NCBI GenBank assembly: GCA_007694035.1
Contig: RECM01000197.1
Span: forward strand, 1 to 62,348
Source of the DNA: Balneolaceae bacterium
GTDB lineage: Bacteria; Bacteroidota; Rhodothermia; Balneolales; Cyclonatronaceae
Direction: 5' to 3'
Length of the DNA: 62,348 nucleotides
Under the pieces are notes generated by a model. The model worked only from the letters and a program-made list of their open reading frames with translations. It had not been told where the DNA came from and made no database searches. A program made the translations under genes and the position numbers. Below, piece after piece: positions 1-62,348 of this stretch; the first letter of the stretch is position 1; each line of letters opens with the position of its first letter.

Positions 1-909
1 GTACATGATATTGGCCACGCCGACACCGGCAATAATCAATGTGAACAAACCGATAGTTAACATGAATATCTGCAGGCCCATGCTCACCTGGCGGTTCATT
101 TTTTCAGCTTCAATAAAATCCCACATCCTTATGGCCTGTTCATCTGATGGATCAAATTTATATTTGGCCGCCATCACCCGCCTGAATTCGCTGTTGATGA
201 GCTCCTGATGATCGGCATCTGTGGGCCTGAGCAGAATAGAACTGAGGTAACGGTGCCCATACATGGTACGGAATGTTGTATAGGGAATAACAACCCGGTC
301 AGAATCAGGACCATAGTTCATACCTGTCTGCAGTTTCGGCTCCATAACCCCAATTACAACAAACGGTGTTTGATCCACATATATCTCCTGCCCTATGGGA
401 TTTTCCTCGCCATATAAACGCTCGGCAATGTTGTTGCCAATAAAGGCTACCCTGCGCCGGTAGGTAACGTCGTTTTCATTCAGAAAACGCCCGCCGGCAG
501 CCGGATACATCGTACGCATGATCTCAAAATCGGGATTGACACCTTCCATATAGGTATTGGTTCTTTCGGATCCGGCGCCGATACTGGTAAAACGACCATA
601 CTGGGGCGATATGCTTTCTATATAGGGTACTGTTCTGGATACCAGGTCGATGTCTTCTTCCACAAAACGGATCCGCCGGCCTATATCGAGGCCCTCGTAT
701 GATATACTCGTCTGGCCGCCATATATCATCATAATCCTGTTGCCGGCCCCCAGCATGCCCTTGATCATCTGGTTTGACAGACCCTCACCGAACGACAGCA
801 GAATAACTACGGCAAATGTGCCCCAGGTGATTGCCATCAGCGTGAGGAAGGTGCGGAGTTTCTGGCTTCGCAGATCTGAAAAAAATTCCACCAACAAAAT
901 TCGCCACAT
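1..909 (-). CDS. MacB/FtsX-type ABC transporter permease, 3' end cut by window
   Basis: The minus-strand frame opens with ATG at 909 (MWRILLVEFFSDLRSQKLRT) and stays open to the window edge, so about 300 residues are visible and the C terminus is missing. It shows the MacB/FtsX plan: a cytoplasmic N-terminal helix, a first membrane segment at about residues 21-43 (LTLMAITWGTFAVVILLSF), a periplasmic MacB-core domain, and the start of the second membrane segment (FTLIIAGVGVANIMY) at the edge. AGGAG lies 8 bases before the ATG, which is only 3 bases after the stop of the upstream paralogue, so the two are co-transcribed. The pair probably forms the membrane part of a MacAB-like exporter of unknown substrate; the ATPase is expected beyond the left edge. 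It is absent from the supplied ORF track because it is partial. Confidence 0.85.
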   Translation of the reverse strand, partial: MWRILLVEFFSDLRSQKLRTFLTLMAITWGTFAVVILLSFGEGLSNQMIKGMLGAGNRIMMIYGGQTSISYEGLDIGRRIRFVEEDIDLVSRTVPYIESISPQYGRFTSIGAGSERTNTYMEGVNPDFEIMRTMYPAAGGRFLNENDVTYRRRVAFIGNNIAERLYGEENPIGQEIYVDQTPFVVIGVMEPKLQTGMNYGPDSDRVVIPYTTFRTMYGHRYLSSILLRPTDADHQELINSEFRRVMAAKYKFDPSDEQAIRMWDFIEAEKMNRQVSMGLQIFMLTIGLFTLIIAGVGVANIMY

Positions 910-912
910 AGC

Positions 913-2145
913 TTAACTCCTTAAACAGTCAACAATGTCCATACGGGATGCCCTCCAGGCAGGCATCAGACCAGATGCAAAACCGATCATGGCGAGTACT
1001 ACAAATGCGATGAGGCCAACTTCAGGCGTAAAAACCGGTACACCCACAAATTCCTTTATGGGATTGTATGCAAGGCCCTTAACCACCAGCCAACCTATGC
1101 CGTAACCCATGGCAGCGCCCAGGCCCACGAGCATGAACGTTTCGCCGAAAAACTGTCCCATAATGGTTAGCCTTCTGGCACCGGCTGCCCTGCGTATTCC
1201 GATCTCTTTCATGCGTTCCTGTACAACCACGAACATGATATTGGCGACTCCGATGCCGCCAACGGCAAGTGTAAACACCCCGATCACACCCAGAAAGATG
1301 TTGAATCCCAGAAAGAAGTAGTGGATGAACTTGAAAAACTCGTTGGTATCCCATACAAATACAGCCTCGCGGTCGGCAGCATTAAATGTATATTTCCTTC
1401 CTAGCACCTCGTATACGGCATCTTTTGTCTGGTCGGCAAGGGTTACATCATGCAGATCGAAAATCATATTGTTCACATAGGTGGCACCGAACAAGGTGGC
1501 ATAGGTACTTATTGGCATGAATGCCTTGTCGTGATCGCGTGCACTGTAGGATGAGTTCTGGATTTTCGGCTGCATTACGCCAATTACCGTGAACGGAATG
1601 CTGCCCACCATCACCTGCCGGCCAACCGCGTCCTCCTCACCAAAAAGCAGTGTTTTTAGCTGATCACCCAGAAACACCACACGCCTGCGTTGCTCGAGGT
1701 CTTTTTCATTGATCCATCGTCCGCCCGGCTGGGCAAACACATTCCTCATCTCACCGTAAACCACGTTCACACCCGATATGCTTGGTGTATTCCGCCGGTC
1801 GCCGTTTGAAAACTGTATATTGTTTCGCTGATATTCAGGCGATATGTTTTTGATATTGCTCACCTGCGATTTGAGCAGCCCGGCATCCGATTCCCGGAAA
1901 CGGATCTGCCTGCCGATTCCGTAGCCCTGAAATGCCTGGGTGGTGCGACCCGGGAACATTATGAGGATGTTGTCGCCCATTCCCCGCATGTTCTGTTCCA
2001 TCTGAACACGGAAGCCGAACCCGAACGCCAGGAGTATAATCAGAGTGGCTGTTCCCCACATTATGCCGAATACCGTGAGGAACGTTCGGAGACGCTGGGA
2101 AGCTATGCTCCGGAAGAAGTCAATGATGATCATCAATAATCCCAT
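913..2145 (-). CDS. MacB/FtsX-type ABC transporter permease
   Basis: About 410 residues with the full MacB-like architecture: N-terminal membrane segment (LTVFGIMWGTATLIILLAF, about 20-38), a large periplasmic core, then three C-terminal membrane segments including IGVFTLAVGGIGVANIMF and a closing helix near residues 370-395. The cytoplasmic coupling motif ERMKEIGIRRAAGARR, typical of FtsX permeases, follows the second segment. The ORF track begins at 2211, but AGGAG sits 10 bases before the ATG at 2145 and the family N terminus aligns from there (MGLLMIIIDFFRS), so I use 2145. It lies downstream of the HlyD-like adaptor and directly upstream of a second permease, the usual arrangement for a tripartite efflux or lipoprotein-type exporter. 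The substrate cannot be read from sequence. Confidence 0.88.
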   Translation of the reverse strand: MGLLMIIIDFFRSIASQRLRTFLTVFGIMWGTATLIILLAFGFGFRVQMEQNMRGMGDNILIMFPGRTTQAFQGYGIGRQIRFRESDAGLLKSQVSNIKNISPEYQRNNIQFSNGDRRNTPSISGVNVVYGEMRNVFAQPGGRWINEKDLEQRRRVVFLGDQLKTLLFGEEDAVGRQVMVGSIPFTVIGVMQPKIQNSSYSARDHDKAFMPISTYATLFGATYVNNMIFDLHDVTLADQTKDAVYEVLGRKYTFNAADREAVFVWDTNEFFKFIHYFFLGFNIFLGVIGVFTLAVGGIGVANIMFVVVQERMKEIGIRRAAGARRLTIMGQFFGETFMLVGLGAAMGYGIGWLVVKGLAYNPIKEFVGVPVFTPEVGLIAFVVLAMIGFASGLMPAWRASRMDIVDCLRS

Positions 2146-2262
2146 TATTATTAATCTCCTGACGTTTACAACCAGATATTCTGCAACATTTACTGATGGA
2201 ACTGATGGCAAAAAACGGCAGTGCTGATTCCATCCTGTTACAGCTTCTCAGGTACATCATCC

Positions 2263-3369
2263 TCAATCAGCTGTAAGTTTACGTACGGGCTTTTCGAGCA
2301 CTCTATCACCCTTTTTCAACCCATCTTTCACCTCAATGTTGATGGCGTCGCTCAGACCGGTTTTAATTTCATGCTCCACTCTTGCCTGAGGTGTACTGCC
2401 CTGCAACTCAACCATACTTATACCATCGGTGAATGTGATAACCCGTTCCGGCACGATCAGTATGTTTTCACGTCTTTCTATGATGATGTCGGCATTGGCC
2501 GAAAACCCGGCCCTGAGGGTGTGGCCATTTGTATTATCGATCACTATTTCAACCGGGAAGACGATGGCATTTTCCTGGCGCTGCGCCTTGAGCGATATCT
2601 TGTCGAGATGCCCTGTTATTACCACACCCGGCATTGCCCCGATTTTGATTTCGGCCGGCATACCTTCGAAAAGTTTGCCTACATCGATCTCATCAACAGT
2701 ACCCTTGAATAACAGGTTATCCATCGCGGCCATGGTCATGAGCGCGGTACCGGCCTGGAACGAGGTAAGGGGCACAACAGGGTCGCCGATATCGACCATT
2801 TTTTCCAGGATATATCCGCTGATAGGCGCTTTGATGATGCTCTCGATTTCAGTTCCGGCTATATTGACACGGCCCGATTCCAGCAGCTGAAGCCGCTCGC
2901 GATTCATCTGATCGCGGAGAACGGCATCGTCATGACGGCGGATAAACTCTTCATATTCCCTCTCCGATATCAGGTTGCGGTCTTTGAGCTGTGTCATGCG
3001 GTCCAGTTCCCTCCTGGCCGTATTCACATCAATAGCCGACATCTCCAGGTTCCGCTTGGCTTCGGCCAGTTCCAGGGGGGTGGGATCGGGTTCAATTTCT
3101 ATGAGTGGCTGGCCCCTTTCTATATATGAACCCGGTTCTGCATAAATCCGGCTAACCACACCAGATATTTTTGATTTTACCTGTATTTCATTCTGTGGCT
3201 CTATTGTTCCGACAGCGAGGGCTTTTTCGACGATGGTACCTTCTTCGACGGTTACATAAGGCTGGGAACTCTCTTTTTCACTGGCTGAAGCCCCGTCTTT
3301 TGTGACAAAAAAAACGGCTGCCCCAATTGCGCCGGCAATACCTATGCCTAATATTATTTTCCTGGTCAT
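2263..3369 (-). CDS. HlyD/MacA-family periplasmic adaptor subunit
   Basis: About 368 residues with an N-terminal signal anchor (KIILGIGIAGAIGAAVFFV) and the membrane-fusion-protein order: barrel-sandwich half (VTVEEGTIVEKALAVGTIEP, VKSKISGVVSRIYAEPGSYI), an alpha-helical hairpin (residues about 100-170), second lipoyl half (IKAPISGYILEKMVDIGDPV) and beta-barrel/membrane-proximal domains. The adaptor bridges an inner-membrane ABC permease and an outer-membrane channel. The ORF track starts at 3480, but residues before MTRKIILGIG do not resemble a signal peptide, so ATG 3369 is preferred; no clear Shine-Dalgarno sequence is visible. It is first in the operon with the two permeases downstream. 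No TolC-like gene is in the window. Confidence 0.87.
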   Translation of the reverse strand: MTRKIILGIGIAGAIGAAVFFVTKDGASASEKESSQPYVTVEEGTIVEKALAVGTIEPQNEIQVKSKISGVVSRIYAEPGSYIERGQPLIEIEPDPTPLELAEAKRNLEMSAIDVNTARRELDRMTQLKDRNLISEREYEEFIRRHDDAVLRDQMNRERLQLLESGRVNIAGTEIESIIKAPISGYILEKMVDIGDPVVPLTSFQAGTALMTMAAMDNLLFKGTVDEIDVGKLFEGMPAEIKIGAMPGVVITGHLDKISLKAQRQENAIVFPVEIVIDNTNGHTLRAGFSANADIIIERRENILIVPERVITFTDGISMVELQGSTPQARVEHEIKTGLSDAINIEVKDGLKKGDRVLEKPVRKLTAD

Positions 3370-3576
3370 GGTCAAAACAATCTTTTTTTGTGATGAAGGT
3401 GAGTTACCCGACCTATACGACACAAGGTTGATAATAGTTACAATAAAAGCCGTACCACCTTCCGTGAAAAGCACTTGCACTAATGTTATCAGGAATCTGC
3501 TGCCGCTGTATTTAATTTAACCCCTGCGGCTGCCACCCCTGATCAACGAAAAAACCGAACCTCATTATTTGTTACG

Positions 3577-3616
3577 GAGGTTATCACCTGTTCTTGTTTT
3601 AAGAGGTTATCACCTG
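3577..3616. repeat. Two direct copies of a 14-bp sequence upstream of the efflux operon
   Basis: GAGGTTATCACCTG occurs at 3577-3590 and again at 3603-3616, 26 bases apart. Each copy contains the small dyad AGGT/ACCT. They lie about 210-250 bases upstream of the HlyD-like start and just downstream of the agmatine deiminase stop. The spacing and dyad would suit a repressor site for the efflux operon, but no regulator gene is nearby and function is not shown. Confidence 0.4.
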
Positions 3617-3632
3617 CCGTAAAATAGTGCTG

Positions 3633-4694
3633 TCAGATTCCGTACAGTTGCTGGGTAATGCAATGAACCGATCCCTGGCCCCACACCAGGTCGGCACAGG
3701 GAATGGGGGCTATGTGCCTGTCGGGAAAATAGTGCTGCATCATCTCCACAACACCGCCGTCATATTTTTTGTCATAAACTGGTAATACGACCACATCATT
3801 GGCGATGTAGAAATTGGCATAACTGGCCGGCACATATTCAGAACCGTCGACAGTTGTACCTTCAATCCTGGTTTCGGGCAGATGTACGGGAATGATTTCA
3901 TAGCGGCTGCCGTCGGATCGCCGCAGGTCTCTGAGCTGTTCCAGGTTTTCGTTCAATGCACGGTAGTTTACATCAGCGGCATCCTCACACACCATCGTCA
4001 TCAGGGTGTGTGGATTCAGGAAACGGGTGAGGTCATCGATATGCCCGTCGGTATCGTCTCCGGCAAGGCCGTCGCCGAGCCAGATGATCCGGTCCATACC
4101 CAGATACTCTTTTAAATAGTATTCGATTTTTTCGGCGGTCAGCCCGGGGTTCCGGTTTGGGTTCAGCAGAACCGATTTCGTGGTTATAAGTGTACCCTCC
4201 CCGTCGGTTTCAATTGATCCGCCCTCAAGTATAATACCGGGGTTGAACCGCTTTATGCCATACTTAGCAGCAAAATATTCCGGTATCCGGTTATCGTCAT
4301 CATAAGGCGGGTACTTGCCGCCCCAGGCGTTGTACCCCCAGTCGGTGATAATCGCTGACCCGGCTTTTTTCAGCATTATTGGTCCGCAGTCTCTCACCCA
4401 AACGTCATTTGTCGGGATGCGGTGCAGTATAAGATTGGCTGTGTTCACAGAACGGTCTTTCAGTATCCTGCGCATCCTAACCTCTGTGGTATTGTCGGGA
4501 ATGAGCAGGTGTACCGGTTCAAATCGGCAGAGAGTCTCCACAATATTGCCATATACCTTTTCAACACGGTTGAGCCGCTCTCCCGGCCAGGTTTCGCGGT
4601 TAGCCGGCCAGCTCAACAGCGTTCCGCTGTGACGCGACCACTCGGCAGGCATACGATAGCCAAGCGATCTGGGGGTTGTTGCAGAATCGTTCAT
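3633..4694 (-). CDS. aguA: Agmatine deiminase
   Basis: A 353-residue member of the peptidyl-arginine-deiminase-like (Porphyromonas-type) family that hydrolyses agmatine to N-carbamoylputrescine and ammonia. Family blocks are all present: NDVWVRDCGP, WGGKYPPYDDD, LEGGSIETDGEG, GDDTDGHIDD and the C-terminal catalytic cysteine in GQGSVHCITQQ at about residue 345. Length matches the family (about 340-370). ATG at 4694 lies 15 bases after the stop of the amidase gene, so the two consecutive steps of the agmatine route to putrescine are encoded together. No arginine decarboxylase is visible nearby, so the source of agmatine is unknown. Confidence 0.95.
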   Translation of the reverse strand: MNDSATTPRSLGYRMPAEWSRHSGTLLSWPANRETWPGERLNRVEKVYGNIVETLCRFEPVHLLIPDNTTEVRMRRILKDRSVNTANLILHRIPTNDVWVRDCGPIMLKKAGSAIITDWGYNAWGGKYPPYDDDNRIPEYFAAKYGIKRFNPGIILEGGSIETDGEGTLITTKSVLLNPNRNPGLTAEKIEYYLKEYLGMDRIIWLGDGLAGDDTDGHIDDLTRFLNPHTLMTMVCEDAADVNYRALNENLEQLRDLRRSDGSRYEIIPVHLPETRIEGTTVDGSEYVPASYANFYIANDVVVLPVYDKKYDGGVVEMMQHYFPDRHIAPIPCADLVWGQGSVHCITQQLYGI

Positions 4695-4709
4695 GGATCG
4701 GTAGCGGGA

Positions 4710-5582
4710 TTACTTATCAGATGTGTTGAACCGTTGCAGGATGGGCCCGTAAGATTCAATTCTCCTGTCGCGCAGGTACGGCCATGTTCGGCGCTGTTTG
4801 TCGATGGTGCCCGGATCGATATCGCAATACAAAATTTCATCCCCTGATCCGGCACGCGCCAGAACTTTCCCGAACGGACCGGCTACAAAAGAGTCGCCCC
4901 AGAACCTGATGTTGCCCTCGGTACCGGTACGGTTAACGGATGCTACAAAAACGCCATTTGCAATGGCATGGCTCCGCTGAATAACTTCCCATGCATCCAC
5001 AAAATCGCGCATTTCCTCTTCGCTCTCATGCGACAGCCCCCCGATTGCGGTCGGGTACACCAGTAAATCCGCACCCATCGTAGCTGTAATGCGCGCCGCC
5101 TCAGGGTACCACTGATCCCAGCAAATGAGAACGCCAATTTTCGCGTAACGGGTATTGAATACCTTGTAACCCAGATCGCCCGGTGTGAAATAGTATTTTT
5201 CGTGGAACCCCGGATCCTCCGGTATGTGCATTTTCCGGTACTTGCCCAGATAGCTGCCGTCGGCATCCAGCACAGCTGCTGTATTGTGATACAGCCCGGG
5301 AGCGCGGTATTCAAACAGGGAAGCCACAATTACAACCTGCAGTTTCCGTGCCAGATTGCCCAGAATCTCAGTGGAAGGACCTGGAATTTCTTCAGCCAGA
5401 TCGAAATTGCTTTCATCAACCTGCTGGCAGAAATATAGTGAGTTGAAAAGCTCCTGGAGAAGGATAATCCTGGCACCGCCTCCGGCCGCTTTTTCAATGA
5501 GGCCTGTAGCCTTTTCCATATTCTGCACGGGATCGCTTGTGCACGACATCTGCACTAGTCCCAGTTTTACGGATCTGTTCAA
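4710..5582 (-). CDS. aguB: N-carbamoylputrescine amidase
   Basis: A nitrilase-superfamily amidase of about 290 residues converting N-carbamoylputrescine to putrescine, CO2 and ammonia. The catalytic triad is visible: Glu in LLQELFNSLYF, Lys in KYRKMHIPED and Cys in VLICWDQWYPEAAR. The ORF track starts at a GTG (5633), but a promoter-like TATCTTTG box at 5620-5627 lies downstream of that codon, and the family N terminus (NRSVKLGLVQMSC) begins at TTG 5582, so 5582 is the better start. It is followed after 15 bases by aguA. The pair gives an arginine-decarboxylase-dependent polyamine branch. Confidence 0.92.
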   Translation of the reverse strand: MNRSVKLGLVQMSCTSDPVQNMEKATGLIEKAAGGGARIILLQELFNSLYFCQQVDESNFDLAEEIPGPSTEILGNLARKLQVVIVASLFEYRAPGLYHNTAAVLDADGSYLGKYRKMHIPEDPGFHEKYYFTPGDLGYKVFNTRYAKIGVLICWDQWYPEAARITATMGADLLVYPTAIGGLSHESEEEMRDFVDAWEVIQRSHAIANGVFVASVNRTGTEGNIRFWGDSFVAGPFGKVLARAGSGDEILYCDIDPGTIDKQRRTWPYLRDRRIESYGPILQRFNTSDK

Positions 5583-5619
5583 ATGAAATCGGATTTTTGA
5601 TAATGTATTTTGGGAATAC

Positions 5620-5653
5620 CAAAGATACGGCACTTTGCGCAGTGCTCATCAAA
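5620..5653 (-). promoter_or_regulatory. Candidate Bacteroidota-type promoter for aguBA
   Basis: On the minus strand TTTG (5653-5650) is followed after 22 bases by TATCTTTG (5627-5620), matching the TTTG / TAnnTTTG elements of the Bacteroidota primary sigma factor, with spacing slightly above the usual 19-21. Initiation would fall near 5613, leaving a roughly 30-base leader before TTG 5582. The box supports the revised aguB start. Confidence 0.55.
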
Positions 5654-5709
5654 AAAAAAGCCATCGTACCAACAGGCAGACGGCTTTTATTGTTCAAGGT
5701 TAGTGATTG

Positions 5710-6102
5710 CTACCCCGTTTTTTCGGCGGCCATTGCTTTTTCAAGCAGAGCTACAATCGCATTATCGCCGGTCGATTTGGCATGGTCCATAATATTCCAG
5801 CCCCTGTCGTCGATAACATGAATATCAGCTTCGTGGTCTATTAAAAGCTCAGTAATGTCTTTGTGGTGATTGGCTACTGCCCAATACAATGCAGTGGTTC
5901 CTCGATTGTCCCTGTTGTTAACGTCGGCGCCATTGTCAAGCAACAGTTTAACGATATCCATATGACCGTGCTTGGCTGATTTCATGAGGGCTGTGCGATC
6001 GTGCTCATCCATGCTGTCTACATCAGCGGATTCGGAGATGAGTTTTTTTACTGTTTCCAGATCGCCGTTCTCTGCCGCGTCAAGGAATATATTATCCTCC
6101 AT
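5710..6102 (-). CDS. Ankyrin-repeat protein
   Basis: A 130-residue protein built almost wholly of ankyrin repeats: at least three clear units (DRTALMKSAKHGHMDIVKLL, NRGTTALYWAVANHHKDITELL, DRGWNIMDHAKSTGDNAIVALL) preceded by a degenerate one at residues 5-30. No signal peptide or membrane segment, so probably a cytoplasmic protein-binding module. The start at 6102 rather than 6108 is chosen because AGGAG is 6 bases upstream of the 6102 ATG but directly abuts the other. It stands alone between the agu operon and ettA; no partner can be inferred. Confidence 0.8.
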   Translation of the reverse strand: MEDNIFLDAAENGDLETVKKLISESADVDSMDEHDRTALMKSAKHGHMDIVKLLLDNGADVNNRDNRGTTALYWAVANHHKDITELLIDHEADIHVIDDRGWNIMDHAKSTGDNAIVALLEKAMAAEKTG

Positions 6103-6281
6103 AGGCATCTCCTTTATTTAGAATTGGTACTTAAGTGCATCAGCATTGTAATATTTTTGGCAATGCTTTGCAACTAAAAGATGCACAAAGTAATGACGTG
6201 AATATTCCTGTACAGATGTAAACGGCTCCACATTTCAGACATAAAACCCAAATGCCGGTTCAGTATGCCCACTATTTTTTG

Positions 6282-6289
6282 TAACTTTG
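6282..6289 (+). promoter_or_regulatory. Candidate -7 box for ettA
   Basis: TAACTTTG fits TAnnTTTG exactly; no good TTTG -33 element is seen at the right distance. Transcription would begin near 6296, so the TTG at 6287 used by the ORF track lies inside the promoter and cannot be the start. This supports initiation at TTG 6320. Confidence 0.45.
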
Positions 6290-6319
6290 CCCTTCATTTT
6301 AATTAAGAAAGAAACAGTC

Positions 6320-7993
6320 TTGAGCGATCAGAAAATTATATTCTCTATGGTGGGTGTAGGCAAGGTCTACAAACCCAATAAACAGGTACTGAAAAATATC
6401 TACCTCTCGTTTTTTTATGGTGCCAAGATCGGTGTACTCGGTCTTAACGGATCAGGTAAAAGTACACTATTAAAAATTATTGCCGGCCAGGACAAAGACT
6501 ATCTCGGCGAGATCAGTGCCCAGAAAGGGATCACCTTCGGGTACCTTCCCCAGGAACCTGTGCTCGATCCCGGCAAAACAGTAAGACAGGTTGTTGAGGA
6601 GGGTGTGCAGGAAACCGTGAATCTTCTCAAGCAATTCGAAGATATCAACGCGAAATTCGCCGAACCGGATGCTGATTTTGATGCGCTGATCGCCAAGCAG
6701 TCCAAATTACAGGAAGAGATCGACCGCATTGATGCATGGGATCTCGACAGCCGCCTCGAGATGGCCATGGATGCCCTTCGCTGTCCGCCTCCGGAAACCG
6801 AAGTGAAGGTGCTCTCGGGTGGTGAACGGCGCAGGGTGGCACTTTGCAGGCTGCTGCTCAAAAAGCCGGATGTTCTTCTGCTCGATGAGCCAACCAACCA
6901 TCTCGATGCCGAGTCGGTCGGCTGGCTTGAACAGCACCTGGCCCGCTATGAGGGAACCGTGATTGCCGTAACCCACGACCGCTATTTTCTCGACAATGTG
7001 GCCGGATGGATCCTGGAGCTTGACCGTGGTGAGGGTATTCCCTTCAAGGGCAATTACAGTTCTTGGCTGAGCCAGAAAAAAGCCCGGCTTGAAGTTGAAG
7101 AGAAGCAGGAGTCGAAGCGGCAGCGGGCTCTGCAGAGGGAACTGGAATGGATTCAGACCAATCCCAAAGGTCGTCAGACAAAAAGCAAAGCCCGGGTATC
7201 TGCCTACGAGGAACTACTCTCCGACAAGCATGAAAAACAGCGCGAGGACCTCGAAATCTACATCCCCCCCGGACCACGCCTTGGCAACAAGGTGATCGAA
7301 GCCAGGAATGTGAAAAAAGGATTTGGCGACAGGCTGCTGGTCGACAATATGGAATTCAGTCTCCCTCCCGGTGGTATTGTGGGAATAATCGGACCTAACG
7401 GTGCCGGTAAAACCACGCTTTTCCGAATGATAGCGGGCAGGGAAAAGCCTGATTCCGGTACATTGGTGGTCGGCGATACGGTTAAGCTCGGTTTTGTTGA
7501 CCAGGACCGCCCGCTTGATCCTTCAAAAACGATCTGGGAAGAGATTTCAGGAGGGCAGGAACTTTTAAAACTGGGCAACCGGGAGATCAACTCAAGGGCC
7601 TATGTGGCCAGGTTCAATTTTTCCGGAACAGATCAGCAGAAAAAGGTTACGGAACTGTCGGGGGGCGAGCGTAACCGCGTGCATCTGGCCAAAATGCTGA
7701 AAGAAGGTGCAAATGTTCTGCTTATGGATGAGCCCACCAACGACCTTGATGTTAACACGCTCCGGGCACTTGAAGAGGCATTGCTTGAATTTGCCGGCTG
7801 TGCTGTTATTATCTCTCACGACAGGTGGTTCCTCGACCGCGTTGCCACGCATATTATGGCATTCGAGGGAAACAGCGAAGTCTATTGGTTTGAAGGCAAT
7901 TATAAAATGTATGAGGAGAATTATCACATGCGGAAGGGCACCAATGCCGATCAGCCTCACCGCATTCAATATAAAAAACTTGTGAGGGAGTAA
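6320..7993 (+). CDS. ettA: Energy-dependent translational throttle protein EttA (ABC-F)
   Basis: About 557 residues with two ABC ATPase domains and no membrane segment, the ABC-F plan. The opening SDQKIIFSMVGVGKVY and LKNIYLSFFYGAKIGVLGLN are characteristic of EttA, which binds the ribosomal E site and gates the first elongation steps according to the ATP/ADP ratio. Walker A motifs are GLNGSGKST (first) and GPNGAGKTT (second), signatures LSGGERRRVALCR and LSGGERNRVHLAK, Walker B VLLLDEPTNHLD and VLLMDEPTNDLD. The charged linker (residues about 245-310) separates them. The start is a TTG at 6320, as judged from the family N terminus and the upstream -7 box. Its stop overlaps the start of the DUF1569 gene (TAATG). 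Confidence 0.95.
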   Translation: MSDQKIIFSMVGVGKVYKPNKQVLKNIYLSFFYGAKIGVLGLNGSGKSTLLKIIAGQDKDYLGEISAQKGITFGYLPQEPVLDPGKTVRQVVEEGVQETVNLLKQFEDINAKFAEPDADFDALIAKQSKLQEEIDRIDAWDLDSRLEMAMDALRCPPPETEVKVLSGGERRRVALCRLLLKKPDVLLLDEPTNHLDAESVGWLEQHLARYEGTVIAVTHDRYFLDNVAGWILELDRGEGIPFKGNYSSWLSQKKARLEVEEKQESKRQRALQRELEWIQTNPKGRQTKSKARVSAYEELLSDKHEKQREDLEIYIPPGPRLGNKVIEARNVKKGFGDRLLVDNMEFSLPPGGIVGIIGPNGAGKTTLFRMIAGREKPDSGTLVVGDTVKLGFVDQDRPLDPSKTIWEEISGGQELLKLGNREINSRAYVARFNFSGTDQQKKVTELSGGERNRVHLAKMLKEGANVLLMDEPTNDLDVNTLRALEEALLEFAGCAVIISHDRWFLDRVATHIMAFEGNSEVYWFEGNYKMYEENYHMRKGTNADQPHRIQYKKLVRE

Positions 7994-8460
7994 TGCCACA
8001 GGCCAATACCAGCGTTCAACTGACAGCACTTGCCAAAAATCTGGATCAGCTAACTCCCGATACAGCACCGCTTTGGGGCGAAATGACCGCTCAGCACATG
8101 GTAGAACATCTTACCAGCGCCCTCAAGCTTAGTAACGGCGAGATCGCCATAGAGCAGTTTTCTGAAGAAAAGAAAATTCCGGCACTGCGGGCTTTTCTGA
8201 TGAGCGACAAGCCCATGCCCCGGAATTTTAAAAGCCCGGCTAACGCTGGTGGTCTGCCGCCTCTCAGGCACCCTGATCTTGAAAAAGCAATCGCCTCACT
8301 ATTTAAGGCCCTTGCCCGTTTCCACCAGTACCATGAAACAAATCCCGGAGCAAAACCCGTTAACCCGGTATTCGGTCCGCTTTCATATGAAGAGTGGATT
8401 CATTTTCATCAAAAACATTTTCAACACCATCTCTCACAATTCGGCTTAATCAACAATTGA
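7993..8460 (+). CDS. DUF1569 (DinB-like fold) protein
   Basis: A 155-residue protein resembling DUF1569, a family with a DinB-like four-helix bundle. The metal-site-like histidines of such bundles are visible: MTAQHMVEHLTSAL early and WIHFHQKHFQHHLSQFG near the end. No signal or membrane segment. It starts in the stop codon of ettA (TAATG), so translation is coupled; dodecin follows 8 bases after its stop. Function is unknown; members of this fold may be metal-dependent thiol transferases, but that is only an analogy. Confidence 0.78.
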   Translation: MPQANTSVQLTALAKNLDQLTPDTAPLWGEMTAQHMVEHLTSALKLSNGEIAIEQFSEEKKIPALRAFLMSDKPMPRNFKSPANAGGLPPLRHPDLEKAIASLFKALARFHQYHETNPGAKPVNPVFGPLSYEEWIHFHQKHFQHHLSQFGLINN

Positions 8461-8468
8461 ATACAGCT

Positions 8469-8681
8469 ATGAGCAACCATACCTATAAAACCATCGAACT
8501 CACAGGCACATCCAATAAGTCGGTCGAAGAAGCGATACAGAATGCCGTTTCAAGGGCCTCAAGAACCATTGAGGAGATGCGCTGGTTCGAAGTGACCGAA
8601 ATCCGGGGAAATATCAATAAAAACCTGGTCAATCAATGGCAGGTATCGTTCAAGGTCGGGTTTACCATTAAGGACGAATAA
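8469..8681 (+). CDS. Dodecin (flavin-binding small protein)
   Basis: A 70-residue protein matching dodecin throughout (KTIELTGTSNKSVEEAIQNA, TIEEMRWFEVTEIRG, QWQVSFKVGFTI). Dodecins assemble into hollow dodecamers that store riboflavin, FMN or lumichrome; the Trp in the MRWFEV segment is the residue that stacks on the flavin in bacterial members. The ORF track starts upstream at 8394, but the family N terminus and the gap after the DUF1569 stop point to ATG 8469. It ends the ettA operon. Confidence 0.92.
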   Translation: MSNHTYKTIELTGTSNKSVEEAIQNAVSRASRTIEEMRWFEVTEIRGNINKNLVNQWQVSFKVGFTIKDE

Positions 8682-8703
8682 CTGCATCCAGTATAAGCTA
8701 ACC

Positions 8704-8731
8704 ACTGCAGCCATAATCAGTTAACTGCAGT
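8704..8731. terminator. Possible weak bidirectional terminator between dodecin and the PAS kinase
   Basis: A 7-bp perfect stem, ACTGCAG (8704-8710) and CTGCAGT (8725-8731), with a 14-base loop sits between the convergent genes. There is no T-run on either side, so terminator activity is uncertain. Confidence 0.3.
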
Positions 8732-11700
8732 CATCGATCTGCCGGGATGCCTTTTCCGGCCCCTTCACGGCTGAAACGAAGGGTAAAGGTGGCCCCTTTT
8801 CCGTTCTTGAAATCCAGCGTGCCTTTTAACTGACTGGTAAGGCCGGTAATCAGGTTCATACCAAGCGAGTTGGCATTTTCCAGGTTCAGCTGGTGGGGCA
8901 GGCCCTTCCCGTTGTCTTTTACAGTTAGTACGAATTCGTTGCCCTTCCGTATAAAACTGACTTTAATCCATCCCTTCTTTTTGCCGTTAAACGCATGCTT
9001 GTAAGCATTGGTGATCAGTTCATTGAGAATTAAACCGCAGGGAACAGCGTCATTAATATCCAGATAGATATTTGCGGAATCGATCTCAATACTCACATTC
9101 GACTGCTCCTGATTGTAGAAATCATCAATGGTTTCAACCAGGCTTTTAATGTAAGAGCCGAAGTCAATACTGGCAAATGTCTCATTCTGGTAAAGCATCT
9201 CATGGATCATGGCCATTGAACGGATCCTGTTGCTGCTTTCATGCAGAAGAATGCGGGTATCTTCGCTCTCGACCAGGTCTGCCTTCAGGTGAAGAAGACC
9301 GGATATGATCGCCATATTGTTTTTTACCCGGTGATGGATTTCCTTGAGCAGTACCTCCTTCTCGTGGAGCGAGTCCTTGATCATTTTCTCTGATCGTTTC
9401 TGTTCGGTGATATCTGAAATGATCTCGATAAATGCCACAACATCATTATTGGCATTCATTATGGGAGCCATCGATACACTGATATCGACCTGGGTACCGT
9501 CTTTTCTGACACCTTTAAGTTCACCGCTGCTTATTCCGTGCCCGCTCAGAATTTTTTCCTGAAGCCTGGTATGTTCCTTCTTCGACTGCCGGTGGATCAT
9601 CGGCAGGGCACGGCCTGCCATTTCGGACTCTTCCCATCCAAACAGACTGGTGGCCGCCACATTGCTGGAATAGACCTTACCTTTTTCATCAACGGTAATA
9701 ATAGCCAGTGGTGAAGCCTGGATGAGGGCCCGTTGCTTTTCGTTGCTCTCCCGAAGGGCCTCCTCAGCGAGTTTGCGCTCGGTAATATCGTAAAGTGAAC
9801 CGGTTGTTCCATTGACCAGTCCGTCGTTGTCAAGAATAAGCCGTGCATAGATTTCGAGCCATCGAACACTTCCGTCTTTCACCAGAATTCTGATCTCCTC
9901 CTCGCAGTACCATATATCGCTGTCGACGAGCGATTTATACAGCTCTTCGAATGCGGGCCGGTCTTCAGGATGGATAAAATCAAAAAATCTCTTACCAAGT
10001 GTCTCTTCCCTTGAATAACCGGTTATCTCGGTCCACGAGGAATTCATAAATACCCAGTTCCCGAATTCATCGGTCTGGAAAATAACTTCCTTAATGCTTT
10101 CCACTACTTCGCGGTACTGCTTTTCACTGTTGCGTAGATTCTCCTCCACCCTCTGCTTTTCAATAAAATTACCGATTGTTCCGGCCATGGCCTGCAGAAT
10201 GCCCGATTCGCTTTTTGTCCAGGATCGCTGCAGGCTGCAGTCATCAAATGTTACAAATCCCCAGAGCCGGTCTTTCAGGATCACCGGTACAATCAGTTGC
10301 GACTGAATATCGTCGTTGAAAAGAAGCTTGTGTTTTTTCCGGACCTCCTTCGGTGATGCCGCGGCAACCGAGATTCCCGTGGCAAGCTTGCTGAACCATT
10401 CCGGTTTTGAATCAATGATAATGAGCTGCGAGGATTCCTTTTCTTCCAGAGATCCGGCTTTCAGGTTGTGCCATTCATATATAATGCTGGTTGCTTTTTT
10501 ACCCGAAAACGGATCTTCATGATTCTCATAGATACATACACGGTCGACCACTGAAGCCACCCCCAGTATTTCAAGGGCCAGGTTAATGCCATCACTAACA
10601 TCTTCAGCCACAATCAACCGGTTTGTAGCATCGGCCACAGCCCTGAGCAGATCGTCTCTTTTTAAAAGTTCAATTTGTGCTTCTTTTTTCTGGGTGATGT
10701 CCTGAACCGTGCCCTCCAGATAGAGAGCCTTGCCGTTTTCGTCTCTGATGCAAAGTGTAGACTCTTCTATCCAGATAACGGAACCGTCTTTGCGGTACAT
10801 CCTCGATTCTACATTTTTGACCTCTCCCTCTTTTTCGATCATCTTGATGATCTCATCCCTGCGCCCCTCATCAGCATATAACTGGCTGTCGATACTATCG
10901 GTGGAACGTATCAGATCTTGCTCCGAATCATATCCAAGAATGGAAACAAGGGCCGGATTCGCACTTATAAACCGGCCTTCGGGCGTACTCTGCACAATGC
11001 CCTCAAGCGCATTTTCATAAATCTTGCGGTACTGTTCCCTCGATTGCAGCAAATCGGATTCAGATTGCCTGATGTTTCTGAGTATCCTGCGTGTAGAGAT
11101 GCCGGCAATAATCAGCAGAAAGCCGATTGTAAAGAACATTATCCAGTTGAGCAGAGATTCAATCTGCCTTGCGGTATAGCCAAGATGGCTGGAAAACTGA
11201 TTCTGTAAAGGCGACAACTTACTGTTCAGCACGTAAATATCCGACATGAGCATAGCCAGCCTGAGGGAATCGGGCTGCTTTGAAATCACTTCCTCGTATA
11301 TAATAGATGCGGTACTGTCGATGGCAAATACCAGTTCATCGCCCCGCTCCCAAATATCGATGGCCGTGTCCATGAACCCCACGTTTCGGTAATTTCTGAA
11401 CAGCTTGATAATCCTGTCGAGATTTTCCGGGTGGTTCATGCCCTGCAGAAGGCCTTCCCGCACAATTTTGTAATCAGGTTTCTCCTTTTCCAGTTCGAGC
11501 CTCGCTACTGAATTGCCGAGAGGTACAGAAATGGCTTCCCTGTACATCCAGTAATACTTCGGGTCGCGTTCTTCCACAAATTGAATGAGATGGGTAAAAG
11601 AATCTTTCTGATATCGTGAGTAGTAGCCTTCACCCTCTATATAGGCATTCAGCGACATGAAAAGGCCGGCGGTATACATCCATAGCAAACCCAGCAGGAG

Positions 11701-11781
11701 AATTACAGCTCCAAAAAGCGAGATAATGGTAACGACCCGCTTTGTTGTATTGGTTCTGATATTAAGTGGATGCTGCTCCAT
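8731..11781 (-). CDS. Membrane PAS/GAF sensor histidine kinase (HisKA_2 type)
   Basis: A 1016-residue sensor kinase. Two membrane segments (about 14-38 and 211-232) flank an extracytoplasmic region of about 170 residues without a recognised fold. Then come PAS1 (about 245-365, SRMYRKDGSVIWIEES), a GAF-like domain (about 375-545), PAS2 (about 550-675), PAS3 (about 680-790) and a HisKA_2 phosphoacceptor with HHRVKNNMAIISGLL near residue 808, followed by HATPase_c (NELITNAYKHAFN, VKDNGKGLP). The HRVKNN-type box is usual in kinases that answer to single-domain response regulators or light/stress cascades. No response regulator is adjacent, so the partner is unknown. Start ATG 11781. Confidence 0.93.
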   Translation of the reverse strand: MEQHPLNIRTNTTKRVVTIISLFGAVILLLGLLWMYTAGLFMSLNAYIEGEGYYSRYQKDSFTHLIQFVEERDPKYYWMYREAISVPLGNSVARLELEKEKPDYKIVREGLLQGMNHPENLDRIIKLFRNYRNVGFMDTAIDIWERGDELVFAIDSTASIIYEEVISKQPDSLRLAMLMSDIYVLNSKLSPLQNQFSSHLGYTARQIESLLNWIMFFTIGFLLIIAGISTRRILRNIRQSESDLLQSREQYRKIYENALEGIVQSTPEGRFISANPALVSILGYDSEQDLIRSTDSIDSQLYADEGRRDEIIKMIEKEGEVKNVESRMYRKDGSVIWIEESTLCIRDENGKALYLEGTVQDITQKKEAQIELLKRDDLLRAVADATNRLIVAEDVSDGINLALEILGVASVVDRVCIYENHEDPFSGKKATSIIYEWHNLKAGSLEEKESSQLIIIDSKPEWFSKLATGISVAAASPKEVRKKHKLLFNDDIQSQLIVPVILKDRLWGFVTFDDCSLQRSWTKSESGILQAMAGTIGNFIEKQRVEENLRNSEKQYREVVESIKEVIFQTDEFGNWVFMNSSWTEITGYSREETLGKRFFDFIHPEDRPAFEELYKSLVDSDIWYCEEEIRILVKDGSVRWLEIYARLILDNDGLVNGTTGSLYDITERKLAEEALRESNEKQRALIQASPLAIITVDEKGKVYSSNVAATSLFGWEESEMAGRALPMIHRQSKKEHTRLQEKILSGHGISSGELKGVRKDGTQVDISVSMAPIMNANNDVVAFIEIISDITEQKRSEKMIKDSLHEKEVLLKEIHHRVKNNMAIISGLLHLKADLVESEDTRILLHESSNRIRSMAMIHEMLYQNETFASIDFGSYIKSLVETIDDFYNQEQSNVSIEIDSANIYLDINDAVPCGLILNELITNAYKHAFNGKKKGWIKVSFIRKGNEFVLTVKDNGKGLPHQLNLENANSLGMNLITGLTSQLKGTLDFKNGKGATFTLRFSREGAGKGIPADR

Positions 11782-12127
11782 ATGGGAACAGTTAATGATT
11801 TGTTTGCAGTCCTGAATGTTTTGATTTCTTCACAGCATATAAGGGAACTTACTACTCTATTATCAATTTCCGGCGGGTTTGTTGCATTTTTTTTACTGTC
11901 AGGCCCGCAATGTTAACGTTATGTTAAGAAACTCCCGGCAACCGATTTATCTTGAAATTCTAATTTCAAACTTATATATTCTAATGACAATTTAGATATG
12001 ACCAAAACAATTGACATATTACGTAAAACCCACCCCGGGTTAAACGAAATCGGCCGAAACAATAATACGGAATGATCAGATATTTTTATTCGGATTAACG
12101 TATTTAACCTACAATATGGAGACTTAA
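11782..12127. other. Intergenic region upstream of the kinase and pckG
   Basis: A 346-base divergent spacer without an ORF. It is AT-rich and contains an inverted repeat TTAAC-gttat-GTTAA (11913-11927) that could be an operator, a TTGACA-like hexamer near 12013, and GGAG about 7 bases before the pckG ATG. No convincing TAnnTTTG box was found. Confidence 0.4.
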
Positions 12128-13987
12128 ATGGATTATTCAGACCAAGTAAAGAATAAAGAACTTACCAAATGGGTAAATGAAATGCAGGAGCTTCTCAAAC
12201 CAGATAATGTTCACTGGTGTGACGGTTCCGAAGAAGAAAATAACAGATTAACGGAACTGATGGTCGAGGGCGGAACATTCAAGCGCCTGAACCCCGAAAA
12301 AAGGCCCAACAGCTTTTTAGCCTTTTCCGATCCCAGTGATGTAGCCAGGGTTGAAGACCGCACCTATATTTGCAGCCTTCGCAAGCAGGATGCAGGCCCA
12401 ACCAACAACTGGGAAGAGCCTGCTGTTATGAAGGAAAAACTCAGCAAGTTGTTTGACGGAGCCATGAAGGGCCGCACCATGTACGTTATCCCCTTCTCGA
12501 TGGGTCCGCTCGGATCTCCCATTTCCCACATTGGTATAGAAATAACCGACTCCCCTTATGTTGTTGTTAACATGCGTATTATGACCCGGATGGGCAAAGC
12601 TGTTATTGACACTCTGGGCAACGGCGAATTTGTAAAATGCCTTCATTCAGTAGGTGCGCCTCTTGAAAAAGGTGAAAAAGACAAACCATGGCCATGCAAT
12701 CCGGAAACCAAGTACATTGTACACTTCCCGGAAGAGAAATCGATCATGAGCTACGGCAGTGGTTACGGTGGCAACGCCCTGCTCGGCAAAAAGTGCTTCG
12801 CACTGCGTATCGCCTCAACTATGGCCCGCGATCAGGGCTGGCTCGCAGAACACATGCTCATTCTTGGTGTGGAATCACCCGAGGGAGAAAAAACCTATGT
12901 GGCTGCCGCATTCCCGAGTGCCTGCGGTAAAACCAACTTTGCCATGCTCATCCCACCGAAAGAGATGGATGGCTGGAAAGTAACCACTGTAGGTGATGAC
13001 ATTGCATGGATCAAACCAGGACCCGACGGCCGCCTTTACGCGATCAACCCTGAGTATGGATATTTTGGTGTCGCTCCGGGCACAAACTATCTTACCAACC
13101 CCAATGCCATGGAGTCTATCAACAAGAATACCATATTTACCAACGTGGCACTTACGCCCGATGGTGATGTGTGGTGGGAAGATATGACCAAAGAGAAACC
13201 GAAAGAGCTGATCGACTGGCGCGGAAACAAGTGGACACCGGAATCCACAACCCCGGCCGCTCACCCGAACGCCCGCTTTACTGCTCCTGCCTCCCAGTGC
13301 CCCGTAATCGATTCCGCCTGGGAAGATCCTGCAGGTGTACCGATAAGCGCGTTTGTATTTGGCGGTCGCAGAAGTACTACTGTGCCCCTGGTTTATCAGT
13401 CGGCCAACTGGAATTTTGGTGTGTACATGGCAGCGACCATGGGCTCCGAGATGACGGCTGCCGCCTTCGGTGAACTTGGCAAGGTAAGGCGCGACCCGTT
13501 CGCCATGCTGCCCTTCAGCGGTTACCACATGGGCGACTACTTTAACCACTGGCTGCAATTTGGCCGTGAACTGCCAAACCCGCCGCGGATTTTCGGTGTG
13601 AACTGGTTCCGCAAGGACGAAAATGGCAAATTCATGTGGCCCGGTTTTGGTGAAAACATGCGCATCCTTAAGTGGATCGTCGACCGTGTGCGCGGTAAAA
13701 CCGCCGCTGTTGAAAGTCCGCTCGGATGGATGCCCCGCTACGAAGATATCGACTGGAGAGGTCTCGATGGTTTTTCCAGAGCCGACTTCCTGAAACTCAT
13801 GAATGTGGACCGTGAAGCCTGGAAACAGGAAGTAATGTCGCATGAGGAGTTGTTCTCGAAACTGTACGACAGAATTCCCAAGGAATTCCTGTTCATGCGG
13901 GAACTGATACTTTCAAGCCTGTGGCGCTCACCTGAAAACTGGGAACTCGCACCAGAAAGAAGTGAAGTCGCTCATAAAAATCACTGA
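12128..13987 (+). CDS. pckG: Phosphoenolpyruvate carboxykinase (GTP)
   Basis: A 619-residue GTP-type PEPCK interconverting oxaloacetate and PEP, the entry step of gluconeogenesis. Visible marks are the kinase-1a P-loop [12 protein letters not shown], the substrate loop [19 protein letters not shown] with the reactive cysteine in PSACGK, the metal-binding [12 protein letters not shown] region and [17 protein letters not shown], which is diagnostic of the GTP family rather than the ATP family. Length is typical (600-625). ATG 12128 follows GGAG at good spacing. It is monocistronic, with a strong terminator after it. Confidence 0.97.
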
Positions 13988-14053
13988 TGTTACTCTGTAC
14001 ACAGTGTACTTGAAAACTGATTTTTAACACGCAAAACTGCATTCTTAAGCAAC

Positions 14054-14087
14054 GAAGGGCACCCTGATACGGTGCCCTTCTTCTTTT
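14054..14087 (+). terminator. Intrinsic terminator of pckG
   Basis: A perfect 10-bp stem, GAAGGGCACC (14054-14063) and GGTGCCCTTC (14071-14080), with a 7-base loop is followed by TTCTTTT. It is 66 bases after the pckG stop. Confidence 0.9.
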
Positions 14088-14341
14088 GTCGTTATTTTTA
14101 ACTTCAGGAATTTTTTTCCAACATGTAGTTGACAGTTGACGTACCAACTGCCCGATGCCATCTGAAAATTTCATATACCCAAGTGATCAGAAGGAACTCT
14201 GCTCGTTTGTGATATCCGATATTGGATATTCGACTTTTTGGGGGCAAATTGTTTCTGATGAAATACCTTCATTATATATGAGGAAACACCCGCGGGCAGT
14301 CAATCCTGATAGCAGGCGGGCGGAATTAACCGAAAAATGTT

Positions 14342-14896
14342 GTGCAAAATTCAATAATTGAAATTATCCCGTTTTCGTCGGAACTGGACGCCAGGGTTTG
14401 CGCAGAAGTAATGTGTTCAACCGAGCCCTGGATTACGCTGCAATTAACCTTCGATAAAGCGATGCAGATCAGTACCGATCTGGTTCTGGAACGGTATGTA
14501 GCCATGCAGGGTGATGATCGTGCCGGATTTATTCTTATAAACACGGGCGCACAGTTTCCCGGCTATATAAAGATTCTGTGCGTATCGCCGGGGTTCCGTG
14601 GCAAAGGTGTTGGCAGAAAGCTGATGCAATTTGCCGAGGACCGGATTTTCAGGGATTTCCCCAATATGTTTCTGTGTGTATCATCATTCAACACCGGCGC
14701 ACAGCGGTTCTACAAATCCCTGGGATTTCATGTAGTGGGAGAACTCACCGATTACCTCGTCGAAGGGCATTCCGAAATACTGCTGCGTAAAACGATCGGT
14801 CCGCGTTCCACCTTTAAACCTGCGGGAACTGCCGGAACTGCCGGGACTACCGGGACTGCCGGGACTGCCGGGACTGCCGGGACTGCCAAAAACTAG
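14342..14896 (+). CDS. GNAT-family N-acetyltransferase with repetitive Ala-Gly-Thr tail
   Basis: A 184-residue protein. Residues 1-155 form a GNAT domain: the acetyl-CoA loop is VSPGFRGKGVGRKLMQFAED and the C-terminal motif is NTGAQRFYKSLGFHVVGE. Such enzymes acetylate small amines or protein N termini; the substrate is unknown. From about residue 160 the protein is seven tandem (A/T)-G-T triplets encoded by a 9-bp DNA repeat, ending in AKN. The start is GTG 14342; no in-frame ATG precedes it and no strong ribosome-binding site is seen. The tail is unlike anything in normal GNAT enzymes and looks like a length-variable appendage. Confidence 0.8.
   Translation: MQNSIIEIIPFSSELDARVCAEVMCSTEPWITLQLTFDKAMQISTDLVLERYVAMQGDDRAGFILINTGAQFPGYIKILCVSPGFRGKGVGRKLMQFAEDRIFRDFPNMFLCVSSFNTGAQRFYKSLGFHVVGELTDYLVEGHSEILLRKTIGPRSTFKPAGTAGTAGTTGTAGTAGTAGTAKN
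14822..14884 (+). repeat. 9-bp coding minisatellite (GCCGGGACT)x7
   Basis: Seven head-to-tail 9-bp units close to GCCGGGACT lie in frame at the 3' end of the acetyltransferase gene, encoding (Ala-Gly-Thr)n. Changes of unit number keep the frame, so only tail length would vary. The last three units are identical, which suggests recent expansion. Confidence 0.92.
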
Positions 14897-14940
14897 CCTC
14901 AGAACACAAAATTTCACATCCCATTGCCAGGGTGTATGCC

Positions 14941-16470
14941 CTACCAGCCGGGTTCGATATAGGTGATGTCTTCGATAACGAATTGCCACTGGCCCCTGAA
15001 CGTGCCCAGCCTTCCGATAAATGAAATCTGCTCGCCACTGCCTGCCAGGCCGGCAAATTCATTGCGCACGTTGAAGGTGGGTGAATATAAGCCGTAGGTT
15101 TCACCATTCACTGTTACCTCAAATCCACCTGAAATTGCAGACGTGATATACATCAGTTTATTGAAATTTTCTGCTGTTCTGAGACTGGATGATCCATAGG
15201 TGCCGGGCATGATCACATCCCCGGGGTCAGGCATCATATAACGGATCGGAATAGGCTCCCATTTGTCGTCATCATTGTAACCAGGGCTCTCCAGGGTTAG
15301 CTTACGCTCGGGGTCGTCAGCGTCGGTTATGGTAAATTTCATACTGATCGGCAGGTGATCGGAATAGCCGCCGCCGGAATCGAATGAATGCCATCTGTTC
15401 GGGGCCAGGCTGTTCGTATGAACATTCTTGCCGGGGAAACGCCCCACATCAAATGAATTGTCGACATACTGTACACCCCGGTAGTCGTATAGGCCGGGGC
15501 TAATCATGATCTGCATAAGCGTACCCCAATAGCCACGGAAAGTATCTGATCCCCTTTTATTTATATCATGTTCATACCACAGATTATAAACGGCATCCGT
15601 ATTTCCAAGCTTTACTTTTCTTTCATCCCCTACCGATCTGAGTACATCATTTACCGCAGTTACTTCCATGTAGGGATACCGGTGCGACTGGTTGTAGTCG
15701 CTGTTGAAATCCCCGCCCAGAATAAAATCGACGCCCGGATCATCGGCCCGCAGTTCATCCAGCCTGTTTTTAAGAACGGTCGCATTCTGCACACGTGTTT
15801 TTTCTACATCGGCGTTGGATGCCTGCGATTTCCAGTGATTGTTGAACAGAACCAGATTGTGCCCGTGAACATCTACCCATACTTCAAGTATGGGCCTGGC
15901 ATCTTCCACCGGGTGTGACCGGGTCTTATCGTGATCAACAGGCAGCCGTGAATAAATCACATTTTTCTGTACATGCCGTGGCCGCAGGTTCTCGTCCCTG
16001 TCGTAGGCTACGGCCAGATCGTAGCCGGTAAGCCCGAAATCCTCAAATGCCTTCAGCAGCAATATTTCAGATGGCAGATCGCGGATTTCATCATCCAGGT
16101 AGTCGCCAAGCATCTGCGAAACACTCACATCGCTGTACCTCGCCAGAATCGTATGGTGATCCCATCTTTCCCCATCGGCAAGGGGTGTGAAATCACTCTC
16201 CATTTCCACCATCATGATAATGTCGGGGCCCCTGCCATCATTGTACCTTGCCATAAGGCGGGCCGTATTCTCAAGCTTCGTTAGTACCTGAGCGGGTGTA
16301 TATTGCGGATTTCCATCAGAATCGTAGGGGCGGTAATCCTGAAAAACGGCATATCCATCAAGATCAAACAGGTTTTCAACATTGTGCACCACCAGTTTAT
16401 ACGGTTGCGCATAGCAGGTGACGGAAAGTACAGCAAGAAGCATTACTGCAGGTATTGTTTTCCTGAACAT
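14941..16470 (-). CDS. Secreted endonuclease/exonuclease/phosphatase-fold protein
   Basis: A 509-residue exported protein with a signal peptide (PAVMLLAVLSVTCYAQ). Residues about 25-390 match the DNase I-like EEP fold: VVHNVENLFD at the start, MMVEMESD (catalytic Glu), NNHWKSQASN, LGGDFNSDYNQS (catalytic Asp-Asn) and YSDHLPISMKF (catalytic Asp-His). These hydrolyse phosphodiesters with Mg2+; the substrate may be extracellular DNA. The last 110 residues form a separate beta-rich domain resembling an OB-fold module often attached to bacterial extracellular nucleases. No neighbours share an evident function. Start ATG 16470. Confidence 0.88.
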   Translation of the reverse strand: MFRKTIPAVMLLAVLSVTCYAQPYKLVVHNVENLFDLDGYAVFQDYRPYDSDGNPQYTPAQVLTKLENTARLMARYNDGRGPDIIMMVEMESDFTPLADGERWDHHTILARYSDVSVSQMLGDYLDDEIRDLPSEILLLKAFEDFGLTGYDLAVAYDRDENLRPRHVQKNVIYSRLPVDHDKTRSHPVEDARPILEVWVDVHGHNLVLFNNHWKSQASNADVEKTRVQNATVLKNRLDELRADDPGVDFILGGDFNSDYNQSHRYPYMEVTAVNDVLRSVGDERKVKLGNTDAVYNLWYEHDINKRGSDTFRGYWGTLMQIMISPGLYDYRGVQYVDNSFDVGRFPGKNVHTNSLAPNRWHSFDSGGGYSDHLPISMKFTITDADDPERKLTLESPGYNDDDKWEPIPIRYMMPDPGDVIMPGTYGSSSLRTAENFNKLMYITSAISGGFEVTVNGETYGLYSPTFNVRNEFAGLAGSGEQISFIGRLGTFRGQWQFVIEDITYIEPGW

Positions 16471-16772
16471 AATATAAATGTGCGGTTAAGGGTGTACTTA
16501 AAAATCAGATGATGTAATACGGTTGGCAGCTCACGGAAACCAGATTGGAATAAAAAATGAGGACACCCCGGTTTTTTTTCTTGATATGTGCAAGTAGTGA
16601 GTTGTTGAGGTTGACTTCCGGAGTGCCCTCTGTTTCCATTTGATGCAAATCAATCACGGGTATTCAGATTTAGAATCCCACCGGATCAATTGTACATCAC
16701 AATTTAATAACGCATGATAAGAATTTTTATGGTCAACTGGCCTGAGCGGAACGACAATAATGTAGTAGTAAA
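16471..16772. other. Intergenic region without recognised features
   Basis: About 300 bases between the nuclease-like gene and the AlpA-like gene, both on the minus strand. AT-rich, with a homopolymer (CCCCGG followed by eight T) near 16570 but no convincing stem. I see no gene. Confidence 0.4.
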
Positions 16773-16979
16773 TCAGATATTGGACTTGTTGTACCTGGTA
16801 AACCTGCTCGCCCTTCGGATTTCTGAGGCATAGTTCAGATCGCTGTCAAGCACACCCGAAGAACGTTTCAGATTTGTATGTTTCGGTGGTAAATCACCCC
16901 TTTTTTCCAATGCCCAAAGTGTTGATTTACCTGCATAAAACTTTGATGCGATTACCGATGGCCTGAGAAGTTTCATCAT
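16773..16979 (-). CDS. AlpA-like helix-turn-helix DNA-binding protein (small)
   Basis: A 68-residue protein with the pattern of AlpA/excisionase-type winged helices: MKLLRPSVIASKFYAGKSTL, then WALEKRGDLPP and a late GVLDSDLNYA. The motif K-STLW-(x)4-KRGDLP parallels the AlpA recognition helix. AlpA proteins control integrase genes of prophages and integrative elements. Here it is an orphan with no integrase, tRNA or phage gene within 10 kb. Start 16979 or 16976, judged from GAGG just upstream; the track start (17003) would add a poorly matching extension. Confidence 0.6.
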   Translation of the reverse strand: MMKLLRPSVIASKFYAGKSTLWALEKRGDLPPKHTNLKRSSGVLDSDLNYASEIRRASRFTRYNKSNI

Positions 16980-17254
16980 CCCACCTCGCTTGTTTAGGTA
17001 CATTCAAAGTATCTGTTTTCAATATACAATATTTCGGAATTATTGCCTCCGTATTCACCTGAAATCCTGATCTGCCCGCCAGTTCCTGTTAGCTTATATA
17101 GCTGTTATAAATTGTTTTATAATGGGTATTAAACAACATTATAACCGGAAAGAATTGATTTGGGACAAGCCCGGAAATAAAAAGTAATCCTCCCGTTTTT
17201 TATTTCATTTCCACTGAACAAATCCCTCTGCATGAAGTATATTAAGAAAACTTA

Positions 17255-19444
17255 ATGCTTATGAACTTTTCCCGGCACCTCCACATAGCGGCCTTCATGA
17301 TCCTGTTCCTGAATATGTTATCCTGCGATTCATCGCAGAAGCACATTCGGGATGCGGTTACTGATGACACTTATACCGTCGAGTTTGATGCCCTGAATGA
17401 TTATCTGAGAAAAGGCTATTTTGAGCGTGCCGATTCACTCATTCTCAAACTCACTGATCTTGCCCGGCAGACCGGCGATGATCAGTTGCGGATACGGGCC
17501 CTGTTAATGAAGGCCGAGATTCACCAGAATCTGAGGCAGGCCCAATCCGGTATTGAACTCATCGAAAATGCCCGGGATCTGATCGGTACATCCGGCACCA
17601 TACGTCAGTCAATCCAGTCAGATATACTGCTGTCGAACCTCTACATGATGGACGGCCGTACCAGTGAAAGCCTCAGGCTTATTGAAACCGCGCTGGATCA
17701 GGCCCGGCAGATCCGAAACAGTGAGCTGATCATGTCTGCCCTTACATCCAAAGCCGTATCCCTTAGTGCAACCTATAACTATGCCGGGGCTCTTGAAACC
17801 TACATTCAGGCTCTCGGGATCTTTGAAGAAGAGGGAGGCGATACCAATCATAAGGCCATTATCATTAACAACATTGGCATGAACTATCACAATGTTGGCA
17901 ATTATGAAGAAGCACTCGACAATTACCGGATTGCATATTCCATAAATCATCAGAACGGAAACCTGAAGGAGCTGGGTACCAATCTGAATAACATGGCCAA
18001 TTCGCTGAAAATACTGGGCCGCCTGGAAGAAGCAGCTGATTCCCTGCTCAGTGCCGTTGCACTCGAGCCAAACGCGAATATGAACAGCAGAATGATCAGG
18101 TATTATTTCAACCTGGGTTCGATTTACGGGAAAGCCGGGAACTACGATCAGGCCGGATATTATCTGCATACTGCCTATGAAGTGAGCCGGGACATGGGTT
18201 TTTTACCCGGTATAATGTATACAGCATCGGGCCTTGCAAGCCTGTACCTTGAAACCGACTCGCTGCATGCGGCAAAACAGTTTGCCGTAATCGCCCGGGA
18301 ACTCGCGGAACAATCCGGCAACCTTGTAATACTGGCTTCCATGTGGGAAGCCTTATCAAAAATTGCAGAAAGTACCGGTGAAACAACAGCGGCCCTTGCC
18401 GCATACAAAGAATTTCATGCATGGTCCGACAGCCTCAATAAACTTACCAATGCCAGGGCTATTGAAGAGGTACGAATTCAAAAGGATGCTTCACTTACAC
18501 AAACCGAAAACGAGCTGTTACGGCGTGAACTCGCCTATAGTGGCGACATAAACCGCAAACAGAACCAGTTGCTCGCCATACTTACCGCCGGTATTGTAAT
18601 TACTATCGTACTTCTGGTGATTGCGTTCAACAGCCGGCGGAAATTGAAGCTGACCTACGAGACACTTGCCAGCCAGTCGGCCGAAATATCCCGTAAAAAC
18701 AGGCAGCTCCAGCAACTCAACCGCGACAACGATACACTGGTAAGTGTGATCGTTCATGATTTGCGGAATCCCCTGTCCGGTTTGCTTGGTGCAATTGAGC
18801 TTGTGCAGATGAATTTGGATTCCGATGCCGAATCGTCTGAGCTGCTTGCCCTGGCATACGATAACGGTAGACGGCTGAAATCCCAGATAGATGAACTGCT
18901 TGAAGTTACATCCATCGATAAAAAGAATATAAATGGTGAGTCTGTTGTGATACCCGTGCAGCCCACCGTACAGGATGTGCTGAAAATTTACCGGCACTCT
19001 GCCGACAAGAAATCGATTTGCATTGAAGAACAGCTGCAGCCGCTGCTGGTGTCAACCCATAAAGATTATCTGGTCAGAATCATAGATAATCTCGTATCCA
19101 ACGCGATCAAATACTCGCCAAAGGGTGCAACTATATCCGTAAATACCTCATTTATCGGGGCAAGCTACTGGCAGCTCGAGGTGCAGGATGAGGGACCCGG
19201 ATTCAATGATTGGGACAAGGAAAATCTGTTCAAGCTATTTGGAAGGCTCTCCGGAAAACCGACCGGAAATGAAGTATCGACAGGGCTTGGCCTTTATACT
19301 GTGAAAATGCTGGTCGACAAACTGAACGGAACAATCTCTCTCGAGAGTGAACCCGGGAAAGGATCAACTTTTATCTGCCGCTTCCCGGGAGTTGTCGATT
19401 CCGCACCCGTGTTCAGCAATACAGCCGATCAGGCCGCTATTTAG
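17255..19444 (+). CDS. TPR-containing sensor histidine kinase, lipoprotein-like N terminus
   Basis: A 729-residue kinase. The N terminus is a lipoprotein-type signal (FMILFLNMLSC), followed by 8-9 tetratricopeptide repeats (about 45-410, e.g. NYEEALDNYRIAYSINHQNG), a coiled segment, a membrane helix (about 440-460, LLAILTAGIVITIVLLVIAF), another coiled coil, HisKA (VIVHDLRNPLSGLLGAIELV) and HATPase_c (NLVSNAIKYSPKG, VQDEGPGF, STGLGLYTVKMLV). This layout, TPR sensor outside and kinase inside, is common in Bacteroidota. No response regulator is adjacent. Start ATG 17255, with a second ATG two codons later possible. Confidence 0.92.
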   Translation: MLMNFSRHLHIAAFMILFLNMLSCDSSQKHIRDAVTDDTYTVEFDALNDYLRKGYFERADSLILKLTDLARQTGDDQLRIRALLMKAEIHQNLRQAQSGIELIENARDLIGTSGTIRQSIQSDILLSNLYMMDGRTSESLRLIETALDQARQIRNSELIMSALTSKAVSLSATYNYAGALETYIQALGIFEEEGGDTNHKAIIINNIGMNYHNVGNYEEALDNYRIAYSINHQNGNLKELGTNLNNMANSLKILGRLEEAADSLLSAVALEPNANMNSRMIRYYFNLGSIYGKAGNYDQAGYYLHTAYEVSRDMGFLPGIMYTASGLASLYLETDSLHAAKQFAVIARELAEQSGNLVILASMWEALSKIAESTGETTAALAAYKEFHAWSDSLNKLTNARAIEEVRIQKDASLTQTENELLRRELAYSGDINRKQNQLLAILTAGIVITIVLLVIAFNSRRKLKLTYETLASQSAEISRKNRQLQQLNRDNDTLVSVIVHDLRNPLSGLLGAIELVQMNLDSDAESSELLALAYDNGRRLKSQIDELLEVTSIDKKNINGESVVIPVQPTVQDVLKIYRHSADKKSICIEEQLQPLLVSTHKDYLVRIIDNLVSNAIKYSPKGATISVNTSFIGASYWQLEVQDEGPGFNDWDKENLFKLFGRLSGKPTGNEVSTGLGLYTVKMLVDKLNGTISLESEPGKGSTFICRFPGVVDSAPVFSNTADQAAI

Positions 19445-19457
19445 CTTTCCGTTGCCA

Positions 19458-20534
19458 TTATTCAACTATGGCACTCAGTTTTTCCAGGTTTTCGGCCAGT
19501 TTAAGCGCCTTTACCACATCCCCGATATTGCCCTTCATGATATCATCCAGGTTATATAGGGTGAGCCCGATCCGGTGGTCGGTTAACCTGCCCTGCGGGA
19601 AATTGTAAGTACGGATTTTCGCGCTCCGGTCGCCGGTCGACACCTGCGATTTTCTTGCGGCGGCCCGTTCCGACCTCAGTTTTTCATACTCGGCTTCATA
19701 GAGCTTTGTGCGAAGCATAACCAGGGCTTTTTCCCTGTTTTTGTGCTGTGAGCGCTCCTCCTGGCAGGTCACTACAACACCCGACGGAACATGCCGTATA
19801 CGCACGGCCGAGTCGGTGGTATTGATGTGCTGACCGCCGGCACCGGTTGCCCGGTACGCTTCGAATTCCAGATCGGCGGGATTAATCTGTATATCGACCT
19901 CCTCAGCTTCGGGAAGCACCGCCACAGTGGCGGCCGATGTGTGTACCCTGCCCTGGGTCTCCGTCTCCGGGACCCTCTGCACCCGGTGTACGCCGCTTTC
20001 GTACTTGAAATTCCCAAAAACCTCCTTGCCGGACAGCTTGAAAATGATCTCCTTAAAACCGCCCTTCCCTGATTCACTCCCGCTAAGGGGTTCCAGGTTC
20101 CAGCCCTTCTGATCGGCAAACCGCCGGTACATATTGTAGAGGTCTCCGGCAAAAATGGCGGCCTCATCGCCACCGGTTCCTGCACGGATTTCCACGATGG
20201 CATTCTTGGTATCTTCCGGGTCGGCAGGAACGATCGCTATCTTGATTTCACTCTCCAGGCTTTCAAGTTCCTCTTCCAGGGAATCCGCCTCCTCCTTTGC
20301 CATTTCAAGCAGTTCCCTGTCTGTTTCTGTCGAGAGCATAACCCTGGCATTTTTCAGATCGCCCCTTACCTTCTTCCACCTTTCGTAGATGGAAATTATA
20401 TCGGAAAGTTCGCTGTGTTCCTTGCTCGTTTCAGCGTATTTTTTGGAGTCATCAAAAATTGAAGGGTCGCTCAGGGCCGTGGTCAGTTCCTCGTAGCGCG
20501 ATTTCAGCTGTTCTAACTTGTTTTCTATATTCAT
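19458..20534 (-). CDS. prfA: Peptide chain release factor 1
   Basis: A 358-residue class I release factor. The catalytic GGQ is in ATGAGGQHINTTDSAVRI, and the stop-codon-recognition tripeptide region reads RVPETETQGR, the PxT type of RF1, which decodes UAA and UAG. Length is normal (355-360). It is transcribed divergently from purK. A TATTTTTG box at 20560-20567 (minus strand) precedes the ATG by about 26 bases. Confidence 0.97.
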   Translation of the reverse strand: MNIENKLEQLKSRYEELTTALSDPSIFDDSKKYAETSKEHSELSDIISIYERWKKVRGDLKNARVMLSTETDRELLEMAKEEADSLEEELESLESEIKIAIVPADPEDTKNAIVEIRAGTGGDEAAIFAGDLYNMYRRFADQKGWNLEPLSGSESGKGGFKEIIFKLSGKEVFGNFKYESGVHRVQRVPETETQGRVHTSAATVAVLPEAEEVDIQINPADLEFEAYRATGAGGQHINTTDSAVRIRHVPSGVVVTCQEERSQHKNREKALVMLRTKLYEAEYEKLRSERAAARKSQVSTGDRSAKIRTYNFPQGRLTDHRIGLTLYNLDDIMKGNIGDVVKALKLAENLEKLSAIVE

Positions 20535-20559
20535 GCCGACTTTTTTTCTGGATGTGCGT

Positions 20560-20567
20560 CAAAAATA
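20560..20567 (-). promoter_or_regulatory. Candidate -7 box for prfA
   Basis: TATTTTTG on the minus strand fits TAnnTTTG; the -33 element is poor. The position would give a leader of roughly 20 bases before the prfA ATG. Confidence 0.35.
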
Positions 20568-20722
20568 CGAATATTTTCAGCTCTCTTTTTAACCGGGTTA
20601 CTAACAAGATAACCCGTTACAAACCTGAAATGAATATATCTGACCAAAAATGCTCCGGCTTTAACGATGTTTATCCATCTGCTGCCGTACAGCCACACAG
20701 AATCTGAACTAATTAACATTTA

Positions 20723-21889
20723 ATGAACCACTCAGTGAATCCGCTTCGCCCCGACTTCAGGCTTGGTTTTATCGGCGGAGGTCAGCTGGCCCGGATGTCG
20801 GCCTACTCGGCTTTCCGGTTCGGCATGCAGGTGGTTGGATACACCGGTACCGGGGTTCCCGAGCCCCTCTCCTTTTCAACGCCCCATATCGAAAAGGGCG
20901 GGCTGAACGATATCCGCGCCCTTTTGCGGTTTGCCGGCGCCTGTGATGTGATTACCCTCGAAAATGAATTCATCGATGCTGACATACTTCTGCAGTTGCG
21001 TGATGAAAGCGGCATCCCCGTCTTCCCTTCACCCGAAAGTTTCCGGCTTATCTCCGACAAAATTACGGAAAAGGAGACCTTCAGCCGGGCCGGGATACCT
21101 GTAGTGCCTTTCAGCAAAATATCAGAACCTGCCGGTATCATTACATTTGCAGGTGAGCATGGCTGGCCGGTTGTCCTCAAATCATCAAAGGGCGGATACG
21201 ACGGGTACGGCAACGTGACCGTTCACAGCGAACCGGAGTGTGATGCCGCTTTCAGGCAGCTTGGTGGCCATGAAGGGCGTGAACTGCTTGCGGAAGCCTT
21301 CATCCCTTTTACAAAAGAGCTGGCAGTAATGGTAGCAAGGAACCACCTGGGCACCTGCGTCTACCCCTGCGTGGAAACGATCCAGGAGAATCATATCTGC
21401 CGAACCGTAATCGCGCCGGCCCCGATTGATCCGGAACTCAGGCAAAAGGCATGTGATCTGGCACTGGCCGCCACCGAAGCCATTGACGGTACCGGGGTGT
21501 TCGGGTATGAGTTTTTTCTGACCGAAAGCGGGGAAATCCTGCTCAACGAATCGGCCCCGCGGCCCCATAATTCGGGCCACTATACCATGGAGGCCTGTGT
21601 AACATCCCAGTTTGAAAACCATGTGCGTACCGTAACCGGCCTGCATCCGGGCAGTTCAGAAATGCGACGCCCAGCCGCGGTAATGGTGAATCTGCTCGGT
21701 CTTTCGAACGGTAAAACCGTCACCCGCAATACGCACGAGCTGATGCAGACACCCGACGCGCATCTGCATATATACGGTAAACTCCTCAGCAAGGCGGGCC
21801 GTAAAATGGGCCACATCACCCTGCTTGGAGACGACATCGACGAAACGTTAACCCGGGCTGCAAGGCTCGCCAAACAGATTGAGTTGTAA
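20723..21889 (+). CDS. purK: N5-carboxyaminoimidazole ribonucleotide synthase
   Basis: A 388-residue ATP-grasp enzyme that makes N5-CAIR from AIR, bicarbonate and ATP in purine synthesis. Marks are the N-terminal Rossmann-like [17 protein letters not shown], the grasp loop [18 protein letters not shown], the ATP/Mg site [19 protein letters not shown] and [15 protein letters not shown]. It is followed after 2 bases by purE, the next enzyme. Start ATG 20723. Confidence 0.97.
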
Positions 21890-21891
21890 GT

Positions 21892-22389
21892 ATGAATACA
21901 AAAGAAGAACAGCCCCGGGCCGGCATCATTATGGGAAGCGATTCCGACTGGCCGGTAATGCAGAAAGCCGCTGAAATTCTCGACCATTTTGGTGTGACCT
22001 ACGAGAAGCGGGTCGTTTCAGCCCACCGCACACCCGATCTGATGGCTGAATATGGAAAAAGCGCACGCTCACGCGGCCTTCAGGTCATTATAGCCGGTGC
22101 CGGCGGGGCCGCACATCTTCCCGGCATGACCGCCTCATATACCACACTTCCGGTAATTGGCGTTCCGGTTGAAACCCGGCAGCTCAAAGGCATGGACAGC
22201 CTGCTGTCGATCGTACAGATGCCGCGCGGAATCCCGGTAGCGACTGTGGCTATCAACAACGCTGCCAATGCCGGGCTGCTGGCCGTTCAGATCCTGTCAA
22301 TTTATGATGATTCGCTCGCGGGTAAGCTGGATATTTACCGCAAGCAGATGCATGAAGAATCGGTTGGCAAAAGCGGGAACCTCACTTAA
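21892..22389 (+). CDS. purE: N5-carboxyaminoimidazole ribonucleotide mutase
   Basis: A 165-residue class I PurE converting N5-CAIR to CAIR. Diagnostic segments are [24 protein letters not shown] with the catalytic His, and [16 protein letters not shown]. It is the second gene of the purK-purE pair. Its 3' end overlaps the 3' end of coaX on the other strand by 8 bases. Confidence 0.97.
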
Positions 22390-23098
22390 CGGATTCCACC
22401 ATGGATCGCATCCCCTCAAAAACCAGGTCGGGATGTACCGTAACAGCTCCACCCAGATATTTTTTCACGTTAGCGGCATCACCGCCGGTTACCCAAACGC
22501 TGAGGTCGCCGAACTGATCGCGGTACCGCTCAACGATCCATCGTACCGATTGCACAAACAGACCAGTAACGCCCCACTGTATGGCTTCGGTCGTTGATTT
22601 GCCCGGCCAGTGCTCCGGGATTCTGCGCTCGACACCGGGAAGTTCGGGGGCATGAAACTTCAGCGTACTTTCAAGCGCTTTCAGCCCCGGCATGATAACC
22701 CCACCGTGAAAAACACCATGATGATCCATAATATCGACGGTGCAGGCAGAACCCGCATCAATAACGGTAACCGGTTCGCCCCCTGATACCACTCTGGCCC
22801 CCTCGCATGCAAGAACACGGTCAACTCCCAGTGTTTCGGGCGTGAGGTAGTTAATCCGGTTCTTTCCGAAGTCTGATACCGTAATAAAACGCAGATCAGC
22901 CCCGGCACACTGTTCACGTATCACCCGGGTTATATCCTTCCTCACACTGGCAATCCATACGGTTTCGCCTGCCCGGTCGTTGATCAATGAGACCACACTG
23001 GCTGCATCGTCGGGCGAAACACGCAGCAATTCCGTCCAGCTGTTGCCAAGCGGGGTCTTCATTTTTAGATTACTGTTCCCGATATCCAGATATAGCAT
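22382..23098 (-). CDS. coaX: Type III pantothenate kinase
   Basis: A 238-residue CoaX, the first committed enzyme of coenzyme A synthesis, of the ASKHA fold. Visible motifs are [13 protein letters not shown] (phosphate 1), [14 protein letters not shown] (phosphate 2), [15 protein letters not shown] and [15 protein letters not shown]. CoaX normally requires a monovalent cation and is not inhibited by CoA. It is convergent with purE and overlaps it by 8 bases, so the two have no room for separate terminators. Confidence 0.95.
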
Positions 23099-23205
23099 CA
23101 GTTATATTTTGAATGATGACCGCTCAGGCGTAGTTTCAGTTGGAGTCGATTCAGACTCGGGTATGAAATAAAGAAACGGATTATATCAAGATTAAATGGA
23201 AAAAC

Positions 23206-23928
23206 ATGAACCTTACAGAAAAAATTGCAATTGTTACCGGTGCCAGTAGTGGTATCGGTGCGGAATTCAGCCGGGCGCTTGTCGGCAAAGGTGCCACGGT
23301 GTACGGACTGGCCCGCAGGGGATCCAAACTTGAAGCGATCCGGAAGGAACTTGGGGAGCAGTTTAAACCTGTTGTAATCGACATCACCGATGCCGGGTAT
23401 GTGCAGAACTGGGTAACCTCCACTTTTGTCAAGGGCCTGGTGCCCCACATACTGGTCAACAATGCCGGCACAGGACTTTTCAACAAGGTGGAAGATATGA
23501 CCCTCGACGAATGGCATACAATGATGAACATCAATTTGTCGGGTGTATTTTATATGACCAAATACGTTGTACCTCTGATGAAGTTAAACCCGGACGTTTG
23601 CCATATCATCAATATATCATCGGTTGCGGGGCTCATTGGCAATCCGAGCATCAGCGGGTACAATGCCACCAAATTCGGTGTACGGGGCTTCAGTGAAGCG
23701 CTTATGAAAGAACTGCGGTACGACGGGATCAAGGTCAGCTGCATGTTTCCAGGTTCCATTGCCACCGAATTTTTCGACAAGGCGGGCTCAGAAACACATC
23801 CCAATATGATGATGGGCAGGGATGTGGCCACCGTGCTGATAAACCTGCTGGAACTTCCCGACAATTTCCTGATCGATGAAGTGACCATGAGGCCACTGAA
23901 TCCGAAGCCACCTGAAAAACGGCAATGA
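23206..23928 (+). CDS. Short-chain dehydrogenase/reductase
   Basis: A 240-residue classical SDR. The cofactor loop is TGASSGIGAEFSRALV, followed by NNAG, the catalytic Ser in ISSVAGL and YNATK for the Tyr-Lys pair. ARRGSK after the second strand suggests preference for NADP(H). The substrate cannot be assigned. It overlaps the next gene by 4 bases (ATGA), so the two are translationally coupled. Confidence 0.92.
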   Translation: MNLTEKIAIVTGASSGIGAEFSRALVGKGATVYGLARRGSKLEAIRKELGEQFKPVVIDITDAGYVQNWVTSTFVKGLVPHILVNNAGTGLFNKVEDMTLDEWHTMMNINLSGVFYMTKYVVPLMKLNPDVCHIINISSVAGLIGNPSISGYNATKFGVRGFSEALMKELRYDGIKVSCMFPGSIATEFFDKAGSETHPNMMMGRDVATVLINLLELPDNFLIDEVTMRPLNPKPPEKRQ

Positions 23929-24260
23929 GATACCTTCCCTTATATCTGATTTTAACGGTTCTTCTGTTGGCCTCCTGTTCTGAAAGCAAACCGGATGATC
24001 TCATCGAAAAAGAAGATTTCATCAATCTGCTGGTTGAGTTTGAACTGTTGCGTACTTTCCAGCGGACAGAGGGCGACTCGCTTAGAACGGCCGAAATCAC
24101 CAATGCGGTACTCGACCGTTACGGGATTACGTTCGATCAGTTCGAGCGCAGCAAAGAATTCTACCTGATCGATTCTGAAGAATACCGCCAGCTCTACCGT
24201 GAGGCCATTGAGCAGCTGAATATGGAGATCGGCAGGCTCAGGTCGCCCGATCCGGATTAA
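23925..24260 (+). CDS. DUF4296 lipoprotein
   Basis: A 111-residue protein with a lipoprotein signal (LTVLLLASCSES) and a helical C-terminal part (DFINLLVEFELLRTFQ, FDQFERSKEFYL) typical of DUF4296, a Bacteroidota-group family. Function unknown; an envelope location is inferred from the lipobox. It overlaps the SDR stop by ATGA. Confidence 0.82.
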   Translation: MRYLPLYLILTVLLLASCSESKPDDLIEKEDFINLLVEFELLRTFQRTEGDSLRTAEITNAVLDRYGITFDQFERSKEFYLIDSEEYRQLYREAIEQLNMEIGRLRSPDPD

Positions 24261-24315
24261 CCGGATTCGAAATCCCTACCTGTACCTGCCAAACACCACC
24301 GGCCCGGTCAGGGCA

Positions 24316-26247
24316 TCATCGACGTACCAGTCTGTATCTAACCGGCGACTGGTTTGTATAGCTGATTTTATTCTCTTTCAGCAGCCAGTTCAGCGACAGG
24401 TAAACCGCAGTACTTTCCAGTCCGCTTTTATCCATTATCTCTACAGCCGTGGATGGCCGTTGACTCAAAATACCGGCAATCAGGCCTATCTGTTTATCGT
24501 CCAGGAATTCGGCTTTCCCCTTTTTCATGCAGTTATCGCACATGCCACAGGCTTCCGGGTCCTGCTCTCCGAAATAGACCCGCAGATAGACACTCCGGCA
24601 GGAATCCGTTACGGCATATCCTTTCATATAGTCCAGCTTTTTGAGCAGTATATGCCGGTATTCCTCCGCATCGTGAACGGAAATCGGAAGTTTCGTCTGC
24701 CGGGGTTCGATCAGCCGGGCCAGGGGGTTATCCTTTCTGAATTCAAAATCGAGGATGTGGTCCTGTTTCAGTACTTCAAGTCCCTTCAGCAGCGCATTTG
24801 GTGTAAGGTTCATCCTGGCAGACAGGGGTTTGATTTCCATGAATTCATAACCGTCGCCGGCCACAGGCGGAAACAGCCGGAACATGTTATCTACGAATTC
24901 CTTTTTGGCCTGGTTTGCCATGCTTTCAATAAGGCTGTGAACCCCATCGCGGTCGATGGTAAAATGTACCCCTACCGATGGCTCGTAACCTGTTGCCAGT
25001 TCAATAACCCCGCACCTGTTCAGTACCTTCAGGCCTCCCGAAATCGTACGTTCATCAAGTTTACTTCTTTTTTTCAGCGATTCCATATCAACACTATGCA
25101 TCTGCTGCATGGATGCCCCCGTTGCAATCTGCCAGCTGTCGCAAAGTACCGTATATATCGTTGAGAGAATCGCGTGGTCCGGGTAACTGTCGATGATCGA
25201 TTTTTCCAGGCGCTTGTGATCGGTATCCCGGTAGAGCAACACCGGGAAACTGAGCCCGCCGTCCCTGCCAGCCCGGCCAGCCTCCTGGTAATAGGCTTCA
25301 AGCGATGCCGGCATATCATAGTGTATTACAAATCGGCAATCGGGTTTGTCGATTCCCATCCCGAATGCATTGGTTGCAGCCACAAGCGGTGTTTTCCCGG
25401 TAACCCACCGTTCCTGAATCCTGGCCCTTTCGCCAGACTCTACGCCGGCGTGGTAGGCCTCTGTCTGAATTCCGGTTCCCGTAAGCCATTCCGCCAGTTC
25501 CCGGCAAGCCCTGCGGGTGCCTGCATAGATGAGACCGCTGCCATGCGAGCGTTTGAGATACTGTTGCAGACGCTCCTTTTTACGGGGATGGGTGTCGACC
25601 CACCATTTCAGATTTGGGCGGTCGAAACCGCGGGATATCACATTGGGTTCATTGAATTCCAGTACCGATAGTATGTCGTTCCTAACCTCCGGTGTTGCGG
25701 TGGCCGTAAGGGCCATCCATCGGGGCTCAACTCCGGCCTCGCTCATCGATTGCCGGATTAGCCTGTACGGCGGACGGAAATCATGCCCCCATTCCGAAAT
25801 GCAGTGGGCTTCATCAACAGCAACGAATTCGATATTGAGCCCGGCGGCCATGTTCTGCCACAACGGTGTCTGCAGCCGCTCCGGCGAGCAGTACAGCAAT
25901 TTGTACATCCCGTTACGGGCATTGATGAGGCGCTGCTCCACCTCAAAGCTGCTGATTACGCTGTTGATGCTTGTTGCCGGTATACCTCTTGCCGTAAGCT
26001 GATCTACCTGGTCCTGCATGAGTGCAATGAGCGGTGATATCACAATCGTAAGACCATCCAGCACGGTAGACGGAACCTGGTAACACAGCGATTTGCCGCC
26101 GCCGGTCGGGAACAGCACCAGCGTTTCCCTGCCCTCAAACACCGATTTTACCACATCTTCCTGGCCCGGACGGAATGCATCATAACCCCAGAATTTTTTC
26201 AGATTCTGCCTGGCTTTTACGATCTGATCATCCAAATTCATAGCCAT
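24316..26247 (-). CDS. recQ: ATP-dependent DNA helicase RecQ
   Basis: A 643-residue RecQ-family helicase. Motifs in order: Q/0 region WGYDAFRPGQEDVV, Walker A LFPTGGGKSLCYQ, DEAH-type AVDEAHCISEWGHDFRP, LTATATPEV, and QEAGRAGRDG for motif VI. The zinc-binding cysteines (CRSVYLRVYFG, ACGMCDNCMKKG) lie unusually late, near residues 545-570, after about 190 residues of winged-helix-like sequence; a short winged helix follows them. No separate HRDC domain is recognised. This order fits a Bacteroidota RecQ subfamily. Start ATG 26247 or 26241. Confidence 0.94.
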   Translation of the reverse strand: MAMNLDDQIVKARQNLKKFWGYDAFRPGQEDVVKSVFEGRETLVLFPTGGGKSLCYQVPSTVLDGLTIVISPLIALMQDQVDQLTARGIPATSINSVISSFEVEQRLINARNGMYKLLYCSPERLQTPLWQNMAAGLNIEFVAVDEAHCISEWGHDFRPPYRLIRQSMSEAGVEPRWMALTATATPEVRNDILSVLEFNEPNVISRGFDRPNLKWWVDTHPRKKERLQQYLKRSHGSGLIYAGTRRACRELAEWLTGTGIQTEAYHAGVESGERARIQERWVTGKTPLVAATNAFGMGIDKPDCRFVIHYDMPASLEAYYQEAGRAGRDGGLSFPVLLYRDTDHKRLEKSIIDSYPDHAILSTIYTVLCDSWQIATGASMQQMHSVDMESLKKRSKLDERTISGGLKVLNRCGVIELATGYEPSVGVHFTIDRDGVHSLIESMANQAKKEFVDNMFRLFPPVAGDGYEFMEIKPLSARMNLTPNALLKGLEVLKQDHILDFEFRKDNPLARLIEPRQTKLPISVHDAEEYRHILLKKLDYMKGYAVTDSCRSVYLRVYFGEQDPEACGMCDNCMKKGKAEFLDDKQIGLIAGILSQRPSTAVEIMDKSGLESTAVYLSLNWLLKENKISYTNQSPVRYRLVRR

Positions 26248-26377
26248 CAGCTTATTATTTTATACCATCGCTGCCTTCGACAGTTAAGGCGCACACTGTT
26301 ATGACGCAGTAACTCCGAACACCCGGATTTCCGCAAACCCACTGGATCATTGATTCAGTAAATAACTTGCCATAAGC

Positions 26378-27091
26378 TCATTGCTGAGCCTCAGGGCTGC
26401 CAAATACACGCCGGAGCAGATCTGTTACCCGTTTGGCCGGATCCCTTCGAATCTCGGCCTCTTCCCTTTCAACAAGCAGGAACAGGCCATCCATCGCAGA
26501 TTCTGTGGCGTATCCCACCAGGTCGGGATTTACCTGCCGTACAAGCGGAATCCGGTTATAGGTGCCAATCAGATCACTCCAGTACCGTGTGGCGGCCGTT
26601 TCATTGAGTTTGGATGTTATGACAGGAGTAAACGCCTGTATCAATTCGGCTTCTGTATTAGTTCGGAGGTACATGGTTGCGGCATTGGATTCACCCTGCA
26701 GGATTTCAAGACCATCGCGGATTGTCATATTCCTCACAGCATTCACAAATATCGGAGCAGCTTCGCGGGCGGCCAGTTCGGCGGAGCGGTTAAGGCTCGT
26801 CACAAAATCGTCGACCAGGTGCCCAAAGCCAAGATCCCGTAACTGCTTATCGACAAATGAAGCCTCTTCGGGGAACCTGATAAAAAGATCGGCATTGTTC
26901 AGATAGCCCCCTTCCCTTGATGCGGTTACCGCAGCATTTTGCGCAGATACTTCCAGGGCTTGCTTCAGTCCGTTAATAATTTCAGCCTGTGTGAGCGGGC
27001 GCGGCCCGGTATTCTGCTCCAGCAGATCTTCCAGACCAGCACAGGATACCGTCAATAATAGCAGTGTAATAACAGTAAATGATCGTCGCAT
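26378..27091 (-). CDS. DUF4197 lipoprotein
   Basis: A 237-residue protein with lipoprotein signal (ITLLLLTVSCAG) and the DUF4197 body (GLKQALEVSAQNAAVTASRE, MTIRDGLEILQGESNAATMYL, GYATESAMDGLFLLVEREE, LLRRVFG). The family is widespread in Bacteroidota and Proteobacteria but without a known role. It is monocistronic. Confidence 0.88.
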   Translation of the reverse strand: MRRSFTVITLLLLTVSCAGLEDLLEQNTGPRPLTQAEIINGLKQALEVSAQNAAVTASREGGYLNNADLFIRFPEEASFVDKQLRDLGFGHLVDDFVTSLNRSAELAAREAAPIFVNAVRNMTIRDGLEILQGESNAATMYLRTNTEAELIQAFTPVITSKLNETAATRYWSDLIGTYNRIPLVRQVNPDLVGYATESAMDGLFLLVEREEAEIRRDPAKRVTDLLRRVFGSPEAQQ

Positions 27092-27729
27092 AACTTAGAT
27101 AATTGGTAATTAAAATTCCGTTTGCCAAAAGATACCCCGCTGATTTCAATTCCGCACTATGTAACATCCACCGATAAGTACAAGCCGGGTTTATGCAGAT
27201 TTAACATTCTTAACCTGCTATACAAAATCCTGAATCCAATAAGAAGCATACAACAGTCCAAAATCAGGGTTGGATCAAAAACAGGGATAACCGTTAACGA
27301 AACACTACCGGCATTTTTAGGTTAATTTGCATAGCAAACAGCGGTGCAGAATAATACCCCGGTAATGCCTTAACAGGTCTGAACCAAATACCAGACTTGT
27401 TTTTACCCAATTATACAGAGCTTCCCCGCATGGGTATAAAAAAAATTCCACTAACTGCGGAACACAGCAGAAAAAATCAGGTAATACCTATTAATTAAAA
27501 AACTCTCATAAATAACGCTGATTGATCTGTGAGTTGTGTACGTTCCGAATTTAAAATTAAATTTTCTTAATTTTTTTAGGGTATTCGCAGATATAATGCG
27601 TAACAAGTTGGGAGTCAGTTACTCATTAATAATAAGTAATCAGACAGGAATCGCGGGAAACTCTGAAGTACGAAGCAAATCTGGCTGGTTATCAGTATGA
27701 ACGAAAAATAAACCTGGTTTGAGGGAAAT
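27092..27729. other. Long AT-rich intergenic region
   Basis: A 638-base divergent spacer between the DUF4197 gene and the TPR gene. It has no supported ORF. It contains TATAAT-like sequence near 27592 and GAGGG 5 bases before the ATG at 27730; a promoter for the TPR gene is expected but I cannot fix it. Confidence 0.4.
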
Positions 27730-29562
27730 ATGAGCTTATCGGAATCATTTGTGATGAAAACTGTTGAGATTGAGTCAAAACTCGATACCCTGTACGAGTC
27801 GACTCCCGCAGCACGCATCAACAGCAAATTTCTAAGCGACATTGGCTTTGAAAAGCCCAATGACGTGCTATATGAAGCATTGCTTAAAGACCTTGGCCTT
27901 ATCGATAAGGACTCGATACCGACAGACAGGTACAAGCGGTTCAAGCACAAAAACATGAACCGAATCATTATTGCAGAGGCTATAAAGGATGCCTATTCCG
28001 ATCTTTTTGATCTGAACGATAATGCCCAGAATCTGAATACCAACGATCTGAAGCATGAACTCAGGAGAATCGTGAGCGAAAAGAAATCCGATACCCTGGT
28101 CAGCTTTATTTCCAACACATTCTCTGCCCTCGCCTCCTATGCCGACTGGGACGGATATGAAAATTATCTGAAAGGTGAGCTGGAAAAAGCCGCCGAAAAC
28201 GATGCCTCCGACGAATTTATTGATGACCTTATTACCGGTTATTCCAGAGAGTCGACCAAGGCCAAAGCCGTTGCCGAAGTAACTGAAGAGCAACTGGTTG
28301 AAACAAAAGAAAAAGTTCTGGCAACTGCCGGCGATGCCGATGTGCTTGAAGCTGATATCGACGCCGATTACGGCGATATTAGCCTTGATGATTCCGGCGA
28401 CGACCTGATAGAAGGGGATTACGATCAGGACGAACCTGAAGCAAAAAAGCAGGATCATGATGAATCCGGCGATGATGCGGGGGAAACTGAAGCCAGGGAG
28501 TCAAAAAAGGAAAAATCCAAAAAAGACGCTGCTGAGGCTGAGGCCGAAGCCGAAAACGGTGAAGAATCTAAAGCGGATGCTGAAACCGAAGCGAACGACA
28601 AAAAGGATAAAGCCGACAAAGATAAAAAAGGAAAGGCTGAAAAATCCGGCGAAGCCGTTGAATCTACCGGCGATATGAAGGTAATGGTTTCCCGTTCGAT
28701 GGTCAGCAAAGCCGACATCCTGCTTAAGCTTCAACGATATGACGATGCCCTGAATGCCTATTCCACCCTCATAGCCAAGTTTGGTGAATCCGACTCCGAC
28801 GACGACAAGAACAATGTGAAGAAAGCGGTTATAAACCGCGCCGATATACTCGGTAAACTTGAGCGGCATGAAGAAGCAGTAACCGCTTACGAAGATTTGC
28901 TCAAATACCTGAATGGCACGTCCGACGATAGTGAAAAGCAACTTGTGTCGAATGCCATTGTAAACCGTGCCGGTATTTACGACCGGCTCGAAAAGCTGGA
29001 AGAAGCTGCCGCTGCCTACGAAGATGTGATCCGTCATTTTGAAAAATCAAAAGACAATGAGGATAAAAATCACGTAAAACATGCCGTGATCCGCAAAGCC
29101 GACATCTTCTTCAAACTGGAAAAATTCGAGGATGCGGCCGTTGCCTACAGCGATGTAGCCGAGCTTCTGAAAGGCAGCAAAGACAAGCAGGAAATTCACC
29201 TTCTTGCCACCTCTCTGCACAGGCAGGGCGAATTGTTCAGCAAGGCCGGCGATAACGAAAAATCGACTGCTGCTTACGAAAAACTGCTGTCCGATTTTGA
29301 AAAGAACGATGATGACCAGATCCGTGCGATGTGCCGGGAAGCAGTGGTTAAAGTAGCTCAGGTCCTGGAAAATTCAGATAATCCGGATGATGCCCTCAAA
29401 GCACACGACAGGATAATCAGCTTCCTGAATGGTTCCGAATCGGAAGAAGAGATCGGGCTGGTATCAAAAGCGATGTACAACAAAGCCGCCCTGCTCGAGA
29501 AACTGGAGCGATTCGAAGAAGCACTTGAGGCTCACGAACAGTTCATAACCAGGTTTGGATGA
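27730..29562 (+). CDS. TPR protein with acidic low-complexity linker
   Basis: A 610-residue cytoplasmic protein. Residues 1-165 are helical and of no recognised family; about 190-320 is a highly charged low-complexity stretch rich in Asp, Glu, Lys and Ala (e.g. EAEAEAENGEESKADAETEA); about 330-610 holds six or so TPR-like repeats, each about 45 residues with motifs such as AEILLKLQRYDDALNAYSTL-type helices and EEAVTAYEDLLK. There is no signal peptide or membrane helix. The charged linker suggests a flexible scaffold. GAGGG precedes ATG 27730. A terminator follows, so it is monocistronic. I do not recognise the N-terminal domain. Confidence 0.85.
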   Translation: MSLSESFVMKTVEIESKLDTLYESTPAARINSKFLSDIGFEKPNDVLYEALLKDLGLIDKDSIPTDRYKRFKHKNMNRIIIAEAIKDAYSDLFDLNDNAQNLNTNDLKHELRRIVSEKKSDTLVSFISNTFSALASYADWDGYENYLKGELEKAAENDASDEFIDDLITGYSRESTKAKAVAEVTEEQLVETKEKVLATAGDADVLEADIDADYGDISLDDSGDDLIEGDYDQDEPEAKKQDHDESGDDAGETEARESKKEKSKKDAAEAEAEAENGEESKADAETEANDKKDKADKDKKGKAEKSGEAVESTGDMKVMVSRSMVSKADILLKLQRYDDALNAYSTLIAKFGESDSDDDKNNVKKAVINRADILGKLERHEEAVTAYEDLLKYLNGTSDDSEKQLVSNAIVNRAGIYDRLEKLEEAAAAYEDVIRHFEKSKDNEDKNHVKHAVIRKADIFFKLEKFEDAAVAYSDVAELLKGSKDKQEIHLLATSLHRQGELFSKAGDNEKSTAAYEKLLSDFEKNDDDQIRAMCREAVVKVAQVLENSDNPDDALKAHDRIISFLNGSESEEEIGLVSKAMYNKAALLEKLERFEEALEAHEQFITRFG

Positions 29563-29595
29563 TCAACTAATTAATAACCCGATTTAGGGTAACAG

Positions 29596-29630
29596 GGAGT
29601 ATTCTGGGATCAGAGTACTCCTTTTTTTTT
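29596..29630 (+). terminator. Intrinsic terminator of the TPR gene
   Basis: An 11-bp stem, GGAGTATTCTG against CAGAGTACTCC with one wobble pair and a 4-base loop, is followed by nine T. It begins 34 bases after the stop. Confidence 0.92.
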
Positions 29631-29924
29631 GAGCCGATTCCGATAATCATCTTTTGAGGATGCCGACAATTTGCTATTTGGGGGGATATCGTATATTGTA
29701 TGATAATTTCATTTACTGATACCTCTGTTCATCAGAGCCGGCATCGATATCTCATACAATCCCGGAATCTTTAAAAAATTTGACATCCGGCTGTGCTGAA
29801 TACAGCATTACTCTGCCAACAGAACAGGTTTACTGAAGTTTCAGATTCAGGGTTTTAACAAAGCCAAATGTGGCTTAGAATCATTTACTAAAGTGATCCG
29901 GGAATCAGTTTAATTCCGCAACCG
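29631..29924. other. Intergenic region upstream of the phosphoesterase
   Basis: About 290 AT-rich bases without an ORF. A near-match to the Bacteroidota promoter is present (TTTG, then about 18 bases, then TATATTGT, near 29673-29702) but it differs from TAnnTTTG at the end. Confidence 0.3.
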
Positions 29925-32039
29925 ATGAACTTTCTGGCCCCAATCAAAACCGTTTCACTTACACCGGGCATCCTCATTCTGCTGCTGCTCACCGTGGCAG
30001 GCAGGTATGATGTACACGCTGTTGCAGAGCTGCAACCGGAGCCCGTAGCCATCTACCTTACCTGGCAGCGCAGCCCTCACACTACAATGACTGTTCACTG
30101 GATTACAGATACCCGACCGGAGACGTCAAAAGTCTCATACCGGAAGGATGGAGAGCCTGAATGGTCTATTGTATCGGGCAACTCACAGAGAATCCCATAC
30201 CTGAGCGAATGGGTTAATACGGTTGAAATTACCGGTTTGGAATCTGACCGGATATACAAATTTATGGTTAACCAGGGCAATATCCACAGATTCCGGACCA
30301 TGCCCGCACGGCTTGACAGGCCGGTACGTTTTATAGCCGGTGGCGACATTTACCACCGTGAAGACTGGATGAATACCCTGAATGCCCTGGCTGCTTCAAA
30401 AAACCCGGAATTTATCCTGATTGGTGGTGATCTGGCTTATGAAGATGCCAAACCCGAACTTGCCGGGCGGTGGCTGGTTATGCTGAAAAGTTTTTACCGC
30501 CACTTTGTAACAGACGACGGGCTGACCATTCCAATTGTAGTAAGCATCGGCAACCATGAGGTAGCAGGCGGATTTAATCAGACCCCTGACAAAGCTCCCG
30601 GTTTTTACTCATTGTTTTCATTTCCCGGGCTGCCGGGCTACAACCACCTCGATTTTGGAGATTACTTGAGCCTTTTCGTTCTCGACACCCAGCATACCAA
30701 TCCGATTGAAGGGCCCCAGACCAAGTGGCTGGCTGCATCAATGGAAGAACGCAGGCATGTAAACCACAAATTCGCGCTCTACCATGTGCCGGCCTACCCG
30801 TCATTCAGGGATTTTGACTATATATATTCCAGGTTTGTAAGAACACACTGGGTACCCCTGTTCGAACATTTCGGACTGGATTTCGCATTTGAAAATCATG
30901 ATCACGCTTTTAAGAGAACCTATCCAATTACTGCCAACAGGCCAGCCAACAGCGGTGTGGTTTATCTGGGTGACGGTGCATGGGGTGTGTCAACCCGAAA
31001 GCTGTTGCCGGGTGATCACAGATGGTATCTCAGAAAGCACTCAGACGACCGCCATTTTCACCATGTAAGTATAACGGGCGATCGCCGAAGTGTGCGGGTA
31101 TATAACGAACAGGGTGAACTTATCGACCATTTTTCACAAAGGGTTAAACCGGTCGATCCATGGCCCCTTCGCAATGAGCCTTTCAGGCTATTCGATTTCA
31201 TAGGACAGCATGGGCTTGCGGATAACGGCCCGATTATGCCCGAACTGACCGACCATAGTCACCCGGAACTGGCGGATGAAACCCTGTACCATTCGGCCGG
31301 ACCTGGCACAGTTGAACTTCCGTTTACGGTCAGCCCTGAAAGCGGTATAACGTTTTCAAACAAACATATGGGCGACCGGTATACAACCGGTGTAAGTATT
31401 GCACTCGACACCAGGGGATCGGGCAATATACAGGTGGAATGGACTGCATCAATGATTGAAAGCGGCAGCCTTGAATACGGTCTGCGCCTGCAGTACCGGA
31501 CCGGCTGGACGGATACATTTACCGATATCCTGATGGATGAACATCCTGTGGAGTATTTGTATACCAGGGATTCCGAATCTGTGAATTACCAAATAACACT
31601 GACTGTGGAGTTGGAAAACCAGCCCTATGCCGAGCTTAGATGGAAATACTATTACACCGGAACGCGCGAACGCAACAGGGACCGCGATGGAGATGTAATC
31701 CGGCTTTCTGATATCAGTATAACTTCTGCCATAACAACCAGTACCATATCGAGGCCACCCACGCGCCAGGTTCCGGCGGAAGTAACACTTGAGCAGAATT
31801 ATCCCAACCCGTTTAACCCTGTAACCGTGATCCGTTATGCCGTTCCCGAACAAAGCAGGGTTACCCTTCAGGTATTCACATCCGGAGGTATTAAAGTAGC
31901 AACACTCGCAGACGGTACGGTTCCTGCCGGGTATCACTCGGTTTCGTTTGATGCAAGGGGAATGGCGAGCGGGGTTTACCTGTACAGATTGCAGACAGGC
32001 GATACAGTAATTACCAAACGTATGATTCTTGTTAAATAG
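29925..32039 (+). CDS. Secreted purple-acid-phosphatase-like metallophosphoesterase with T9SS sorting domain
   Basis: A 704-residue exported protein. A signal peptide (GILILLLLTVAG, ends near residue 32) precedes an N-terminal Fn3-like domain typical of purple acid phosphatases (YLTWQRSPHTTMTVHWITD). The calcineurin-like fold supplies metal ligands in AGGDIYH, LIGGDLAYED, VSIGNHEVAGG, ALYHVPAY and ENHDHAFKR (usually GHxHxxxR). A beta-rich region (about 420-610) follows. The last 80 residues are a type A T9SS C-terminal domain (LEQNYPNPFNPVTVIRYAVP, then MASGVYLYRLQTG), cleaved after outer-membrane export. Likely a surface or released phosphatase. No T9SS machinery gene is in the window. Confidence 0.9.
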   Translation: MNFLAPIKTVSLTPGILILLLLTVAGRYDVHAVAELQPEPVAIYLTWQRSPHTTMTVHWITDTRPETSKVSYRKDGEPEWSIVSGNSQRIPYLSEWVNTVEITGLESDRIYKFMVNQGNIHRFRTMPARLDRPVRFIAGGDIYHREDWMNTLNALAASKNPEFILIGGDLAYEDAKPELAGRWLVMLKSFYRHFVTDDGLTIPIVVSIGNHEVAGGFNQTPDKAPGFYSLFSFPGLPGYNHLDFGDYLSLFVLDTQHTNPIEGPQTKWLAASMEERRHVNHKFALYHVPAYPSFRDFDYIYSRFVRTHWVPLFEHFGLDFAFENHDHAFKRTYPITANRPANSGVVYLGDGAWGVSTRKLLPGDHRWYLRKHSDDRHFHHVSITGDRRSVRVYNEQGELIDHFSQRVKPVDPWPLRNEPFRLFDFIGQHGLADNGPIMPELTDHSHPELADETLYHSAGPGTVELPFTVSPESGITFSNKHMGDRYTTGVSIALDTRGSGNIQVEWTASMIESGSLEYGLRLQYRTGWTDTFTDILMDEHPVEYLYTRDSESVNYQITLTVELENQPYAELRWKYYYTGTRERNRDRDGDVIRLSDISITSAITTSTISRPPTRQVPAEVTLEQNYPNPFNPVTVIRYAVPEQSRVTLQVFTSGGIKVATLADGTVPAGYHSVSFDARGMASGVYLYRLQTGDTVITKRMILVK

Positions 32040-32097
32040 ACTTTCCGCCAGCCAGTACCAAGGTTTCCCTGCTGCTCCGCGGCATACATCAGCCATT

Positions 32098-33186
32098 TTA
32101 CCTGGCGATTGCCCGGCCCAGGTAATAGCCCTCATCCCGCAGCCGCCTGTCTTCCCGTCTAAAGAAATTCTGAATCGCTTTCATCGAAACCGGAATTGTT
32201 ATGCCGTATTCAATCTGGGTTATCACATCGAGGAATACTTCGCCTGTATAGGACTGGTGAAAAGCATAATCTTCAACATTCTTCTCAACCGGTACCAGAA
32301 CCACTTTGGAACTTGCAGAAGCGGCCCTTGCCATACCTACCCATTCCATCTCGCCGGTTTCAGCCCTGATTGCCAGGATCAGGCCACCGCTTATGCCCTC
32401 ATTAAACTGCCCGTCGATGAGAAATCCGGAGAGCCTGTCGCGATTGGGATCACTTACTATTGCCCTGCTCACCATTTTATAGCCTTTAGGATATCCAAAA
32501 ACATACACAAAAGAACCCCAGTTGAGCTTTTCGGGATCGCCGATCCCCACACTCAGAATACTTGTTCGCTGAAGGCTTTCTTCATCAGGAATCTTGACCG
32601 CAATGAGTGCAATATCGTTGTTTTTATCCCTAGAAACGATTTGAAACGGACCAAATCTGGGCATGTCGAAAATCATATTAATCTGGCTTACCCGAATCGA
32701 AATGCGTTCAACAATTTTTTCGCTTGCCCGGCCTCTCCTGCCCGTTTGCTGCTCATCCTGATCATAAAAAAATACAAGTGTATCAGGGAAACTCACCACA
32801 TGATCGTTGGTTATAAGAATCAGATTATTGTCGGATCTCGCAATTACTGTGGCCGTACCGGCCTTTGACTGTGTGTAGGCGAACTGGGACACGGCTTTAT
32901 TGTACGTTTCAGCCCGGTTTACATCTTTTTCTGTTACACCGGCGTCTTCACTGAAAAGAAACGTGCTGTAATAACCCACAACATTAACCCTCTTTACAGA
33001 CTCAAAAATTTTGGCGATATCTCTGGAGGTATCCTGCAGCGGATGGTTGGTCTGATAATAAGCCTGTACACCCATATCTGTAATTACATACCTGGTTTGA
33101 CAGGCAACAGATAAACCGGCAACAAATAGTATAAACAGCAACACCAGCCTGCTGAATCCGGGGCGCAATCTGTTACGGGTATACAT
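32098..33186 (-). CDS. Trypsin-fold serine protease-like lipoprotein
   Basis: About 362 residues. The start at ATG 33186 gives a lipoprotein signal (LVLLFILFVAGLSVAC); the track start 33276 would bury it. The chymotrypsin-like triad appears intact: His in LILITNDHVVSFPD, Asp in NNDIALIAVKIPD and Ser in NEGISGGLILAI. The arrangement resembles DegP/HtrA or trypsin-2 type proteases, but no PDZ domain follows; instead about 90 residues of unassigned sequence lie C-terminal. It would act at the periplasmic face or cell surface. It stands alone, convergent with the phosphoesterase. Confidence 0.75.
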   Translation of the reverse strand: MYTRNRLRPGFSRLVLLFILFVAGLSVACQTRYVITDMGVQAYYQTNHPLQDTSRDIAKIFESVKRVNVVGYYSTFLFSEDAGVTEKDVNRAETYNKAVSQFAYTQSKAGTATVIARSDNNLILITNDHVVSFPDTLVFFYDQDEQQTGRRGRASEKIVERISIRVSQINMIFDMPRFGPFQIVSRDKNNDIALIAVKIPDEESLQRTSILSVGIGDPEKLNWGSFVYVFGYPKGYKMVSRAIVSDPNRDRLSGFLIDGQFNEGISGGLILAIRAETGEMEWVGMARAASASSKVVLVPVEKNVEDYAFHQSYTGEVFLDVITQIEYGITIPVSMKAIQNFFRREDRRLRDEGYYLGRAIAR

Positions 33187-33327
33187 AAAATTGGTATTTG
33201 CGTTACGTTTCACTTGCAGTGTATGAGTTATCGTACATAATCCATGCTTTTTATCAAAAATCCAATATATATCCATCCGCTGCTACGGAATTCGCAATCG
33301 AATTGTTCAGTTCTGCAGATATTTCCA

Positions 33328-33335
33328 TAAGTTTG
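33328..33335 (+). promoter_or_regulatory. Candidate -7 box for serB
   Basis: TAAGTTTG matches TAnnTTTG, with ATTG about 22 bases upstream as a possible -33 element. It lies 20 bases before the serB ATG, so the leader would be short. Confidence 0.5.
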
Positions 33336-33355
33336 CAAGCTATCTAAAAAAAAAC

Positions 33356-34585
33356 ATGAAAGAATTAGTATTAATCAACATATCGGGCAAAGACAAGCCC
33401 GGCCTCACCAGTTCGCTTACCGGAATTCTGGCCAAATACAATGTTAACATTCTGGATATAGGCCAGGCTGTTATACACGATGAGCTGTCGCTGGGGATAC
33501 TGGTTGAAGTACCGGCCGAAAGCGAATCCTCACCCGTACTCAGGGATGTACTGTTCAGGGCGTACGAGCTGGGCGTGAACATGCGGTTCTCCCCTATCAG
33601 TGAAGGCGAATATGAACACTGGGTGGGCCTTCAGGGAAGGGAGCGCTTCATCATAACCCTTTTGGGCCCAAAAATAACGGCACATCAGCTGAGCAGTGTA
33701 AGCAGGATTATAACCGGAAACCGTCTGAACATCGACAGTATTAAACGTCTGTCGGGAAGAGTGCCGCTTAATAAGTCCGGCAATCAGAGCCGATCCTGTA
33801 TAGAGCTTTCAGTGCGGGGAACCCCGGAAGATGCCGGGAAGATGCGGGCCGATTTCGTGAATGTAACACGCGAGCTGGGCATCGACATCGCCTTCCAGCT
33901 CGATAATATGTACAGGCGTAACCGGCGGATGGTTGCCTTCGACATGGATTCGACCCTGATTCAGGCCGAAGTGATCGACGAACTGGCCAAAGCGGCCGGC
34001 GCCGGCGAGCAGGTAGCCAGTATAACAGAGCAGGCGATGGCCGGCCAGCTGGATTTCCGGGAGAGCTTCACCAAAAGGCTGGGGCTTCTCAAGGGCCTGG
34101 ATGAAAAACATCTTGAAAAAATAGCCCGGGAGTTGCCTATAACCGACGGCACAGAGCACCTGATTAAAACGCTGAGGCATATCGGATATAAAACCGCCAT
34201 TATTTCAGGCGGTTTCCGTTACTTCGGAGAGTACCTGCAGAAAAAGCTCAAGATAGATTATGTGTTTGCCAACGAACTGGAGATTGTGAACGGCAAGGTT
34301 ACCGGCAACGTAAAAGGAGACGTGATTGACGGTGAACGCAAGGCCCTGATCCTCAGGCAGCTTGCCGAAAAAGAGGGCATCAGTCTTGAACAGGTTATCG
34401 CTGTGGGCGACGGGGCGAATGATCTGCCCATGCTGGGAATTGCAGGGCTGGGTATCGCCTTTCATGCCAAACCCGTTGTAAAGGAAAAGGCAGGCCAGTC
34501 GATATCAAGTCTCGGCCTCGACAGCATTCTGTATCTGCTGGGTATGAGAGACCGCGACACCGGCATAATAAAACCGGGAGAATGA
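33356..34585 (+). CDS. serB: Phosphoserine phosphatase with N-terminal ACT domains
   Basis: A 409-residue SerB, last step of serine synthesis. Two ACT-like domains lie at about residues 1-85 (INISGKDKPGLTSSLTGILA) and 95-180 (ITLLGPKITAHQLSSVSRII), followed by a HAD phosphatase: motif I AFDMDSTLIQAEVIDELA, motif II IISGGFRYFGEYL and motif III AVGDGANDLPML. The DxDST motif and length match the two-ACT form found in Bacteroidota and actinobacteria. The ACT domains suggest serine feedback, as known in related enzymes; this is inference here. Confidence 0.95.
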   Translation: MKELVLINISGKDKPGLTSSLTGILAKYNVNILDIGQAVIHDELSLGILVEVPAESESSPVLRDVLFRAYELGVNMRFSPISEGEYEHWVGLQGRERFIITLLGPKITAHQLSSVSRIITGNRLNIDSIKRLSGRVPLNKSGNQSRSCIELSVRGTPEDAGKMRADFVNVTRELGIDIAFQLDNMYRRNRRMVAFDMDSTLIQAEVIDELAKAAGAGEQVASITEQAMAGQLDFRESFTKRLGLLKGLDEKHLEKIARELPITDGTEHLIKTLRHIGYKTAIISGGFRYFGEYLQKKLKIDYVFANELEIVNGKVTGNVKGDVIDGERKALILRQLAEKEGISLEQVIAVGDGANDLPMLGIAGLGIAFHAKPVVKEKAGQSISSLGLDSILYLLGMRDRDTGIIKPGE

Positions 34586-34681
34586 TGTCAACCCGGTTCC
34601 TGCTTTCTATTACCGGAATTATTTCCGGAATTAATGCCGGAAACAATACTGGTACGATCCCCCGATATGTATTCTTATTCA

Positions 34682-34706
34682 ACACCGGCCAACTCTATGC
34701 CGGCGT
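34682..34706 (+). terminator. Possible serB terminator
   Basis: An 8-bp stem (ACACCGGC against GCCGGCGT, one mismatch) with a 9-base loop lies about 100 bases after serB and is followed by TTGTTGG, a poor T-run. Upstream at about 34615 there is a shorter stem CCGGAA-ttat-TTCCGG. Either could end serB transcription. Confidence 0.35.
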
Positions 34707-34733
34707 TTGTTGGGAATAGATTGTACCAAACGC

Positions 34734-34741
34734 TATATTTG
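34734..34741 (+). promoter_or_regulatory. Candidate promoter of tRNA-Leu
   Basis: TATATTTG fits TAnnTTTG exactly; GTTG at 34709-34712 is a partial -33 element 21 bases upstream. Initiation near 34748 would leave a leader of about 60 bases before the tRNA. Confidence 0.5.
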
Positions 34742-34809
34742 GGATGTTCTGTAAAGTCTGGTTTGAACAGGTGGGTGGCAGCCCTGCCCTGTACAAGATC
34801 AAACCACCT

Positions 34810-34893
34810 GCCCGGGTGGCGGAATTGGTAGACGCGGTGGTCTCAAACACCACTGGTGGCAACACCTTGCCGGTTCGAGTCCGGCCCCGGGTA
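34810..34893 (+). tRNA. tRNA-Leu (anticodon CAA)
   Basis: A full class II cloverleaf. The acceptor stem pairs GCCCGGG with CCCGGGT, the D arm is GTGGCGGAATTGGTAGACGC, the anticodon stem GTGGT/ACCAC holds loop CTCAAAC with CAA, a variable arm follows and the T arm is GCCGG-TTCGAGT-CCGGC. It reads the UUG codon. CCA is not encoded. Confidence 0.95.
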
Positions 34894-35031
34894 CGATTTT
34901 ACTGTGAATTAACCATTTCTGCCATAACCCTGTTGCAAACAATAAAGGCGCCCGGTTGAAGGCGTCCCCGCCGTCAGGTGCATGGGAGATTTTCAATCCC
35001 AAGTGAATGCAATCTGCAGGTCGCACCAAAT

Positions 35032-35066
35032 AAAAAAAAAGGGAACACAAACGATGTTGTATTCCC
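35032..35066 (-). terminator. Intrinsic terminator of tRNA-Asn
   Basis: On the minus strand, a 10-bp stem (GGGAATACAA with TTGTGTTCCC, one wobble) is followed by nine T (35040-35032). It lies just 6 bases after the tRNA 3' end. Confidence 0.85.
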
Positions 35067-35071
35067 TTTTC

Positions 35072-35146
35072 TGGCTCCCCGGGCTGGACTCGAACCAGCA
35101 ACCCTGCGGTTAACAGCCGCATGCTCTGCCATTGAGCTACCGAGGA
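35072..35146 (-). tRNA. tRNA-Asn (anticodon GTT), CCA encoded
   Basis: The minus strand gives a full cloverleaf: acceptor TCCTCGG/CCGGGGA, D arm GTAGCTCAATGGCAGAGC, anticodon stem TGCGG/CCGCA with loop CTGTTAA (GTT), T arm GCTGG-TTCGAGT-CCAGC, discriminator G and an encoded CCA (35074-35072). It is oriented opposite to tRNA-Leu, the two genes being convergent. Confidence 0.95.
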
Positions 35147-35196
35147 ATGGAAATCTTTGGCAAAAAAAATGAAGAACCCTTTGTTCTCCAAGACTC

Positions 35197-35229
35197 CAAA
35201 TATATAGACTCTATCCTATACAAGTCAAT
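35197..35229 (-). promoter_or_regulatory. Candidate promoter of tRNA-Asn
   Basis: On the minus strand ATTG (35229-35226) is followed after 21 bases by TATATTTG (35204-35197), close to the TTTG-N19-21-TAnnTTTG consensus. Initiation near 35190 leaves a leader of about 44 bases. Confidence 0.55.
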
Positions 35230-35424
35230 ATGTTTTTCCCGGAAAGCGGTTTAATTCATCCGGGTACAGCTATTTATACTTTACATTATACCGGCAGACT
35301 GAACTGCTGCTACCGGTAAAAACTTCCCCCCTTCAATACCGGTTAACTGGCAGAATTGTTATCTTGTTAATCCAGATTGAAACCGCTTTTCCATAAGCGG
35401 GTAAAACATTTTACACAAACACAA

Positions 35425-35455
35425 TTTGTTTATTAGAAATTAGTTATTATATTTG
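35425..35455 (+). promoter_or_regulatory. Bacteroidota-type promoter of the TonB gene
   Basis: TTTG (35425-35428), a 19-base spacer and TATATTTG (35448-35455) make an exact match to the primary-sigma promoter consensus of Bacteroidota. It lies 50 bases upstream of the ATG at 35506. The remaining spacer (35147-35424) holds only the tRNA-Asn promoter and AT-rich sequence. Confidence 0.75.
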
Positions 35456-35505
35456 TAACAGGTAACAATAATAACCCCTTTAATCGGCATAACCGGGAGG
35501 TTACC

Positions 35506-36174
35506 ATGAAAGCATTAAACAGAGATCAAAAAGCAGATATACACAGATATTACAGAGTTAAGATCCAGGTCGGCTTAATTGTAAGTTTACTGGCATTTAT
35601 AATTCTGTTCAGGGTCAATCTTACGTTCGACAGCGAATTTGAGATTTTTACCTATGAACAGGAAACAATCGAGATGGAAGAGATTATCCAGACCGAGCAC
35701 ACGCAACCGCCTCCTCCCCCACCGAGGCCACCTGTGCCGGTAGCTGTTCCAAACGATGCAATCATCGATGAAGACATCATGCTCTTCGATTCAGAATTTC
35801 TGATGGACGAAGCGTTTGAGCTTCCTCCTCCACCAGCAGCGGCTCAAGATGAAGAAGAAGAGCCGGAAGTATTTATTACGGTAGAAACCATGCCCGAACT
35901 CATCGGCGGCATTCAATCCGTTCAGGAACGCGTACAGTATCCTGAAATAGCCAGGAGAGCCGGAATCGAAGGTCGGGTTGTCGTTCAGTTCGTAATTGAC
36001 GAACAAGGGCGCGTCACGAATCCGGTTGTCGTTCGGGGGATCGGCGGCGGATGCGACGAGGCCGCAGTGGAAGCTGTAAAACAAGCACGATTTACACCCG
36101 GCTTACAACGGGGTAGACCAGTAAAAGTTAGATATAGCATTCCGGTTACCTTCAGACTGACAAAAGCCGATTAA
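35506..36174 (+). CDS. TonB-family energy transducer
   Basis: A 222-residue TonB-like protein. One membrane helix (about 25-42, VGLIVSLLAFIILF) anchors it to the inner membrane; a periplasmic proline-rich linker (HTQPPPPPPRPPVPV and LPPPPAAA) spans the envelope; residues about 130-222 are a TonB_C domain (YPEIARRAGIEGRVVVQFVI, EQGRVTNPVVVRGIGGG, AVEAVKQARFTPGLQRGRPV, YSIPVTFRL). It would couple an ExbBD motor to outer-membrane receptors, but neither exbBD nor a receptor is nearby. GGGAGG precedes ATG 35506. It has its own promoter and tandem terminators. Confidence 0.92.
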   Translation: MKALNRDQKADIHRYYRVKIQVGLIVSLLAFIILFRVNLTFDSEFEIFTYEQETIEMEEIIQTEHTQPPPPPPRPPVPVAVPNDAIIDEDIMLFDSEFLMDEAFELPPPPAAAQDEEEEPEVFITVETMPELIGGIQSVQERVQYPEIARRAGIEGRVVVQFVIDEQGRVTNPVVVRGIGGGCDEAAVEAVKQARFTPGLQRGRPVKVRYSIPVTFRLTKAD

Positions 36175-36181
36175 TACGTCA

Positions 36182-36220
36182 ACGGTCCGGCTGGCGGAAG
36201 CTGCCGGACCGTTCTTTTCC
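36182..36220 (+). terminator. Intrinsic terminator of the TonB gene (first)
   Basis: A perfect 10-bp stem, ACGGTCCGGC and GCCGGACCGT, with an 11-base loop is followed by TCTTTTCC, 8 bases after the stop. Confidence 0.88.
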
Positions 36221-36232
36221 TCTTGGCAACAG

Positions 36233-36259
36233 GGCCGGCGTTGTACCGGCCTTTTTCTT
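36233..36259 (+). terminator. Second tandem terminator after the TonB gene
   Basis: GGCCGG-cgttgta-CCGGCC followed by TTTTTCTTT. It backs up the first terminator and separates the gene from convergent truA. Confidence 0.8.
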
Positions 36260-36290
36260 TTAACTAATCGGCTACCCCTGTAACACAATC

Positions 36291-37043
36291 TTACCAGGGC
36301 TCTAAAACGCCCTGTTCATATGTCACACTTTCCAGTACCAGTCCGCTTGCCGGGGCCGTAAATCCGGATTTCTCATTAGCAGGATTATGAAGTGCCTCCT
36401 CAAACCACTCAGGTTCAAATTTGCCTCTTCCTGTTTTTACTACCGCACCCACCAGCATTCTCACCATCGACCGCAGAAAACGGTTTGCCGTAATTCCCAA
36501 TAGAAACCCGGTCTCATTTTCCTCAAAAGCCGCTTCAGTAATCACGCACCGGTAGTGTGGCATCATCGGATCACGCCGGCAGAAATTTGAAAAATCGTGC
36601 TCACCGGGGAGTATGTGCCAGCACTGCTTCATCAGCCCGGTATCGAGATTGTGCGGAATGAACCACGACTGATCCGCCAGGAGCGGGTCCGGCTGCGTGA
36701 TAATCCTGAAACGGTACGTCCGGGAAACGGCGCTGAAACGGGCATGGAACGTGTCGGGCACCTCCTGTATACCAGTCACGGCAATATCGCGGGGAAGAAG
36801 ACCGTACAAACTTCTGAGAAAGCGTACACTGTCGATAGGCCCATCGAAATCGAAATGGGCTATCTGCCCTTCTGCGTGAACCCCGGCATCGGTCCGCCCC
36901 GCACCGGTAAGTATTATTTCATCCGTGAGTATGGTTCTGATTGCCTGGTACAATTCCCCCTGAACTGTGCGGGCATCGGGCTGAATTTGCCAGCCGGCAT
37001 ACGCGCTTCCCTTATAGGCCACCCGTATCGCATAGCGGGACAT
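36291..37043 (-). CDS. truA: tRNA pseudouridine(38-40) synthase TruA
   Basis: A 250-residue TruA, isomerising uridines 38-40 in tRNA anticodon stems. The catalytic Asp is in LTGAGRTDAGVHAEGQ; other family blocks are AYKGSAYAGWQIQPDARTVQ, RYRFRIITQPDPLL and FLRSMVRMLVGAVVKTG. Length is typical (245-265). It ends the ccm operon, starting 1 base after the DUF5683 stop. Confidence 0.96.
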   Translation of the reverse strand: MSRYAIRVAYKGSAYAGWQIQPDARTVQGELYQAIRTILTDEIILTGAGRTDAGVHAEGQIAHFDFDGPIDSVRFLRSLYGLLPRDIAVTGIQEVPDTFHARFSAVSRTYRFRIITQPDPLLADQSWFIPHNLDTGLMKQCWHILPGEHDFSNFCRRDPMMPHYRCVITEAAFEENETGFLLGITANRFLRSMVRMLVGAVVKTGRGKFEPEWFEEALHNPANEKSGFTAPASGLVLESVTYEQGVLEPW

Positions 37044-37044
37044 A

Positions 37045-37719
37045 TCAGAACCTGAAGCTTACCGTAGCAAGAACACTTTTTGCATCACCGTAATACGGCA
37101 AACTCAGAGATACCTCAGGAATTGAAGCCGACATACGCCTTGCCGACATAAACGCGTGCACGCCACTTATTATCCGGTTGGCCACCATGAGCGTGGCGAT
37201 GGCCGGAAGCTGCTGCCGGCTTCGGTCTACCCGGTTGCGGATGTCCTGATAATCGAAACGGTTCTGTTCAGATTGCCACATCCACTGGTTCTGCGGCACG
37301 TTTTCGAGGATCTCATTCCACTGGCGCGATCTCTCCTGGAAATCGTTATAGGCTGCCAGTGAATTATGCGCGGCTACTGCAAGCTGAAATGACCGGCTGC
37401 GGCTGCTGATATCGATTCCGGCATATCTCTTCACGTGCGCGTACATGTTGTTTTCGAGCGATCCGGCATTATAGTGAAGCCAGAGGTACGATGTGATGAG
37501 GGTGGCTTCAACACCAAGGTGCATGGCACCCCTCCTGTTGAACTCCCCGCCCAGGCTTAGCTGGCCCCAGCCTGGTAAAACGAACGACCTGATCATGGCT
37601 CCGGCGGGGCTTACGGTACGCCGGTCGAGCCTGAGCTCAGCCAATGGTTCGGCCTGCTGCCCCATAGCAGGTACAGCAAGCATGATTACCGCAAGAAAAA
37701 TCAGCGCATATCTGGCCAT
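37045..37719 (-). CDS. DUF5683 exported protein
   Basis: About 224 residues with an N-terminal signal (YALIFLAVIMLAVPAMGQQA) and the DUF5683 pattern (RSFVLPGWGQLSLGGEFNRR, then a membrane-like stretch). The family is a Bacteroidota-group envelope protein of unknown role, often next to trmFO or other housekeeping genes. ATG 37719 is used because it avoids the 17-base overlap with ccmF and directly precedes the signal. It is between ccmF and truA. Confidence 0.78.
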   Translation of the reverse strand: MARYALIFLAVIMLAVPAMGQQAEPLAELRLDRRTVSPAGAMIRSFVLPGWGQLSLGGEFNRRGAMHLGVEATLITSYLWLHYNAGSLENNMYAHVKRYAGIDISSRSRSFQLAVAAHNSLAAYNDFQERSRQWNEILENVPQNQWMWQSEQNRFDYQDIRNRVDRSRQQLPAIATLMVANRIISGVHAFMSARRMSASIPEVSLSLPYYGDAKSVLATVSFRF

Positions 37720-37726
37720 AATAAAA

Positions 37727-40354
37727 TTACCTGATTTCATCACTCAATTCACTGCCGGTCTCGAAGTCGGGACCGCCGGCCGGATCATCGGCCAGACCTA
37801 TGCTTTCATCTTCGTTTCTGTTGCGTACCGGCTTCTCATGCCGACGTGCCTGTTTCTTGCCTTCGCGTTTTTTCTGATCGTTCCAGCGATGGAATATGGC
37901 GACGGAAAAACCAAACATCAACATGAACGTTCCCAGCCATACTATCGATACAAACGGTTTGCGCTCAACGGTAATCAGTATCCATTCCTGATCACGGAAA
38001 GCTTCAAGGCCCTCTATGTGTACCTCGATCTGATCTCTTGTCGGATCAATGCCCGTGAAACGGATACTCAGTTCCGGGTCATCAATTTCAAGCAATGGTG
38101 AATAGTACGATCGTTCACCTTCGCTGGCCACTATGGCGAACACGGGCTCTGCCGTAAATTCCCTGCCGGTTTCCCTGTTTCTGAATTCAAGTTTCGCCTT
38201 CACGGCCACGATCGAGTTTTCGGGCTGCTCCTCTTCGCTCAGATTGATAAACTCACTGAAGGTGATCGTGAACTGGCCTGAAACCACGCTGCCGCCCCTT
38301 CTCACTTTAAAATGGTTTTCACCCTCATTTCCGGCGGGTGGTTCCTCACCAAGCACACGGGCAACCGCCTGTATGGTCGCTTCATTTTCAATACGCGCTG
38401 TTTCTCTCTGTACAAGCGATGAACCGCCAACATACAGATAGATATCAGAGAAAAGCCCGGTTCGCACTTCGGGATCGACCGTCCAGCTGATGTTGCCCGG
38501 CGATGAATTTGCGAGCATCGGATAAACGACCGGTTCAAGGATAAACGGCCTGCCTTTACCATCGAGGCGTTCAAAACGGAGCGTGTATTTCTGCTCACCC
38601 GGCCGGTTATGGTTGGTTACCTCATTGGCCAGGTAGGTCACAATAAATTCATTGCCCAGAATCTTGGGGCTGTCCATCTCGAGCTGGATCACATCAATAG
38701 TCTGGAACTGCGGGAATCCTTCATCATCGAATACCTCGCCCCGCAGCACGGCCGCGTTATAGGCCACTGTTTCGCGGTCGAGCAACGGCCTGTCGTAGGC
38801 TGATCCGAGAATTCCGAGCAGCATAATACCGAATCCAATATGGGTAATTGTGCCCCCTACTATTTTGGGATTGTTCCTGAGCAGGGTGAGCATCACCGCA
38901 CCGTTCCCCACAACGGCAAAGAAGCCGGCAAACAGAAAAATCATGTGGCCCAGATCGCGGATGTTACCCGTAATTACCACTGCCACGGTTATGATGGATG
39001 TAAGCAGGGTTGGCAGAATCAGTGCCCCCGACAGCGTTTCAAGCGTGTGCTTTTTCCACCAGAGATACTGGGTAGCTACCATCATCAGTGCAATTAGGAT
39101 TGCAAATGGCATGGTCCACTGGTTGTAGAAGGACATTTCCGGCGGGGTGGGATTGGCCACGAACAGACGGCCAATAATAGGCGTACTTGTACCCAGAATG
39201 ATGATCAGCCCCGTTACAAACAGGACCATGGATCCGGCAATCATCATAAATTCGCGGCTGATAACCGGCGAATCGGTCTCCGCCTTAGGCATTCTCTTAT
39301 AGCGGTAGAAGAACATACCGAAACCGATGATGATCATTACCAGCATGAAGATGAGCAACTGATTATACAGGCCCAGATCCACAAAACTGTGTACCGACGA
39401 GTCGCCGAGCACGCCCGACCTTGTGAGAAAGGTTTCGTATACAATGGTCATGTAGGCCAGCAATGCAAATACAATGGATGCCTTGACCGATGCGTTGCTT
39501 TTGCGCTGTATGAGCATGGCATGAATGCCTGCCACCCCGAAAATCCAGGGCACAAGAGATGCGTTTTCTACAGGGTCCCATGCCCAGTAGCCACCAAAAG
39601 AAAGTGTTTCATAGGCCCAGTATCCGCCCAGAAAAATCGCTGTAAGCAGAGCCAGGTTTGCACCAAGTGTCCATGGCAATGCGGGATATACCCACTGGCG
39701 GTACTGCTCCCTCCACAGGGCGGCCATTGCAAAAGCATAGGGCACGGTCATCATCGCAAATCCCACGAATAGTATCGGCGGATGGATCACAATCCACGGG
39801 CTCCGGAGCAGGTCGTTCAGCCCGCTGCCGTCAGCCGGTACAAAACCTGGGTTGGTCTGAAATATGGGGGCGTCGGGCATGGCTTCGGCCAGGGTCCTGA
39901 AAGGTGAAATCCCAACCTTGATACCAAATAAATCAACCCCGAGAAGCATCCACAGCAGAAAAATCTGGGTGAGTGTCATGAAAAACATGACCGGGGCACG
40001 ATAGGTAGCCGATGTCCATTTTATGAGGGCAAGCCCGACAAAGAATGAGCACAGGATCCAGAGCATAAGGCTGCCCTCCTGGCCGCTGTAGAATGCCGCG
40101 ATCAGATAGCGGGTCTGCAGGTCAAGACTGGTATAGTTATAGACGTAGAAAAACTGGAAAGAATTGGTCAGAATCAGGTACATAAGAAGTACCGATGCCA
40201 CTATCATGAATACGCCTTTCAGCCCGAACAGCCAGTTGGCTGTTGTTAAAAAGCGTTCTTTTTCATTGCGCGCGGCCAGAAAATAGAATATGGCGGAGGT
40301 TACGCTGAACAAAAAAGCCAGCATTATGGAAAGATTGCCTATGGTACCGATCAT
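37727..40354 (-). CDS. ccmF: Heme lyase CcmF, cytochrome c maturation
   Basis: An 875-residue polytopic protein with about 13-15 membrane segments. The tryptophan-rich haem-handling WWD motif is in GGYWAWDPVENASLVPW; conserved flanking His residues are in IVIHPPILFVG and DSSVHSF. CcmF receives haem from CcmE and attaches it to apocytochrome c. It is longer than the usual 620-680 residues because about 240 residues of extra soluble sequence (about 570-830) follow, ending in a last membrane helix and a basic/acidic tail. It lies 7 bases after ccmE in the ccmC-ccmD-ccmE-ccmF operon. Confidence 0.93.
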   Translation of the reverse strand: MIGTIGNLSIMLAFLFSVTSAIFYFLAARNEKERFLTTANWLFGLKGVFMIVASVLLMYLILTNSFQFFYVYNYTSLDLQTRYLIAAFYSGQEGSLMLWILCSFFVGLALIKWTSATYRAPVMFFMTLTQIFLLWMLLGVDLFGIKVGISPFRTLAEAMPDAPIFQTNPGFVPADGSGLNDLLRSPWIVIHPPILFVGFAMMTVPYAFAMAALWREQYRQWVYPALPWTLGANLALLTAIFLGGYWAYETLSFGGYWAWDPVENASLVPWIFGVAGIHAMLIQRKSNASVKASIVFALLAYMTIVYETFLTRSGVLGDSSVHSFVDLGLYNQLLIFMLVMIIIGFGMFFYRYKRMPKAETDSPVISREFMMIAGSMVLFVTGLIIILGTSTPIIGRLFVANPTPPEMSFYNQWTMPFAILIALMMVATQYLWWKKHTLETLSGALILPTLLTSIITVAVVITGNIRDLGHMIFLFAGFFAVVGNGAVMLTLLRNNPKIVGGTITHIGFGIMLLGILGSAYDRPLLDRETVAYNAAVLRGEVFDDEGFPQFQTIDVIQLEMDSPKILGNEFIVTYLANEVTNHNRPGEQKYTLRFERLDGKGRPFILEPVVYPMLANSSPGNISWTVDPEVRTGLFSDIYLYVGGSSLVQRETARIENEATIQAVARVLGEEPPAGNEGENHFKVRRGGSVVSGQFTITFSEFINLSEEEQPENSIVAVKAKLEFRNRETGREFTAEPVFAIVASEGERSYYSPLLEIDDPELSIRFTGIDPTRDQIEVHIEGLEAFRDQEWILITVERKPFVSIVWLGTFMLMFGFSVAIFHRWNDQKKREGKKQARRHEKPVRNRNEDESIGLADDPAGGPDFETGSELSDEIR

Positions 40355-40361
40355 GATTCAG

Positions 40362-40757
40362 TTATTGGGCTGCCGTCAGTTCAAATTCAGATGCGTCGTT
40401 GTACTTCGACGGACATTTAATAAGCATATCATCGCTGTAGAAAATCCCGTTTCGGATTTTACCGATCACTACCAGGCGCTCTGCATCATCAAAGTTTGAT
40501 GGTTTGGGCTTGTTATAGTTCACCCGTCTTACATTTCCTTTTTCGTCTTCCATATGAAAGGAAAAGATCCGGGTCTGGGTGTTGTAGCCGTGCGGCATAT
40601 CGGGCACAAAATTGCCAACCACATAAACGCGGTTTCCATAGCGGTTTTCGGCCTCGTCAAAATCGACATATGAGTCGATACTCTGGCCCAGGTTAATCAT
40701 CAGAACTGATGTAAATCCAATTATGGCAACTACGCCGATTATGACCCTTGGTTTCAT
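40362..40757 (-). CDS. ccmE: Heme chaperone CcmE, cysteine-type (CxxxY)
   Basis: A 131-residue haem chaperone with an N-terminal membrane anchor (VIIGVVAIIGFTSVLMINL) and an OB-fold periplasmic domain (VYVVGNFVPD, RLVVIGKIRNGIFYSDDML). In E. coli-type CcmE haem is bound covalently by His in HDENY; here the equivalent segment reads IKCPSKYND, so a Cys replaces the His in a CxxxY motif. Cys-type CcmE is known in Desulfovibrio and some archaea, where CcmH and CcmG are absent. No ccmG or ccmH is in this operon either. It overlaps the CcmD-like gene by 4 bases. Confidence 0.9.
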   Translation of the reverse strand: MKPRVIIGVVAIIGFTSVLMINLGQSIDSYVDFDEAENRYGNRVYVVGNFVPDMPHGYNTQTRIFSFHMEDEKGNVRRVNYNKPKPSNFDDAERLVVIGKIRNGIFYSDDMLIKCPSKYNDASEFELTAAQ

Positions 40758-41020
40758 GGATGGTCCTCTTTTGATTCTAAAGCTTCAGTTTGTCTGTGTT
40801 CGAGCAGGGCGAGTTTTTTTTCGATCCTGAACAGGAATAAAAGGATCACAAACCAGATGATCAGGCTCACGCCCAGTACTACAAATATAAGGTCATTCGA
40901 CGACATAAATTGCACAAAGGCGCCGGCTGTTTCAACCTCGTCGGATGCGACCCACTTATCGGAGTAGGCACTGCTTAGCGTATCTGCCAGACCTGTATAA
41001 TCCGGTTTATTCATTGTCAT
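40754..41020 (-). CDS. CcmD-like small membrane protein
   Basis: An 88-residue protein with one membrane helix (LIFVVLGVSLIIWFVILLFL) followed by a short basic/charged helix (FRIEKKLALLEHRQ), the topology of CcmD, the small subunit that releases holo-CcmE from CcmABCD. It lies between ccmC and ccmE where ccmD is expected, and its start codon follows the ccmC stop by 2 bases. Sequence conservation in CcmD is weak, so the name rests mainly on position and topology. Confidence 0.7.
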   Translation of the reverse strand: MTMNKPDYTGLADTLSSAYSDKWVASDEVETAGAFVQFMSSNDLIFVVLGVSLIIWFVILLFLFRIEKKLALLEHRQTEALESKEDHP

Positions 41021-41022
41021 GT

Positions 41023-41685
41023 TCAGTCAATCGTGTGTTCAAGTTGATAATTCAGCTTTTTGTAGCGGTACACAATATCCATGAGCCAGATGCTCAGGCC
41101 AATGAAACCAATTACAGCCGGATAGAAAATAATGCGCAGCTCGGGAGCAGTCATGTCGCTGAAGGCCGGGTTGCCGTCGGCTCCGGGATGCAGGCTCGGC
41201 AGCTGCCGTGGAATCACATACAACAGAAACGGAATGGTTGTGACCGCAAAAATATTGTATACAGCGGCAAAACGGGCCCGCTTTTCCGGATCATCGAAGG
41301 CGGTACGAAGAATGAAGTAAGCCACAAATATCAGCAGGGCCACAGCCGCAAGATTCATTTTGGGTTCGGCGAATGTCCACCAGGTACCCCAGGTAAAACG
41401 GGCCCAGAGCGAACCGGTAAGCAGGCCGCACAGGCCAAAAACCACCCCAACCTGGGTTGCCGTTTCCGCCTTAATGTCGAGGTCAATCTTGCCGGAATTC
41501 AGGTAACGGATGCTGTACACCATGCCGGTAAGGAACGCGATATACATGGTAAACCACATTGGCACATGGAAGTACAGATTTCTGGCCGACTCCTTCAGTA
41601 TCTGTATCTGTGGAATATCAATCAGAAAGCCGAATATAATGACCAGTGTGAGCCACGCTGCCACACCGTATTTCCAGAACTTCAC
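41023..41685 (-). CDS. ccmC: Heme exporter/delivery protein CcmC
   Basis: About 220 residues, six membrane segments and the WWD haem motif (LTGSLWARFTWGTWWTF), which identify CcmC, the protein that loads haem on CcmE. The conserved His is in NLYFHVPMWF. The track starts at TTG 41760, but this codon lies inside a TATATTTG promoter box (41758-41765), so initiation must be downstream; GTG 41685 (MKFWKYGVAAW) gives a family-like N terminus, with GTG 41736 an alternative. It is first in the ccmCDEF operon. ccmA and ccmB are not in the window. Confidence 0.9.
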   Translation of the reverse strand: MKFWKYGVAAWLTLVIIFGFLIDIPQIQILKESARNLYFHVPMWFTMYIAFLTGMVYSIRYLNSGKIDLDIKAETATQVGVVFGLCGLLTGSLWARFTWGTWWTFAEPKMNLAAVALLIFVAYFILRTAFDDPEKRARFAAVYNIFAVTTIPFLLYVIPRQLPSLHPGADGNPAFSDMTAPELRIIFYPAVIGFIGLSIWLMDIVYRYKKLNYQLEHTID

Positions 41686-41757
41686 TTTTCGCGGGGTATC
41701 ATTTATATTAACATGTGCTGAAAATTTCCCGTGCACACAACACTGCTTAAACGACAC

Positions 41758-41765
41758 CAAATATA
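41758..41765 (-). promoter_or_regulatory. Candidate -7 box of the ccm operon
   Basis: TATATTTG on the minus strand fits TAnnTTTG exactly; the best -33 candidate (TTTC) is 24 bases upstream and weak. A run of eight A and six G fills the spacer. Confidence 0.45.
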
Positions 41766-41911
41766 CAAAAATTCCCCCCTTTTTTTTAAGAAATGAACGA
41801 TTTTTGACTGCCTCTGCATTCTCAATCGTGTGGCATCACCTGGTATTGCTCAATAACTCTATCTCTCACATATACTTTCTTTCACCTGAAAAACAAAGCC
41901 CCAGAGCCCGG

Positions 41912-42451
41912 ATGAACAACGACGAACAAAACACGTTTTCCCTGCAACCCGAGTTTCAGCACTACATCATTCAATTCGCTATCGCTATGGTGCTTATTCC
42001 GGTATTCTTTATCGGCATGTTTATTATTTACTACTATCGTACCCTGATGCGGGAAACCTGGTACCATATAAGCAATGATCGGATTACCCGGACATTCAGA
42101 AAGAAAAGTTCGCAGATTCTGCTATCGGAGATCAGTGAACTGGATGTAAGCTACAACAGGCTGCATCAAAAATTCGGCCTTGGAAATGTGCACATAAGAG
42201 GGGGCGGCAAGGAAGTAGTTCTGGAGGGAGTGGGCAATCCCCTGCAACTGATGGAGACTATTCAGCTGGCGGTTGACCAGTTAAAACGTTACAAGCAGAT
42301 CGACCTTAACCCTAAAAGTGATTTTGACGATTTAAAAACAGGTGCAGCTGAGCAGATGAACTATCTTGTAGGTCTTTGGCAGCAGGGTCTTATCACAAAC
42401 GAGGAATTTGAGCTCGAGCGGGAAAAATATATCCGCCCCATCCGGGAGTAA
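41912..42451 (+). CDS. PH-like/SHOCT domain membrane protein
   Basis: A 179-residue protein. One membrane helix (about 18-40, FAIAMVLIPVFFIGMFIIYY) is followed by a bacterial PH-like domain (WYHISNDRITRTFRKKSSQI, ISELDVSYNRLHQKFGLGNV) and ends with a SHOCT-like helix pair (LVGLWQQGLITNEEFELERE). The bPH2 fold with SHOCT is common in bacterial membrane-associated proteins of unknown role. ATG 41912 is chosen because the longer track ORF (41510) runs antisense to ccmC. It lies divergently from the ccm operon. Confidence 0.75.
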   Translation: MNNDEQNTFSLQPEFQHYIIQFAIAMVLIPVFFIGMFIIYYYRTLMRETWYHISNDRITRTFRKKSSQILLSEISELDVSYNRLHQKFGLGNVHIRGGGKEVVLEGVGNPLQLMETIQLAVDQLKRYKQIDLNPKSDFDDLKTGAAEQMNYLVGLWQQGLITNEEFELEREKYIRPIRE

Positions 42452-42994
42452 CATTCCCGTACAGCCCGGTTGATCAGCGATTGGCAACTTTATGCTCCAT
42501 AGCCGGTAAGACTGTGCCGGTGTGCCGGTTACAATCACAGGTTCCAGCTAATTAAGAATAACCGTTCCGGAAAGATAGGCGGAAATGGCGCTGTCATAAG
42601 TCCTTTTTTTATGTGATGCAGCCCTGATTTTTAACAGAAAATGCCTGTTTTCATGGCCTGGATGTTATCATTTCGACACAAATTTAAGTTTTTTATATAT
42701 TTATGACATTTAAGTGTCGAAGCGCTTCCCAACCGCATCTTGATTAAGAAACATTGCATAATAATCGTAATTTATTTAGGCATAAACATCTTTTTACCTA
42801 ATTATTTTACTGCCCCTCCGGGCATAATCTATGCACATGTGAACTTATTTGTATAGAAAGGGTTGACATGTTGTGCCGAATTGACAATACTACAGCCGGA
42901 CAACACGCCTGATCTTAATCAACGCTGCTTGGATACTCAGAACACATATAACCGCAACATCCCGAACGGAAATCCGACTTCCGCGGGCAATACT
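42452..42994 (+). promoter_or_regulatory. Upstream part of the ilv-leu leader/promoter region
   Basis: A 543-base AT-rich region without a supported gene. It contains an inverted repeat TCGACAC (42673-42679) and GTGTCGA (42714-42720), a near-palindrome around GACATTTAAGTGTC just at the right arm, a small dyad GCATA-atc-TATGC near 42823, and AAAGGG before an ATG (42868) that opens only a 14-codon ORF. The promoter must be here but no clear TAnnTTTG box is seen. Confidence 0.45.
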
Positions 42995-43108
42995 GTGGTT
43001 TCTGCTGTCCCTGCCTTCAATGGTGCCACCCCCGACATCATTATCAGCATTATTATTATCAGCCTACTAGTCCTAGGGATTTTCTCTGAGCTAATTATTA
43101 TTAGCTGA
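42995..43108 (+). CDS. Ile/Leu-rich leader peptide of the ilv-leu operon
   Basis: An in-frame ORF ends at 43108 with 25 codons that hold 11 Ile and 4 Leu, plus Val (IIISIIIISLLVLGIFSE, then LIIIS-stop). All four Leu codons are CTA, a codon rarely used in the adjacent ilvB, where CTG, CTC and CTT dominate. This is the pattern of a ribosome-stalling leader peptide, as in enterobacterial ilv and leu attenuators. The start is uncertain: no in-frame ATG exists; GTG 42995 gives 38 residues, while TTG 42863 (track) or TTG 42929 would give longer forms. The stop codon lies 6 bases before RNA segment 2. Confidence 0.75.
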   Translation: MVSAVPAFNGATPDIIISIIIISLLVLGIFSELIIIS

Positions 43109-43220
43109 AATAAAGAGGTCATCCCTTAGCCTGCCTTCCGCAACACTGCATTCTCACTCACTTACAAGACAAGCACCAAGGGTTGACCTCAGAAGAAAAC
43201 TGTGAACTTCATAAGGTCAA
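43073..43220 (+). promoter_or_regulatory. Candidate attenuator: mutually exclusive RNA segments 1-4
   Basis: Four segments can pair in alternating ways. Segment 1 CTAGGGAT (43073-43080, within the Leu/Ile codons) pairs with ATCCCTTAG of segment 2 (one bulge). Segment 2 GAGGTCATCCCTTAG (43115-43129) pairs with segment 3 CCAAGGGTTGACCTC (43176-43190) over 12-13 bp. Segment 3 TTGACCT (43183-43189) pairs perfectly with segment 4 AGGTCAA (43214-43220). A 7-bp hairpin AGCTAAT-tatt-ATTAGCT (43089-43106) is nested in the 1:2 loop. This is the 1:2 / 2:3 / 3:4 logic of classical attenuators. No U-run follows the 3:4 stem. Confidence 0.6.
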
Positions 43221-43222
43221 AA

Positions 43223-43372
43223 ATGCAAAACCAACGAATCAAAAACGGAACACCCAAAGGCTCTACGCCGGCAATTACGGTACTGTATCCAAATTCTGAC
43301 AGTGATTTACTACGCTATGCCCGCTGCTGCATGATCCAAACCGGAGACTTTTTAACCGGTTTTCACCGATAA
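43223..43372 (+). CDS. Small ORF between leader peptide and ilvB (49 aa)
   Basis: An ATG ORF of 49 codons ([20 protein letters not shown], ending [10 protein letters not shown]) too short for the track. AAGG lies 6 bases before the ATG, and that AAGG is inside RNA segment 4, so pairing with segment 3 would hide the ribosome-binding site. Its last codons cover a terminator-like hairpin (43338-43363). I recognise no family. It may be translated only when branched-chain amino acids are scarce, acting as a second relay; equally it may be a chance ORF. Confidence 0.4.
43338..43363 (+). terminator. Terminator-like hairpin just before ilvB
   Basis: AAACCGG (43338-43344) and CCGGTTT (43356-43362) form a perfect 7-bp stem with an 11-base loop, and the 3' arm ends in TTTT. 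It lies about 48 bases before the ilvB ATG and inside the small ORF. GAAAACTG at 43195-43202 could pair with CGGTTTTC here as an alternative. A weak terminator is plausible. Confidence 0.4.
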
Positions 43373-43410
43373 ATCCGATATCACTTCACCGATTCAAAAC
43401 ACCCATCATT

Positions 43411-45177
43411 ATGTCCGTCACAGTAAAAACATCACAACAGGCTCAGGTAAAAACTGAAACAAACGGCCACGCTGCAGGAATTACCACCAAAACAATGACC
43501 GGCGGCGAGATTCTCATTCAAAGCCTTATTGATATGGAAGTCGATACGGTTTTTGGCTATCCCGGTGGTGTGGTGCTCGGGGTTTACGACGATCTCTACA
43601 GGCATCCGGAACTCCGGCACATTCTTGTTCGCCATGAACAGGGCGGCACCCATGCCGCCGAAGGCTATGCCCGAATGACCGGAAAACCAGGCGTTGTGCT
43701 GGTCACATCCGGGCCCGGCGCCACCAATACGGTTACCGGCATCGCCAATGCCTACATGGATTCCATCCCCATGGTCATTTTTACAGGCCAGGTGCCATCT
43801 ACCATGATCGGCAACGACGCGTTCCAGGAGGCCGACATTGTGGGCATCACCCGGCCGATTACCAAGCACAGTTATCTGGTTAAAAAGGTTGAAGACCTGC
43901 CGAAAATTATCCGTGAGGCGTTTCATATAGCCGCCACCGGCCGTCCCGGACCTGTACTGGTGGACCTTCCCAAAGACATGCTTTTCAGCAAAGGTGAGTA
44001 TCAGAAGAATCATCCTATTAAAATTCGCGGTTACCACCAGGAGGTGGATGGAAACGCCGCACAGATCCGGAAAGCAGCCGAACTGATCCGTGTGGCAGAA
44101 CGTCCGCTGATCTATGCCGGTGGTGGTGTGGTAACCGGCGAGGCCTGGGAAGAGCTCCGTGAGCTGGCATACAAAACGGGTATTCCCGTAACCACAACCC
44201 TTATGGGCCTGGGAACCTTCCCGGAATCGCATCCCCAGGCACTGGGCATGCTGGGCATGCACGGCACATGGTACGCCAACATGGCGATTCAGAGCTGTGA
44301 TGTGCTCATTGCCGTGGGAGCCCGATTCGACGACCGTGTTACCGGCCGTGTGAAGGACTTCTCCCCCCTTTCCCGCAAAATTCATATCGACATTGATCCC
44401 GCCTGTATCAATAAAAACGTGGAAGTGGAAGTACCGGTAATCGGCCATGTGAAAAACGTACTCACACAGCTCATACCGCAGGTAGGAAAAGCCGAAATAA
44501 GCGGTTGGATCAGCCAGCTTGATACCTGGAGAAAAGAACATCCGCTCAGGTGCCCGATGGAGAAGGATGTGATCACCCCCCAGTGGATGATCCGCCGGAT
44601 TTCAGAATTCACCAATGGTGATGCCATCGTGGTTACCGATGTGGGCCAGCACCAGATGTGGGCGGCCCAACACTACACCTACAACCATCCGCGCTCCTGG
44701 ATATCCTCGGGCGGGCTTGGTACTATGGGTTTCGGCTTCCCGGCGGCAATGGGTGCCAAGATCGCCTGCCCCGACCGCGAGGTGGTTTGCATTACCGGCG
44801 ACGGCGGATATCAGATGACCACCTTTGAGCTGGCAACGGCCGTTCATTACAAAGTGCCCGTGAAGATTGCCATTATGAACAACGGCTACCTCGGCATGGT
44901 AAGGCAGTGGCAGCAGCTTTTCTACGGCGGGCGCTACTCCCACTCCCACCTGGCTCCGGCCAACCCCGATTTCGTGAAGATGGCCGAAAGCTATGGTGCA
45001 GTCGGCATGCGGGCCCGTACCCCGGAAGAGCTCGACAAGGTGCTCGAAGAGGCCATGAAGATTACCGATGTACCGGTGGTGATGGATATCGTTGTGCCGG
45101 AGGGTTATAACGTATATCCGATGATCCCACCCGGAGCGGCTGTACACGAAATGGTTGAAGAAGACCCCAAACCCTGA
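43411..45177 (+). CDS. ilvB: Acetolactate synthase large subunit
   Basis: A 588-residue ThDP enzyme condensing pyruvate with pyruvate or 2-oxobutyrate, the first common step of valine/leucine and isoleucine synthesis. The ThDP-activating Glu is in [17 protein letters not shown]; the ThDP/Mg motif is [13 protein letters not shown] with [16 protein letters not shown]-type middle domain [10 protein letters not shown]. The first 22 residues are a poorly conserved extension. It opens the structural part of the operon after the leader and is followed after 6 bases by ilvN. Confidence 0.97.
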
Positions 45178-45183
45178 TCCGGC

Positions 45184-45717
45184 ATGTCTCAGCAAACCAT
45201 AATATCACAACCCCGAAATAAAATGGCGAAACGCCACACCATCTCGCTCAAGGCCGTTTACGGATTTAACGCCCTCTCGCGAATCTCCGGCCTGTTCAGT
45301 GGCCGGGGGTTCAGCATCGACAGCATTTCGTTCGGCGATGCCGAAGAACCTGAAACCTCGAGGGTAACCATAACCACCAGCGGCGACGAGCGCATCATTG
45401 AGCAGATCACATTTCAGCTCGAAAAACTGGTGGATGTGGTCGAAGTAAAAGACCTCACCTATGTGCCACACGTGGAACGGGAGCTCGCACTTGTCAAAGT
45501 TGGCTGCAGTATGGCCAACCGGTCCGAAATCATGCAGATCGCCAATGTTTTCCGCGCCAAGGTGATCGACATCAGTCCCGAAAGCATGACTCTTGAAATT
45601 ACCGGCAGCCGCGACAAGGTGGATGCATCCATTACCATGCTTGAGCCCTACGGACTTCGCGAAGTGGCCAGGACCGGCACCGTGGCGCTGCCCAGAGAAT
45701 ATCAACCCAAAGATTAA
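45184..45717 (+). CDS. ilvN: Acetolactate synthase small (regulatory) subunit
   Basis: A 177-residue regulatory subunit with an N-terminal ACT domain ([33 protein letters not shown]) that in relatives binds valine for feedback, and a C-terminal domain ([39 protein letters not shown]). ATG 45184 is 6 bases after ilvB; the family alignment would also allow ATG 45223 (MAKRHTISL). The usual E-N-x-P-G part of the ACT loop is changed to VYGFNAL here, which could alter valine sensitivity. Confidence 0.95.
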
Positions 45718-45746
45718 ACCCAAATCAAACGCAAAAACCTCCGGAT

Positions 45747-46778
45747 ATGAAACTCTATTATGACAACGACGCCAACATCAATTACCTCGACGGCAAGACC
45801 GTGGCCATTCTCGGCTACGGCAGCCAGGGACACGCGCATGCGCTGAACCTGCGCGACAGCGGGGTCGACGTGGTGGTTGGCCTCCGCAAAGACAGCAAAT
45901 CGTGGCACAAGGCCGAAGAAGACGGTGTACGTGTAGCAGAAACCGCCGAAGCGGCAAAACAGGCCGATATTGTAATGATCCTGATGCCCGATCAGATCCA
46001 GGCTGATATCTATGAGAAAGACATCCGTCCGAACATGAAGCCCGGCAACGCGCTTGCTTTTGCCCATGGTTTCAACATCCATTTCAACCAGATCAAGCCA
46101 AGCCCCGATGTGGATGTATTCATGGTAGCCCCCAAAGGTCCCGGCCACCTGGTGCGGCGTGTATTCACCGAGGGCCAGGGTGTGCCCTGTCTGTTCGCTG
46201 TTTATCAGGATGCCAGCGGCGCGGCGCGCGATATGGCCATGGGCTATGCCAAGGCCATCGGCGGTACCCGTGCCGGAATCATCGAAACCAATTTCCGGGA
46301 AGAGACCGAAACCGACCTTTTTGGCGAGCAGGCCGTGCTTTGCGGCGGTGTGACCGAACTAATCAAATACGGATTTGAAACCCTCGTAGAGGCCGGATAC
46401 AAGCCTGAAGTGGCTTATTTCGAATGCCTGCACGAGCTTAAGCTCATTGTCGACCTTTTTTACGAAGGCGGCATTGCCGGAATGTACTATTCGGTAAGTG
46501 AAACCGCTGAATACGGCGGCATGATTGCCGGGCCGAAGGTTGTTGACGCCGGCACCAAAGACCGGATGAAAAAAGTACTCAACGCTGTTCAGAACGGCGA
46601 ATTTGCCCGTGAGTTTATTCTGGAGAACAAGGCCAACCAGCCTGTGATGAACGCCCTGCGCAGGGCCCATAACGAGCACCCGATCGAAGTAGTTGGTGCC
46701 AAACTGCGCCCCATGATGAGCTGGATAAAAAACACCAAATCCAAAGATGATGCCAAAACAGTCAATACTACTGTTTGA
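45747..46778 (+). CDS. ilvC: Ketol-acid reductoisomerase (class I)
   Basis: A 343-residue short-form KARI that isomerises and reduces acetolactate or acetohydroxybutyrate. The Rossmann loop is [20 protein letters not shown] followed by [17 protein letters not shown], whose Arg/Ser pattern indicates NADPH. Mg-site residues are in [12 protein letters not shown] and [13 protein letters not shown]. The 3' end overlaps cimA by 32 bases in another frame. The C-terminal tail ([16 protein letters not shown]) is unconserved. Confidence 0.97.
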
Positions 46779-48354
46779 CACGACCCTAAGGGACGGGACC
46801 CAGGGCGAAGGAATCTGCTTTTCCGCCGAGGACAAGCTGAGGATCGCCCGTCGGCTCGACGCGTTCGGTATACACTATATCGAGGGCGGATGGCCGGGCT
46901 CCAACCCGAACGATCTCAGATTCTTTGAGAAGGCGCGCCGCGAGCACTTCCGTCACGCACGCATTGTTGCATTTGGGAGCACTATGCGATCCGGAGGCCG
47001 CGTCGAGGAGGATGCAAATGTGCGCGCCCTCCTCGAAGCGGAAACCCCTGCGGTATCCGTGTTCGGAAAAAGCTGGCTGCTCCATGTGGAGCAGGCGCTG
47101 GCCATTACCCCCGACGACAATTTGCATCTGATCCGGCAGACGGTAGCATACCTGAAAGCGCATGGACGGGAAGTGATCTACGACGCAGAACACTTCTTCG
47201 ACGGTTATAAAAGCAACCCCGGCTACGCCGTCGCCACGCTAAAGGAAGCTTCCGAAGCCGGAGCAGATGTACTCACGCTCTGCGATACCAACGGGGGCAC
47301 CATGCCCTCAGAGGTAGCCGCTATAGTGGCGGATGTAGTATCACAGATCGATACACCGATCGGTATCCACACGCATAACGACTGTGAGATGGCGGTTGCC
47401 AACACCATTGCGGCCGTTCAGAACGGGTGTACCCTTGTGCAGGGAACCATCAACGGTTACGGTGAGCGCTGCGGCAATGCCAATCTCTGCTCAATAATAC
47501 CCAACCTGCAGCTCAAGCTCGGCTATAATGCCATTCCTGAAAAAAATATGGCCCAGCTCGCTTCCCTCTCCCATTTTGTAAGTGAACTGGCCAACATGGC
47601 GCCTGCCACTAACCATGCATTTGTCGGGAAGAGCGCATTTGCCCACAAGGGCGGTATTCATGTGAGCGCAGTAATGAAAAATCCGGATACCTACGAACAC
47701 ATCGCGCCGGAGCAGGTTGGCAATGAACGCAGGGTTCTTGTGTCTGACCTTTCAGGACGCAGCAATGTACTCTACAAGGCCAAAGAACTCGATTTCGACC
47801 TGGAAATGGACAAAGAGACCGCATCCGGCATCGTAAAAGAGCTCAAGGAGCTGGAAAACAACGGCTATAACTATGAAGCGGCCGACGCCTCACTCGATCT
47901 TCTCATCCGAAGGCACACCGGAAGTGAGGAGCCCATATTCGGCATCGAGGGCTTCCGCCTGCTCTGCGAGAAAGACGAGGCAAATAACATGCGCTCGGAA
48001 GCGACCATCCGTGTATCGGTACATGGCGTAACCGAGCATACCGCCGCCGAAGGATGCGGGCCTGTACACGCGCTCGACATGGCCATGCGAAAAGCCCTGA
48101 GCAAATTCTTCCCTGAAATTGATGATATGCGGCTCAACGATTATAAAGTAAGGGTACTGAACGAACAGGAAGGCACCCGGGCCCGTGTACGTGTACTCAT
48201 CGACTCCGGCTGCAAGTCAGCCACCTGGGGAACAGTCGGCGTATCCGACAACATCATCGATGCCAGCTGGCAGGCACTGATGGAAAGTTACGCCTACTTC
48301 CTTCACCATTTCGCAGAAACAACCCATAACAGCATCAAACAAAAAGTATCATGA
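46747..48354 (+). CDS. cimA: Citramalate synthase
   Basis: A 535-residue DRE-TIM metallolyase making (R)-citramalate from pyruvate and acetyl-CoA, a threonine-independent entry to isoleucine. CimA-type marks are [32 protein letters not shown] (rather than the LeuA IEAGFP), [14 protein letters not shown], and metal ligands [18 protein letters not shown]-terminal LeuA-like allosteric domain is present (about 410-520, [20 protein letters not shown]). The start overlaps the ilvC end by 32 bases; the stop overlaps leuA by ATGA. Its products 2-methylmalate are processed by leuCD and leuB in this same operon. Confidence 0.92.
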
Positions 48355-49559
48355 AACGACAGATCCAGATTTTCGACACCACCCTGCGCGACGGAGAACA
48401 GTCGCCGGGATTCAGTATGAATGTGAAAGAAAAACTGCGTCTGGCACTACAACTCGAAAAGCTTGGTGTTGACATAATCGAGGCCGGTTTCCCCATAAGT
48501 TCGGAGGGTGATTTCCGCGCTGTGAAAGAGATTTCTGCAGCCATTGAGAAAACGACTATTGCCGGGCTTTGCCGTGCCCGGAACGCCGATATCGACCGTG
48601 CCTGGGATGCGCTCCGGTATGCGAAAAAACCCCGAATCCATACGTTTATCGCCACATCCGACATCCACATGGAGCACAAACTTCGGAAAAACCGGTCGGA
48701 AGTGCTCAGCGACGCGGTCAACGCCGTGTCGCACGCCAAACAGTACTGCAACGACATCGAATTTTCGGCCGAGGATGCCACCCGGAGCGATCCGGAGTTC
48801 CTGTTCGAGATATTCGAGGCCGTTATTTCGGCCGGGGCAACGGTGATCAATGTACCCGATACGGTCGGCTACGGGCTTCCCTGGGAGTTTGGCAAACTGA
48901 TTGCCGATATCCGTGCCCGGGTCCCTAATATTGGCAAGGCGGTGATCAGTGCCCACTGCCACAATGATCTCGGTTTTGGTGTGGCCAACTCGATCATGGC
49001 CGTTCAGAACGGCGCCGGCCAGGTTGAATGCACAATCAACGGGATCGGCGAGCGGGCCGGCAACGCCGCACTTGAGGAGATAGTAATGGCCATGCGGGTG
49101 CGCCACCAGGAGTTTGAATGCGATACAAGGGTAAAGCAGGAAGAGCTCTACCCAACCAGCCAGATGCTCACCCGGATTACCGGAGTCGGTGTTCAGCCCA
49201 ACAAGGCAATCGTTGGCGACAACGCATTCGCCCATGAGGCCGGCATCCATCAGGACGGAATGCTTAAAAACCCGCTCACCTATGAAATCATGACGCCGCA
49301 GTCGGTGGGGGTACCCGAAAACAAACTGGTACTTGGCAAACACTCCGGGCGCAACGCCCTGAATGAGCGCCTGAAGCACCTCGGTTTTGACTTCTCACGC
49401 GACGAGCTGAACAAGGTGTACGAAGGCTTCATCCGGATTGCCGACGAGAAAAAAGTTGTGCTCGACGAAGACCTGGTTTCACTGTCAACGAATGGTGTTA
49501 CTGAAGTTGGCAACAGGTTTGTTCAGCAGGATATGCAGCGTTATTTGAATAAGTATTGA
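48351..49559 (+). CDS. leuA: 2-isopropylmalate synthase, short form
   Basis: A 402-residue enzyme condensing 2-oxoisovalerate with acetyl-CoA. The catalytic TIM barrel is complete: [48 protein letters not shown] and the metal site [33 protein letters not shown] follows. It lacks the roughly 110-residue C-terminal leucine-binding domain of full-length LeuA, ending at the linker. The short form is common in Bacteroidota, so this is probably normal and not a truncation, but feedback by leucine is then unlikely. Its stop TGA lies in the first unit of a heptamer array. Confidence 0.93.
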
Positions 49560-49609
49560 GTAGTGAGTATTGAGTATTGAGACACAAGACACAAGACACA
49601 AGACATAAG
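49554..49609 (+). repeat. Heptamer array at the leuA stop codon (8 units)
   Basis: Eight contiguous 7-bp units: TATTGAG, TAGTGAG, TATTGAG twice, then ACACAAG three times and ACATAAG. The leuA stop (TGA 49557-49559) is in the first unit. The same two-block order, TAGTGAG-like then ACACAAG-like, is found at 60573. The rest of the leuA-leuC gap to 49779 is AT-rich and holds no gene. Confidence 0.92.
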
Positions 49610-49779
49610 ACTTTTTTTAATTCCGGTTAAGAAAAAGGAAAGTGATACTCACCACTTTTAATTTTGCGGTGTGGTATGTACAGTTTCGGCTCCACAGTAA
49701 TTTGACGGGCGGAAATCAGGTTCGGCGAAATGAAGACAACCATTTTTAACAATCCATAATAAAATACGAGTAATTAGAG

Positions 49780-51087
49780 ATGACCCTTACAGAAAAACTG
49801 CTTGCCCGGGCTGCGGGCAAATCATTGGCCGCTCCCGGAGATAATATTTGGGTGGACGTAGACGTATTGCTCACCCACGACGTTTGCGGGCCACCCGCCA
49901 TCGGCATTTTTAAGAAACAGTTCGGTGAAAACGCCAAAGTGTGGGACAAAGACAAGCTGGTGATTATTCCCGACCATTACATTTTTACCAAAGACACCTA
50001 CGCCAACCGGAACATCGACATCCTGCGGGAATTTGCCAAGGAGCAGGATCTCCCCCACTACTATGATGTGGGCACCGACCGGTACAAGGGCGTGTGCCAT
50101 GTGGCGCTTCCTGAAGAGGGTTTTACGAGGCCGGGCGAAATTCTGTTCGGAACCGATTCCCATACCTGTACGGCCGGTGCGTTCGGCCAGTTTGCCACTG
50201 GTATCGGGAATACCGATGCCGCTTTTATTATGGGAACCGGCAAGCTTTGGGTAAAGGTACCCGAGACCATGAAATTTATTTTTGAGGGTGAAATCCCATC
50301 CTATATCATGGCCAAAGACCTGATTTTGCAGATAATCGGCGACATCGGGGTTGACGGGGCTACGTACCGGGCCATGGAATTTGCCGGCGACGGCGTGATG
50401 CGCATGGATATGGAAGGACGCATGACCCTGACCAATATGGTTATTGAGGCCGGCGGCAAGAATGGGGTTATCGAGCCGGACGATGTGACCTTCAACTATG
50501 TACGTCAGCGCACCGACAAGGAGCTTCACCCCCTTTTCAACAGCCCTGATGCGAAATACCACAGTGTTCGGGTTTACAAGTCGCAGGACCTCGAGCCAAT
50601 GGTGGCCAAGCCGCACTCGCCCGACAACAAGGCGACTGTTACCGAGGTAAAGGGCACAAAACTGACCCGGGCCTATATCGGTTCATGTACGGGCGGCAAG
50701 CTGTCAGATTTTGTTGCCGCAGCAAAGATCATCGACGGACATCAGGTACATGTGGAGACCTACGTAGTTCCGGCCACAACCCAGATAGCCAACGAACTGT
50801 ACACCGAAAAGGTTAATGGCCGCACGCTGATCGACATCTTTGCCGGTGCCGGTTGCAAGATCGGGCGGGCTTCATGCGCTGCTTGCCTCGGTGGTCCCAG
50901 CGATACCTTCGGGCGCCTTCAGTCCGATGAAATCTGCATCTCGACCACCAACCGGAATTTCCCCGGCAGGATGGGATCAAAAGCGGCACAGGTATACCTG
51001 GCATCGCCCTACACCGTAGCGGCCTCGGCCATCACAGGTGTAATCACCGATCCGCGTGATTACCTGCCTGTTGAGACTACGGTGTGA
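49780..51087 (+). CDS. leuC: 3-isopropylmalate dehydratase large subunit
   Basis: A 435-residue aconitase-family protein, in length and order like the archaeal/HacA-type large subunit rather than the 465-residue enterobacterial form. Cluster ligands are in AYIGSCTGGKLSD and KIGRASCAACLGG; GTDSHTCTAGAFGQFATG is the substrate-side motif. With LeuD it isomerises 2-isopropylmalate and, in the citramalate route, citramalate to methylmalate isomers. The gap to leuA holds a heptamer array, and its own stop is followed in frame by another. Confidence 0.95.
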   Translation: MTLTEKLLARAAGKSLAAPGDNIWVDVDVLLTHDVCGPPAIGIFKKQFGENAKVWDKDKLVIIPDHYIFTKDTYANRNIDILREFAKEQDLPHYYDVGTDRYKGVCHVALPEEGFTRPGEILFGTDSHTCTAGAFGQFATGIGNTDAAFIMGTGKLWVKVPETMKFIFEGEIPSYIMAKDLILQIIGDIGVDGATYRAMEFAGDGVMRMDMEGRMTLTNMVIEAGGKNGVIEPDDVTFNYVRQRTDKELHPLFNSPDAKYHSVRVYKSQDLEPMVAKPHSPDNKATVTEVKGTKLTRAYIGSCTGGKLSDFVAAAKIIDGHQVHVETYVVPATTQIANELYTEKVNGRTLIDIFAGAGCKIGRASCAACLGGPSDTFGRLQSDEICISTTNRNFPGRMGSKAAQVYLASPYTVAASAITGVITDPRDYLPVETTV

Positions 51088-51137
51088 GTAGTGAGTAGTG
51101 AGTAGTGAGTAGTGAGTAGTGAGTAGTGAGTAGTGAG
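51082..51137 (+). repeat. Heptamer array at the leuC stop codon (8 units)
   Basis: GTGTGAG followed by seven perfect TAGTGAG units. The leuC stop TGA (51085-51087) lies in the first, imperfect unit at the same phase as in leuA. Perfect identity of seven copies suggests recent expansion. The following 220 bases before leuD hold an imperfect palindrome GTGGCACTTAAGTGCCAC (51220-51237) and no gene. Confidence 0.95.
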
Positions 51138-51360
51138 ACTTGAATTTACCGCGGATGGGAAAAGCCGGGCACCTGCGTGAGTCCGGAGTGAAACGGAGGA
51201 CCTCGAAGAGTGGCCGGTTGTGTGGCACTTAAGTGCCACACAACGGTGCCTCACATGCCCCACACGCCCCACTTGTCTCACCCTACCCAAAAAACCAAAA
51301 ACTGAATCTGAAACACCTGTTTAACAAAAAGCCCATAAGGGCGACAAATTGAAAACAAAT

Positions 51361-51912
51361 ATGAAAATCCAAGGAAAAGCATTCGTCCTCGGCGACGATA
51401 TCGACACCGACCAGATCATACCTGCCCAGCATCTGGTGTACAGTCTCGAAAACCCCGAGGAGAAAAAATTTTACGGGCGCTATGCCCTCTCCGGGGTACC
51501 CGATGTGCAGTCAGGCCTGCCCGCAGGCAACATCCCCTTCACCCGGGAGGATGAATTTGAATCGGACTTTACCGTAATCATCGCGGGAACCAATTTCGGA
51601 TGCGGATCATCGCGGGAACATGCTCCGTTCGCCCTTCAGGTTGCCGGGGCGCGTGCCGTGGTAGCAGAAACGTATGCGCGGATATTTTACCGCAATGCAG
51701 TTGATGGCGGCTTCGTTGTGCCCTATGAAACCGATGTAAAACTGAACGACAAAATAAAAACAGGCGATGATGTGGTTATCGACCGGGATACGGGCTACCT
51801 GTTCAATGTTACCACAGGAGATGAGTTCCAACTCAAGGGTCTCGGAGATGTTGCCGAAATTATTGATGCCGGCGGAATTTTTGAATATGCACGTCTAAAG
51901 AAAATGGTCTGA
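51361..51912 (+). CDS. leuD: 3-isopropylmalate dehydratase small subunit
   Basis: A 183-residue swivelling-domain subunit: [20 protein letters not shown] at the start, [20 protein letters not shown] for substrate binding and [14 protein letters not shown]. It joins LeuC to form the isomerase. The track starts at TTG 51349, which AAGGG 7 bases upstream would favour, whereas the family N terminus favours ATG 51361; the difference is four residues. It lies 2 bases before leuB. Confidence 0.95.
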
Positions 51913-51914
51913 AT

Positions 51915-53024
51915 ATGATTAAGCGAATTGTGAGCCTGCCCGGCGACGGCATCGGCCCCGAAGTTAACAACCAGGCAATAAAGGTACTTAAAGCCTGCGC
52001 CGAAATAGCCGGTTTCCAGGTCGAAATCGACGAACATGATATCGGCGGCATATCCATCGACAAACACGGTATACCTCTTACCGAATCCACCATTCAAGCA
52101 TGTTTAGCAGCCGACGCGGTGCTGCTCGGAGCAGTCGGCGGGCCTAAATGGGACACCCTGGAGGGTCATCTGCGTCCCGAATCGGGTTTGCTCGGCATCC
52201 GTAAAGCACTGGGGCTGTATACCAACCTGAGGCCCGTAAAAGTTTTTGACGCCCTCAAAGACGCATCCACCCTTAAGCCGGAAGTTATTTCGGGAGTGGA
52301 TATGATGGTGGTTAGAGAGCTGACGGGCGGCCTCTATTTCGGCCAGCCAAAAGGCCCGAGAACCGTGAACGGCCACGATGATGTGGTTGATACGATGGCC
52401 TATACCGAAGCCGAGGTTGAGCGGATCGCACACGCTGCTTTCAAACTAGCCATGACCCGGCGAAAAAAGGTGACCTCTGTCGATAAGGCCAACGTACTGG
52501 CAACATCCCGCATGTGGCGGAGCGTTGTTGAACGTGTTGCATCAGAATATCCCGGTATTGAACTCGAGCATATGCTGGTCGATAACTGCGCGATGCAGCT
52601 CGTACGGAATCCGCGGCAGTTCGATGTAGTGGTTACTGAAAACATGTTCGGCGACATCCTGAGCGATGAGGCCGCAATGCTGACCGGTTCAATCGGGATG
52701 CTGCCCTCGGCCAGCCTTGGTGAAAGCGGCGGACTGTATGAGCCGGTACACGGATCCGCTCCCGATATAGCCGGACAGAACAAGGCCAACCCTCTGGCTG
52801 CTATTGCTTCGGTGGGGCTTATGCTTCGCTATTCATTTGGTGAACATAATGCAGCTGATCTTCTCGACAAAGCCCTTGAAGGTATCCTTTCACGCGGCTG
52901 GCGCTGTGCCGACATCCCGCTTCACGCAACCGTGATACTGGGTACGGAAGAAATGGGTGATGCTGTTGTTGAAGATCTGTATGATTTCGCCAGGCTTAAC
53001 AACGGAGCGAAAGAAATCGTCTAA
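51915..53024 (+). CDS. leuB: 3-isopropylmalate dehydrogenase
   Basis: A 369-residue NAD-dependent beta-decarboxylating dehydrogenase, last pathway-specific step of leucine synthesis and, for methylmalate, the step that yields 2-oxobutyrate. Marks are [49 protein letters not shown] and [14 protein letters not shown] with [15 protein letters not shown]. Length is normal. It is last in the operon and is followed by a terminator. Confidence 0.97.
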
Positions 53025-53044
53025 AAATATTCTTGCCTGAATTT

Positions 53045-53089
53045 AAGCCGGGATTACCGAATTATTTATAACGGTTTTTCCGGCTTTTT
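53045..53089 (+). terminator. Intrinsic terminator of the ilv-leu operon
   Basis: AAGCCGG pairs with CCGGCTT, with an inner ACCG/CGGT stem, followed by TTT. It begins 21 bases after the leuB stop and closes the operon. Confidence 0.8.
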
Positions 53090-53149
53090 ATAATCAGAGA
53101 CAGATTGTGATACAGACTACAAATAACTATCAATTCATATCTGTTCAAC

Positions 53150-53270
53150 CATTATTGCCTGTCCGGATGCTTTACAAGCTTGCCTGGACACAACAAAAGC
53201 TTGTCAGGACATAATTCAAGCCTCTTCCTGACACAACACAAAACGGGTCCTGACACTACATGAGCCTGTT
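53150..53270. repeat. Degenerate 21-25-bp tandem repeats
   Basis: Four to five irregular units related to TTGCCTGGACACAACAAAAGC (with TTGTCAGGACATAATTCAAGC next to it) follow the leuB terminator. The two best units are 21 bases each; flanking ones carry TCCTGACACAACA and TCCTGACACTACA. The whole spacer 53025-53433 has no gene. Confidence 0.5.
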
Positions 53271-53433
53271 CCGGTGATAATGATGATGTCATGATTGGTG
53301 GATCGATTGAGAGGATAACGCATTATCTGATTCTGCTGCCCATTGGCATCCATTCTGACTGTATATTCATTTCGATAAACTTTTTTTTACTAAATCATTT
53401 GAACCTGAGAACCTCCGTACCCGTTAACAAGAT

Positions 53434-54555
53434 ATGTCTCTGCATCTAAAATTAATTATTATCGCTATTCTGTTCGGCGGGTGCCATTATACGAGCGACC
53501 GGTCCGGAGTACCAGTTAACACATCCACCGAAATGCCGTATGTGGCAGCCAGCTTGCAGCCCGGTGTTACAAATGTCCATACTCTTTATCAGAATTCTGA
53601 TTTCCCTGCCGTTTCCGGGAACGACCTTGAGCAGGCGATACGGTCCATCCCGGAATTTTCCTCATTCATACTGTACCGCGACGGTGAAATTATCAGCGAG
53701 ATGTACAAAAACGGCGGTGCAGCAAACAGACCGGCCAACATTAAATCGGCTTCAAAAAGTATTTTATCGGCCCTTACGGGAATCGCTCTCAGAGAAGGGT
53801 TTATTGAAAGTATTGATGATCCGCTATCCGGATACCTGCCCGGTTATTTTGATGGCATTGATGATTCCCTGAAGCATCAGATTACCATAAGGCATCTTTT
53901 GATGATGAAATCCGGCCTGCGGTCGACCAGTTTCGGAAATTACGGTGCGTGGGTTGTGAGCCGCGACTGGGTGGGCTATGCTATCCGCGGACCACAGGTA
54001 CATCCGCCAGGCAGAAGCATGGCATACAGTACCGGCGATACCCATATCCTTTCGGCTGTATTGTCGGAAGCCTCGGGCATGAGTACCAGGCAGCTCGCTG
54101 AGCGGTATCTTTTCACACCGATGAACCAGGGGATTGGCGGCTGGGACCGTGACCCCCAGGGATACTTCTTTGGCGGTAACAATATGGCACTCAGTCCCTA
54201 TGCCCTGCTTGAGTTTGGAAGACTTTACCTGAACGGCGGAATGTATAACGGGGTGCAGGTACTTGACCCGGAATGGATACAGAAATCTCTTACAACCTAC
54301 CAGCATGGGATCAGTTTCAACAGCCGCAGACACGATTACGGCTACCTATGGTGGCATAACACCTTTGGCGGGCACAGCGTCTGGTTCGCATGGGGTTACG
54401 GCGGACAGTACCTTTTTCTGATCCCTGAAATGGACGCGGTTGTTGTATTGACCGGAAATCCGGATACGCGCTCAAGGGGCATGAACAACCGGATTTACTC
54501 CATCATGGAGACGACTGTGATACCATATCTTGCAGGATCAACTAAAAGAGATTAG
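53434..54555 (+). CDS. Beta-lactamase-family serine hydrolase, lipoprotein
   Basis: A 373-residue class C-type serine hydrolase. A lipoprotein signal (IIAILFGGCHY) is followed by the SxxK active site in KSASKSILSAL, and MAYSTGDTHILSAVLSEASG occupies the position of the YxN motif, with Thr rather than Asn; the last conserved segment is WFAWGYGGQYLFLIPEMD. Such proteins are esterases, DD-peptidases or beta-lactamases; the altered YxN makes true beta-lactamase activity less likely. The envelope location is inferred from the lipobox. Monocistronic. Confidence 0.88.
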   Translation: MSLHLKLIIIAILFGGCHYTSDRSGVPVNTSTEMPYVAASLQPGVTNVHTLYQNSDFPAVSGNDLEQAIRSIPEFSSFILYRDGEIISEMYKNGGAANRPANIKSASKSILSALTGIALREGFIESIDDPLSGYLPGYFDGIDDSLKHQITIRHLLMMKSGLRSTSFGNYGAWVVSRDWVGYAIRGPQVHPPGRSMAYSTGDTHILSAVLSEASGMSTRQLAERYLFTPMNQGIGGWDRDPQGYFFGGNNMALSPYALLEFGRLYLNGGMYNGVQVLDPEWIQKSLTTYQHGISFNSRRHDYGYLWWHNTFGGHSVWFAWGYGGQYLFLIPEMDAVVVLTGNPDTRSRGMNNRIYSIMETTVIPYLAGSTKRD

Positions 54556-54778
54556 TACATCAGCTGGAATGCATGCATTTGACCAGCATCCGCATCCCGG
54601 TTTCTGGTGCGCATAACCCGAATACGACGTGATCCGATCTGCTCAATCTGATCCGTTAAGCCCGATGTGCCCAATCCGGTTTACTGGTAATGATGGACTC
54701 CGGTTTGTCAATGTATCATTATGCTGCAAACCGAAGTGGGTTACCTGGTATTTGGGCATTTGTGGGCTTATCAGCACA

Positions 54779-55129
54779 TCATCTTGCCCCAACCGTTGCA
54801 GCCACTTCGCGTGCAACACCAAGATTATAGTCGAAAGCCAGTGTTTTGTAGTTCACAAGGTCTACGATTGTACCGATAAAACAGAGGCCGGCTGTAAACA
54901 GATAGAGCAGGCCCATGCCGATCTGCCCGAGCAGAAAGCGCTGAACGCCTGCTATTATGAAAAAGCCGAGGAGTGTAGTGAGAAGGATCAGCATAGGATC
55001 TTTGCGCCGCGACAGGTACACATTGGTAAATCTGCGTGCGGTTTCATCGTCCATATTATTTATGATGGCCTGAACATTGACCATCTCCTCGCCCTCAAGC
55101 TGGGGCATCAGATCGTTTACATTAGGCAT
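54779..55129 (-). CDS. TM2-domain protein
   Basis: About 116 residues. ATG 55129 (MPNVNDLMPQLEGEEMVNVQ) is preferred to the track start because it overlaps the DUF2752 stop by only 8 bases. After a charged N-terminal part (ETARRFTNVYLSRRKDPM) come two membrane helices with the TM2 pattern (LLTTLLGFFIIAGVQRFLLG, IGMGLLYLFTAGLCFIGTIVD). Function unknown; TM2 and DUF2752 proteins are often paired in Bacteroidota. Confidence 0.85.
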   Translation of the reverse strand: MPNVNDLMPQLEGEEMVNVQAIINNMDDETARRFTNVYLSRRKDPMLILLTTLLGFFIIAGVQRFLLGQIGMGLLYLFTAGLCFIGTIVDLVNYKTLAFDYNLGVAREVAATVGAR

Positions 55130-55478
55130 GTTGTTGTTCTCCGTGTTTGTTGATAGGATTGAATATTGTTTTATTTGGAATCGTAATGAGGGCAAGAGTC
55201 AGTATCCGGTAAAAAATGATCAGTACAGCGGGTATCCCGAACCAGTGAGATTTGAGTGAAGCTGTGATATCACCATGCAGAAAATGGGCCATTGACCGAC
55301 CGATGCCGCACCCCGGGCACCAGGCAATGCCTATATGGTGGAAAAGGCAGAGCGTAACCCCCTCACCCTCTGTTGGATACATCAGATAAAGCACAATCAG
55401 AGCCAGTGACCATATAACCGGTTCACTGTATCGCACCACCTTTTGCATATCTGGAAACCCTGTCATTTTCATTGACAT
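55122..55478 (-). CDS. DUF2752 membrane protein
   Basis: A 118-residue protein of the DUF2752 family: membrane helix, then the Cys-rich CLFHHIGIAWCPGCGIGRSM segment and a final helix (WFGIPAVLIIFYRILTLAL). The CPxCGxxR motif is the family hallmark and may bind metal or be redox active. It is upstream of and coupled to the TM2 gene. TAACTTTG on the minus strand at 55535-55542 is a possible -7 promoter box about 55 bases upstream. Confidence 0.88.
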   Translation of the reverse strand: MSMKMTGFPDMQKVVRYSEPVIWSLALIVLYLMYPTEGEGVTLCLFHHIGIAWCPGCGIGRSMAHFLHGDITASLKSHWFGIPAVLIIFYRILTLALITIPNKTIFNPINKHGEQQHA

Positions 55479-55534
55479 TGAGATCTGTTATTACCGCCCA
55501 TCAGATAACAAGCTATTTACACTACGTAATCCGA

Positions 55535-55542
55535 CAAAGTTA
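55535..55542 (-). promoter_or_regulatory. Candidate -7 box of the DUF2752-TM2 operon
   Basis: TAACTTTG on the minus strand fits TAnnTTTG; no good -33 element at the expected distance. Confidence 0.4.
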
Positions 55543-55606
55543 ATGTTTCACATCAAATAAACAACCGGAAACTGGAATTACCGAAACAGGGTATACTGTG
55601 TTGGGT

Positions 55607-56932
55607 TTAATCGCTCCGGATCAGGATCAGTTCCTCCTGCGGTTCGGTGAGATACTCCGCTCCTGAAGCGGTTACCACGGCCATCTCCTCGACAGAGATG
55701 GTTTTGGTGCCCCCCTCTATTTCCCACTTGTAGAAGCCGTCGAAGGCGAAAACATTCCCCTCGCGCAGTTGCCGGAAGGATGCGGGATGCGCCTCTCGGT
55801 CGAGTTGACCCCCGCCCAGCCGCGGTCCAACATCGTGTGCCACATACCCAACGGGGTGACCCGTGCTCCAGAAAACCTCCAGCGATCCGTTTTCCCGCAT
55901 CCATTCCCGCTGCGCCACATCCACCTCAAGTCCGGTGGCGCCCGGACGCATGGTGGCCAGTGCTTTCCGGTTGCCTTCGCGCGCAACCTCCCAGTAGCGC
56001 CGGATGTCTGCCGGCGGTTCTGTTTCACCCGGATGCAGCACATAGGCAAACCTCTGTATATCGGTAACCCACATGCCGTAGACTTTAATACCGAAGTCGA
56101 TCTGGATCACATCGCCGGCTCTGATCACCCTGTCGGTAGAGTGCGCGTGGCCACGGTCGGGACCGGAATTAACCAGCGGATTCTGGTCAGGTGCCCATGC
56201 GTCGCCCACCCCGATCTCCCGCATCCGCGACTTCAGGTAATCGGCAATATCCCGGTCGGTACTCACACCGGGCACCACCTGTGCATAGGCTTCCTCCTGC
56301 CAACGTGCGGTGATGTCAGCTGCACGGCGCATGATGTCGACCTCGGCGGGAAGTTTTACCGACAACCACTCATATACAAGCCCGGCGGATGAGACCACAC
56401 GGTTGCGCAGTTCCGGTGATAATGCCCCGGTAAAATGCCGGTACTGAGTATGGCTGAGACCGTCGGCAATCTCGTTGTCCTCGCTGAAGTTGAGCGCGAG
56501 CCTCCCCTTCACATTCCGGTTGATATACGCAGCAGCGGCCACAACTGCTCCGGTGTTATAGTCCACTACGGCTACACTGTCCTGCAGACCGAGTTCCACG
56601 AGTGCCGCAGCCTCACCAGGTGGTGAAAATGCGATGGTAAAGACCTCCTCACCCCGTAGTTCGAAGTAAAAAACGGCCGGTGCCACAGCGTTCTCGCACC
56701 CCACATGCATGGCAAGCGGATCGTTATTGTTTGACCGGCACACCACGGCCCAGGCAGTTACGCCGGCGCGCTGCATGGCTGCAGGTAACAACGTGTTTAT
56801 GCGCTCACGGCGGATTTCCTTCCAGGGGCCGGGCCCATCGAACGGGTTAACCGCCGGAGGGACATCCTGAGAACATGACGGAAGCATGAATAGAAGGATC
56901 AGACCGAGAACGCCTGTTTGAGTACGTTTCAT
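55607..56932 (-). CDS. M24-family metallopeptidase-like lipoprotein
   Basis: About 441 residues. ATG 56932 gives a lipoprotein signal (LGLILLFMLPSCSQD). The N-terminal half is a creatinase/prolidase-like domain; the C-terminal half is a pita-bread M24 domain with candidate ligands Asp in QIDFGIKVYGMWVTDIQRF (two), His in TGHPVGYVAHDVGPR, Glu in FYKWEIEGGTKT and Glu in ISVEEMAVVT. Aminopeptidase P/Xaa-Pro dipeptidase activity is the usual role; a lipid-anchored form would process extracellular peptides. Monocistronic as far as visible. Confidence 0.85.
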   Translation of the reverse strand: MKRTQTGVLGLILLFMLPSCSQDVPPAVNPFDGPGPWKEIRRERINTLLPAAMQRAGVTAWAVVCRSNNNDPLAMHVGCENAVAPAVFYFELRGEEVFTIAFSPPGEAAALVELGLQDSVAVVDYNTGAVVAAAAYINRNVKGRLALNFSEDNEIADGLSHTQYRHFTGALSPELRNRVVSSAGLVYEWLSVKLPAEVDIMRRAADITARWQEEAYAQVVPGVSTDRDIADYLKSRMREIGVGDAWAPDQNPLVNSGPDRGHAHSTDRVIRAGDVIQIDFGIKVYGMWVTDIQRFAYVLHPGETEPPADIRRYWEVAREGNRKALATMRPGATGLEVDVAQREWMRENGSLEVFWSTGHPVGYVAHDVGPRLGGGQLDREAHPASFRQLREGNVFAFDGFYKWEIEGGTKTISVEEMAVVTASGAEYLTEPQEELILIRSD

Positions 56933-56977
56933 TTTGACAGCAATTTCAGTAGTCAATATTATGAAGTATAGTTAAAC

Positions 56978-57013
56978 GTAAAAGTGCACAAGGATTATAT
57001 CCCTGTGCACTTT
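56978..57013 (-). terminator. Long palindrome/terminator stranded beside the IS
   Basis: A 10-bp perfect outer stem (AAAGTGCACA and TGTGCACTTT) plus an inner GGAT/ATCC stem at 56981-57013; on the minus strand it ends in TTTT. It lies between the M24 gene and the insertion sequence. Before insertion it would have been about 80 bases downstream of the minus-strand membrane-protein gene at 58372, so it is probably that operon's terminator. Confidence 0.65.
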
Positions 57014-57035
57014 AGGTATTCAGTAATTTTATTAA

Positions 57036-58313
57036 GGGGCCTTTGAAAAACCTCTGTTAATTTAACATTTAAATTACCGGCTTTGGTTATACTTTCGTAT
57101 CTTGTAAGCATAATAATAGCAAACACATAGCCGGTTAAAATTATGCCAAAAGATACTCAACTCAGCCTGGCCGACCAACTCTTCCATCCACACAAGCACA
57201 ACACTAGAACTGCCCAGTTTCTCATGAGCATGGACAAGGTAATCGACTGGAATGCACTGGTCAGTATCATCAGTGTACTCGATCAAACTGGCACCGCTCG
57301 CGGTGGCCGCCCCCGGCATAGTCCCCTGTTGATGGTCAAAGCCTTGTTTTTGCAGCATTTCTACGGGCTGAGTGATCCCCAGCTCGAAGAGCAGCTCAAC
57401 GACCGGCTGTCCTTTCAACGATTCACCGGAATGAGCCTGGGCCACCGGGCTCCGGACTTCACCAGCTTCTGGAAATTCAAAGATGAACTGGCCAAAGCGG
57501 GCCTGACCGAGAAGCTCTTCGAGGAGGTCAACCGGCAGCTGGACGCCAAAGGGCTGTTTGTACGCAAGGGAACCATAGTGGATGCCACCATGATCGAATC
57601 GACCAACCGGCCGATGAAGGGCGAAAAGCAGCAGCAGCCAGAGGCGGTTGCCAACCCGCAGAAGGACACCGAGGCGCGTTCCTCTAAAAAGGGAAATCGC
57701 CATTACTTCGGATACAAGGGCCATATCGGGGTGGATATGGGCAGTAAGCTCATCAATCGGCGAATATTCACCCCGGCCAACGATCACGACAGCAATTTCA
57801 CCGAACAGCTCGCCGACCCTGAAGCGCAGGCCCTGTTCGGGGATAAAGGTTATGCCGATGACCGCATCAAAAAAATGGCCCGGCAGTTCGGCTGGTTCTA
57901 TGGCATACTCGATAAAGCCCGGAAGGGCCAAAAACTCAGCGGCTCTCAAGTCAAACGCAATACACGAATGGGCCGGATCCGGGCTGTAGTGGAACATCCC
58001 TTTGCCTGGATGAAGACCCAAGCGGGTGGGCTCAGGGCCAGTGCACGGAGCATGATCAAAAACGCGTTGACTTTCGACTTCAAGTGTATGTGTTGGAACT
58101 TGAAACAGGCCGGATTGCTGTTGGCCAGGCATCCCTGATGGGTGAAGTATGTCTATGAACCACGAAAAGCACATAAAATGGTCGAAAACACCACCCGATA
58201 GGGTGCCGGATAGGTCATTTTGGTCGATATTCAGAGTGGTGGTTTCGAACACAATGAAAAATATTCCATCAATTGTTTAACAAGGATAATTCAAGAGGTT
58301 TTTATTAGGCCCC
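57036..58313 (+). mobile_element. Complete IS5-family insertion sequence (1278 bp)
   Basis: The left end GGGGCCTTTGAAAAACCTCT and right end (reverse complement GGGGCCTAATAAAAACCTCT) are terminal inverted repeats of about 20 bp with few mismatches. ATTAA flanks the element on both sides (57031-57035 and 58314-58318) as a target duplication. One full transposase gene fills it. Intact ends and duplication point to recent insertion. It separates a small peptide/membrane operon from its terminator. Confidence 0.93.
57143..58138 (+). CDS. IS5-family DDE transposase
   Basis: A 331-residue transposase. An N-terminal IS5-type DNA-binding domain (SPLLMVKALFLQHFYGLSDP, LEEQLNDRLSFQRFTGM) precedes the DDE catalytic core: Asp in GTIVDATMIES, Asp in LFGDKGYADDRIKK and Glu in RAVVEHPFAWMK. 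Length matches intact IS5-group transposases. It has no frameshift. A 392-codon antisense ORF through it (57074-58252) is a shadow. Confidence 0.95.
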   Translation: MPKDTQLSLADQLFHPHKHNTRTAQFLMSMDKVIDWNALVSIISVLDQTGTARGGRPRHSPLLMVKALFLQHFYGLSDPQLEEQLNDRLSFQRFTGMSLGHRAPDFTSFWKFKDELAKAGLTEKLFEEVNRQLDAKGLFVRKGTIVDATMIESTNRPMKGEKQQQPEAVANPQKDTEARSSKKGNRHYFGYKGHIGVDMGSKLINRRIFTPANDHDSNFTEQLADPEAQALFGDKGYADDRIKKMARQFGWFYGILDKARKGQKLSGSQVKRNTRMGRIRAVVEHPFAWMKTQAGGLRASARSMIKNALTFDFKCMCWNLKQAGLLLARHP

Positions 58314-58371
58314 ATTAAATGAATTTCTCAAACCATCTACAAGATATCAGTTTTATGTTAGGAATTCTTAC

Positions 58372-58683
58372 TCATGTATTAACTACTAAAGAATTGCTGA
58401 TTTTTTTGCTACACTTGGCTGAGTAATAAAAAACAGTAAGTATAGTATCAGCTATTATACCGAACCCAGCTGCGATTGCATAAATAGCTGGAACAGGATC
58501 AAGTGCTAATGATCCTAAGATTACGCCAAACAGTAGAATAGCTTGTTCGACATAAAATCCAAATGGAAGGATTAATCTTAAATCATTAAAATGATTCAAT
58601 TCATTTATATATGTTTTAATCCTAAATATGCGGTATCCAATTATTACAACTACCGCCAAAAGTATTACAAGTATCGTAGGCAT
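58372..58683 (-). CDS. Small hydrophobic membrane protein
   Basis: A 103-residue protein with three likely membrane segments (ILVILLAVVVIIGYRIF, LPFGFYVEQAILLFGVILGS and IYAIAAGFGIIADTILTVFY) and a short polar tail. I recognise no family. Its ATG lies 21 bases after the stop of the decayed Cys-rich ORF on the same strand, so it is the second gene of that operon. Base composition here (58320-59230) is clearly more AT-rich than that of the neighbours, suggesting acquired DNA. By position it could be an immunity or export partner of the Cys-rich peptide; that is conjecture. Confidence 0.6.
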   Translation of the reverse strand: MPTILVILLAVVVIIGYRIFRIKTYINELNHFNDLRLILPFGFYVEQAILLFGVILGSLALDPVPAIYAIAAGFGIIADTILTVFYYSAKCSKKISNSLVVNT

Positions 58684-58704
58684 AATTTTAGAAATAAAGT
58701 ATTA

Positions 58705-59227
58705 TTAATCACAATAAATAACTCGTTCATACCCAGCTAATATCTCAGCTGCACAAACGGCTGCTAAAGTAGTCATACATCATTTTGCACCTGCAAGGCA
58801 AGCAAAACATTAAAGAGCTCCAGCATCTCTACAATGATCTTCCATGCAACCCAAAACATTATCAGAGGTACAACTCAATAGTCTAACATCGTCATCTTTA
58901 TTACCTAAATCCGAGGTTCTACCTGAGCCCAGAAGATTAAAATTACTATCGTACATTTGAATAATTTCATTTTGTGGTTTTGTTTGGTTAGCATGTGAAT
59001 CAAGCAAATAATCGCTCAATTCATTTTGTTCAATGCTAAAATTTAGGTAAAACATTTCATTATTCCTTTGCTCCCGTAAAACTCTTTGGATATCAAGGTC
59101 AACTGTTTTTTCACTTAGAAAATTGCTAACATTATCATCAGAATCAGAAAAATTATAAAGTATCCTAATTCCGTGAGGATTATTAATTATTAGATATCTA
59201 AAGATACATTGATTCCAGAATACGGTT
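58705..59227 (-). pseudogene. Cys-rich peptide gene with two in-frame stops, N terminus lost
   Basis: One reading frame runs from just after a stop near 59228 to TAA 58705 and reads on sensibly through TAA 58810-58812 and TGA 58780-58782. The C-terminal part is cysteine-rich across both stops: LGCMEDHCRDAGAL, stop, CFACLAGAK, stop, CMTTLAAVCAAEILAGYERV, then IYCD. Even Cys spacing and small Ala/Gly residues recall bacteriocin-like peptides (for example halocin C8-type domains), but I cannot show homology. Upstream residues (e.g. LNFSIEQNELSDYLLDSH) are hydrophilic and lack a start codon with signal. The track shows only 58810-59055. Probably a decayed gene, AT-rich and next to an IS. Confidence 0.55.
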
Positions 59228-59305
59228 TACATCCGGTTTAAACGAGCAACATCAGAGGTGACGCTGTGTATCCACACTAGTAAAAATGCATCTTTAGGCA
59301 ACAAC

Positions 59306-60562
59306 CTACGCAACAACAGGTTCCGGTTCCTGATACATCATTTCCCGCCGGGCAACGGTGTTCAGCCATGTAATTCCGATCACCACCAGAATAATTGCAA
59401 AAAGCACTATGGTCTGGTTGATGTTCAGGATATTGAACTCAAGCAGAAGCGCCGCGATCACCACGGAAACCGATTCGCAGAAAGTAAGGTACAGCCACTC
59501 CGAACTAAAAATTCGTCCGCGGAAACTGTCGGGGGCACGTTTCTGGATCAATACTGTACTCATCACCCAGTTGGCCCCCGAACCACAGTGGGCAATAAAC
59601 ACAAAAAGAAGCATCACACCCAGGCTGCCTGTGAACCCGACCACCACATAGGCTGTTCCTGCCGTGATCATGGCGAAACCGGTGGCCCTGATCCAGTTCC
59701 GCTCATCCTTGAAGAAGCGGCGGATCATGATAGGCCCGACCGCTGTGCCGAGTCCGCGACTGGAGTAAAGCAGCCCGATTCCGATGCTGCCCATTAGCAG
59801 TACCTCCTCCGACAGCAGGATGAGCAGATAGACCAGGCCCCCGAGCATAATCGAGAACGATCCTTTGGCCAGCGACGGCCGCAGGATCTGGGGACTGTTA
59901 ACCAGGAAAGCCAGCCCGTCTTTAATGCCACGGAACGGATTTGACAGGTTGGCGATCTGTTCCGCATCGCGTACATGCGGGATGACCGCCTTCCAGATGA
60001 ACCAGGCGGAGAGCACATAGGTTACAGCGTTGGTCATAAAAACCACGTCCCGGCCCAGCAGGGCTGTTGCAAGTCCGCCGATACCCATTCCCATGGTGAA
60101 GATTACGCTCCAGCTCAGGTTCGAAAGGATATTGGCATAAACCAGCTCATCAGGCGTGGTCACATTCGGAATGGAGGACGATTTGGCCGGCTCAAAAACA
60201 GCCGAACCCATCATTTGCAGGGCGGTTAACACAAAAGCGGCCCAGAGCCACTCCGGCGTACCGATAAACAAAAATCCCAGTACCACAACTGCCCGGAAGA
60301 GATCGCAAAGAATCATTAGCGTACGCCGGTCGAAACGGTCGGAAACATAGCCGGCCAGTGGCGAAAAAACGGCAAAACTGATCATTTTCACCACAATAAG
60401 CGCGCCCAGTACCAGTTCGGAATCGGAATAGTCGACCACAAGGGCATAGATGGCAAGCAGGCCGAACCAGTCTCCAAAGTTGGAAACAACCTGGCTCAGC
60501 CAGAGGCGGCGGTAGTTATGGTTGTACCTGACAAGGTCGAGGTATGGACGGAAGGTGCGCAA
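59306..60562 (-). CDS. MFS transporter (MFS_3/EntS-like)
   Basis: A 418-residue major facilitator with about 12 membrane segments. It opens with RYNHNYRRLWLSQVVSNFGD, holds the loop 2-3 motif GYVSDRFDRRTLMILCDLFR and resembles MFS_3 exporters such as EntS and macrolide exporters. The substrate is unknown. The only start in frame is TTG 60562; no ribosome-binding site is visible, and a heptamer array begins 10 bases upstream, so the native 5' end or promoter may have been altered. Divergent from the methyltransferase gene. Confidence 0.9.
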   Translation of the reverse strand: MRTFRPYLDLVRYNHNYRRLWLSQVVSNFGDWFGLLAIYALVVDYSDSELVLGALIVVKMISFAVFSPLAGYVSDRFDRRTLMILCDLFRAVVVLGFLFIGTPEWLWAAFVLTALQMMGSAVFEPAKSSSIPNVTTPDELVYANILSNLSWSVIFTMGMGIGGLATALLGRDVVFMTNAVTYVLSAWFIWKAVIPHVRDAEQIANLSNPFRGIKDGLAFLVNSPQILRPSLAKGSFSIMLGGLVYLLILLSEEVLLMGSIGIGLLYSSRGLGTAVGPIMIRRFFKDERNWIRATGFAMITAGTAYVVVGFTGSLGVMLLFVFIAHCGSGANWVMSTVLIQKRAPDSFRGRIFSSEWLYLTFCESVSVVIAALLLEFNILNINQTIVLFAIILVVIGITWLNTVARREMMYQEPEPVVA

Positions 60563-60572
60563 TGGGGGGATT

Positions 60573-60677
60573 TAGTGGGTAGTGGGTAGTGGGTAGTGAG
60601 TATTGAGACACAAGACTCAAGACTCAAGACACAAGACATAAGACATAAGACGTGAGACATCAGATATCAGGGTTCAG
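60573..60677 (+). repeat. Composite heptamer array upstream of the MFS gene (15 units)
   Basis: Fifteen contiguous 7-bp units in one phase: TAGTGGG three times, TAGTGAG, TATTGAG, ACACAAG, ACTCAAG twice, ACACAAG, ACATAAG twice, ACGTGAG, ACATCAG, ATATCAG, GGTTCAG. The order from TAGTGAG-like to ACACAAG-like is the same as at leuA. The rest of the 60563-60903 spacer is G-rich, then AT-rich, without a gene; TATCATTTG near 60876 resembles a -7 box for the methyltransferase with one extra base. Confidence 0.93.
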
Positions 60678-60903
60678 GGATTGGTTGGGGTTGGAGCGGG
60701 GTGGTTGTGGAAGATCAGGTACTGACGGTTTGTGAAAGTTATGGGTTTTGAAGGTAAATAGGGTAGGATTCGTTCCCCTGGGAAATTTGTGGGGGGATGC
60801 ACTGACTGAAAAACTGAATTCTTTCTGTTTCAACTATCATTTGCCATTTCGGGTAATGAATTTCATGTGATGAACAGGGCGGGCGATTTCCTATTTTACG
60901 TGT

Positions 60904-62064
60904 ATGGCTGATTTTACACGACAGGGTACGATTTCGCTATCGTGCCCGAAGCTTTTATCGGGATTTCTGGAGCAGGAGGTCATTGAGCTTGGATACAAAC
61001 CGTTGAGGGTGCGTCCTACCGGCATCGACATCAAGGGGTCGCTGAACGACTGCATAGGGCTTAACCTGAACCTGCGTACCGCTCACCGCGTTCATTATCT
61101 GATCAGTGAAAAGCCGGTTGCGGATCCGAACGAGCTCTACGAGTGGCTCGTACAGATTCCATGGGAGGAATGGATCGACCCCGACGGCTATTTTTCGGTG
61201 ACATCCAGGATCAGCCATCCGAGCATCAACAACACTCAGTTTGCCAATCTTAAATGCAAGGATGCGATTGTAGACCGCATACGCAAGACCAGCGGGCGCC
61301 GGCCCGACACCGGAGCCGACCTGAACCGGACAGTGGTTTTCCTGTTCTGGAACCAGCAGAGCGCACGAATTTTCATGGATACATCCGGAGAATCGCTGTC
61401 GAGGCGTGGTTACCGTCAGGAGAGCTCAATGGCCCCAATGCAGGAAAGCCTGGCTTCGGCCCTGCTGATGGCATCCGGGTGGAACCCGGGGATGCATTTT
61501 GTTAACCCGATGTGCGGCAGCGGAACCATTGCCATTGAAGCGGCCATCATGGCCCGCGGATTCGAGCCCGGAGCGGTCCGGAAAAACTACGGCTTCATGC
61601 ATATCCCCGGTTATGACCGGGATCTCTATAAAAAAGTACGGCTTCACAACCGTGTGAACCGCATACAGGAGCCCTCCTGCCGGATTATCGCCACCGATAA
61701 TTACCCAGGGGCCATCTCTGCGGCCAGGAAAAATGCGGCCACGGCAGGTGTAGAAGAGCTGATCGAGTTCAGTGTATGCGATTTCGCTGATACACCTGTA
61801 CCCGACGGGGATGCCATAATTATGATGAATCCACCCTACGGCGAGCGCATGGGCGAGATACAACAGCTTGAGCAGCTCTATAACCGGATAGGTACTTTCC
61901 TGAAACACTCTTGTGCAGGTAAAACCGGGTTTGTGTTTACCGGCAATATGGAGCTGGCAAAAAAAATCGGGCTGAAAGCATCAAAACGAATTCCGTTTTA
62001 TAATTCGACCATCGAATGCCGGCTGCTTGAGTTTGAACTGTTTGAGGGGAAGAAAAGGCAGTAA
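60904..62064 (+). CDS. THUMP-domain class I SAM RNA methyltransferase (RlmL N-domain-like)
   Basis: A 386-residue 23S rRNA/tRNA guanine-N2 methyltransferase of the RlmL/YpsC type. Residues about 1-60 are ferredoxin-like, 60-165 THUMP (RTAHRVHYLIS, YFSVTSRISHPSINN), and 175-380 a Rossmann methyltransferase with SAM motif VNPMCGSGTIAIEAAIMARG and catalytic IIMMNPPYGERMGEI (NPPY, typical of N2-methylguanine enzymes). Start ATG 60904. Its stop lies inside a 15-bp direct repeat that begins another repeat cluster. Confidence 0.92.
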   Translation: MADFTRQGTISLSCPKLLSGFLEQEVIELGYKPLRVRPTGIDIKGSLNDCIGLNLNLRTAHRVHYLISEKPVADPNELYEWLVQIPWEEWIDPDGYFSVTSRISHPSINNTQFANLKCKDAIVDRIRKTSGRRPDTGADLNRTVVFLFWNQQSARIFMDTSGESLSRRGYRQESSMAPMQESLASALLMASGWNPGMHFVNPMCGSGTIAIEAAIMARGFEPGAVRKNYGFMHIPGYDRDLYKKVRLHNRVNRIQEPSCRIIATDNYPGAISAARKNAATAGVEELIEFSVCDFADTPVPDGDAIIMMNPPYGERMGEIQQLEQLYNRIGTFLKHSCAGKTGFVFTGNMELAKKIGLKASKRIPFYNSTIECRLLEFELFEGKKRQ

Positions 62065-62088
62065 AATGGCGGCGAAAAGGCAGTAAAA
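62052..62088 (+). repeat. 15-bp direct repeat containing the methyltransferase stop
   Basis: GAAAAGGCAGTAAAA occurs at 62052-62066 and 62074-62088, 22 bases apart; the stop codon TAA (62062-62064) lies in the first copy. Confidence 0.9.
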
Positions 62089-62103
62089 AGGCAAAAGTGG
62101 GGA

Positions 62104-62152
62104 GCAGAAGGCAGAAGGCAGAAAGCAGAAGTTAGAAGGCATGAGGCAAAAG
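62104..62152 (+). repeat. Purine-rich heptamer array (7 units)
   Basis: Seven 7-bp units: GCAGAAG twice, GCAGAAA, GCAGAAG, TTAGAAG, GCATGAG, GCAAAAG. It follows the methyltransferase stop. Like the other arrays its units end mostly in AG. Confidence 0.9.
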
Positions 62153-62159
62153 GGGCCAA

Positions 62160-62348
62160 CCCATACCAATCGATCCCATACCAATCGATATAGAACACCT
62201 GGGCACAGCTTAAGCTGTGCCTACGTGCTTCGACTTCGGGCTGCGCCCTGCGCCCTTTGACTACAGCCTGCTGCGCAGGCTTGCGCTCAGGACTGCGCTC
62301 AGGCCATGCTCAGCATGACGTTTGGAGGCAACACTTCCGAACTCAATT
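62160..62348. repeat. Repeat and palindrome cluster at the window's right end
   Basis: CCCATACCAATCGAT is tandemly duplicated (62160-62174, 62175-62189). A perfect 20-bp palindrome GGCACAGCTTAAGCTGTGCC (62202-62221) follows, then a GC-rich stretch with a hairpin GCCTGC-tgc-GCAGGC and TGCGCTCAGG copies, ending in CATGCTCAGCATGACG. The last motif resembles dispersed intergenic repeats containing GTCATGCTGAGC seen in many genomes. No gene is seen. Confidence 0.7.

Follow-up and report, generated by a model that had tools for sequence, protein, structure and literature searches.

A predicted start-covering leader-peptide attenuator upstream of ilvB in Balneolales, and a small reading frame through which it may act

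The window (the whole stretch of DNA analysed here, 62,348 nucleotides) contains a gene cluster that begins with ilvB, preceded by a leader peptide ORF, four pairing segments and a small ORF that ends 38 nt before the ilvB ATG (Table 1). Matches to ilvC, citramalate synthase, leuA and leuB, plus a leuC-like gene, were found 3' of ilvB, and the nearest named relatives of IlvB belong to Balneolales and Balneolaceae MAGs. The elements reported in the first-pass annotation of this DNA, namely AAGG within segment 4, the ATG at 43223, a 49-codon ORF extending over a hairpin and TTTT, and ilvB downstream, are all present in the sequence. The small-ORF frame is also listed from an upstream GTG at 43202. 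An upstream in-frame start of ilvB was considered and rejected: the frame is open from 43306, yet it has no ATG before 43411. Between 40000 and 46000, no Rfam match was obtained up to an E value of 1, including the ilvB and leu/ilv leader families. For comparison we used the congener G009 and the regions upstream of ilvB at about 45 further loci of Balneolales, the genus being represented by two species, that of the window and G009.

Table 1. Features upstream of and including ilvB in the window
Feature	Positions	Strand	Basis
Predicted promoter, TTGACA-17-AATACT	42863..42891	+	Consensus scan; both boxes kept in congener G009
Leader peptide ORF, putative TTG start, tail IIISIIIISLLVLGIFSELIIIS then stop	42929..43108	+	Sequence
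Segment 1, CTAGGGATTTTCTCT, within leader ORF	43073..43087	+	1:2 duplex
Segment 2, GAGGTCATCCCTTAG, 6 nt 3' of leader stop	43115..43129	+	2:3 duplex, 44-locus pair table
Segment 3, GGGTTGACCTC	43180..43190	+	Duplexes, 44-locus pair table
Segment 4 and small-ORF start, AAGGTCAAAAATG	43213..43225	+	Duplex, accessibility, conservation
Small ORF, 49 codons, TAA 43370-43372	43223..43372	+	Sequence
Terminator-like hairpin, AAACCGG/CCGGTTT + TTTT, in last codons of small ORF	43338..43363	+	
C-rich, G-poor rut-like stretch, gated start to ilvB	43223..43410	+	C/G 1.86
ilvB, acetolactate synthase large subunit, first gene of cluster	43411..45177	+	TIGR00118, E 4e-257

Judged by its sequence, the locus appears to be a leader-peptide attenuator of the type known from amino-acid operons, with codons for the pathway products placed upstream and combined with mutually exclusive pairings. 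The last 22 leader codons include 12-16 for Ile, Leu or Val in nearly all Balneolales leaders examined (one leader, L101, was anchored by hand for this count). Leader tails are biased to CTA and ATT codons, and CTA accounts for 207 of the 281 Leu codons in tails across the order. In the genes of the window CTA makes up 3.3% of Leu codons, and it is used for all four in the leader tail. Such a leader would read the supply of Ile, Leu and Val, leucine by way of the rare CTA. In an alignment read by eye, the leader frame of the window and its TTG start are kept in G009. Inspection by eye also suggests that TTG rather than ATG is often the start of the leader peptide in Balneolales, as at 42929. 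As a separate observation in family f2 (L119 of G058, at about 1313-1480, and other loci), the conserved leader residues SG, encoded by TCTGGC, appear to coincide with segment 1, and RNA pairing to GCCAGA seems to be what fixes them.

The ilvB leaders of Balneolales (about 45) share a four-segment attenuator with 1:2, 2:3 and 3:4 pairings. The 1:2 duplex has an energy of -15.6 kcal/mol in the window, within a range of -10 to -28 kcal/mol across the order, and the 2:3 duplex of the window reaches -24.3 kcal/mol. Counting of pairs on anchored arms in 44 loci revealed a near-invariant core of 2:3 and variable outer pairs with partial compensation, while genus g27 of family f3 forms a 2:3 helix of different sequence (GTCATTCCTGA/TCGGGAGTGAC). 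The leader stop lies 5-15 nt 5' of segment 2, and segment 4 coincides with the first start codon 3' of segment 3, both throughout the order. A covariance model of the element matched 55 of the 244 genomes of the class, all of them Balneolales and with one forward copy each, just upstream of ilvB wherever the place of ilvB could be located. Opposite-strand matches of the model (R1) overlap forward matches and were taken as palindrome echoes. The genome of the window carries the element once, and a search of that genome found no other occurrence. These data document an order-wide branched-chain amino acid (BCAA) leader-peptide attenuator that has no Rfam match, in a lineage without clear Shine-Dalgarno usage in the window.

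In the window, AGGTCAA (43214-43220) of segment 4 can pair with TTGACCT (43183-43189), and AATGCA (43222-43227) is able to pair with TGCATT (43147-43152) as well. The start is predicted to be less accessible when segment 3 is present (0.39) than without it (0.61). The same tendency is predicted for the 44 loci, where the mean unpaired fraction of the start is 0.45 with segment 3, 0.69 without it and 0.55 with shuffled sequence, the start region falling below its shuffled-upstream accessibility in 37 loci. According to these models, the repressing 3:4 hairpin would cover the start of the next ORF, as in translational attenuators that act by sequestering a start, and in the window the start under control would be that of the small ORF. 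Pairing of 3:4 over this start, as claimed in the first-pass annotation, is supported by predicted duplexes, by the retention of start and stems in the congener, and by a closely similar start in G106. The claim of AAGG (43213-43216, overlapping AGGTCAA) as ribosome site fares less well: because Shine-Dalgarno usage is not evident in the genes of the window (6/45, against a background of 10%), this motif is weak evidence, and more weight belongs to how the start region pairs.

Which reading frame owns the start codon behind segment 4 differs among relatives. It opens ilvB in most Balneolales, among them family f2, f1-g2 and several genera of f5, where it lies 24-56 nt 3' of segment 3 and leaves no room for a terminator. 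In the window, G009, G106 (which belongs to another family and has a closely similar start, AAAGGTCAAACAATGCAAAA) and several f5 genera, a small ORF takes the place of the ilvB start, and ilvB follows 13-128 nt past its stop. Mapped on the IlvB tree, the arrangement with a small ORF needs 4-6 changes. Genus g34 includes both states: the small ORF is found in four species and in G111, its ATG is lost in L107, and L108 (G119) uses the homologous ATG to start ilvB itself. Because the homologous ATG starts ilvB in G119, the start behind segment 4 is very likely real, at least in g34, and small ORF and ilvB are very likely interchangeable at this position. The inserted stretch is also present in L107, L109, L113 and L115, with no ORF that reaches ilvB. 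The first-pass annotation regarded loss of the ORF from relatives that keep the stems as evidence against its proposal; most such relatives do lack the ORF, and ilvB's start takes its place in them, which favours the start-gating half of the proposal. Across these relatives the gated start alternates between an enzyme gene and a small ORF, a natural series with which simple reporters could tell translational control, Rho polarity and reinitiation apart. Two of the g34 loci, L103 (G112, 1229-1330) and L151 (G111), contain extra stretches similar to GTCCATGAC and GTCATGGACATT between small ORF and ilvB, which may be duplications.

Comparison of the window with G009 revealed 94% identity in the leader tail and 91% from the leader stop to the ATG of the small ORF, while the body of the small ORF is 56% identical with many gaps, the spacer to ilvB 59%, the upstream intergenic region 69% and the start of ilvB 85%. 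Since stems and small-ORF start are at 91-94% and their flanks at 56-69%, the switch seems to be still kept, though the start is not that of ilvB. Without its first three codons, the body scores slightly over chance (0.54 vs 0.48 +/- 0.02 for shuffled sequence). The frame is open in both species, with lengths one codon apart and CGATAA at both ends. Openness in the window alone is unremarkable (probability 0.14-0.15 in dinucleotide shuffles), and the joint chance is about 0.06 for window and G009, 0.02 when the length condition is added post hoc, and about 0.003 post hoc for window, G009 and G106, all these values having been calculated after the data were seen. A function of the peptide was considered and rejected: 90 of 500 shuffles align as well as the peptides of window and G009 do, most pairs of g34 small ORFs have a pN/pS of 0.6-0.9, and a Pfam search returned no match. 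A plasmid match for the small ORF was likewise not found. Of the conservation expected in the first-pass annotation, the start and the openness of the frame hold in G009, while peptide and body do not. Since the frame is open and the peptide unconserved, the small ORF, if active, would act by being translated; on sequence grounds it is at most a passage ORF and not a conserved peptide.

The start region of ilvB itself is predicted to be 80% unpaired, so any control that the attenuator still has over ilvB must reach it by a relay. Conservation of the attenuator argues for such control, under which a termination step between the two is likelier than pure translational control; the unpaired ilvB start points the same way. 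We favour, with moderate confidence, an explanation in which the start-sequestering attenuator gates the small ORF, whose translation in turn controls ilvB. The sequences show the anatomy, its conservation across the order and the exchange of start codons; each regulatory step, of attenuator and relay alike, is one that we infer. With plentiful amino acids, the ribosome at the leader stop would mask segment 2, and 3:4 would cover the first start codon; with the leader ribosome stalled, 2:3 would form and the start behind segment 4 would be free. Translation of the small ORF would then let transcription or ribosomes go on to ilvB, whereas the untranslated ORF would lead to premature termination between its start and ilvB. 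In this soda-lake-type bacterium, the start predicted to be covered belongs to an extra small frame, through which the signal is probably passed on. The relay is plausible, and its effector may be Rho, an intrinsic hairpin or reinitiation; the favoured explanation covers all three, and the confidence given to it overlaps with theirs.

If Rho is the effector, the C-rich stretch of the untranslated small ORF would load it and transcription would stop before or in ilvB, with translation acting as a shield. The C/G ratio of the stretch from gated start to ilvB corresponds to the 99.6th percentile of sense coding windows (the ratio in G009 is 2.39), and in 10 of the 11 loci with a small ORF the excess of C over G in the inserted stretch is at or above the 96.6th percentile. 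A Rho gene is present in the genome of the window, its match being over the cut-off, and there are published parallels in toiL-topAI (PMC12121999) and the Mtb Mbox (PMC12810186). However, base composition is weak evidence of a rut site, and C-richness could be a general way to keep leaders unstructured. We consider Rho polarity possible but doubtful and, at the locus of the window, an equal alternative to an intrinsic terminator.

An intrinsic terminator disarmed by the ribosome translating the small ORF was the effector proposed in the first-pass annotation, and the hairpin does lie within the last 12 codons of that ORF. It consists of a 7-bp inverted repeat with an 11-nt loop (43338-43362), and TTTT occupies 43360-43363. 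Because the stem takes up three of the four T, the hairpin scores poorly as an intrinsic terminator. Its d-score is -42 (3 of 60 shuffles as good), the fold of 43330-43372 has -7.9 kcal/mol and a z of -1.25, and neither generic nor strict scans for a hairpin with a T-run picked up the site, at which no stable hairpin is directly followed by a U-tract. Several gene-end hairpins of the window, which alone served as yardstick for terminators, have -12 to -25 kcal/mol. A perfect 7-bp stem with TTTT is rare: a search of both strands of the 62 kb gave four sites, of which two or three fall within genes. The step is therefore weak or unsupported in the genome of the window, where no usable U-tract follows the stem. 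The congener, in contrast, has a hairpin of terminator grade (GCCC-CACA-GGGC-CG-TTTTTT, d = +4.1, 0 of 60 shuffles) that does show a stable stem followed by a U-tract, at the same position of the ORF despite sequence turnover (118-137 nt from the ATG, and 119-131 nt in the window). Sites of hairpin and T-run also lie inside the small ORF of three related g34 species, each reached by 1-2 of 100 shuffles under another scoring. Against this, no terminator-like site was found by d-score in the small ORFs of G106, G108, G125 and G126. The pattern is suggestive of a terminator at the small-ORF end as a feature of the genus, not a general one, and an intrinsic terminator as the effector appears rather unlikely. 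The same low confidence applies to the complete two-ORF relay, in which stalling would free a small ORF of indifferent sequence and passing ribosomes would disarm a terminator before ilvB. If true, it would represent a translational attenuator turned transcriptional, with a terminator that is intrinsic in the congener and weaker in the window.

It is likewise improbable, in our estimate, that the small ORF is incidental, an insertion having decoupled ilvB or left residual control by mRNA decay, with no relay. The unconserved peptide, the near-chance openness of single frames and the lost or broken ORF in the sister species L107 and L108 agree with such an origin, but decoupling does not lead one to expect stems and start so strongly kept in the congener, nor an arrangement that recurs in several lineages. 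Least probable is termination-reinitiation, in which most translation of ilvB would come from ribosomes that have just finished the small ORF 13-48 nt before it. The short stop-to-ATG gaps in 8 of 11 cases (38, 48, 13, 17, 27, 27, 28 and 15 nt) and the ppe2 precedent (PMC11260477) speak for it; the wider gaps in L103, L113 and L115 (74-128 nt) and an open, unstructured ilvB start, at which independent initiation is expected, speak against it.

Control of ilvB through translation of the small ORF, the reading favoured here, has relatives among known systems. E. coli toiL-topAI links sensing by a uORF to sequestration of a start and to Rho: the uORF alters pairing over the downstream start, and the untranslated downstream ORF undergoes Rho termination (PMC12121999). 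In that system, however, the uORF responds to antibiotics and gates the gene directly, whereas in the window the gated small ORF precedes ilvB and the leader carries BCAA codons. An RNA switch gating a small ORF, as proposed for the window, is known from M. tuberculosis, where the Mbox gates one before pe20 with Rho termination (PMC12810186); in the ppe2 case a B12 switch controls the uORF, and PPE2 depends on translation of that uORF through reinitiation (PMC11260477). The relay was therefore called new with some overstatement in the first-pass annotation, given these published switches in which translation of a gated small ORF decides on the downstream gene. Their sensor is a riboswitch and that of the window a translated leader peptide; novelty would accordingly lie in this replacement. 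The Salmonella mgtCBRU leader with mgtM/mgtP/mgtQ shares serial short ORFs and alternative pairings (1:2/3:4 vs 2:3) with the locus of the window, but it responds to other signals and has neither a BCAA leader nor a small ORF gated by the hairpins of the first leader (PMC8092293). Corynebacterium ilvB-II, ilvB-OMG and the Leptospira ilvB motif combine a BCAA-rich uORF with an attenuator before ilvB, as here; in the parts of the source consulted they are assigned to transcription attenuation or have unconfirmed function, and no second ORF is described (PMC10272879). The LEU element and the translational T-boxes of Actinobacteria are likewise predicted to join amino-acid sensing to Shine-Dalgarno sequestration, by a leuA pseudoknot or a tRNA-binding element instead of a four-segment leader (PMC1262725). 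In the limited literature set searched, we found no publication on ribosome-mediated BCAA attenuation in Bacteroidetes.

On the sense strand of 60563-60862, the leader upstream of the minus-strand gene at 59306-60562, the sequence is even more C-rich and G-poor (0.207) than that before ilvB, and CTTATGT-like repeats near 60616-60668 lie in complement-side hairpin matches of this leader.
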